Shown piece by piece: positions 1-37,128 of a stretch of DNA of 37,128 nt. This DNA comes from Bacteroidales bacterium (GTDB lineage Bacteria > Bacteroidota > Bacteroidia > Bacteroidales > FEN-979): assembly GCA_016783905.1 (NCBI GenBank), contig JADHVQ010000014.1:1-37128 (forward strand). The letters are read 5' to 3'. The notes under the pieces were generated by a model. It was given only the letters and a program-made list of their open reading frames with translations, was not told the origin of the DNA and searched no databases. The position numbers were made by a program, and so were the translations under genes. Within the stretch, counting starts at the first letter, position 1; each line of letters opens with the position of its first letter.

Positions 1-755
1 ACGGCAAAGACGTCCCGGTTATAGGAGTTGGCGATATCGGCAGTGATCAGCGCCCCTCCCTTCCTGGCTGCTTCTACCACAATGAGGGCATCACATAGTC
101 CGGCAATGATGCGGTTTCGCTTTGGGAAGTTCTCCCGGTCGGGATTGGTTCCGCTAAAGAATTCGGTCAGCAATCCTCCACACGAAAGCATCTTTTCTGC
201 CAGTGAACTATTTGTGTAAGGATAGATCCGGTCGAGGCCATGACCCAACACGGCTACAGTGGGTAGTTCACCATCCAGGGACGCCCGGTGTGCACAGCTG
301 TCGATCCCGTATGCCAGGCCGCTGACAACCAGTGGCCGATGGGTTGCCAGGCCGGTTACCAGTTCCCTGCAGATCCGTTTCCCATAACTGGTAGCGCTCC
401 GGGTCCCCACCACCCCTACTACCCGGTCTTCGTTCAGGTTGGCATTTCCCTTATAGAAGAGCAGTAAAGGTCCGTCGATGCAGTGAACCAGCCGTCTGGG
501 GTACAATGGATCCTGAAAGAAGAGAGGCGAAATACCAAATCGGGCGATGAAAGCCATCTCCTGTTCAGCCCGCAACAAAATCTCTTTGTTTCCCACCCCC
601 CGGCTCAACACCTCCCCTACTCCTCTCACCTTCTGAAGGATCTGTTTTGGCTCGCGGAATACAGCTTCCGCGCTACCGCACATCGTCACCAGCTTTTTCC
701 CCAGTACATCCCCGATCCCCGGGATCAGACAGAGGGCAATCTGATACAATAGCAT
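1..755 (-). CDS. dprA: DNA processing protein DprA (C-terminus cut off by window edge)
   Basis: DprA/Smf binds incoming single-stranded DNA and loads RecA during natural transformation. I translated the minus strand from the ATG at 755; about 251 codons lie in the window and no stop is reached before position 1. The N-terminal part has a helix-hairpin-helix-like stretch (IPGIGDVLGKKL, then VRGVGEVLSRGVG). The Rossmann-like DprA core follows with GTRSATSYG, the signature SGLAYGID (near 301-360), then NFPKRNRIIAGL and GGALITADIA. These motifs are diagnostic of the family. The C-terminal winged helix, if present, is outside the window. It is divergent from the glycosyltransferase at 858, with about 100 bp between the two starts. 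In Bacteroidota dprA is widely kept whether or not competence is known. Confidence 0.93.
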   Translation of the reverse strand, partial: MLLYQIALCLIPGIGDVLGKKLVTMCGSAEAVFREPKQILQKVRGVGEVLSRGVGNKEILLRAEQEMAFIARFGISPLFFQDPLYPRRLVHCIDGPLLLFYKGNANLNEDRVVGVVGTRSATSYGKRICRELVTGLATHRPLVVSGLAYGIDSCAHRASLDGELPTVAVLGHGLDRIYPYTNSSLAEKMLSCGGLLTEFFSGTNPDRENFPKRNRIIAGLCDALIVVEAARKGGALITADIANSYNRDVFA

Positions 756-844
756 CGTTTGTCGTTTACCCCATTAATCGGGTTTAGGGTTAAAAAGTAA
801 TACCCAGTTTTCCACAATTTTGCAATATCTGCTGAATCACAGGG

Positions 845-852
845 TATATTTG
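845..852 (+). promoter_or_regulatory. Putative -7 promoter box of the glycosyltransferase gene
   Basis: TATATTTG matches the Bacteroidetes -7 consensus TAnnTTTG exactly. A TTTG at 819-822 could be the -33 element, but its 22-bp spacing is longer than the usual 19-20. The box ends five bases before the ATG at 858, so the transcript would have almost no leader. Confidence 0.5.
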
Positions 853-857
853 CAAGG

Positions 858-1964
858 ATGGAGAGCCCGGAGAAGAATAAAAGCGTGTTGGTTTGCCCTC
901 TCGACTGGGGGATTGGCCACGCCACGCGGTGTGTTCCCGTGATCAGACATTTTCTCGATCAGGGATTCCGGGTGGTGATCGCATCTGACCGGCGCCCACT
1001 GGCATTTCTCCGGCGCGAATTCCCGGACCTCGAGTTCGTAAGATTTCCAGGAACCCATGTCATCTATCCGCAACGGTCGATCATGGCCATGAAAATGCTG
1101 ATCCAGGGCCCAAAACTGTTCGGTGGGATACGCAAGGAACATAAACTCCTCCGGAAAATCATCGACGAACAGGAAATCGACCTGGTTTTTTCCGACAACC
1201 GCTATGGATTGTGGAGTGCAGATGTCCCTTCGATCTTTATGACCCACCAGCTCCAGATCAAAGTGCCCCGTTACCTGAACCTGTTCTCCCCACTGCTGCA
1301 ACGGTTCATTTACGCGATCATCCGGAAATATCATGAATGCTGGATTCCCGACTTCGAAAGCCACAAAGGGCTGGCAGGAGAACTTTCCCATCCGGCCAGG
1401 ATACCGGATCATGTCTATTACATCGGGACCCTCTCGAGGTTCTCAGGCGCCATGAATAAACACGTTTCTACTGAGATCCACCCATTCGAAGTCCTGGTTC
1501 TCCTCTCGGGCCCGGAACCACAGAGAACCATCCTGGAGGAGACATTGCTGGGACAACTGCAGCATACCGATATTCAGACCGTGATTGTGAGGGGGATCAC
1601 GGAGAGACAAGAGGAGAGGCAGTTTTCAGAACATATCCGGATTTTCTCCCACCTGGAGTCGGATTCACTGCAGGAGTATATCCGGCATGCACTCGTCGTG
1701 ATTTGCCGCTCCGGCTACTCCAGCATCATGGATATCACTGCTATGGGGAAGAGAGCCATCTTCATTCCTACCCCCGGTCAAACCGAACAGGAATACCTGG
1801 CCAGCTACCTGATGGCCAAAAAGATCTATTTCTCCATGGCCCAAAAAGATTTTGACCTGATCTACGCGTTGGAGATGTCAAAAAACTACCCCGGAATGGT
1901 ACTGGAAAATGATTATCAGGAGCTGAGGGAGAGAATCGCCTTGATTGCACATCATTGCACATGA
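858..1964 (+). CDS. MurG-like GT-B family glycosyltransferase, Bacteroidota type
   Basis: This 368-residue protein resembles glycosyltransferase family 28/MurG-type enzymes, which move a sugar from a nucleotide-sugar donor. The N-terminus carries DWGIGHATR (residues 16-24), a glycine-rich acceptor-side loop typical of GT-B folds. The C-terminal half has RSGYSS (284-289) and PTPGQTEQE (304-312), where MurG-like enzymes bind the donor nucleotide. No signal peptide or membrane segment is evident, so it is probably cytosolic or peripheral. True MurG normally sits in the division/cell-wall cluster; here the gene is alone, so the substrate is unknown and the protein is better described as a MurG-like paralogue. 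The last codons lie in a 10-bp tandem repeat (1943-1981). It converges on lgt. Confidence 0.8.
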   Translation: MESPEKNKSVLVCPLDWGIGHATRCVPVIRHFLDQGFRVVIASDRRPLAFLRREFPDLEFVRFPGTHVIYPQRSIMAMKMLIQGPKLFGGIRKEHKLLRKIIDEQEIDLVFSDNRYGLWSADVPSIFMTHQLQIKVPRYLNLFSPLLQRFIYAIIRKYHECWIPDFESHKGLAGELSHPARIPDHVYYIGTLSRFSGAMNKHVSTEIHPFEVLVLLSGPEPQRTILEETLLGQLQHTDIQTVIVRGITERQEERQFSEHIRIFSHLESDSLQEYIRHALVVICRSGYSSIMDITAMGKRAIFIPTPGQTEQEYLASYLMAKKIYFSMAQKDFDLIYALEMSKNYPGMVLENDYQELRERIALIAHHCT

Positions 1965-1981
1965 TTGCACATCATTGCCAT
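1943..1981. repeat. 10-bp tandem repeat at the 3' end of the glycosyltransferase gene
   Basis: Units are gattgcacat (1943-1952), cattgcacat (1953-1962), gattgcacat (1963-1972) and a degenerate cattgccat (1973-1981). The TGA stop at 1962-1964 lies inside the array, so the terminal residues AHHCT are repeat-encoded. Confidence 0.85.
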
Positions 1982-1992
1982 GATTTCGCTTA

Positions 1993-2032
1993 TTCACCAT
2001 TTCACCATCTCACCATTTCACCATTTCACCAT
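1993..2032. repeat. 8-bp tandem repeat overlapping the end of lgt
   Basis: Five head-to-tail units of ttcaccat run from 1993 to 2032; the third reads ctcaccat. On the minus strand the right part encodes the last lgt residues (MVKW) and the TGA stop at 2018-2020. Confidence 0.9.
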
Positions 2033-2824
2033 TTTCTTTGCCCTCACCACAAAGTAAACTCCCGCCAACACAAACGGAATACTAAGCCACTGGCCCATGT
2101 TCAGTGCCATGGTGGCTTCGAATCCCACCTGGGGCTCTTTCACGAACTCAATTAAGATTCGTATGCCGAAGATGAGGAGCAGGAACATGCCGAAGAGAAA
2201 ACCCAGTTCGGGTTTACCGTTTTTCCGGTAATAGTACCAAATGAGATAGAAAAAGATCAACAGGTACGACAGGGCTTCGTAGATCTGCGTCGGATGCCGG
2301 GGATCTTCCGCCTCTAAAGGATTCAATGCCCTTGTAAAAATGAAACCCCAGGGAAGGGTCGTCACATGGCCAAAAATCTCCGAATTCATCAGGTTTCCCA
2401 ACCGGATCAGGCATCCGGCCAGGGCCACGACAATGACAACTCGGTCGATGACCCACAGGAAAGGCCGTTTCTTTACAATTGAAAAGATGATCAGGGCTCC
2501 AACGATGCCGATCGCAGATCCGTGGCTGGCGAGCCCTCCCTCCCATATTGCAAAGATCCTCAGGGGGTGGGAGAGATAGTAATCAGGTTCATAGAAAAGG
2601 CAATGTCCTAACCTGGCTCCAATAAGCGTGCCGATGATCATGTAAGTGGTTACGGAGTCGAGCACCTTCAGCGGAACACCCTCCTTCCGGAACATCCGCT
2701 GCAGGATAAGATAACCAAAAACAAAGCCAAGTGCAAACAATACTCCATACCACCTTACCGCAAGGCTGCCGATTCGAAAGATCTCCGGGTTGGGATTCCA
2801 CGTTATGAATATCGTAAAGGGCAT
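2018..2824 (-). CDS. lgt: Prolipoprotein diacylglyceryl transferase
   Basis: Lgt transfers diacylglycerol from phosphatidylglycerol to the lipobox cysteine of prolipoproteins in the inner membrane. The 268-residue protein is polytopic and of normal length. Key residues known from E. coli Lgt are present with an offset of about two: His101 in ASHG, then Arg141, Asn144 and Glu149 in RLGNLMNSEIFG, and the HPTQIYEA motif (177-184). The ATG at 2824 gives the usual start. It follows the DUF2723 gene by 44 bp on the same strand and is probably co-transcribed. The window has clients for it, such as the lipoproteins at 8186 and 35383. The C-terminus and stop codon are contributed by an 8-bp tandem repeat. 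Confidence 0.97.
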   Translation of the reverse strand: MPFTIFITWNPNPEIFRIGSLAVRWYGVLFALGFVFGYLILQRMFRKEGVPLKVLDSVTTYMIIGTLIGARLGHCLFYEPDYYLSHPLRIFAIWEGGLASHGSAIGIVGALIIFSIVKKRPFLWVIDRVVIVVALAGCLIRLGNLMNSEIFGHVTTLPWGFIFTRALNPLEAEDPRHPTQIYEALSYLLIFFYLIWYYYRKNGKPELGFLFGMFLLLIFGIRILIEFVKEPQVGFEATMALNMGQWLSIPFVLAGVYFVVRAKKMVKW

Positions 2825-2868
2825 AGGTTATAAATTTCAGATAACTTGATTTTTGGATGGCTGGATAA

Positions 2869-5800
2869 CTAGTTAGCCTGGAACTGCATGCGTTGTGTAA
2901 ACAGTGAATCCAGCTTCGTTGCCACTTCCGTCTGGCCGTAAGTCCGGGCAACACGACCCAGGTCCCTCAACACACTCAATGCCGTTCTCACATCCTGGTC
3001 ATAGTAAGCCTGTTCCGGCCCCTGCACAGCATTGTAAAAATCGAGGTCCTGTCCGTACGTCTCTGCCAGCCGCTCCAGGATCAGGTTCCCTTTTTCCGGT
3101 TCATCTACCTGATAATAGAGTTCTGCATAGGGGATCATATAGAGATCCCACGGAAATTTGCTTTCCGGGAAATATTCCAGATAGGTATCCATCAATACTT
3201 TTGTCTCCTCTTTATTACCCATCTCCATCATCCCCTTAGCCGTTCTCAGAATGTTTGTCTTGGGACGGATGGCGTTGTTCTGACTCTCGGGATCAATGTA
3301 AACATGCGGATCATTCAGGTTACCCCAGGTACAGTTATTCAGAAAAACATCCGTAGAAGCGATGGGGTCAACACTCCCCAGTCCGGAAATATACTCTTCC
3401 TGATAAGCTCGTACAGGCATAAACTTATAGACAAATCCGGTTACGTAACACATGGAGTCCATGTTGAAGACATGATTTACGCTGGAAGGGGCCGCAAAGT
3501 AGAGCGGCCTTGTGAAATTGGTAGTGGCAATCAGGTCCAGAAGCATTATATCATTCTTATATAGCTGGTTGGACCGGATGGTCCAGTAGATGGTATCCAC
3601 CATGCGATCCGCCAGTTCAGGAGGCACGATACCGTATTTCAGGCAGTTCTCCTTGTTGACTGTCAATTTGATCTTCTTTGCCGGGAAGAACTTGATCCGC
3701 TGTCCGTTCTGAAGGGTCAGATAGGTTTGCGGACTGGTGTTCTTGATCCACCCGATCAGGTCTCTAAGCTCCACATAATCATTGAATCCTACATTATAAT
3801 AGGGGAGGATATCGTTGGTTCCCTGTCGGTAATCCTTTTGCGGAAGGGTTAAAGGGATTGGGTCCGAGTCGTACATTTTTTTGTAAAGCTGATCGATGTA
3901 CCACGCTCCCGAAGCAAGCATCAGGTTGACCACGCGTACATCCGTCCGGATCCCTTCCACCTCCTGGTCGTACCAGAGCGGGAACGTGTCGTTATCCCCG
4001 TTGGTAAAGAGGATTGACTGAGGTTCGCAGGAGTTGAGGTAATTGGCGGCAAAATCGCGACAGGCATACTTGCCTGAGCGGTCGTGGTCGTCCCAGTTTT
4101 GCTGGGCCATCAAACCGGGTACCAGGATCAGGGTGACAGCAAATACGATACCCACGGAAACCTTCTCATTCACCTTACTCTTCATCCACTCAACGAGCTG
4201 GATCACCCCGATGCCGATCCAGATAGCAAAGGCATAATAAGAGGCAGCGTAGGCATAATCCCTTTCACGTGGCTCATAAGGCTGCTGGTTCAGGTAGACC
4301 AGGATCGCCAGACCGGTCATGATAAAGAGGGAAGCCACCACAATGGTATCCCGGTAATCCTTTTTCAGGTGAAAGATCAACCCGAGGATCCCGAGGATCA
4401 AAGGGAGGAAAAAATAGGTGTTGTGGGCACGGCTCTGCATGGAGTCGGGCAGGTTGGTCTGGTCGTGTCCCAGTCGCATCTTGTCGATGAACGGGATCCC
4501 GGAGATCCAGTTGCCATTGGCCGGCCCGCCAAATCCCTGGGTATCATTCTGCCGGCCGGCAAAGTTCCACATGAAATAGCGGATATACATATGGCCGATC
4601 TGGTAGCTGAAAAAGTACTTCAGGTTCTCTCCGAATGTAGGCCGGTTTCGGGTCTCTGTCTTTCCGTCAGGACCGGTGATGGTGATTGGTGTCCCCTCAC
4701 CTCCCCAGTTTTTGTAAAATGCCTCTGATCCTTTCCGTGCACGGCTCCACATTCGTGGGAAAAGGGTTGTGAAGCGCTCGTCATAAACAGGGATGGTTCC
4801 TTTCCGGTCATCGATAACGATATATTTTCCAGCCTCATCATCCCGGCGGTAAACCGGAGTGCCATCATCATAATCAACAATTGGTGCATTCCAGTATTGA
4901 CCATATGCGATCGGCCAGTCTCCATATTGTTCCCTGTTCAGGTAAGAGAGCATACTGATAGCGTCTTTCGGGGCATTTTCGTTGATCGGCGTGTCGGCGT
5001 TGGCCCGGATGATCAGCATCACAAACGAGGAGTAGCCGATCAGGATAAAGGTAATTCCCAGGATGATGGTGTTCCAGATCACCTGCTGCTTCTTCCTGGT
5101 AAACCAGAGACCCCAAACGATCAGTCCAATCAGCAACAGGAAATAGAAAATAGTGCCGGAGTTGAACGGAAGTCCGAAACCGTTCACAAAGAGCAGCTCA
5201 AACTTGGCCGATAGCTTCACCACCCAGGGGATGATGATAAACATGATAAAGGCCAGGATAAAGATTGAAATGATAGCCGTGAAAATCATCCCCCATCGGG
5301 TAGGTTTGAATTTCTTGAAATAATAGACAAATGAGATCGCGGGGATCGCCAGCAGGTTCAGCATGTGAACTCCCACTGAGAGACCAATGGTGAAAGCCAG
5401 CAATATGAGCCATCGATAGGAATGCTTTTCGTCAGCCTGCTCTTCCCATTTCAGGATGATCCAGAAAGCCAGGGCGGTCATGAGTGCCGACATGGCGTAA
5501 ACTTCCCCTTCTACCGCCGAGAACCAAAAGGTATCGCTGAAGGTATAAGTCAGGGATCCGATGAAACCAGCGGCAAAGATGGTATACATTCTGCCATCTG
5601 TCATCTCCCCGTCGGAAGCCACCAGCTTTTTAGCCAGCATGGTGATGGACCAGAAAAGAAAGAGGATGGTGAGGCTGCTGCAGAGTGCCATCATGATATT
5701 GACCATCAGCGCAACCTGGGAAGTATCGCCAAATGCAAAGAGGGAGAAGAACCGGCCCAGAAGCTGAAAAGTAGGTGCTCCGGGAGGGTGACCAACCTGT

Positions 5801-5946
5801 AACTTATAAGCGGTGGCAATATACTCTCCGCAGTCCCACCAGCTGGCGGTGGGTTCAATGGTCAGAAGGTAAACCACGGATGCGATGACAAAGACAGCCC
5901 AGCCAAAGATCCGGTTGAGGTTTTTGTAATTTTTCATGGAAGACAA
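2869..5946 (-). CDS. DUF2723 (GT117-type) integral membrane glycosyltransferase-like protein
   Basis: This is a 1025-residue membrane protein of the DUF2723 family, named glycosyltransferase family 117 in many Bacteroidota annotations. The N-terminal half is strongly hydrophobic with many predicted membrane segments. Its first outward loop carries EPTASWWDCGE (residues 31-41), the conserved acidic motif expected of GT-C enzymes that use lipid-linked sugars. The C-terminal 350 or so residues are soluble and probably periplasmic. The family is thought to glycosylate envelope molecules, but donor and acceptor are not evident here. The start could be Met1 (5946) or Met4 (5937). It is upstream of lgt in a likely two-gene operon. 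It is divergent from tRNA-Gln; no perfect promoter was found on this strand. Confidence 0.88.
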   Translation of the reverse strand: MSSMKNYKNLNRIFGWAVFVIASVVYLLTIEPTASWWDCGEYIATAYKLQVGHPPGAPTFQLLGRFFSLFAFGDTSQVALMVNIMMALCSSLTILFLFWSITMLAKKLVASDGEMTDGRMYTIFAAGFIGSLTYTFSDTFWFSAVEGEVYAMSALMTALAFWIILKWEEQADEKHSYRWLILLAFTIGLSVGVHMLNLLAIPAISFVYYFKKFKPTRWGMIFTAIISIFILAFIMFIIIPWVVKLSAKFELLFVNGFGLPFNSGTIFYFLLLIGLIVWGLWFTRKKQQVIWNTIILGITFILIGYSSFVMLIIRANADTPINENAPKDAISMLSYLNREQYGDWPIAYGQYWNAPIVDYDDGTPVYRRDDEAGKYIVIDDRKGTIPVYDERFTTLFPRMWSRARKGSEAFYKNWGGEGTPITITGPDGKTETRNRPTFGENLKYFFSYQIGHMYIRYFMWNFAGRQNDTQGFGGPANGNWISGIPFIDKMRLGHDQTNLPDSMQSRAHNTYFFLPLILGILGLIFHLKKDYRDTIVVASLFIMTGLAILVYLNQQPYEPRERDYAYAASYYAFAIWIGIGVIQLVEWMKSKVNEKVSVGIVFAVTLILVPGLMAQQNWDDHDRSGKYACRDFAANYLNSCEPQSILFTNGDNDTFPLWYDQEVEGIRTDVRVVNLMLASGAWYIDQLYKKMYDSDPIPLTLPQKDYRQGTNDILPYYNVGFNDYVELRDLIGWIKNTSPQTYLTLQNGQRIKFFPAKKIKLTVNKENCLKYGIVPPELADRMVDTIYWTIRSNQLYKNDIMLLDLIATTNFTRPLYFAAPSSVNHVFNMDSMCYVTGFVYKFMPVRAYQEEYISGLGSVDPIASTDVFLNNCTWGNLNDPHVYIDPESQNNAIRPKTNILRTAKGMMEMGNKEETKVLMDTYLEYFPESKFPWDLYMIPYAELYYQVDEPEKGNLILERLAETYGQDLDFYNAVQGPEQAYYDQDVRTALSVLRDLGRVARTYGQTEVATKLDSLFTQRMQFQAN

Positions 5947-6000
5947 ATTGACTACAATGCTTTTCAGGCAACGAAAGTACGAAAATTAGTTAGTTTGTTT

Positions 6001-6008
6001 TATCTTTG
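6001..6008 (+). promoter_or_regulatory. Putative -7 promoter box for tRNA-Gln
   Basis: TATCTTTG is a perfect -7 box, about 70 bp upstream of the mature tRNA 5' end. No clear TTTG occurs at the expected -33 distance. It is the only candidate between the DUF2723 start and the tRNA. Confidence 0.5.
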
Positions 6009-6044
6009 CCCGCGAATTCGATTTTCGAATCCTTTATGCTGAAT

Positions 6045-6071
6045 TCGTCATTCGTAAATCGTCATTCGTAA
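6045..6071. repeat. 13-bp direct repeat in the tRNA-Gln leader
   Basis: The sequence tcgtcattcgtaa occurs at 6045-6057 and again at 6059-6071, separated by one base. It lies between the putative promoter and the tRNA gene. Confidence 0.75.
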
Positions 6072-6078
6072 TTTGAAA

Positions 6079-6149
6079 TGACCCATGGTGTAATGGCAGC
6101 ACAAGAGATTTTGGTTCTCTCGGTCTAGGTTCGAGTCCTAGTGGGTCAA
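6079..6149 (+). tRNA. tRNA-Gln (anticodon TTG)
   Basis: The acceptor arms TGACCCA (6079-6085) and TGGGTCA (6142-6148) pair fully, with discriminator A at 6149. The anticodon arm has stem AGAGA/TCTCT (6104-6108 and 6116-6120) around a seven-base loop, with TTG at 6111-6113. The T arm contains the expected GGTTCGAGTCC core. The CCA end is not encoded. The reading is UUG for glutamine CAA/CAG codons. Confidence 0.96.
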
Positions 6150-6216
6150 CAACCTATCCAGGTGCTCATCCTTACAAATATCTATATACAATAATGAGAT
6201 ATTTCCTAAAGATATT

Positions 6217-6248
6217 TTTGATTTTTGAGATTTGCTTTTGTACATTTG
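6217..6248 (+). promoter_or_regulatory. Bacteroidetes-type promoter of the DUF5723 gene
   Basis: TTTG (6217-6220), a 20-bp spacer, then TACATTTG (6241-6248) match the -33/-7 pattern. The predicted transcript has a leader of about 20 bases before the ATG at 6275. Confidence 0.7.
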
Positions 6249-6274
6249 GGAGCTATTAACCAATAAAAGAGCCC

Positions 6275-7705
6275 ATGAAAAAGATCTTTACACTCGTTCT
6301 CTTTTTCCTCATTGTAAGCATCGGGTACTCCCAGATGGAGATCAGCGCTTTCAATGCCACAGGTGGCGGGTATTCCACCACCTTCCTCACCGATTACCAG
6401 TGCATCGGCGTAAATCCGGCCAACCTGGGTTGGACCTGGAACGAAAACAGCATGAATCTCGGTTTCCTGGAGACTGCTGTGGGAATTTATTCAGAGCCAT
6501 TGACCAGGAAGCAGGTGTGGGGAGACCTTTTTAACGAAAGCATCAACCTCGACTCTGCCGGGAAAGTCCTCGCCTCTACCGACTTTACCGACAAACTGTT
6601 GTGGGCGCAAGCCGGTGTTACGTGGTTTGGGTTCTCTTATCAGCATGAAAAGATCGGTGGTTTTGCTTTCACCATCCGCGACCGGATGTTATGGAGCACA
6701 ATAATGAATGATCAGGCTTCTGCCTTCCTGTTCCAGGGATATAACGCTTCCTACTTCGACAGCACAGCCAATGTAGGAACCGACAGTGTTACTGGATATT
6801 CCACCAATCCCCAGATGGCATCCGTTGTCTACAAGGGAACAAAGCTTCATGCCCTCTGGTACCGGGAATATAATTTAGGGTATGGAAGGAAGATCATGGA
6901 GAAAGAAGACTTTACCTGGTATGGAGGTATTGCCCTGAGATACATCACAGCCTATGGAGGATACCAATACTTTGAGGATCTTAGTAACCAAAAGGCGTTC
7001 AGTGCATTCTCTCCCATCTTTGAAGTGAATTACGATGAACCAACACCCTCCCAGATCACGAAGACCGGATTGAGAAGAGTGGGAGGCGGATTCGGATTCG
7101 ATCTGGGCTTTACCTTCCTGATCAAACAAAAGATCAGAATTGGTCTTGCCGTGAATGACATTGGTTGGATCACATACAACGGCAACGTATACTATGGCAA
7201 CGATGTCAATGTTTACAAGATTGAAACCGCCGGTATTGACAATTATAACATCTTCGCACAGGGTCAGCTGATCGAGGCCGACAACGCCCCGGGTGACCCG
7301 AGTATGTGGGTAGGCACTGCAAAGAAAAAGGTCAGTCTGGCCATGAACTTCCGGGGAGGCGCCAGTTATTTGATCAACGACAAGGTAGAAGTGGGGATCG
7401 ACTCTTACATCCCGCTAAACAAAGATATCCCGGGCCGTTATGAGAAAGCGATGATGGGCGTTGGTGTCCACTACGATCCGGCAAAATGGATCCAACTCTC
7501 CCTGGGCGTTGTCACCGGAGGGAAAGTAGGTACCAACGTGCCACTCGGTATAACCTTCATCCCTATAAGGAAAGAGCATACCACCTGGCAGATTGGATTT
7601 GCTACCCGCGATGTGATCTCCTTCTTCAAATCCAAAAATCCGACCGTTTCGTTTGCTTTTGGATTCCTGAGATTCAGCTTTGGCGAACTGAAGGGCGGAA
7701 GCTAG
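6275..7705 (+). CDS. DUF5723 family protein, probable outer-membrane beta-barrel
   Basis: This 476-residue protein begins with a clear signal peptide (MKKIFTLVLFFLIVSIGYSQ, cleavage near residue 20). The mature part opens with aromatic and glycine-rich segments including YQCIGVNPANLGW, typical of the Bacteroidota DUF5723 family. The body alternates short hydrophobic and polar stretches, as expected for beta-strands. It ends in an aromatic-rich strand (FAFGFLRFSFGELK) like those of outer-membrane barrels. No enzymatic motif is visible and its function is unknown. It has its own promoter and no co-directional partner; the next gene is convergent. Confidence 0.82.
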   Translation: MKKIFTLVLFFLIVSIGYSQMEISAFNATGGGYSTTFLTDYQCIGVNPANLGWTWNENSMNLGFLETAVGIYSEPLTRKQVWGDLFNESINLDSAGKVLASTDFTDKLLWAQAGVTWFGFSYQHEKIGGFAFTIRDRMLWSTIMNDQASAFLFQGYNASYFDSTANVGTDSVTGYSTNPQMASVVYKGTKLHALWYREYNLGYGRKIMEKEDFTWYGGIALRYITAYGGYQYFEDLSNQKAFSAFSPIFEVNYDEPTPSQITKTGLRRVGGGFGFDLGFTFLIKQKIRIGLAVNDIGWITYNGNVYYGNDVNVYKIETAGIDNYNIFAQGQLIEADNAPGDPSMWVGTAKKKVSLAMNFRGGASYLINDKVEVGIDSYIPLNKDIPGRYEKAMMGVGVHYDPAKWIQLSLGVVTGGKVGTNVPLGITFIPIRKEHTTWQIGFATRDVISFFKSKNPTVSFAFGFLRFSFGELKGGS

Positions 7706-7820
7706 GAAGAGCGCCGCAAATCCATGGGATGAAGCGGCATGATCATATAGAATCCGGAATGCCTCGGAGAACAATCTCCTGTAGGTCTCTCTGGAATGTC
7801 GGAATGTGAAGAGGCTTCCG

Positions 7821-8186
7821 TCAATTGACATCCACCGTTTTACTCTTGCTGACACTGCAACTGACATGATGATCCCCCGACAATGTGATGTTTGCCTTCA
7901 CCTCATATCGACCAGCCGTATCATACCGATGGGAAGTCGTCACACCGGTTTTTGTTTCGGAGGTGCCATCTCCAAACAACCACTCCACAGTAGTAGTAAA
8001 TTCTTCATCGTATTGTGTCAGTGAAAAGTCAATCTCCTTCGGATCGTCAGGATTAGCAATATAAGAAATCGATGTAAAGAGTAACTCAAGGCCGCAGTCA
8101 ATCACCTCTTCTGCCCTTTTTTTACAGGAGAGGGAGAGCATCAGGGCACAGAAAATAAGAATTCCCAGTTTTTTCATGATTGTCAA
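7821..8186 (-). CDS. Small PKD-domain lipoprotein
   Basis: This 121-residue protein has an N-terminal lipoprotein signal ending in LSLSC (Cys21 from the first Met). After a short linker comes a single PKD-like domain with WLFGDGTSE (residues 69-77) followed by SHRYDTAGRYEV, the usual PKD core. It is therefore probably a periplasmic or surface-anchored lipoprotein lipidated by Lgt. The start could be Met1 (8186) or Met4 (8177); the MKK start gives the more conventional signal peptide. It is divergent from the acyl-CoA carboxylase operon and convergent with the DUF5723 gene. A family-wide function is not known. Confidence 0.75.
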   Translation of the reverse strand: MTIMKKLGILIFCALMLSLSCKKRAEEVIDCGLELLFTSISYIANPDDPKEIDFSLTQYDEEFTTTVEWLFGDGTSETKTGVTTSHRYDTAGRYEVKANITLSGDHHVSCSVSKSKTVDVN

Positions 8187-8204
8187 AGGATTAAGATTGC
8201 GGGA

Positions 8205-8236
8205 TAAATATAAATATTTTCACTTACCTTTGCAAA
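8205..8236 (-). promoter_or_regulatory. Promoter of the PKD lipoprotein gene
   Basis: Read on the minus strand, TTTG (8236-8233), a 20-bp spacer and TATATTTA (8212-8205) fit the -33/-7 pattern with one mismatch at the last -7 base. Its -33 element directly abuts the divergent -7 box of the carboxylase operon. Confidence 0.55.
8225..8232 (+). promoter_or_regulatory. -7 box of the acyl-CoA carboxylase operon promoter
   Basis: TACCTTTG matches the -7 consensus exactly, leaving a leader of about 80 bases before the ATG at 8319. I could not identify a convincing -33 element at the usual spacing. Confidence 0.5.
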
Positions 8237-8318
8237 CTGCGTAAATTTTAAAAAAATATAATTACCTGATTTACAATATTTTATCGACTTTTTTGGATGA
8301 CTAATCAAATCTTTACAG

Positions 8319-9824
8319 ATGATAGAAAAAGTACTGGTTGCCAACAGGGGTGAGATTGCCGTTCGCGTGATGCGTTCCTGCCGTGAAATGGGGATTGTCT
8401 CTGTAGCTGTCTATTCGGAAGTAGATGAAGCCTCTATGCATGTCAGGTATGCAGATGAAGCCTATTACATCGGGCCCGCCCCTTCGGCAGAAAGTTACCT
8501 CAACATGGAGAAGATCCTGGAGGTAGCCAAACAGTGTGAAGCCGATGCAATCCATCCCGGGTATGGGTTTCTTTCCGAAAATGCTACGTTCTCGCAGAAA
8601 TGCCGGGATGCCGGTGTGATCTTTATCGGACCAGGGCCGGAAGCGATCAGATCAATGGGTGATAAGATCACGGCGCGAAAAAACATGATCGCAGCCGGAG
8701 TACCGGTCGTTCCAGGAACCACAGAACCCATCAGCGACGACTCCAAAGCGATGGAGGTAATCCGGGAGGTCGGTTTGCCTGTGATGATCAAAGCTTCAGC
8801 CGGTGGTGGTGGTAAAGGAATGAGGCTGGTCAAGGAGGAGGCCGAAGTAGCCGGTGCCATCCGCATGGCCCGCTCAGAAGCCGCTACCTCCTTTGGTGAC
8901 GACTCCGTCTACATCGAAAAGTTCATTGACTCTCCACACCATATCGAATTCCAGATCCTGGCCGACAATCACGGAAACGTGATCCATCTCTTCGAGCGGG
9001 AATGCTCCGTGCAACGCAGGTATCAGAAGATTGTGGAAGAGACTCCGTCACCCCTCATTACGCCGGATGTGCGTGAAGCCATGGGAGAGGCCGCCGTGGC
9101 TGCAGCTAAAGCGGTCAATTATTCGGGAGCAGGCACCATCGAATTCATTGTTGATGATGACCAGAATTACTACTTCCTTGAGATGAACACCCGTCTCCAG
9201 GTAGAACATCCGATCACAGAACGGGTGGTGGGTGTCGACCTGGTAAAGGAGATGATCCGGATTGCCCAGGGAGATCAACTGTGGCTGAAACAGGACGATC
9301 TGAACCAGGATGGCCACGCCATCGAGTGCCGGATCTATGCCGAAGATCCTGATAACAACTTCATGCCAAGTCCGGGGCGTATTGCCCACATCACCGAACC
9401 GAAAGGATTGGGCGTACGATGCGATGGGTATATTTATAAAGGCTACGAGATCCCGATCTATTATGATCCACTGATCTCAAAACTGGTCTGCTGGTCACGT
9501 ACCCGGGAGGGAGCTATCGCCCGGATGAAACGAGCGCTTTATGAATACAAGATTACCGGGGTGAAAACCAACATCCGTTTCCTGGAACGGATCATGGATT
9601 GTCCTGCCTTCAAAGAGGGAAAATACAACACCCAATTCATCGAAAAGAACCAGCAGTGCCTCATGGGACCTCAGGAAAATGATCCACAAAACGAAGACCG
9701 GGCCATCATGGTGATCTTTGCCGATTACCTCAGAAAACTGGATAAGTTTGAGACCAAAGTGGTCGCCAGGGAGGGGACGGCCGACTGGAAAGTTACCGGC
9801 CGGAAGAAAAACCTCTTCAATTAA
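8319..9824 (+). CDS. accC: Biotin carboxylase subunit of acetyl/propionyl-CoA carboxylase
   Basis: Biotin carboxylase uses ATP and bicarbonate to carboxylate biotin on the carrier protein. The 501-residue protein begins MIEKVLVANRGEIAVRVMRS, the standard biotin-carboxylase N-terminus. It has the glycine-rich ATP-grasp loop KASAGGGGKGMR (158-169) and the catalytic EMNTR segment, with Glu288, Asn290 and Arg292 at the same numbers as in the E. coli enzyme. It is about 50 residues longer than E. coli AccC at the C-terminus, as in the subunits of many acyl-CoA carboxylases. It is followed after 10 bp by the biotin carrier gene and then by a PccB-like carboxyltransferase. The complex more likely acts on propionyl-CoA, or on several acyl-CoAs, than strictly on acetyl-CoA. 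Confidence 0.95.
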   Translation: MIEKVLVANRGEIAVRVMRSCREMGIVSVAVYSEVDEASMHVRYADEAYYIGPAPSAESYLNMEKILEVAKQCEADAIHPGYGFLSENATFSQKCRDAGVIFIGPGPEAIRSMGDKITARKNMIAAGVPVVPGTTEPISDDSKAMEVIREVGLPVMIKASAGGGGKGMRLVKEEAEVAGAIRMARSEAATSFGDDSVYIEKFIDSPHHIEFQILADNHGNVIHLFERECSVQRRYQKIVEETPSPLITPDVREAMGEAAVAAAKAVNYSGAGTIEFIVDDDQNYYFLEMNTRLQVEHPITERVVGVDLVKEMIRIAQGDQLWLKQDDLNQDGHAIECRIYAEDPDNNFMPSPGRIAHITEPKGLGVRCDGYIYKGYEIPIYYDPLISKLVCWSRTREGAIARMKRALYEYKITGVKTNIRFLERIMDCPAFKEGKYNTQFIEKNQQCLMGPQENDPQNEDRAIMVIFADYLRKLDKFETKVVAREGTADWKVTGRKKNLFN

Positions 9825-9834
9825 CTTAATCCAT

Positions 9835-10344
9835 ATGAATGCACTTGAAATTAGTCTGGACAACCGAACCGCCAATGTGAAACTCCTGGAGAGGGAGGGA
9901 AACCGGTTTCTGATTACAGTGGATGACAATGAGTACGATGCCCACATCATCATGGTTGAGCAGGGCGTTTATCTGCTGCTGATGGATGGAAAATCCTACA
10001 ACATTGAACTGATCGAAGCAGGCGGCCCTAAAAAATATTATGTCAATACCTACCGCTACTCCTATGATGCAGAGATCATTGATGCCGAAACCAGATACCA
10101 GAAAAGCCGTCATTCCGATCATGGCGATGACGATTCGGTCATCTCCAGCCCCATGCCGGGTAAGGTGGTCAGGATCCTGGTCAAAGAAGGCGATCAGGTG
10201 AAAGCCGGGGATACGGTGATCGTGGTTGCAGCCATGAAGATGGAGAGCGAGTACAAAGTGAAGAAAGACCGGATTATCAAGGAGATCAAGGTGCGCGAGG
10301 AGGATACTGTTGATGCACATCAACCCCTTGTGGTTATTGAATAA
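9835..10344 (+). CDS. Biotin/lipoyl carrier protein of the acyl-CoA carboxylase
   Basis: This 169-residue protein carries the biotin that shuttles carboxyl groups between the carboxylase and carboxyltransferase subunits. The ATG at 9835 is chosen because upstream in-frame codons overlap accC and the sequence from MNALEIS onward is carrier-like. The last 75 or so residues form a biotinyl domain: SSPMPGKVVRILVKEGDQV, then AAMKMES with the biotinylated lysine at 135. The N-terminal half resembles the extension found in propionyl-CoA/methylmalonyl-CoA carboxylase carriers. It lies 10 bp after accC and 15 bp before the carboxyltransferase gene, so the three are surely one operon. Biotinylation would need BirA encoded elsewhere. 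Confidence 0.93.
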   Translation: MNALEISLDNRTANVKLLEREGNRFLITVDDNEYDAHIIMVEQGVYLLLMDGKSYNIELIEAGGPKKYYVNTYRYSYDAEIIDAETRYQKSRHSDHGDDDSVISSPMPGKVVRILVKEGDQVKAGDTVIVVAAMKMESEYKVKKDRIIKEIKVREEDTVDAHQPLVVIE

Positions 10345-10359
10345 TTAAAACCAGAAAAG

Positions 10360-11901
10360 ATGACGACACTGGAGGATAAACTCAAGCAGTTTGACGAAAA
10401 GAATAAGATTGCCGAATTGGGCGGTGGTCAGGACCGGATTGATAAACAACACGCGAAAGGAAGGCTGACGGCCCGTGAACGGATCCAGTTGCTTCTCGAT
10501 CCGGGCTCTTTTGTGGAAAAAGATAAATTTTTAACTCACCGGTGCCACGACTTCGGGATGGAGGAACAGAAGGTACTGGGAGATGGCGTGGTTTCCGGCT
10601 ACGGGAAGATCGACGGTCGTATCGTCTTCGTCTTCGCTCAGGATTTCACAGTTTTCGGAGGAACCCTGAGTCGTGCCAACGCCGATAAGATCATCAAGAT
10701 CATGGATCTGGCCCTCCACATGGGTGCTCCGGTGATTGGATTGAACGATTCGGGAGGCGCCCGGATACAGGAAGGCGTGGAGAGCCTGGCAGGCTATGCC
10801 GATATCTTCTACCGCAACACCAAATGCTCCGGGGTGGTCCCGCAGATCTCGGCAATCCTGGGCCCGTGTGCCGGAGGGGCTGTTTATTCCCCTGCACTTA
10901 CTGACTTCATCTGCATGGTGAAAGATACCAGTTACATGTTCGTGACCGGTCCCGATGTGATCAAAACCGTGACCCACGAAGATGTCACCATGAACGATCT
11001 TGGTGGAGCCATGACGCACAACTCTAAAAGCGGTGTGGCACATCTGCTGGCAGAGAATGATGAGCAAGCGATGATGATGTTGCGTGAGCTGATAAGCTTC
11101 CTCCCCTCCAACAACATGGAAGAGGCGCCGATTCGGCCATGTACCGACGACATCCGCCGCACCGATGAGAAACTCTCCACGCTGGTTCCCGACGATCCGA
11201 ACAAACCCTACGACATGAAGGAGTTGATCACTACCGTGGTTGACCACAACAACTTCTTCGAGATCCACCCTCACTTCGCCCAGAATATCATCATCGGCTT
11301 CGGACGGTTCGACGGCCGCTCCGTCGGGATCATTGCCAACCAGCCCGCTCACCTGGCGGGAGTGCTTGACATCCAGTCATCCATGAAAGCGGCCAGGTTT
11401 GTCCGGTTCTGCGACGCTTTCAACATCCCGGTGGTCACGTTCGTGGATGTCCCTGGATTCCTGCCTGGCACCACCCAGGAGTGGGGAGGGATCATCAAGC
11501 ATGGTGCCAAGTTACTCTACGCTTACTGCGAAGCCACCATCCCGCGCATTACCGTGATCACTCGGAAAGCCTATGGCGGCGCTTACGATGTGATGTCCAG
11601 TAAACACATCGGAGGGGATGTCAACTTTGCCTTTCCCACAGCCGAGATCGCCGTGATGGGTCCGGAAGGAGCCGTCAATATCCTTTATAAGAAGGATGGC
11701 TTGTCGCCGGAAGCCCGCCAGCAGGCAGTGGAAGATTATAAAAATACCTTCGCCAGCCCTTACAAAGCAGCTGAACTGGGCTATGTAGACGAGATCATTC
11801 ATCCGAAAGAAACACGCTTCCGCCTGATCCAGGCCCTGGAGATGACCCAGACCAAAACCAAATCGGGACCACCCAGGAAACACGGGAATATCCCGTTGTA
11901 A
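10360..11901 (+). CDS. Acyl-CoA carboxylase carboxyltransferase subunit (PccB/MmdA-like)
   Basis: The carboxyltransferase moves the carboxyl group from biotin to the acyl-CoA. The 513-residue length fits the single-chain PccB/MmdA type, which fuses the alpha and beta domains that are separate in E. coli AccA and AccD. Recognisable stretches are [19 protein letters not shown] and [16 protein letters not shown] in the N-terminal domain. In the C-terminal domain are [40 protein letters not shown] and [17 protein letters not shown]. Propionyl-CoA to methylmalonyl-CoA is the most likely reaction, feeding the succinate/propionate pathway common in this phylum. No membrane decarboxylase subunits are in the window, so a sodium-pumping decarboxylase is not supported by context. 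Confidence 0.93.
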
Positions 11902-11918
11902 TATATTTTTACAAAAAG

Positions 11919-11949
11919 TTGTTGAATGAGTAAATAGTTTGTATCTTTG
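11919..11949 (+). promoter_or_regulatory. Promoter of the rimP-nusA-infB operon
   Basis: TTG (11919-11921), a 20-bp spacer and TATCTTTG (11942-11949) match the Bacteroidetes promoter; a second TTG at 11922 would give 17 bp. Transcription would start near 11954, leaving a leader of about 115 bases before rimP. Confidence 0.72.
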
Positions 11950-11973
11950 CACTGATTTTGAAAGTTATGAGAT

Positions 11974-11994
11974 GAGGGGACCACAAGTCCCCTC
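11974..11994 (+). promoter_or_regulatory. Leader hairpin upstream of rimP
   Basis: A perfect 8-bp stem, GAGGGGAC (11974-11981) with GTCCCCTC (11987-11994), closes a CACAA loop and is followed by TTTTAT. It sits about 20 bases after the predicted transcription start and 75 bases before the rimP ATG. It could be an attenuator, a protein-binding leader or a 5' stabiliser. The short U run makes it a weak classical terminator. Confidence 0.6.
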
Positions 11995-12068
11995 TTTTAT
12001 TGGGAATTCCTCACCAGAGCTTTCCGGAGACAGTTTGCGATAATCTGCGAGAAATTCTGCTAACAAAA

Positions 12069-12515
12069 ATGATAACCAAAGATCAGATAGAAACGTTCAT
12101 CAACGCTTACTTCAACGACAGTGATAAATTCCTGGTTGAAGTGAAGGTGAATCCGGCCAACAAAATTGCTGCCTTTATCGACGGTGACCAGGGGATTACT
12201 ATCGACGACTGCAAAGAGCTGACACGGCATATCGGATCAACCCTCGACCGGGACCAGGAAGATTACGATCTTACTGTCTCCTCAGCCGGTGCTGATAATC
12301 CGATGAAAATTCCCAGGCAGTATATCAAGCATGTTGGCAGGGAGCTGGAGATCACAACCACAGCGGGCGCAATCATCTCCGGCAAACTGGTAGCTGCCGG
12401 CCAGGAGTCCATAGAACTTGAACACAAACCCATTAAAAAGGAAAAACAAAAACCAAATACAATAGTAACATTCAATCAAATAAAGGAGGGGAAGGTAGTG
12501 CTCTCGTTTAAATAA
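12069..12515 (+). CDS. rimP: Ribosome maturation factor RimP
   Basis: RimP assists late assembly of the 30S ribosomal subunit. The ATG at 12069 gives a 148-residue protein beginning MITKDQIETFINAYF, close to the family's usual 150. An upstream in-frame TTG at 12000 would add residues with no family resemblance and is not used here. The central segment KIAAFIDGDQGITIDDCKELTRHIG and DYDLTVSSAGADNPM match the conserved RimP N-terminal domain; the C-terminal part is a small SH3-like beta domain ending VTFNQIKEGKVVLSFK. It is the first gene of the rimP-nusA-infB operon, an order kept across bacteria. A compound palindromic repeat lies between it and nusA. Confidence 0.94.
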   Translation: MITKDQIETFINAYFNDSDKFLVEVKVNPANKIAAFIDGDQGITIDDCKELTRHIGSTLDRDQEDYDLTVSSAGADNPMKIPRQYIKHVGRELEITTTAGAIISGKLVAAGQESIELEHKPIKKEKQKPNTIVTFNQIKEGKVVLSFK

Positions 12516-12546
12516 CTTTAATCCAAATGCACTATCTCACCCCCCA

Positions 12547-12591
12547 CCCCCCTAAAGGGGGAGAAAGTCCCGCATGTGCGGGATTTAGGGG
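12547..12591. repeat. Compound palindromic repeat between rimP and nusA
   Basis: Three inverted repeats overlap here. CCCCCC (12547-12552) pairs with GGGGG (12557-12561). TCCCGC (12568-12573) pairs with GCGGGA (12578-12583). CCCCTAAA (12549-12556) pairs with TTTAGGGG (12584-12591). The first and third pairings compete for the same C-run. The style resembles short palindromes dispersed in Bacteroidota genomes. Confidence 0.75.
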
Positions 12592-12599
12592 TAATAAAA

Positions 12600-13847
12600 A
12601 TGACAAATAAAATGGAACAACTCAATTTAGTCGAAACCTTCTCTGAGTTCAAGGAATTCAAGAACATCGACAGGGAGACGATGATGATCATCCTGGAGGA
12701 TGTCTTCAAGCATATGCTGACAAAGCAGTTTGGTTCAGCCGACAATTTCGACATCATCGTCAACATCGACAAGGGTGACCTGGAGATCTGGAGGAACCGT
12801 ATCATCGTGGAAGACGATGCCGTGGAGGATGAGAACATCCAGGTACCTCTCTCCGAAGCAATTAAAATTGAGCCCGACTTCGAGGTTGGAGAGGAACTTT
12901 CGGAAGAGATTAAGCTTATGGATTTCGGACGCAGGGAGATTCTCTCTATCCGCCAGAACCTGATCTCCAAGATCCAGGAGTATGAGAAAAACAACATCTT
13001 TCTTAAATACAAAGAGAAGATCGGCGAGATCATCACCGGAGAGGTTTACCAGGTATGGAAAAAAGAGATCCTGGTGCTCGACGATGAAGGGATCGAACTG
13101 ATCCTGCCCAAGTCGGAACAGATTCCATCCGATTTTTACCGTAAAGGGGATACCATTCGCGCTGTGGTTTCGAAAGTGGAGATGAAAAGCAACACTCCTT
13201 TCATCATCCTCTCCAGGACTTCAGAGGGGTTTCTCGAACGGCTCTTTGAAGCAGAAGTGCCGGAAGTCTATGACGGGTTGATCAGCATCAGGAAGATCGT
13301 CAGGGTTCCCGGTGAACGTGCCAAGATCGCCGTAGAATCCTACGACGACAGGATTGACCCGGTTGGCGCTTGCGTTGGGATGAAAGGATCGCGTATCCAC
13401 GGGATCGTCAGGGAGTTGAAAAATGAGAACATCGACGTGATCAACTTCACCAACAATCCCTCCCTCTTTATCCAGCGTGCCCTGAGCCCGGCCAAGGTGA
13501 GTTCTATCACCATTGACGAAGAGAACAAGAAAGCGGATGTTTTCATGAAGCCCGACCAGGTCTCACTCGCCATTGGGAAAGGGGGCTACAACATCAAACT
13601 GGCCGGAAAGCTGAGCGGGTATGAGATTGATGTCTACCGCGATACCGATTTTGACAACGAAGATGTTGACTTGCTGGAGTTTTCGGACGAAATTGACCAG
13701 TGGATCATCGACGAACTAAAGGCGATCGGATGCGATACTGCCAGGAGTGTGCTCGATCTGGAGGTGAAAGAGTTGGTAAAACGGACCGATCTCGAAGAGG
13801 AGACCATCAATGAAGTAATTCGCATATTAACCGCTGAGTTTGAATAA
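12600..13847 (+). CDS. nusA: Transcription termination/antitermination factor NusA
   Basis: NusA binds RNA polymerase and nascent RNA to modulate pausing, termination and antitermination. The ATG at 12600 gives a 415-residue protein starting MTNKMEQLNLVETF; an in-frame GTG at 12576 lies within the repeat hairpin and is unlikely. Domains in order are the polymerase-binding N-terminal domain (to about 130), an S1 domain starting near KIGEIITGEVYQV, and two KH domains. The KH domains contain GACVGMKGSRIHGIVREL and VSLAIGKGGYNIKLAGKL. A short C-terminal acidic tail has a helix-hairpin-helix-like segment (IDELKAIGCDTARSVLDL). The length is normal for the phylum, which lacks the duplicated AR repeats of E. 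coli NusA. It sits between rimP and infB. Confidence 0.96.
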   Translation: MTNKMEQLNLVETFSEFKEFKNIDRETMMIILEDVFKHMLTKQFGSADNFDIIVNIDKGDLEIWRNRIIVEDDAVEDENIQVPLSEAIKIEPDFEVGEELSEEIKLMDFGRREILSIRQNLISKIQEYEKNNIFLKYKEKIGEIITGEVYQVWKKEILVLDDEGIELILPKSEQIPSDFYRKGDTIRAVVSKVEMKSNTPFIILSRTSEGFLERLFEAEVPEVYDGLISIRKIVRVPGERAKIAVESYDDRIDPVGACVGMKGSRIHGIVRELKNENIDVINFTNNPSLFIQRALSPAKVSSITIDEENKKADVFMKPDQVSLAIGKGGYNIKLAGKLSGYEIDVYRDTDFDNEDVDLLEFSDEIDQWIIDELKAIGCDTARSVLDLEVKELVKRTDLEEETINEVIRILTAEFE

Positions 13848-13898
13848 AAAGTCATATTTTTACCGCCAATTTTAAAGGCAGGGAGTGAACAGTACTAT

Positions 13899-16772
13899 AT
13901 GAGTGAAGGACAACCATCAATCAGGTTAAGTAAAGCAGCCCGGGAATTCAACATTGGAATTGCTACGGTCCTCGATTTCCTGAATAAAAAAGGATTTAAA
14001 CTGGATCGGGATCCCAATGCCAAGTTGTCGCAGGAGATGTACACCCTGTTGATGAATGAGTTTGCCTCTGAGAAGCATGTCAAGGAAGAAGCGAAGAAGA
14101 TCGGATTGCATTTCAGTGGACACGAAACCATCACCATTGAAGACAAGCGCGAATCCATTGAAGATCAGGAGAAAGAATTGGATGACCTGATCATCAAGAA
14201 TGTATCGATGGGATTTGATAATAGGCTCTCGGAAGTCGTAAAGAAAGAGGATTCCTTCAAGGAAAAAGAGACCCCGGCAGCTCCGAAACCTGAGGCCAAA
14301 GAGGAAGATAAACAACCCGCAAAGGAAAAGAAGAAATCCAAAAAGACCGGGAAAGAGCCGGAAGAGAGTACCGGCACAGCAGACAAATCAGTGGAAGAGG
14401 AGCCCGGTTCACCCTTAAAGATCCTGGGCAAGATGGATGTTCCCGAGGGGAAGAAGAAAGAAGAGCTTGCCGTAAAAGAGGTTTCGCCTGAACCTGCAGC
14501 TACCGAAACATCAGAACCAGCCGGGGAAGAGATACAAACCATTCAAGAAGAACCCAAAGAAGCCCAACAAGCGGAAGAGCCGGCAGCCACCCCCAGGGAG
14601 AAAAAAGACTATAATTTTCTCCCCACAGAGAAGATCAAGCTGGAAGGCCCCACCATCCTTGGATCCATCATTCTTCCCGAACCCAAAAAGGCGGAGAAGA
14701 AACAACCTGTTGCCTCTTCATCCGATGATTCCACGAAATCCAAGAAGAAGAAGCGCAAGAGAATCAAACGCCAACCCGGAGAACCCGGAGCCGACCTGCA
14801 GTTCGAAGCCGGTAAGGGCCGTTCCAGGGATAAGAAATATGCACGTGATGTTCAGAAACCCGAGATCTCGGAAGAGGACATCGAACGTCAGATCAAAGAG
14901 ACCCTGAGCCGTCTCAGCCCAATGGGCAAATCAAAAGCTTCGAAATACCGCCGTCAGAAACGGGAAGCTGCCAGCCAGCAGATGCAGGAAGAGCAAGAGC
15001 GGATCGCTGAAGGAAAGCGCATCATCCAGGTGACCGAATTTGTTACTGCCAACGAACTGGCTACCATGATAAATGTCGCGGTCACCGATGTCATCTCCAC
15101 CTGTATGACACTTGGCATGTTCGTCTCTATCAACCAGCGGCTTGATGCAGAAACATTGAGCCTTGTAGCAGAAGAGTTCGGATATAAAGTGGAGTTTGTC
15201 AGCGTTGAGGTGCAAGAGGCCATCAACCTGGCCGACGACAAAGACGATGGTGAAGACCTTGTTTTCCGTCCGCCCATTGCTACTGTAATGGGTCACGTGG
15301 ACCATGGGAAGACCAAGCTGCTCGACTACATCCGAAGTGCTAACGTGGTGGCTGGAGAGGCAGGGGGAATCACCCAGCACATTGGGGCATATGAAGTACT
15401 GCTTGAGAACGAGAAAGCGATCACCTTCCTCGATACACCGGGACATGAAGCCTTCACTGCCATGCGTGCCCGGGGAGCGAAGGTGACCGATGTGGCCATC
15501 ATCGTGATCGCTGCCGACGAGACCGTCATGCCACAAACCCAGGAAGCCATTAATCACGCTCAGGCTGCTGGTGTTCCTATTGTTTTTGCATTTAACAAAA
15601 TGGATAAGGCCAACGCCAATGCCGAAAAAATCAGGGAAGAGCTCTCGAAGATGAATATCCTGGTGGAAGAGTGGGGTGGGAAATACCAAACACAGGAGAT
15701 CTCCGCTAAAGCTGGAACCAATGTAAACCTCCTGCTGGAGAAAGTACTTTTAGAAGCCGAGATGCTGGATTTGAAAGCCAATGCGAAGAAATTGGCTTCC
15801 GGTACCGTGATCGAATCATCACTTGACAAGGGCAGGGGTTACATTGCAAAGCTACTGGTACAGAACGGCACCCTGCGAGTCGGCGATATCGTGCTGGCGG
15901 GGTCCACCTTCGGACGGGTGAAAGCCATGTACAACGAGCGGAACCAGCCCATCAAAACAGCAGGCCCCTCTACCCCAACCCTGATGCTTGGTTTGAACGG
16001 GGCGCCACAGGCTGGGGATAGTTTCAACGTGATGACCGACGAACGTGAAGCCAAATCGATCAGCAACAAACGGCTGCAACTGCAGCGTGAGCAAGGTATC
16101 CGTACACAAAAACACATCACCCTCGACGAGATTGGACGACGGATTGCCATTGGCGACTTCAAGGAACTCAATATCATCGTTAAGGCTGATGTCGATGGCT
16201 CGGTAGAAGCCCTTGCCGATTCCCTGATCAAACTCTCTACCACAAATATCATCGTAAATGTGATCCACAAATCGGTTGGACAAATCACTGAATCAGATGT
16301 CCTGCTTGCCTCTGCCTCCAATGCCATCATCGTCGGCTTCCAGGTGCGTCCATCCGTTTCAGCCCGGAAACTGGCAGAACAGGAGCAGATTGATATCCGG
16401 CTCTACTCGATTATCTACCAAGCCATTGAAGAGATCAAAGCAGCCATCGAAGGGATGCTTGCACCGGAAATCGAGGAGAAGATCACCTGCAATGTGGAGG
16501 TGCGTGAAACTTTCAAGATTACCAAAGTGGGTACCATTGCCGGCTGCTATGTGCTCGACGGAAAGATCACCCGGAATAGCAAAGTACGTATCATCCGGGA
16601 CGGAATTGTTGTCTATACCGGTTTACTGGCTTCCTTGAAACGATTTAAGGATGACGTGAAAGAGGTTGGCACCGGGTATGAATGCGGACTCAACATTGAA
16701 AGCTTCAATGACATCAAAGTTGGCGACATCATTGAAGGATACGAGGTGACAGAAATCAAGCGGAAGCTTTAA
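13899..16772 (+). CDS. infB: Translation initiation factor IF-2
   Basis: IF-2 is the GTPase that places initiator tRNA on the 30S subunit and promotes subunit joining. The 957-residue protein starts with an IF2-N domain ([25 protein letters not shown] written in parts: [11 protein letters not shown], then [11 protein letters not shown]). A long Lys/Glu/Pro-rich linker covers about residues 100-340. The GTPase domain has GHVDHGKT near 464, DTPGHEAF and NKMD at 566-569. Domains II to IV follow, including a C-terminal beta-barrel ending [12 protein letters not shown]. It lies 51 bp after nusA and completes the operon. Its stop codon shares a TTAA with the convergent purA stop. Confidence 0.97.
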
Positions 16773-18067
16773 TCTCCTTTTCTGAAAACAGTCTGGGTCC
16801 TGTCGGGCCCCAGGGAAATAATCTCAACCGGTAATCCGGTTGCTTTTTCTATATAGGTTGTATACGCTCTGAAGTTCTCAGGAAGAGCTTCAAATCCCAC
16901 GCCATCATCCAGGGAGGTATTCCATCCGGGCAAGGTGTCGAAGACCGGGTGAAGCGTTTCATCCCCCAGGTCAAACGGGAGCTTGTCGCTCAGGATGCCT
17001 TCTCTCTCATAGCTGGTACAGACCTGGATGCTCTCCAGCACATTCAGCACATCGGCTTTCATCATGATAAGGCGATTGACCCCGTTCAGCATAATGGCGT
17101 AATTCAGAGCGGGCAGGTCAAGCCATCCACACCTGCGTGGGCGACCGGTGGTGCTCCCAAATTCATGACCGGCTTTCCGAAGGAGATCTCCTTGTTCATT
17201 ATGCAACTCCGTGGGAAATGGACCTCCCCCAACACGGGTAACGTACGCTTTGAAAACACCATATACCGTTCCGATCCGGTGAGGGGCAATGCCCAGTCCG
17301 GCACAGGTACCGGCAGTGATCGTATTGGATGAAGTGACAAAGGGAAAAGAGCCGAAATCGATGTCAAGGAGAGTCCCCTGTGCTCCCTCGGCCAGGACAG
17401 ATTTTCCGCCGGCGATGCATTCATTCAGGTAGTATTCACTATCGATGAACCGGAACTCCTTCAGGCGCTTCACAGCATCCAGCCAAACCTCTTCGTATTC
17501 ATCGAAGGGCAATCCGTCAATCAGGTAGTTTACAAAATCAAACTGGTATTGGTGTATTATTTCCAGGTGCCTCTCCTTCAACCGGGAGTAACAGCCGTTG
17601 AAGCCGGGATCGGTAAGGTTTCCCACACGCAATCCGGTGCGGCCGTATTTATCAGTATAGGCCGGTCCGATCCCCTTCAGCGTGGAACCGATCTTCTCCT
17701 TCCCTTTCGAAACTTCATACGCCGCATCAAGTAACCGGTGGGATGGGAGAATCAGGTGAGCCCTGCGGGAAACAAGCAGGTTCTTTTCAGGTTTCAGGCT
17801 GGCTGCATGTAATGAATCAACCTCCTTAAATAAAATGTAGGGGTCAATGATGACTCCGTTACCGATCACATTCTGTTTCTCCGGATGGAAGATCCCGGAT
17901 GGGATGGTGTGAAGGATGAACTTTTTTCCATCAAATTCAATGGTATGACCGGCATTTGGACCGCCCTGGAAACGGGCAATGACATCATAGCGGGGAGCAA
18001 ATACATCAACGATCTTTCCCTTCCCCTCATCTCCCCACTGCAATCCTAAAATAACATCAACCTTCAT
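16769..18067 (-). CDS. purA: Adenylosuccinate synthetase
   Basis: PurA makes adenylosuccinate from IMP, aspartate and GTP, the first committed step to AMP. The 432-residue length is usual. The N-terminus has [11 protein letters not shown] (residues 8-18) with the catalytic Asp13, and His41 in GGPNAGHT, both expected catalytic residues. Downstream are [40 protein letters not shown] and [13 protein letters not shown], all conserved in the family. It follows fur by 12 bp and is probably expressed from the fur promoter. The convergent infB ends at the same TTAA. Confidence 0.98.
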
Positions 18068-18079
18068 CGATCGGGGAGT

Positions 18080-18532
18080 TTATTTTTGCTCTCTCGAGTT
18101 TCCGTAAAAGGTAAGTGAATAATGGGTAGTATCAACATTAAAAAGGTCTTGAACATGAGCCTTGATCTCCTCGATGCGGGGATCGTAGAACTCGAGCACC
18201 TCTCCGGTTTCATTGAAAATGAAGTGATCATGCTGAATCATCATGTTGGTCTTCTCAAACTGGGCATAGTTCGTACCAAACTGATGCTTGGTAACCAATC
18301 CGCAATCGAGCAGCAATTCAATTGTGTTATACAGAGTAGCCCGGCTGACCCTGTATTTGTGATTTTTCATCCGGATGTACAGGGTCTCTATGTCAAAATG
18401 ACCATCTGTCGCAAAGATCTCTTTCAAAATGGTGAAGCGCTCCGGGGTTTTCCGGTGACCATGACGTTCGAGGTAGTCTGTAAAAAGTTTTCGAATATTG
18501 TCGAATGAATCTTCAGCTATTTTCTTCATCAT
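18080..18532 (-). CDS. Fur-family transcriptional regulator lacking structural-zinc cysteines
   Basis: Fur-family repressors sense metals or peroxide and bind DNA as dimers. The start at 18532 (MMKKIAED; 150 residues) is preferred because the longer reading from 18559 overlaps the -7 box of a strong promoter. The winged-helix part has GHRKTPERFTILKEI and YRVSRATLYNTIELLLDCGLV, typical of the family. The dimerisation part keeps histidines (QHDHF, TTHYS) but the usual CxxC is replaced by IFNETGE, and the C-terminal cysteine pair is absent (YGNSREQK). It lies between relA/spoT and purA, an order seen in other Bacteroidota. Target genes and ligand cannot be inferred from the sequence. Confidence 0.9.
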   Translation of the reverse strand: MMKKIAEDSFDNIRKLFTDYLERHGHRKTPERFTILKEIFATDGHFDIETLYIRMKNHKYRVSRATLYNTIELLLDCGLVTKHQFGTNYAQFEKTNMMIQHDHFIFNETGEVLEFYDPRIEEIKAHVQDLFNVDTTHYSLTFYGNSREQK

Positions 18533-18556
18533 CCATGAAATTTTCCGATAAAAATA

Positions 18557-18587
18557 CAAAAATAAGTTTATTTAGACATGATTCAAA
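18557..18587 (-). promoter_or_regulatory. Promoter of fur-purA
   Basis: On the minus strand TTTG (18587-18584), a 19-bp spacer and TATTTTTG (18564-18557) fit the Bacteroidetes consensus with no mismatch. It places the transcription start near 18551, which rules out a Fur start at 18559. Confidence 0.78.
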
Positions 18588-18594
18588 TAATTTT

Positions 18595-20820
18595 TTAATC
18601 CACCCGGGTAACATTTCTGATTCCCTCTATCTCCCTGAGATTCATCAATAACCTGTTCAGGGTGTTTAGATTCTGAACAAATAATCGGACCTCACTCTCG
18701 GTGTACCCATGGTCTGTTTTCAGGGAAAATGATTTGATATTGAGGTTCAGTTCTGAGGAGATCACCCTGGAGATATCATGCATCAAACCCATTCTGTCAA
18801 TCCCTGCGATTTTAATCCCTGTAACAAAGGAGATAGACTCTCTGTTTGTCCAATGCACTTTGACCATCTTGTTCCCGAAGCTCGACATCAGTTCAATGGC
18901 TCTATAACAGTGAGTCCGGTGAATCTGGATGGGAAGCTGTTCTGATGCAATCAGACCAATCACCTCATCTCCGGGAATGGGGTTGCAGCAGAGAGCCACT
19001 TCAAATCCCCGTTGATCATGGTCCCCTTCCTGGCTCCCGGTATAAGCGGAAGTTAGTGTTGCTGGTTCCTTTTCCTGAGCCGACAATACCACCTCTTTTG
19101 GTTTGGTTTTGGTAACCGGCTTGGTCAGGAAGGTTAGCCAGCCGCTTCTCATGTTGGCCGTAGCATATGCCTTGATATCTTTTATCCCGATCTTATCCTG
19201 TGCTGCGGCATAGTAAAGATCTATGAGGGAAGTAAAATTACTGGCTACCTGAAAATGCTTGATATTCTCAGCAGAGGCTTCAATACTGCTCTTCTCAAAC
19301 CATCCCTTCAGCTTCTCCTCTCCAATCCCATGAAACTTCCTTTTATGCTCCTTGACACTCTGTTTGATGTTGCTTTTCGCCCGGGTGGTAACCACGTAGT
19401 CAAGCCACTCGTCACGGGGTGATTGCCTCGCCGAGGTAATGATCTCTATCTGTTGCCCGTTTTGCAGCTGTGCATTGATCGGCGCCAGTTTTTTATCTAC
19501 CTTAGCACCTATACAGGTGTTGCCGATCTCGGAATGGATCGCATAGGCAAAATCCAGTACAGAGCTTTTGGCAGGAAGGGTGCGCAGCTCTCCCTGCGGC
19601 GTAAAAACGGAGATTTCATCAAGAAAAAAGAACCCTTTGATATCATCGATGAAGGCCAGTGCATCATCATCCGATGAATCCAGCATCTCCTTGATACGAT
19701 CAAGCCAGTGGTCCAACTGGCTGCTGACCTTGATCGAGTCCTTGTATTTCCAGTGCGCTGCATACCCCTTCTCCGCAATTTCATCCATCCGCTTCGACCG
19801 GATCTGGATCTCCACCCATTGTCCGGTATGGCTCATCACCGTTGTATGCAGGGCCTCGTATCCATTCGCTTTGGGTATCGAAATCCAGTCACGCATCCGT
19901 TTCATGTTTGGCCGGTAGATGCCGGTTACGATGGAATAAGCTGCCCAGCAATCTGCTTTTTCCGACTCAATGGGGGAATCAAGGATGAGCCGGATCGCGA
20001 ACACATCATATACCTCCTCAAAGGGAACCTCCTTGATTTTCATCTTCTCCCAGATGGAGGAGATGGATTTCTCACGGCCCGAGATACTGAACCGGAAGCC
20101 CTGATCGTTCAAGACCTGCCGGATCGGGTTGATGAACTTATTGATGAAACGGATCCGCTCCCGTTCCGACTCCTTCAGCTTATTCTTAATCGATTCGAAG
20201 ATTTCGGGGTCGGTGTACTTCATGGCCAGATCTTCCATTTCAGTTTTGATGGCATGAAGTCCGAGCCGGTGTGCCAGGGGAGCATACAGGTAGATCGTCT
20301 CGGAAGCCACCTTCAGCTGCTTTTCATCCGGCAACGCATCCAGGGTACGCAGGTTATGGAGCCGGTCGGCCAGCTTGATGAGGATTACCCGTACATCATC
20401 TGAGAGGGTCAATAAAATCTTGCGGAAATTCTCTGCCTGGATGGATGCTGTCTTCTGGTCAAAAATTCCTTTTATCTTCGTCAGGCCGTCAATGATGGAG
20501 GCCACTTTATCGCCAAAGAGACCACGGATATCTTCCAACGTAAATTCGGTGTCCTCCACCACATCGTGCAGCAGTGCACAAACGATAGAGGTCATCCCGA
20601 GACCGATCTCCCGTGCACATATGATACCCACTTCGAGCGGATGGTAGATATAGGGCTCTCCACTCTGACGACGCATATCCTTATGGGCTTCCAACGCCAT
20701 ATTGAAAGCTTTTCTGACCATCTTTCGGTCGGCCTCCTTATTAGGGAGCCAGACTTTCATCAGGTAACGGTAACGCCGCAGGATCTCCTTGTTTTCAGCT
20801 TCCGGATCAAATTGGTACAT
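18595..20820 (-). CDS. RelA/SpoT-type (p)ppGpp synthetase/hydrolase
   Basis: This long RSH enzyme makes and degrades the alarmone (p)ppGpp in the stringent response. The 741 residues hold all usual domains. The HD hydrolase has YIYHPLEV with His60 and LLHDVVED with His85-Asp86, so hydrolase activity is likely. The synthetase domain has RDWISIPKANGYEALHTTVM. A TGS domain (VFTPQGELRTLPAKSSVLDF) and a C-terminal ACT domain (IKIAGIDRMGLMHDISRVIS) follow. The intact HD motif suggests a bifunctional Rel rather than a synthesis-only RelA. It is upstream of fur-purA on the same strand and divergent from the T9SS-type gene. Confidence 0.95.
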   Translation of the reverse strand: MYQFDPEAENKEILRRYRYLMKVWLPNKEADRKMVRKAFNMALEAHKDMRRQSGEPYIYHPLEVGIICAREIGLGMTSIVCALLHDVVEDTEFTLEDIRGLFGDKVASIIDGLTKIKGIFDQKTASIQAENFRKILLTLSDDVRVILIKLADRLHNLRTLDALPDEKQLKVASETIYLYAPLAHRLGLHAIKTEMEDLAMKYTDPEIFESIKNKLKESERERIRFINKFINPIRQVLNDQGFRFSISGREKSISSIWEKMKIKEVPFEEVYDVFAIRLILDSPIESEKADCWAAYSIVTGIYRPNMKRMRDWISIPKANGYEALHTTVMSHTGQWVEIQIRSKRMDEIAEKGYAAHWKYKDSIKVSSQLDHWLDRIKEMLDSSDDDALAFIDDIKGFFFLDEISVFTPQGELRTLPAKSSVLDFAYAIHSEIGNTCIGAKVDKKLAPINAQLQNGQQIEIITSARQSPRDEWLDYVVTTRAKSNIKQSVKEHKRKFHGIGEEKLKGWFEKSSIEASAENIKHFQVASNFTSLIDLYYAAAQDKIGIKDIKAYATANMRSGWLTFLTKPVTKTKPKEVVLSAQEKEPATLTSAYTGSQEGDHDQRGFEVALCCNPIPGDEVIGLIASEQLPIQIHRTHCYRAIELMSSFGNKMVKVHWTNRESISFVTGIKIAGIDRMGLMHDISRVISSELNLNIKSFSLKTDHGYTESEVRLFVQNLNTLNRLLMNLREIEGIRNVTRVD

Positions 20821-20848
20821 ACAGAGGATTCTGATTCTGTCAGGATTA

Positions 20849-20879
20849 CAAAAATAGGTAAATTTAGAATGAATTGAAA
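20849..20879 (-). promoter_or_regulatory. Probable promoter of relA/spoT
   Basis: TATTTTTG (20856-20849, minus strand) is a perfect -7 box; TTTC at 20879-20876 lies 19 bp upstream as a one-mismatch -33 element. It gives a leader of roughly 25 bases. Confidence 0.55.
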
Positions 20880-20948
20880 CAAGAGCCGGGGGAAAACGCC
20901 CGGAAAATGATTACTTTTGAAGGGCTATTCATGACGGCTAATAACCCC

Positions 20949-23558
20949 ATGCTGAATACACCTCACTACCGTCTGCTAATTCTATTGTTATCGCTCATCG
21001 CGTATCCCCTATCCCTGATCGCTACCCATCAGCGTGCTGCCGAGATCACTTACCGGCATCTGGCCGGACTTACCTACGAAATCACCCTCATCTCCTATAC
21101 CTATACACCCAGTCCGGCAAACGCCTACCGCGACTATCTGACCATTCACTGGGGCGACGGAACCACCAGCGAGATTCCCCGCGTAGAGATCCAATACCTG
21201 CCCAATGAGATCTCTTTTAACCGGTACGTGGGAGAGCATACCTTCGCCGGACCCGCCACCTATACCATCTCCTGTGAAGATCCCAATCGGAACGGAGGTA
21301 TCCTCAACATTCCCAATTCGATCAATGTACCTCTCTTCATTTATTCCGAACTGGTGATCAGTCCCTTCATTGGAGGATATAACAACTCTCCGGTGCTGCT
21401 TCTCCCTCCCATTGACAATGCCTGCGTCAATCAACCTTTTCTTCATAATCCGGGAGCATACGATGTGGATGGCGACAGTATCTCATACCGACTGGTTACG
21501 TGTCTGGGTGCAATGGGACTCCCGATCCTTGGATATACTCTCCCTCCGGCTACCGACTCCTTGGTCCTGAATCCCGTAACTGGAGACCTTTTCTGGGTCA
21601 CCCCTCCCCAGCAGGGAGAGTACAACATTGCTATCCTGATCGAAGAGTGGCGCAACGGTACTAAGATTGGGAGCGTTTTGCGGGACATGCAGATCATCGT
21701 GATCGCCTGTAACAACCGGCCGCCGGTAATTGAACCCTTGCAGGACACCTGTGTAGAGGCAGGGCAAAAACTCACATTCCCTGTTACAGCCTACGATCCT
21801 GATTCCAACATGGTGACCCTTACAGCCACCGGAGGGCCCTTTCTATTGCCCGACCATAAAGCCACCATGGTTCCCAATCCCGCCACCGATTCTGCTCATG
21901 TGACGGCCATATTTAACTGGCAAACCATTTGTGACCATGTAAAACTCAATCCCTACCAGGTCTTCTTCAAAGCTCAGGACAACAGCAAACCGGTAAGCCT
22001 CACCGATATCAGGTCCATGAAGATCCTTGTGGTGGGGCCAGCGCCGGAAAACCTGACCGCCACACCACTCGGGACAACAGTGACCCTCAACTGGGACAGC
22101 TACTCCTGCCCGAATGCATCGGGATATTATATTTACCGCAAAGCTGATTCATCCGGATTTATACCCGGATATTGCGAAACAGGTGTCCCCCCCTACCTTG
22201 GATACAGCCGGATAGCCAACCTGACAACCCTGGATCAAACCAGTTACCTCGATAATAATAACGGTCAGGGACTCTTCCAGGGAGTGAAATACTGCTACCT
22301 GGTAACTGCTTACTACCCCGATCAGGCTGAAGGATATGCCTCCAACGAAGCATGTGCCACCCTGAAGAAAGATGTTCCGGTAATCACCAACGTAAGCATC
22401 CGGATCACTGATCCTGACAGCGGATCACTTTACCTGGCCTGGTCAAAACCTACTGAACTGGATACAGTCCAGGCGCCCGGCCCATACTCCTATGTGATTA
22501 CCCGCGCCAGGTCCGATCAACCCAACCAATTTGTTCCGATCCATACCTATAACGATCTGAACGATACCCTCTTTATCGATACCACCCTCAACACGGAGGA
22601 GTACTCCTTCATCTACCGGATTGATCTTTACAACGAGACTCCCGGCATGCAGTTCCTGATTGGTTCTTCACAACAGGCAGAGTCTATGTTCCTGGAGATA
22701 ACTCCTACCGACAAGAAACTGATTCTGGCCTGGAACGTTGATGTCCCATGGACCAATCTCAATTATTCGATCTTCCGGTACAATACCCTGCAAGCCCTCT
22801 TCGACTCAATTGGCTTTTCCACCGAAGCCCTCTATACTGACATGGGGCTTGTCAATGGAACAGTATACTGTTATTATATCCGAAGCCATGGAATCTATTC
22901 AGGAGGCGGATTTGTCGATCCCATCATCAACCTCTCGCAAATTACCTGTGGAATTCCGGTAGATGACCTCCCTCCTTGTGCACCTGTTCTTTCGGTTCAT
23001 ACTGATTGTGATAACGCTACTAACATCCTCTCCTGGGTCAATCCCAATGATACCTGTACTTTCGATATTGTGAAGTATTACATCTGGTATTCGCCCGACA
23101 GAAACCAGCAACTGATGGTCATCGACTCCCTTTTTACCATCAACGATACCATCTATGAACATAAACCGGAACAGTCAATCGTGGGTTGTTATGGTGTAAC
23201 AGCCATCGATTCGGTTGGAAATCAAAGCGAACTGAGTAACATCATCTGTGTCGACTACACCGATTGCCCGATTTACCGGCTCCCCAGGGCCTTCACCCCT
23301 AACAACGATATGCGGAACGACCTCTTTGAACCGTTTCCTTACACATCCGTAGAGAGCATCAACCTGAACATCTTCGACCGGTGGGGGAAGGAGGTGTTCC
23401 ACACCCATGAACCTGACATTGATTGGGATGGAAAAGATCAGTCGACCAACCAGCCCTGCAGCGATGGGGTCTACTTTTATGTCTGCGATGTCTTTGAGAT
23501 CACCCTCTCCGGCACTGCCAAACGCACCCTTCGGGGATCGGTAACGATCTTGCGGTAG
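20949..23558 (+). CDS. Large secreted protein with gliding-motility-type (CHU_C, T9SS type B) C-terminal domain
   Basis: The reading from Met at 20949 gives 869 residues with a signal peptide (YRLLILLLSLIAYPLSLIA). In-frame starts at 20931, 20907 and TTG 20874 would lengthen the N-terminus before it. The N-terminal part has a PKD-like segment, TIHWGDGTTSE. The middle contains cysteine-bearing beta-rich domains with fibronectin III-like features (PENLTATPLGTTVTLNWDS). The last 90 or so residues are a gliding-motility-associated C-terminal domain: PRAFTPNNDMRNDLFEP, NLNIFDRWGKEVFH, SDGVYFYVCD and a final TLRGSVTILR. That domain is a known type IX secretion signal, so the protein is likely exported to the cell surface or outside. 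The secretion machinery itself is not in the window. Its role may be adhesion. Confidence 0.88.
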   Translation: MLNTPHYRLLILLLSLIAYPLSLIATHQRAAEITYRHLAGLTYEITLISYTYTPSPANAYRDYLTIHWGDGTTSEIPRVEIQYLPNEISFNRYVGEHTFAGPATYTISCEDPNRNGGILNIPNSINVPLFIYSELVISPFIGGYNNSPVLLLPPIDNACVNQPFLHNPGAYDVDGDSISYRLVTCLGAMGLPILGYTLPPATDSLVLNPVTGDLFWVTPPQQGEYNIAILIEEWRNGTKIGSVLRDMQIIVIACNNRPPVIEPLQDTCVEAGQKLTFPVTAYDPDSNMVTLTATGGPFLLPDHKATMVPNPATDSAHVTAIFNWQTICDHVKLNPYQVFFKAQDNSKPVSLTDIRSMKILVVGPAPENLTATPLGTTVTLNWDSYSCPNASGYYIYRKADSSGFIPGYCETGVPPYLGYSRIANLTTLDQTSYLDNNNGQGLFQGVKYCYLVTAYYPDQAEGYASNEACATLKKDVPVITNVSIRITDPDSGSLYLAWSKPTELDTVQAPGPYSYVITRARSDQPNQFVPIHTYNDLNDTLFIDTTLNTEEYSFIYRIDLYNETPGMQFLIGSSQQAESMFLEITPTDKKLILAWNVDVPWTNLNYSIFRYNTLQALFDSIGFSTEALYTDMGLVNGTVYCYYIRSHGIYSGGGFVDPIINLSQITCGIPVDDLPPCAPVLSVHTDCDNATNILSWVNPNDTCTFDIVKYYIWYSPDRNQQLMVIDSLFTINDTIYEHKPEQSIVGCYGVTAIDSVGNQSELSNIICVDYTDCPIYRLPRAFTPNNDMRNDLFEPFPYTSVESINLNIFDRWGKEVFHTHEPDIDWDGKDQSTNQPCSDGVYFYVCDVFEITLSGTAKRTLRGSVTILR

Positions 23559-23600
23559 AGACGCGATTAATCGTACAGACGCGATTAATCGCGTCTGTAC
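23555..23600. repeat. Palindromic repeat with preceding half copy
   Basis: A perfect 28-bp palindrome (23573-23600) has arms GTACAGACGCGATT and AATCGCGTCTGTAC. A half copy, GTAGAGACGCGATTAATCG, precedes it (23555-23573). The TAG stop of the upstream gene (23556-23558) is the second to fourth base of the half copy, and the lepA -7 box begins 6 bp after the palindrome. Similar short palindromes are common dispersed repeats in this phylum. Confidence 0.85.
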
Positions 23601-23606
23601 AATCAC

Positions 23607-23614
23607 TATCTTTG
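23607..23614 (+). promoter_or_regulatory. -7 promoter box of lepA
   Basis: TATCTTTG is a perfect -7 box ending four bases before the GTG start of lepA. There is no good TTTG at the -33 position, which is occupied by the palindrome. It implies a leaderless or nearly leaderless lepA transcript. Confidence 0.5.
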
Positions 23615-23618
23615 CCCT

Positions 23619-25409
23619 GTGAAAAACATCCGCAATTTTTGCATCATTGCCCACATCAATCACGGGAAAAGTACCCTGGCCGACCGGCTGTTGGAGACCA
23701 CTAAAACCATCACGGAACGGGAGTACCAGGAGCAGGTGCTGGATGACATGGAGCTGGAGAGGGAGCGTGGGATCACCATCAAGAGCCATGCCATCCAGAT
23801 GAAGTATACACTGGAAGGAGAAGAGTACACCCTCAACCTCATCGACACCCCTGGTCATGTGGATTTCTCCTATGAAGTCTCCCGGGCTATTGCAGCCTGT
23901 GAGGGAGCTCTGCTGGTAGTGGATGCCACCCAGGGCATCCAGGCGCAAACCATCTCCAACCTTTACATGGCCGTAGATTATGACCTTCACATCATCCCGG
24001 TACTCAATAAGATCGACATGGAAAATGCAATGATTGAGGAGGTGAAAGACCAGATCATCGAGACGCTTGGATGCAACCGGGAAGAGATCATTGAAGCCAG
24101 TGCGAAGTTTGGTTACGGGATCGATGAGATCCTGGCGGATATCGTGCACAGAATACCCCCTCCCAAAGGCGACCCGGAAGCTCCTCTACAGGCACTGATC
24201 TTCGACTCAGTGTTTAACTCCTATCGCGGGATTATCGCCTATTTCAGGATTTTTAACGGTGCACTCCGGAAAGGAGATAAAGTGAAGTTTGTCAACGCCG
24301 GTCAGCAATACGAAGCCGATGAGGTGGGGATTCTCCGCCTCCGGCCCGAACCCAGGGAGGTGTTGATGACAGGAGATGTAGGATACATCATCTCCGGAAT
24401 AAAAACCAGCAAAGAGGTGCAGGTGGGTGATACCATCACCCATGTGGCGCGGCCATGCAGCCAGGCGGTCGATGGATTCGAGATGGTTAAGCCGATGGTA
24501 TTTGCCGGGATCTATCCGGTGGATGCCGACGACTACGAAGAGCTACGGGACTCCCTGGAGAAACTGCGGCTCAACGATGCTTCCCTCTCGTTTGAACCCG
24601 AATCATCAGCAGCCCTGGGCTTTGGTTTCAGGTGCGGTTTCCTGGGGCTACTCCACATGGAGATCGTGCAGGAACGGCTCGACAGGGAGTTCGATATGGA
24701 TGTGATCACTACGGTGCCCAATGTCTCCTACAAGGTCTTTACCACCAAAGGAGATGTCATCGAGGTGCACAATCCGTCCGGGCTACCTGAATCCACTATC
24801 ATTGATCACATCGAAGAGCCTTATATCACGGCCAATATCTTATCCCGGTCGGAGTATGTGGGTGCCATCATGCGGCTTTGCATCGGCAAGCGGGGAACCT
24901 TGAAAAACCAGGTCTACCTGACCACCGACCGCACCGAGCTTACCGTCGAACTTCCCCTTGGTGAGATCGTCTTTGATTTTTACGACAAACTGAAAAGTAT
25001 CTCCAAAGGATATGCCTCATTCGATTACTACCAGTCGGGATTCTATAAGGCTGAACTCATCAAACTCGATATCCTTCTCAATAGTGAACCGGTGGATGCT
25101 CTCTCCACGTTGCTTCACCGGGATCACGCGTATGATTTTGGGCGTAAGTTCTGCCTTAAGCTGAAAGAGTACATCCCCCGTCAACAGTTCGACGTGGCCA
25201 TCCAGGCTGCCATTGGCGCCAAGATCATCGCCCGTGAAACAGTAAAAGCCGTACGGAAAGATGTGACTGCCAAATGCTACGGAGGCGATATCACCAGGAA
25301 GCGTAAACTCCTCGAAAAACAGAAAAAAGGCAAGAAACGGATGCGCCAGATAGGCAATGTTGAGGTGCCCCAGAAAGCGTTTCTCGCAGTGCTGAAGCTG
25401 GACAGCTAG
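23619..25409 (+). CDS. lepA: Translation elongation factor 4 (LepA)
   Basis: LepA/EF4 is a ribosome-binding GTPase linked to translation under stress and to ribosome biogenesis. The GTG at 23619 gives 596 residues beginning with the canonical [11 protein letters not shown]. The GTPase domain has [15 protein letters not shown] (G3) and NKID (G4). The P-loop reads AHINHGKST, with Asn14 where the family almost always has Asp. EF-G-like domains follow, and the LepA-specific C-terminal domain is complete ([15 protein letters not shown], then [20 protein letters not shown]). The length is normal. It starts just after a palindrome and a promoter box. Confidence 0.97.
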
Positions 25410-25481
25410 ATGATGTGCAATTTCTGTGTAACTTTCGCCTTGAAATCTCGTCTTATTACATCAAATCAAAATCACACCCAC

Positions 25482-26441
25482 ATGAAAAAAGCACATCCAA
25501 TTCTGACGATAGCTCTGGCTATCGCCATGATCTTCATTTTACCTGGAAAATCTAAGGGACAGGAGGATGAACATCATACGCATAAGCATAAACACAACAA
25601 GTCTGAAATCAATGTTAGCGGAGTCAAGATCCAAAATATAGGGGATGACTCCGTTGTCATTTATATCAACAAAAAGGAGCATAAATACAATTACGGTTGC
25701 ACCAACTGGAGCACCCTCCCGTTTTACTGTAAGAAAGGGAAGTTCAACGGCCACTGGGCTGGAATTGACTTCGGCTGGAACGGCTATGTGAATAAAGACC
25801 TGAACATGGATTTTGGTCCTGGCAATCAGTACCTGGACATGAATACCGCCCGCTCCCTGATGATCAACCTCAATCCGTTTGAGCTGAATGTGAACATCGC
25901 CAAAAACAAATTCGGATTTACCTGCGGATTGGGCTTTTCGCTGCACAACTACTATTTCAGCGGCTCCTATACCTGGATCGGCGATTCCACCACTCTGAAG
26001 GCATACAACACCATTGACGACAAAGGAAAGAACGTGGGAATGAAGGTAAACAAGCTCTTTGTCTCTTACATCACCCTGCCTTTGTTGTTTGAAATCCAGA
26101 CCAATCCGGGTCACCACATCAACAGTTTCCACTTCACCTTTGGGGTGATCGGTGGATTGCGTTTACAGACCTACCAGAAACAACGCCTCTACCAGTGGCA
26201 GGATACCTATTTTTTGACTGATGACAAAGGAAATAAGGTTGCCTCTTTCTATGCCGATAAAGGCTTGATCCGGAATCATGACCCTTATCACTTAAATCCA
26301 TTCAAACTGGATGCAACCGTCAGAGTGGGCTGGTCATACCTGAACCTTTACGCTACCTACTCCCTGACCCCAATGTACCAGAAAAACAAAGGCCCGGAAT
26401 TATATCCGTGGTCCATTGGAATCACCCTGCTCGGCTGGTGA
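25482..26441 (+). CDS. Outer-membrane beta-barrel protein with His-rich N-terminus
   Basis: The ATG at 25482 gives a 319-residue protein with a signal peptide (KKAHPILTIALAIAMIFIL, cleavage near residue 26). The mature N-terminus contains a cluster of histidines, HHTHKHKH (residues 31-38). The rest has glycine/aromatic alternation, for example GHWAGIDFGWNGYV, FTCGLGFSLHNYYF and FHFTFGVIGGLRLQTY. It ends in a strand-like WSIGITLLGW, as expected for a PorT-like or OMP_b-brl barrel. An upstream in-frame start at 25410 has no signal-like sequence. It follows lepA by 72 bp, may have its own weak promoter, and is convergent with the helicase. No specific function can be assigned. Confidence 0.8.
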   Translation: MKKAHPILTIALAIAMIFILPGKSKGQEDEHHTHKHKHNKSEINVSGVKIQNIGDDSVVIYINKKEHKYNYGCTNWSTLPFYCKKGKFNGHWAGIDFGWNGYVNKDLNMDFGPGNQYLDMNTARSLMINLNPFELNVNIAKNKFGFTCGLGFSLHNYYFSGSYTWIGDSTTLKAYNTIDDKGKNVGMKVNKLFVSYITLPLLFEIQTNPGHHINSFHFTFGVIGGLRLQTYQKQRLYQWQDTYFLTDDKGNKVASFYADKGLIRNHDPYHLNPFKLDATVRVGWSYLNLYATYSLTPMYQKNKGPELYPWSIGITLLGW

Positions 26442-26491
26442 CCCCACTCTTTCTCCCTCCCCTCGAAGGGGAGGGTCGGGGAGGGGTCACC
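26437..26491. repeat. Nested palindrome spanning both convergent stop codons
   Basis: An outer 9-bp inverted repeat, GGTGACCCC (26437-26445) and GGGGTCACC (26483-26491), supplies the TGA stops of the beta-barrel gene (26439-26441) and of the helicase (26489-26487). Inside it, CCCTCCCCT and AGGGGAGGG form a perfect 9-bp stem with a CGA loop, near 26456-26476. Confidence 0.85.
26456..26476. terminator. Possible bidirectional terminator hairpin between convergent genes
   Basis: The inner stem of the palindrome (9 bp, 3-base loop, almost all G-C) lies exactly between the two stop codons. No U-run follows immediately; an AAAAAA at 26493-26498 would give a U-run only for minus-strand transcripts before they reach the hairpin. 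It is therefore a plausible but unproven terminator. Confidence 0.4.
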
Positions 26492-27917
26492 CAAAAAATC
26501 GTTCCTGGAAATTCACCAGGAACATTTTTTTTGTAGCCCGTGTGACCGCTGTATACAACCACCGGAGATACTCCACGTTGAGCATCTTGTCGGTCAGGTA
26601 GCCCTGGTCGATGAAGACAGTGTCCCATTGGCCTCCCTGGGTCTTATGACAGGTCAATGCATAAGCAAATTTCACTTGCAGGGCGTTAAAATGAGGACTG
26701 GCTTTCACCTTTTCAACCCGTTCGCGCCTGGATGGCAGATCGGCAAAATCCTCCATGACCGTTTGAAAGAGCCGGTTGTTATCAGGTTGTGTCAAAGCGG
26801 CCGATTCGGAGGTCAGGGTATCGAGGAGGATCTTGACATCCAGTTCCTGTTCATCCGGGTAATCGATAAACCGAATGGTGATATCGGCAAACCGGAATCC
26901 GTAGAGCTCTTCAAACTTCCGGATGCGGGTGATCTCCACGATGTCGCCGTTGGCGATGAATCCGGCGGAGGATTCGAGGGGGAGCCAGAAATAGTTGTTC
27001 TTCACCACCATCAGGTAATCCCCGGTAGTGATCTCACCGTCGAGGTAGAGAATCCTCCGCCGGATCTCCCGGTTGAAGATGTTGGCACGCTTGTTCGAAC
27101 GGCAAACGACCACGTTGTTTTCCCGTTCCGATCCTGAATATGCCTGATTCAGAGCCTCCTCCAGTTCAGCACCCGTGATCCGGAAGATATCCGGAAAGGA
27201 CTGTAACTTAAACAGCGGGAATTTGACCTCCTGCTTCATGATCTTCTCCCGGATCCGGGTGGCGTTGACCAGAATGCCTGATTCCTGCGACTGTCTCACC
27301 ACCTCAGTAAGTTCAAAGGAGTCGATCTCCAGGTCATATCCGTTCTTCAGAAAAGAGGGATCCAGGGCAGGACTGTAATCCAGTCCGACCGGAGGCAACT
27401 GGGCTGCATCACCAATGAAAAGGAGGCGGCAGTTCTCTCCCGACTGCACATAGGCAAAGAGATCGTCGAGCAGGTTTCGCGAAGCAAACAGTTGCCCTTC
27501 TACCGGCATGGCATGCTGGATCATCGAAGCCTCGTCGACGATGAAGAGCGTGTGCCGGTGCAGGTTCTTCTGCAGCTTCATCTCGATCTGACCCTCTTTG
27601 TTGGTCCAGGCCAGGTAAATCTTCCGGTGAATCGTATGAGCCTGCTTTCCTGTATAGCCTACCATCACCTTGGCCGCCCTGCCGGTTGGAGCCATCAGCA
27701 CAGTTCGTTTCCCGAGAGCCGGGAGGACGTTAACCAGAGCCTTCACCACGGTGGTTTTCCCGGTTCCGGCGTATCCCTTCAAAAGGAATATTGCATTGGA
27801 CCTCTTCCAGGAGATGGTAAGAAACACGGCTAACTCACCCATCAGCTGTTCCTGCCCCGGGGTTGTGGCATAGGGGAATTCATGCAATAGCATGGATCTG
27901 ACACGGTTGACATCCAT
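26487..27917 (-). CDS. RecD-like ATP-dependent DNA helicase (AAA/UvrD_C_2)
   Basis: This 476-residue SF1 helicase resembles the short RecD-like proteins common in Bacteroidota. The Walker A motif is GYAGTGKTT (48-56), followed by VLMAPTGRAAKVM (motif Ia) and FIVDEASMI (Walker B). GDAAQLPPVG is motif III, and VVRQSQESGI matches motif IV. The C-terminal UvrD_C_2-type part has ALTCHKTQGGQWDTVF (motif V) and YTAVTRA (motif VI). It lacks the long N-terminal domains of RecD2 and has no RecB/RecC partners nearby, so it probably acts alone in DNA repair or replication. It ends in a palindrome and lies 9 bp downstream of the start-proximal side of the permease gene's stop, with both on the minus strand. 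Confidence 0.9.
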   Translation of the reverse strand: MDVNRVRSMLLHEFPYATTPGQEQLMGELAVFLTISWKRSNAIFLLKGYAGTGKTTVVKALVNVLPALGKRTVLMAPTGRAAKVMVGYTGKQAHTIHRKIYLAWTNKEGQIEMKLQKNLHRHTLFIVDEASMIQHAMPVEGQLFASRNLLDDLFAYVQSGENCRLLFIGDAAQLPPVGLDYSPALDPSFLKNGYDLEIDSFELTEVVRQSQESGILVNATRIREKIMKQEVKFPLFKLQSFPDIFRITGAELEEALNQAYSGSERENNVVVCRSNKRANIFNREIRRRILYLDGEITTGDYLMVVKNNYFWLPLESSAGFIANGDIVEITRIRKFEELYGFRFADITIRFIDYPDEQELDVKILLDTLTSESAALTQPDNNRLFQTVMEDFADLPSRRERVEKVKASPHFNALQVKFAYALTCHKTQGGQWDTVFIDQGYLTDKMLNVEYLRWLYTAVTRATKKMFLVNFQERFFG

Positions 27918-27926
27918 GGCAGAAAA

Positions 27927-29171
27927 TTATTCGTAACGGAGTGATTCGATCGGATCGAGGTTGGCAGCCTTCTGTGACGGATAGATCCCGGAGATCAGGG
28001 CTACCGCGAAACAGATCAGCACACCGGTAATGATCCATATCCAGGGAATGATAAAAGCGCTCCCGATAGCCAGGGAGATCACATTGCCGATCAGGATGCC
28101 CAGGATGATCCCCAGGGCGCCCCCTAACTGACCGATGACGATGGCTTCCACCAGGAACTGGTTCCGGATGAGCCGTTTCGTGGCACCGATGGCTTTTCGT
28201 ATACCAATCTCACGGGTCCGCTCGGTCACCGACACCAACATGATATTCATCAGTCCGATGGCAGCTCCCATCAGGGTGATCAATCCGATGAAGGTAGCAG
28301 CAATGGTGACATACCGGATGTTTTCGATCAGCATTTTAGCAATCTCATCACTCTTGGTGATCTCAAAAGACTCAACCAGCCCCACCGGAACCTTCCGTAT
28401 GTTCCGGAGCAAACCGGTAGCCTCCCCCACCCCGGGTTCCATCTGCTCCAGGTTGTTGACCATCACGCTGATGTTGTAAGACATGTTTGGCCGGGGAAAA
28501 TAGACCCTGACATTGTTCAGGGGGATGAAGCAACTCCTTCCGCCGCTGAAACCTATACTGGTCCCTTTGTCCTTCAGCACTCCGATCACACGGTATTTAC
28601 CCGATCCAATAGAAATGATCTTGCCTGCCGGGTCCTCCTTATTCTTGAAGATGCTACTGGCAATTTCCGGTCCAATCAGCGTTACACTCGACCCATAGCT
28701 GATCTCATCAGGAGTGAAATTCCGTCCGTTGGCAATCTCATCTCCGGAGGTAAAGATGTAATTTTCATCCACACCGATGACACGGGTGTTCGGATTGGTT
28801 TTGTTGGACTCGAATTTCACCGTTGCGATGCCGGTCGCATAGGTATAAACAGAGGTATAGGCCGGGAAATTGAACCGCTCTTTGAACTCCACTGCCTGAT
28901 CCAGGGTGATCGGCTCATACCTCCGCTGCTTATTGTGCTGGCCACCAATATGAATATTAAGCGACCGGTTCCGGATAGTAAAGGTGTTCGATCCCATCAT
29001 GGAGAAGTTGTTGGTAAGGAAATATTTGATGGAATCTGTTGCGGTCAGAATCCCTACCAGTGCCATGATGCCGAAAGCGATGATGAGGATGGTCAGGATC
29101 GTGCGCAGGAGGTGGCTCCTGATCGAGTCGAGCGAGACCTTGATGTTTTCTATGACGAGGGTTCGTTTCAT
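27927..29171 (-). CDS. ABC transporter permease (MacB/FtsX family)
   Basis: The ATG at 29171 ([13 protein letters not shown]) gives 414 residues; the longer reading to 29282 overlaps upp and is rejected. An N-terminal membrane segment ([19 protein letters not shown]) is followed by a periplasmic MacB-like core domain of about 220 residues. Three C-terminal membrane segments follow, around [19 protein letters not shown], and the family motif [13 protein letters not shown] is present. The protein ends [17 protein letters not shown], typical of MacB/LolC-type permeases. No ATPase gene is adjacent, so the partner must be elsewhere. The substrate is unknown. It lies 14 bp after upp and is probably co-transcribed with it. 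Confidence 0.92.
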
Positions 29172-29185
29172 CGGGAAGCAGGTTT

Positions 29186-29851
29186 TCAGTTTTTCTCTCC
29201 AAATGCCAGATCTCCTGCATCCCCCAGGCCGGGAACCAGGAAAAGCTGGGCGGTTAGTTCTTCGTCCACATCTCCTACCCATATGGTGACATTCTTCTTT
29301 GGGAGAGACTTTCTCAGGTGGTTTACTCCCTCCATACTGGCGAGGATGGTAGCTATGTGTACATGTGACGGTTTGCCTCTGGATAGCAGCTCCTTGTAGG
29401 TATGAACCATAGATGATCCCGTAGCCATCATGGTGTCACAGATGATCAGCACCTTCCCGTCGATCGAAGTGGAAGAGGCATACTCCACGCTCATGCTGAA
29501 TGTACCGTCTTTGTGTGCCATTCTGTAAGCCGAGACAAACGCATTGGCGGAGCGGTCGAAGAACTTCAGGAAACCCTGATGGAAGGGTAATCCCGCTCGC
29601 AAAATAGTGGCAAGCACCGGGTATTGTGTCAATAACGGAACATTGGCAATTCCAAGGGAGGTGATGACCTCCCGCTCTTCAAAGGTCAGCTCTTTGCTGA
29701 TCTCAAACGCGAAGATCTCGCCTATTCGCTCAAGGTTATTCCGGAAACGGGAGCTGTCCTGCTGGATCTCGACGTCACGGATCTCTGCCATAAACTGATT
29801 AAGCAGGGAGTGTGATTGGCCCAGGAGCCGAACCATGGAAGAAGAATTCAT
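29186..29851 (-). CDS. upp: Uracil phosphoribosyltransferase
   Basis: Upp converts uracil and PRPP to UMP in pyrimidine salvage. The 221-residue protein has the PRPP-binding signature [11 protein letters not shown] (138-147 region) and the flexible-loop segment [16 protein letters not shown]. It ends [14 protein letters not shown], matching the conserved uracil-binding C-terminus. The length is slightly greater than the 208 residues of E. coli Upp because of an N-terminal extension. It is upstream of an ABC permease by 14 bp. A -7 box lies 17 bp before its start. Confidence 0.96.
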
Positions 29852-29868
29852 AGGTGAATCATTTCAAA

Positions 29869-29876
29869 CAAAGATA
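29869..29876 (-). promoter_or_regulatory. -7 promoter box of upp
   Basis: TATCTTTG on the minus strand (29876-29869) is a perfect -7 box, 17 bases before the upp ATG, just past the end of the acyltransferase gene at 29884. No clear -33 element is visible. Confidence 0.5.
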
Positions 29877-29883
29877 CGAAAAT

Positions 29884-30798
29884 TCAGATTCTCCGGATCT
29901 GTTTATAAAAAGGGATCCGCGATATTCTCACAAAAGGGTAAGTCGTCTCCCTGGCACCGAAACTCTTGTAGAACCGTCCCAGGTTCGGGTCGTTTCCCCC
30001 TTCGAAATCGAGCAGCGCCGGCTGACCTGCATGCTCACGGATGAAGGCGTCGAGCAGCAGAAACATGGCGCCGTTGTTACGGGTAGTGAAGTCGGAAGCA
30101 GCCAGCAACAGGATGAAGCGGGAGCGGTCCTTCAGGAAAAAGGTCCCGGCATCCAGCTGCCCTTCCCTGTGACCGGCTCCCATCAGAATTCCCGAAGCCT
30201 GTTTCACACTATGTGCAATTAACTGTTCAATCGCAATATAATTACGATACCCCAGCTTCCCCTCCCGTTTCCCAAAGTTGTTCCGGAAAAGGCTGACCAA
30301 CTCATCAGCTGAGATCTTTCTTCTCACCACAACCTGGGCATCCAGTGCTTTCCTGATATTTCGCCGTGTATTCTGGGAGTAGCGCCCGCTGATCTCATCG
30401 TAGGGATACATCAGCTCTATCTCATGGTTCAGGCGGGGAGTTACATGGAAAATGGCCGGATCTACTTTATTCATACCGTTGAGATGGATCTCCACCAGCT
30501 TGAATTTCAGGGGGATGGCTTGGAGGAAGCGGGTGACCAGATCCTCGGAGAGCAGACCTGTTGTAAAGAGTCCCAGCTGTTGGGTGAAAAAAGGCTGAGC
30601 CAGGTATGGAATGCCAAATTTCCATTTGTGTGTGAGTGGGAACACACTCCGGTAGTCGTCCTCCACCAGGGCATCCCAGCCCGGGGAAACAAGGTCGAGA
30701 TACCAGGAGAGGCCATAGACCAGGGAGTTTACCGACTCCAGGACACAACGATCCCAGCGGGCTTTGTCAATCTGGTTATGGGGGATGTAGGAGATCAT
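29884..30798 (-). CDS. FemAB-like GNAT-fold acyltransferase
   Basis: This 304-residue protein resembles the FemAB-like GNAT (Acetyltransf_6) family, whose members transfer amino-acid or acyl groups to cell-wall or polysaccharide precursors. The N-terminal half contains SVNSLVYGLSWYLDLVSPGW. The C-terminal GNAT-like half has ASGILMGAGHREGQLDAGTF, then LLDAFIREHAGQPALLDFEGG and NDPNLGRFYKSFGA, the usual end of such domains. No signal peptide is seen. Its start overlaps the stop of the deacetylase gene by an ATGA, so the two are translationally coupled. The acceptor is unknown; an envelope-polysaccharide or peptidoglycan role is inferred from the partner. Confidence 0.8.
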   Translation of the reverse strand: MISYIPHNQIDKARWDRCVLESVNSLVYGLSWYLDLVSPGWDALVEDDYRSVFPLTHKWKFGIPYLAQPFFTQQLGLFTTGLLSEDLVTRFLQAIPLKFKLVEIHLNGMNKVDPAIFHVTPRLNHEIELMYPYDEISGRYSQNTRRNIRKALDAQVVVRRKISADELVSLFRNNFGKREGKLGYRNYIAIEQLIAHSVKQASGILMGAGHREGQLDAGTFFLKDRSRFILLLAASDFTTRNNGAMFLLLDAFIREHAGQPALLDFEGGNDPNLGRFYKSFGARETTYPFVRISRIPFYKQIRRI

Positions 30799-32102
30799 GG
30801 AGCCGCCTCCGCTACCACCTCCTCATAAAGTCTCCGCCATCCCTTCCAGCGTCCGGAGTCGGACAGGCTTTCATTGTGCCACAAGCTGATGAACCGGCCA
30901 TTGTATAAACGAACCTGACTGATGATTTGTTTTATCTCATGCAGGCTCTCCTCCGGAGTCAGACGAAGGTAATCCCGGAATGTGACATCCATGACCGGTA
31001 CCGGATGAATACGCAGCGGTTTCTCTTCATTCAGGGTAAGATCAAAAAAACGGAACGGATGTGCAATTCCTGCCCGGAAACCGGAATGGGATGCATATCC
31101 CATGGAATATTCATCCAGGATACCCAGTGTGGCCAGGTGCTGAAAGGTGGCTGGAAAGGAGAATTTCAGAAAATGTTGCCGGCTTCGGGTGATTTCCTTT
31201 CCTGTCGCCTTCGCCAGTCCATCCATCTCCTTCTGCAGCCGGGAAGGGTGATTCGATGAAGATAAAGAAGGATGCACTCCCACATCCGACCACGTTGCCA
31301 ACAACTGCATCAACGCCTGTAATCCTCTTCCATCAACCGGGATGTTATTATCGTTGCCGCCATAATCAGCAAAAAGTACAAAGCAAAGGGTAGGAAGCTG
31401 ATGCCCTTCGTGAAGAGACCGGATGAAAGAGAATGTATCATAGGGATCCGGAGAGATGCCTGTAAGCACACGGAGCCGTTCAAGGATTTCAACCAACCGG
31501 CCATGAGAGAGTGCGCGACCAATCCCGCCCATTGTTCTGTAGAAAGAACGATACCGGTAAGCGAAGGCATGGTCGATGTCGATCGTGGGAAGGTAGCGAT
31601 AAGGCTCCTGGCGGGTCATTAGCGATGGGTACTTATTACGCAACCGATCAATAAAGAGCTTCAGCCAGATATTCACCACCGGTATATCCAGGAAGCCGCC
31701 CTGGAATGCCAGGCTGGAAGAGGCGGGAAATCTGTGGTATTTATCTTTTTTAGTCGAGATGTACTCTTCATACCGGGATACAAGATAGAACGAAGCGGCC
31801 AGGAGGTCGAATGGGAAACCCGCATCCGGGTCGGTCGATTCAAAGAGGACAGGGATCTCCCGGAAACGGCGAACGGGGATTTCGTGTGCAAAAATCGCCT
31901 GTTCAAATAACAATCCCGAGGACTCCATAAAGAGTCCGCCGCCGGGATCCTCCTTGCCGTAAGCTATCTTGGGTCCCTCGAAAGAGAGATATTCCTCTTG
32001 CGATTGAGTGAATGTCACCTCCAACCCGGAGATCTCCTTAAAAAGAAGATGGACAATATAACGCAGCCGATTGGGAACAGAAGAGGTATAAAACAGCAAC
32101 AC
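30795..32102 (-). CDS. DUF7033-type polysaccharide deacetylase family protein
   Basis: This protein of about 435 residues belongs to the Bacteroidota polysaccharide deacetylase (NodB-like) group with an N-terminal DUF7033-type region. I chose GTG at 32102 because the following LLFYTSSVPNRLRYI looks like the family N-terminus; TTG at 32126 or 32135 are alternatives. The catalytic part has PTIDIDHAF, the DxDH variant of the NodB metal motif, and GVHPSLSSS for the second motif. It also has SRQHFLKFSFPATFQHL, then ASHSGFRAGIAHPFRFFDL. The reaction would be removal of an N-acetyl or O-acetyl group from a polysaccharide. It is coupled by ATGA overlap to the FemAB-like gene and divergent from dnaX. 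Confidence 0.82.
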   Translation of the reverse strand: MLLFYTSSVPNRLRYIVHLLFKEISGLEVTFTQSQEEYLSFEGPKIAYGKEDPGGGLFMESSGLLFEQAIFAHEIPVRRFREIPVLFESTDPDAGFPFDLLAASFYLVSRYEEYISTKKDKYHRFPASSSLAFQGGFLDIPVVNIWLKLFIDRLRNKYPSLMTRQEPYRYLPTIDIDHAFAYRYRSFYRTMGGIGRALSHGRLVEILERLRVLTGISPDPYDTFSFIRSLHEGHQLPTLCFVLFADYGGNDNNIPVDGRGLQALMQLLATWSDVGVHPSLSSSNHPSRLQKEMDGLAKATGKEITRSRQHFLKFSFPATFQHLATLGILDEYSMGYASHSGFRAGIAHPFRFFDLTLNEEKPLRIHPVPVMDVTFRDYLRLTPEESLHEIKQIISQVRLYNGRFISLWHNESLSDSGRWKGWRRLYEEVVAEAAP

Positions 32103-32151
32103 AGCGCCTGGAGTTGGATGAGCCAAATTACACAAAAATCAAAAACTTTCG

Positions 32152-32159
32152 TACTTTTG
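32152..32159 (+). promoter_or_regulatory. -7 promoter box of the dnaX operon
   Basis: TACTTTTG fits TAnnTTTG exactly and is 28 bp before the dnaX ATG. A clear -33 TTTG at the usual distance is absent. Confidence 0.45.
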
Positions 32160-32187
32160 AACACCTATTTGACCGATTTCACAAACC

Positions 32188-33858
32188 ATGCAAAACTTCA
32201 TCGTATCGGCCCGGAAATATCGACCGCAAACCTTCAGAACGGTGATAGGGCAGCCCTCCATCACCAACACACTTAAAAATGCCATCCTGCACAATCAGCT
32301 GGCCCAGGCATTTCTCTTTTGCGGCCCCAGAGGCGTTGGAAAAACAACCTGTGCCAGGATCCTGGCAAAAACGATCAATTGTGAAAACCTATCTCCCCAG
32401 GCCGAAGCATGCGATGCCTGTCCCTCCTGCGTCTCTTTTAATGAAAATGCTTCCTTCAACATCTATGAACTCGACGGCGCTTCCAACAATTCGGTGGATG
32501 ATATCCGGAGTTTGGTCGACCAGGTTCGGATTCCCCCTCAGATGGGCATTTACAAGGTCTACATCATCGATGAGGTACACATGCTCTCCGCATCAGCCTT
32601 TAATGCCTTTCTGAAAACCCTGGAGGAACCACCGGCCTATGCCAAATTCATCCTTGCTACCACAGAGAAACACAAGATCATCCCGACGATCCTCTCACGC
32701 TGTCAGATCTTCGACTTCCGGAGAATCACGGTGGATGACATTGCCGGTCACCTTCAATATGTAGCACAACAGGAGCAGATCAGCACCGGCGAAGATGCGC
32801 TGCACATCATCGCGCAAAAAGCCGACGGAGCCATGCGGGATGCCCTCTCGATTTTCGACCAGCTGGTGAGCTTTGCCGGCCATGAACTCACCTATGAAAC
32901 CGTGCTGGAGAATTTGAATGTCCTGGATTATGATTACTACTTCCGGATCACAGAGAAGATCCTGAACCACGACGCCTCCGGTGTATTACTGATCCTCCAT
33001 GAGATCCTGGAGAAGGGTTTTGACGGACAACATTTGTTGATCGGTTTTGGGGAGCACATCCGGAATCTTCTGGTTTGCAAAGACCCTGTAACGGTAAAAT
33101 TACTGGAAACAGCGCCGAATATACGTCAACGGTACCAGGATCAGGCGGCGGTTTGCCCTCCTGAGCTGTTGCTGAAGATCCTGGATGTCAATAACCGGTG
33201 TGACCTGAATTACCGGATCAGCAACAACAAGCGACTGCACCTGGAACTGGCCCTGATGCAGATGTGTGTTCACGGCACCACGGCACCACAGCACCACGGC
33301 ACCACGGCACCACCCCCACCATCCAAACCCGTCCAACCTGTCCAACCCGTCCAACCTGTCCAACCCGTCCAACCTGTAACCACCAAAGGTTTCTCAGATG
33401 ATCTCCCGGGAACCATCTCCATCAAATCTCCTGCAAAACCAACGGCAATCACACCTGAGCCAAACGCAGAACAACCTCAAAACCAGGCAGCTTCTTCATT
33501 TACAGAGGAGGAGCTTAAAATCCACTGGAAAACATTTGCAGCCGGTCTGCAAACCGATTTTCCGCACCTCGCCACTACCCTTGCTTCCAGTGATCCCATC
33601 CTGAAAGAGGGGTGGCAGATTGAGTTTGAACTTGACAACCGCATTCTTGAAGAGGAGTTGAACCAGAAGCGTGGAGAACTGCTTGAATTTCTCAAAAAAA
33701 ACCTCAACAATTACCAGATTTCGCTGCAAACCCGTATTCCGGAGAACCACAAAGAGGTAAAACCCTATACTGACAAAGAGAAGTTTGAAAAGATGGCGGC
33801 CAAAAATCCAGCCCTGAACAAACTCAAAGAGCAACTCGACCTCGATATCGAATATTAA
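32188..33858 (+). CDS. dnaX: DNA polymerase III subunit gamma/tau
   Basis: DnaX is the ATPase of the clamp loader that places the beta clamp on DNA. The 556-residue protein has Walker A GPRGVGKTT (46-54), the four zinc cysteines at 65, 75, 78 and 81, Walker B IIDEVH (126-131) and the SRC motif (170-172). The domain III lid and collar follow to about residue 355. The linker (residues 362-396) is encoded by short tandem repeats and is rich in Pro, Gln, Val and His. The C-terminal 170 or so residues contain a tau-like domain (EEELKIHWKTFAAGL and following). It overlaps the next gene by one base (TAATG). Confidence 0.97.
   Translation: MQNFIVSARKYRPQTFRTVIGQPSITNTLKNAILHNQLAQAFLFCGPRGVGKTTCARILAKTINCENLSPQAEACDACPSCVSFNENASFNIYELDGASNNSVDDIRSLVDQVRIPPQMGIYKVYIIDEVHMLSASAFNAFLKTLEEPPAYAKFILATTEKHKIIPTILSRCQIFDFRRITVDDIAGHLQYVAQQEQISTGEDALHIIAQKADGAMRDALSIFDQLVSFAGHELTYETVLENLNVLDYDYYFRITEKILNHDASGVLLILHEILEKGFDGQHLLIGFGEHIRNLLVCKDPVTVKLLETAPNIRQRYQDQAAVCPPELLLKILDVNNRCDLNYRISNNKRLHLELALMQMCVHGTTAPQHHGTTAPPPPSKPVQPVQPVQPVQPVQPVTTKGFSDDLPGTISIKSPAKPTAITPEPNAEQPQNQAASSFTEEELKIHWKTFAAGLQTDFPHLATTLASSDPILKEGWQIEFELDNRILEEELNQKRGELLEFLKKNLNNYQISLQTRIPENHKEVKPYTDKEKFEKMAAKNPALNKLKEQLDLDIEY
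33271..33310 (+). repeat. 8-bp tandem repeat inside dnaX
   Basis: Five units of cacggcac (the third is cacagcac) run head to tail. Because 8 is not a multiple of 3, the frame shifts with each unit; the encoded residues are H, G, T, A, P and Q-rich. Confidence 0.9.
33331..33375 (+). repeat. 9-bp tandem repeat inside dnaX
   Basis: Five units alternate gtccaacct and gtccaaccc. The period is in frame and encodes five V-Q-P triplets in the flexible linker of DnaX. Confidence 0.92.
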
Positions 33859-34778
33859 TGAAGAAGCTCTTCTGCATAGGCGAAACCGTTCTCGATATCA
33901 TCTTCCGGGACAACCAGCCGGTAGCAGCGAAGCCGGGCGGCTCCATGCTTAACACGGCCGTATCACTGGGCAGAACAGGACTGAATCCTGTCTTCATCAG
34001 CGATTTTGGGCAGGATGCCGCAGGGGATCTGATCGAAGCATTTTTGATCGACAACGGAGTGGATACAACCTTCTTGGAGCGGTTTACCGATGGACAAACT
34101 GCCATATCACTGGCGTTTCTGGATGAAGAGCGAAATGCCAGTTACTCCTTCTATCGTAACTTTCCCGACAAACGGCAGCTACACCGGTTGCCGGAAGCAG
34201 GGGCTGGCGATATCGTGATGTTTGGTTCCTTCTACGCCATCTCCCACGAAGTCAGGCAGCCTCTCTGGGAATTCCTCCTGCAGGCCAAGACAAACGGAGC
34301 TTTCCTGGTCTATGATCCGAATTTCCGTAAACCGCATCTGAAACAACTTCCAAAGTTCCGCCCATGGATACTTGAAAATATCAACATAGCTCGGATCACC
34401 CGGGGATCGGCAGGGGATTTTCTTCATATTTTTGATGTGCAAGATGCACAGGGCGCATATAAAGAGATCAGGGATCACGGAGGAGATACCCTGATCTACA
34501 CCAAGAGTAATGAAGGAGTGGAGGTGATCACTCCGGCTATACATCTGAACATAGCTGTTCCCGACATTTATCCGGTGAGTACCATTGGGGCGGGAGATGC
34601 ATTCAATGCCGGTTTGATCTTTTCCTTCGCCCGTCTCCCTGACGAAAAACCGCTTCCGCTTACCGAACAGGAGTGGGAAAAAACAATCCGGCTAGCCGTG
34701 GAATTCTCTACGGATGTTTGTCTGAGTCTCGATAATTATATATCCAGTGAATTTGCTCAGGAAGTGAGTCATGTTTAG
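33858..34778 (+). CDS. PfkB-family carbohydrate kinase (fructokinase-like)
   Basis: PfkB-family kinases phosphorylate sugars using ATP. The 306-residue protein starts MKKLFCIGETVLDII. The substrate-binding PGGSMLNTAVSLGRTGL (from residue 26) is present. The catalytic TIGAGDAFNAG has the base Asp247 and the anion hole of GAGD. The overall pattern resembles fructokinases and ribokinases, but the sugar cannot be named from sequence alone. It overlaps dnaX by one base (TAATG) and the acyltransferase by eight, so these genes are translationally coupled. No sugar transporter is adjacent. Confidence 0.9.
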   Translation: MKKLFCIGETVLDIIFRDNQPVAAKPGGSMLNTAVSLGRTGLNPVFISDFGQDAAGDLIEAFLIDNGVDTTFLERFTDGQTAISLAFLDEERNASYSFYRNFPDKRQLHRLPEAGAGDIVMFGSFYAISHEVRQPLWEFLLQAKTNGAFLVYDPNFRKPHLKQLPKFRPWILENINIARITRGSAGDFLHIFDVQDAQGAYKEIRDHGGDTLIYTKSNEGVEVITPAIHLNIAVPDIYPVSTIGAGDAFNAGLIFSFARLPDEKPLPLTEQEWEKTIRLAVEFSTDVCLSLDNYISSEFAQEVSHV

Positions 34779-35337
34779 ATGGATGTCAAATAGAATTCTG
34801 AGGCTCTTCGGCTGGAACACCAATGGAGCATTGCCTGATGGGATTAAGAAAGCAGTAGTGGTAAACGCTCCTCATACCAGTTACTGGGATTTTGTGGTTG
34901 GCCGGCTGACATTCTGGGCCATCCGGGTCAACATCCGTTTTCTGATCAAGAAAGAGGTCTTTTTCTTTCCGCTAGGATGGTTGCTGGAGAAACTGGGCGG
35001 TCTGCCGGTTGACAGGGGGCGAAACAAGTGCAATATAGTGACTCAGGTAGTCAGAATGTTCCATGAACATGATGCGCTGGTGGTGGTCATCACACCTGAA
35101 GGAACCCGGAAACGGGTGGAGCAATGGAAAAAGGGATTTTACCTCATTGCACTGAAGGCCGGTGTACCGCTTGCTCTCTCCTTCATTGATTACGGTAAGA
35201 AAACGGGCGGGATCGGCCCGGTTTTCCATCCCAGTGGGGATTACCAAAAAGACCTGGCCTTCATCCAGGATTTCTACAGGGATAAAACAGCCTGTCACCC
35301 CGAACGGTTTAACCTTTCAAAAAAAGATAAATCATGA
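34771..35337 (+). CDS. PlsC-like 1-acyl-glycerophosphate acyltransferase family protein
   Basis: This short protein (188 residues) has the PlsC acyltransferase core. The catalytic HX4D motif is H35-TSYW-D40, and the second conserved motif is PEGTR (109-113). FFPLGWLLEKLGGLPVDRG lies between them, matching the usual block II. The family transfers acyl chains to lysophospholipids or to other lipid acceptors. The small size suggests a compact member whose acceptor is unknown. It starts eight bases inside the pfkB gene and is followed after 45 bp by a TamL-like outer-membrane gene, hinting at an envelope role. Confidence 0.9.
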   Translation: MFRWMSNRILRLFGWNTNGALPDGIKKAVVVNAPHTSYWDFVVGRLTFWAIRVNIRFLIKKEVFFFPLGWLLEKLGGLPVDRGRNKCNIVTQVVRMFHEHDALVVVITPEGTRKRVEQWKKGFYLIALKAGVPLALSFIDYGKKTGGIGPVFHPSGDYQKDLAFIQDFYRDKTACHPERFNLSKKDKS

Positions 35338-35382
35338 AGAGCCATCTAATCATTACTTTTACCGTGAATTAACTCATTTCAT

Positions 35383-37128
35383 TTGACTTCGAATTCCCGA
35401 CCGGCTCTCCTTTTCCTTCTATGTGCGATCCTTTTCTTTGGAGCCTGCAACGTTACCAGGAATCTTTCCGAAGGGGAGTATCTGCTGGTGAAAAACAAGC
35501 TTGAGATCGACACAAAAAAAGTCTCGAAAGATAATCTCTCCGGATATTATCAGCAAATCCCCAATTCGAAATTCCTGGGCATATTCAGGCCGGGTATCTC
35601 GATCTATAACATGGGGAGCAAAGGGAAGGATACAAAATTTAAAAAATGGTTGCGCACCAGGATCGGATCGGCTCCGGTAATCCTGGATACAAGCCTGGTT
35701 ACTATTAGCCTCAAGCAGATGGAATTATATTTGAATAACATTGGTTATTTCAATTCATCCCTTTCTGATACCATTGAGTACAAGAAGAAAAAAGCCAAGG
35801 TCTACTATCGGATCCGGACCACTGAACCCTATACAATACAAAATCTCACCTGGTCGATCACCGATACCCAGCTAGCCGCCTTCGTATATATGGACTCCAG
35901 CAAATGCCTGATCAAACGGCAGAGTAATTACAATGCCTATACGCTGGATGAAGAACGTACCCGGATCACCACTGCCTTAGTCAATCATGGCTATTACCGT
36001 TTTTCCGCCAACTTTATTGTTTTCCAGGTCGACAGTGCATTGAACAACCGCCGGATGGATATCACTGTAGAGATCCTCAATCCGGTGATACCCTCCCTGG
36101 AGGAGTTTGGAATGGTCAAGGAGACAACCCACCGGAGATATAAAATTCACCATCTCTATATATACCCCCAGTTTGACTATCAGAAAAGAGATACAGTACG
36201 GTACGATACGGTTGCTAAAACTTATATGGATCCGTTCAGGGGAAGAAAATCGATCACCTATTATTTCCTCTATCATGACAAATACAAGCTTCGCCAGAGA
36301 ACCATCGCACAGAATATTCTGATCGAGCCGGATACCTGGTATAACCTCAAGGATATCGATCAAACCTATGCCAGGTTGTCAGGACTGCAGAATTTCAAAT
36401 TCATCAACATCGATTTTGATGATGCACAGCTCAAGCCGGTGGAAAGACTAGCTTGGCCTGATCAGCTGGATTGCAATATCAAACTGGCCAGATCCTCTTC
36501 CCAATCGTTAAACTGGATTACTGATGGGACCAATTCTGCGGGTGCATTGGGTATTGCAGGGAATATTGGGTACCAAAACAGGAACATCTTCCATGGAGCA
36601 CAGCTGCTGAAGCTAACCCTCAGTGCCTCAGCCCAGATGCAGGCAGGAGGGGGACAGGGAGGTCTCTTGAACACCGTTGAATTTGGTGCAAATGCCAGCA
36701 TTACCTTTCCCCAGTTTCTCATTCCCATCAAACAGGAGAAGCTGCCAAAGTCGTTCAGGCCAAAAACCACCCTGAGCATCGGGTATAATTTCCAGCAGAA
36801 ACAGGATCCTGACTACCACAGACATATTGCCAATGCCGCTTTCGGGTATACCTGGATCCAGAACCCGACGCTCTCCCACACATTGAATCCCATTGAAGTA
36901 TTGGTTGTGAAGGTATTTCCCAGTCCTGAATTTACCGCTAAGCTCGACTCACTGAAAGACAAACGGTTTAAGAATCAATACACGGATCACTTGATCCCCG
37001 GGCTGAAGTATACCCTCACCTTCAGCAATCAGAATGTATCGAAACACAGGAACTTCTTCTATATCCGCTCCAATCTCGAAACCGCCGGTAATCTCCTGTA
37101 TGGCATCGATAACCTGTTCAAAGCCCCC
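35383..37128 (+). CDS. TamL-like (BamA/TamA superfamily) outer-membrane lipoprotein, partial
   Basis: The reading frame continues past the right edge; 582 codons are in the window. The start is probably TTG at 35383, since TGA at 35365 blocks extension and no ATG is near the signal peptide. A lipoprotein signal ends in FFGAC with Cys22. POTRA-like repeats follow (QMELYLNNIGYFNSSLS, then ITTALVNHGYYRFSA), and the C-terminal part begins a surface-strand-rich barrel (SLNWITDGTNSAGALGIAGN). The lipidated TamA relative of Bacteroidota is called TamL, and tamB usually follows it; that region is outside the window. It would handle export or assembly of envelope components in the outer membrane. Confidence 0.85.
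   Translation, partial: MTSNSRPALLFLLCAILFFGACNVTRNLSEGEYLLVKNKLEIDTKKVSKDNLSGYYQQIPNSKFLGIFRPGISIYNMGSKGKDTKFKKWLRTRIGSAPVILDTSLVTISLKQMELYLNNIGYFNSSLSDTIEYKKKKAKVYYRIRTTEPYTIQNLTWSITDTQLAAFVYMDSSKCLIKRQSNYNAYTLDEERTRITTALVNHGYYRFSANFIVFQVDSALNNRRMDITVEILNPVIPSLEEFGMVKETTHRRYKIHHLYIYPQFDYQKRDTVRYDTVAKTYMDPFRGRKSITYYFLYHDKYKLRQRTIAQNILIEPDTWYNLKDIDQTYARLSGLQNFKFINIDFDDAQLKPVERLAWPDQLDCNIKLARSSSQSLNWITDGTNSAGALGIAGNIGYQNRNIFHGAQLLKLTLSASAQMQAGGGQGGLLNTVEFGANASITFPQFLIPIKQEKLPKSFRPKTTLSIGYNFQQKQDPDYHRHIANAAFGYTWIQNPTLSHTLNPIEVLVVKVFPSPEFTAKLDSLKDKRFKNQYTDHLIPGLKYTLTFSNQNVSKHRNFFYIRSNLETAGNLLYGIDNLFKAP

Follow-up and report, generated by a model that had tools for sequence, protein, structure and literature searches.

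A dispersed GC-rich palindrome, probably a REP/RPE-like repeat, carries the stop codons of two convergent genes in a Bacteroidales genome

How does a single short palindrome come to supply the stop codons of two genes that face each other? The question is raised by a junction in the window analysed here, a stretch of 37,128 nucleotides from contig JADHVQ010000014.1 (assembly GCA_016783905.1), which belongs to a Bacteroidales genome (G000) of 2.47 Mb in 128 contigs that is 89% complete. A plus-strand ORF of 343 aa without a Pfam match at E 0.001 (25410-26441) converges on a minus-strand helicase gene of 476 aa with AAA_30, AAA_19 and UvrD_C_2 matches (26487-27917). A sequence-only reading, which called the plus ORF a beta-barrel gene, had described exactly complementary outer arms, TGA stops for both genes within one palindrome and a perfect 9-bp stem in its centre, and had suggested either an inserted palindromic element that captured both 3' ends or a bidirectional terminator under selection. 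The description is confirmed. Read directly from the sequence, the outer arms GGTGACCCC (26437-26445) and GGGGTCACC (26483-26491) are exact complements, and the inner stem (CCCTCCCCT, 26455-26463, with AGGGGAGGG, 26467-26475) has 9 bp around the loop CGA. The left tip holds the TGA of the plus ORF (26439-26441) and the right tip, as sequence, ORF list and the helicase ends of relatives indicate, holds the minus-strand TGA of the helicase (26487-26489). As RNA, the 55-nt palindrome folds to -40.8 kcal/mol on the plus strand (z -3.43; 2 of 200 shuffles equally good) and to -35.9 kcal/mol on the minus strand (z -3.75; 0 of 200). Most of each outer arm belongs to the inverted ends of the element itself, TGACCCC and GGGGTCA; the element copy, inverted ends plus core hairpin, spans 26439-26489, and the 26437-26491 given earlier includes two further paired bases per side, the outermost GG/CC pair, which the repeat consensus lacks. 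The portion that recurs across the genome, by core-pattern search and direct reading, is the core hairpin of 9-bp stem and 3-nt loop (26455-26475). Elsewhere in the window, short tandem arrays with units of 8-20 bp lie at 33271-33377 and 1938-2034. A known structured RNA was considered and rejected, Rfam giving only five matches, far under the gathering scores.

The answer that we consider likely is that the palindrome is a copy of a REP/RPE-like, non-autonomous, GC-rich repeat spread in a Bacteroidales lineage, with tips that here form both stops, and that copies occupy their positions through selection against protein damage. Units of about 50-70 bp with inverted ends, which in one subfamily read TGACCCC...GGGGTCA, would have spread through this lineage and would persist where the protein is unharmed, either by stop codons between genes or in frame in protein loops; the present copy fills the gap between the convergent genes, and its two TGA tips are both stops.

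The element is dispersed in its own genome. BLAST of 91 junction bases finds nine places, self included, and a genome-wide search for other copies, a check proposed by the earlier reading, gives 43 matches to the core pattern (at most three mismatches) against 2 for the reversed control. Merging overlapping registers leaves 40 distinct sites, 39 of which were kept (C20:32468, where the match falls in coding sequence and the element flanks are missing, was dropped before counting, as were duplicates from overlapping registers at C24 and C117, and C111, a BLAST-only copy, was left out of the counts). The unit common to the 40 sites with flanks is TGACCCCTCCCC, two bases (nn), the hairpin CCCTCCCCTTnAAGGGGAGGG and AGTAAG; some copies continue into another hairpin unit, smaller and in inverted orientation, that ends in AGGGGT. 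The ends of a sister form of the repeat are TACCCC. ACCCC(T/A) lies within reach on 43 of the 80 hairpin sides, TG precedes it in 18 of these 43 readable tips, and at least one TGA tip is found at 16 of the 40 sites. Because TGA tips occur also where no stop is needed, among them in-gene copies in which they are out of frame, TGA is a trait of the element.

Between genes, the copies lie close to stop codons. Crude gene calls (beyond the window, from a home-made finder and partly Pfam-checked) place the 20 intergenic copies between convergent (7), same-direction (10) or divergent (3) neighbours, with the 3' end of a neighbouring gene as one flank in 17. For genes of at least 100 aa that score 15 or more in the home-made finder, TGA is the stop codon in 10 of the 13 cases that lie no more than 40 nt from a hairpin centre, and in 41 of the 116 others (Fisher p 0.006); a ruvC stop discussed below falls under the score cut-off, and including it gives 11/14 (p 0.003). 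Seven of these ten TGAs are an element tip, one (C97) is inside the element and two (C87, C76) are just outside it. Further stops in element tips belong to an IF-3 gene (C50), a polysaccharide-synthesis gene (C86), a metallo-beta-lactamase-fold gene (C115) and an ORF without a Pfam match (C83).

Comparison with relatives indicates what the element did, and did not do, to the two proteins in the window. The helicase end was read in 30 loci, own included, and the opposite gene was inspected in 10 of them. The plus-strand protein has the same Gly-Trp end in all eight relatives compared with a visible end, where the stop codon is TAA (four) or TAG (four) versus TGA here. The helicase stops exactly one residue past Phe-Phe both here and in the four same-genus relatives with a visible end (that of G002 is not visible). 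Neither protein is truncated or extended, since these ends match those of the orthologues, and they match because the TGA tips of the element serve as both stop codons. The proposed capture of both 3' ends holds in the weak sense that both stops lie inside the element, but the protein ends are the same as in relatives. Nor do the observations that the earlier reading had coupled as evidence against itself go together: the element does recur elsewhere in the genome, but orthologues of both genes end at the same residues without the palindrome.

What lies at the helicase junction varies from relative to relative. Within the genus, a similar but degraded hairpin is present in G001; in G003 and G005 the helicase stop is the TAG of an TAGGGGCGACC palindrome; and in G004, GTAGGGGCGACC repeats run from GGGTGACC to the contig end. 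More distant relatives show other repeats (e.g. a CACGTG type in G007 and an ATGACGAATGAC type in G014) or short plain spacers (G020, G009), and in some a different gene neighbours the helicase. Loci from three sister genomes (L025, L027, L028) carry TAGGGGCGACC palindromes at the helicase 3' end, the TAG being the helicase stop in two. Judging from GGGTGACC, which sister G004 also reads, the helicase may have had its TGA before the element arrived.

A second junction of the same kind shows a filled and a near-empty site. At C20:37508, an element copy lies between convergent ruvC and arginase-family genes (Pfam), with both TGA stops in its tips. The arginase-family protein has the same Met end in all 13 relative loci compared (of 22 loci), and ruvC is found, convergent, in 12 of the 13. 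In the corresponding place G004 has only TGACCTCA, G003 has a sister-form element and G005 has no element; no target-site duplication is evident at this junction, the single site aligned. The dispersed copies, this near-empty G004 site and the other repeats or short spacers at the first junction in relatives bear out the suggestion of an inserted palindromic element. The empty orthologous sites that such an insertion leads one to look for are represented by TGACCTCA at the second junction, but at the helicase junction relatives have mostly other repeats or short spacers. G004 reads TGACC at both double-stop junctions, which could be the remnant of a lost copy.

Almost half of the kept copies lie within protein genes. 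In-frame copies account for 19 of the 39 kept sites, within 18 ORFs, as detected through open ORFs, so that broken genes would escape; all 18 products match Pfam at E 1e-4 (10/10 and 8/8 in two batches). The hosts include MurG, MutS, two AlaS, NadE, two ketosynthases, radical-SAM enzymes and a class-V aminotransferase joined to a SelD-like AIRS domain (names beyond the Pfam/PDB labels are our reading), and the predicted element-encoded peptides are Pro/Gly-rich, of the type PSPxxGEGxGG. Across the element stretch of MurG, PDB 3s2u is 17 residues shorter and the MurG of G004 is 16 codons shorter. In a structure model of mean pLDDT 84.8, residues 243-260 are the only internal segment of at least three residues below 50 pLDDT, and the element segment is predicted as a low-confidence loop between helix and strand. 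In NadE the element lies between the two domains, where the homologue 5kha is shorter. The element peptide is missing from MutS relatives, most of which carry a different insertion in that loop; AlaS relatives are mixed, some with other insertions at the same loop, and the AlaS of G001 has a nearly identical element peptide. In 29 relatives, examined at one locus per genome, the hairpin inside a longer open frame is seen also in L156, L159, L160, L166 and L175, in frames taken without a Pfam check. Three individual loci deserve mention. Neighbouring ketosynthase paralogues (L075:2836-3870 and L075:5371-6318) share the sequence context in which the element lies. The own genome has two alaS genes (L081, L066), on different contigs and about 75% identical to each other, each with an element-derived loop; a paralogue or a foreign contig would account for the pair. 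The aminotransferase and SelD-like domains share one ORF (L061:10571-12907) with an element-rich linker, and a similar peptide occurs in G002 (L175).

The core pattern was also counted in relatives. Across 61 genomes, own included, at least five matches are found in 24 of 37 same-family genomes versus 1 of the 24 that represent the order's other families. Since reversed-control counts range from 0 to 5 in each of the 61, low counts are weak (e.g. 13 versus 5 in G001), and since many listed matches in G042 (100 matches) and G023 (5) are AAAAA-loop or other variants, the counts describe a pattern and not one strict element. Helicase relatives that carry a name come from MAGs of uncultured Bacteroidales and Bacteroidetes; among the matches listed, NIOZ-UU56 is nearest, at 87% identity.

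The variety of insertions at the same places suggests another possibility, to which we give a minor share of our belief, namely that permissive sites held in common across the family (flush stop junctions and a few loops, as in MurG, MutS and AlaS) are filled time and again, species by species, with short repeats that are unrelated to one another. The repeats found filling such sites are the present palindrome, TAGGGGCGACC palindromes, CACGTG palindromes and heptamer-like arrays. The MurG loop occupied by the element here has other repeat-like insertions in G002, G003 and G005; loci L089-L112, L114-L137 and L281-L298 likewise show differing repeat-like in-frame insertions per relative in the same MurG, MutS and AlaS loops. 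If sites are refilled in this way, a general insertion or slippage process would be at work, and stop codons and linker peptides would routinely be rebuilt from repeat DNA.

The inserted element could also be kept for a function, as an mRNA 3'-end stabiliser or a modulator of translation termination, as proposed for REP/BIME; the effect on translation of REPs adjoining stop codons has been a subject of work. A stem of -36 to -41 kcal/mol that begins at the stop codon would suit such a role, as would the neighbouring 3' end that, by the crude gene calls, flanks 17 of the 20 intergenic copies. We nevertheless regard it as unlikely, because relatives have either no repeat or an unrelated one at the orthologous junctions, so that a need for the structure is not visible there.

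Selection against protein damage, we infer, sets the positions of copies, and not a choice of target. The reverse reading, in which the element or its mobiliser targets the stop-codon sequence itself (insertion at TGA/TAR), could draw on the two junctions with flush double stops, on the TGA excess near copies and on the resemblance of the G004 site TGACCTCA to joined element tips. It is nonetheless improbable, since TGA tips are present, out of frame, in in-gene copies, the element tips alone account for the TGA excess, and selection against protein damage predicts identical positions.

Terminator-like structure is found next to the palindrome. A separate hairpin with an A-run, a stem and a T-run is formed by the last codons of the helicase, outside the repeat (26494-26530, both strands, by fold and terminator scan). 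In a scan of 25400-27900 it is the sole site, at 26500-26524 on both strands, although the count of 2 compared with 2.4 in shuffles is no evidence by itself. On the helicase strand it folds to -15.0 to -19.6 kcal/mol in five same-genus genomes, and to -1.5 to -10.2 kcal/mol in five more distant ones (both without shuffle control); on the opposite strand it reaches -14.9 to -15.1 kcal/mol in same-genus genomes but -8.2 in G005. That the palindrome is itself a bidirectional terminator kept by selection, as the sequence-only reading had offered, is rejected as very improbable. The two convergent 3' ends do have a highly stable hairpin right between them, whichever strand is read, but a T-run follows its GC stem on neither strand. 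In the scan the neighbouring hairpin alone qualifies, and that one is kept in the genus when the palindrome is not; and 19 of the 39 kept copies lie inside ORFs, where a terminator should do harm.

If the palindrome is a REP/RPE-like repeat, it would probably be mobilised in trans by an enzyme. In the genus, G000 (89% complete) and G004 are the two genomes rich in copies, and neither shows a match to Y1 transposase (PF01797). It is found in 20 of the 25 family genomes searched and is absent from G000, G001, G002, G004 and G017, and its count does not track repeat copy number across the 25 (rho -0.06). The core pattern occurs within about 1.5 kb of a Y1 gene in none of ten fetched loci of relatives, five of them of the same family. 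Y1/RAYT mobilisation is thus not supported in these incomplete MAGs. In one of these ten loci, about 600 nt past the Y1 gene of G009, a loosely element-like palindrome, CCCCCTCTCC-TTAA-GGAGAGGGGG (L141:2458-2481), is a possible lead to a mobiliser.

Several known systems resemble this repeat. REP/BIME sequences, GTAG- or CGTC-tagged, are described as short dispersed palindromes, often in inverted pairs, that are found chiefly close to 3' ends, in spacers flanked by convergent or same-direction genes, some of them at most 20 bp from each of the two 3' ends at a convergent junction, and that also occur in frame in genes, many of them repair genes; in that account CGTC repeats occur in Bacteroidetes, and the GTAG tips give a TAG stop to flanking ORFs (PMC3733652). 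The present repeat shares the many-copy, short, dispersed palindromic form (43 against 2) and the prevalence between convergent or same-direction genes among 20 crudely called intergenic copies, whereas only 2 of 40 sites have a GTAG, and 3 of 40 a CGTC, no more than 25 nt from the hairpin (either strand), the stop that the repeat carries is TGA, a single copy provides it to two convergent genes, and neither G000 nor G004 shows a match to the Y1 gene associated with REPs. Among TnpA-REP/RAYT-linked repeats, subclasses 2.4 and 2.6 are reported from Bacteroidetes, the former in frame inside transposase genes and the latter with atypical hairpins lacking the GT[AG]G foot (PMC6006769); the likeness to 2.6 concerns host phylum and the described hairpin type, and the own genome has no Y1 match. 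Bacterial MITEs, according to a review that covers both MITEs and RPEs in frame in genes, are non-autonomous, with inverted ends and in-frame gene fusions (PMC2229807); the present repeat is shorter than these, no parent insertion sequence was found, and no target-site duplication is evident at the single site aligned. Rickettsia palindromic elements (RPE), found in frame in conserved protein genes and between genes (PMC2229807, PMC3733652), are alike in behaviour; the present repeat is GC-rich and in another lineage. As with RPE, the 18 ORFs with in-frame copies all have Pfam matches, and homologues without the segment are found for MurG (3s2u, G004) and NadE (5kha), with MutS and AlaS mixed among the genes compared. 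We found no published account of this particular repeat in open PMC papers. Stop-supplying TAG tips and in-frame copies are already part of the published description of REPs (PMC3733652), and the repeat is of a known type. Annotators of such MAGs should bear in mind that repeat DNA may be what encodes an odd Pro/Gly-rich loop or a TGA stop. The present case extends the REP/RPE-like habit of supplying stops and entering genes in frame to an untagged repeat of uncultured Bacteroidales, whose TGA tips are able to end two convergent genes at once and whose copies lie inside widely conserved enzymes.
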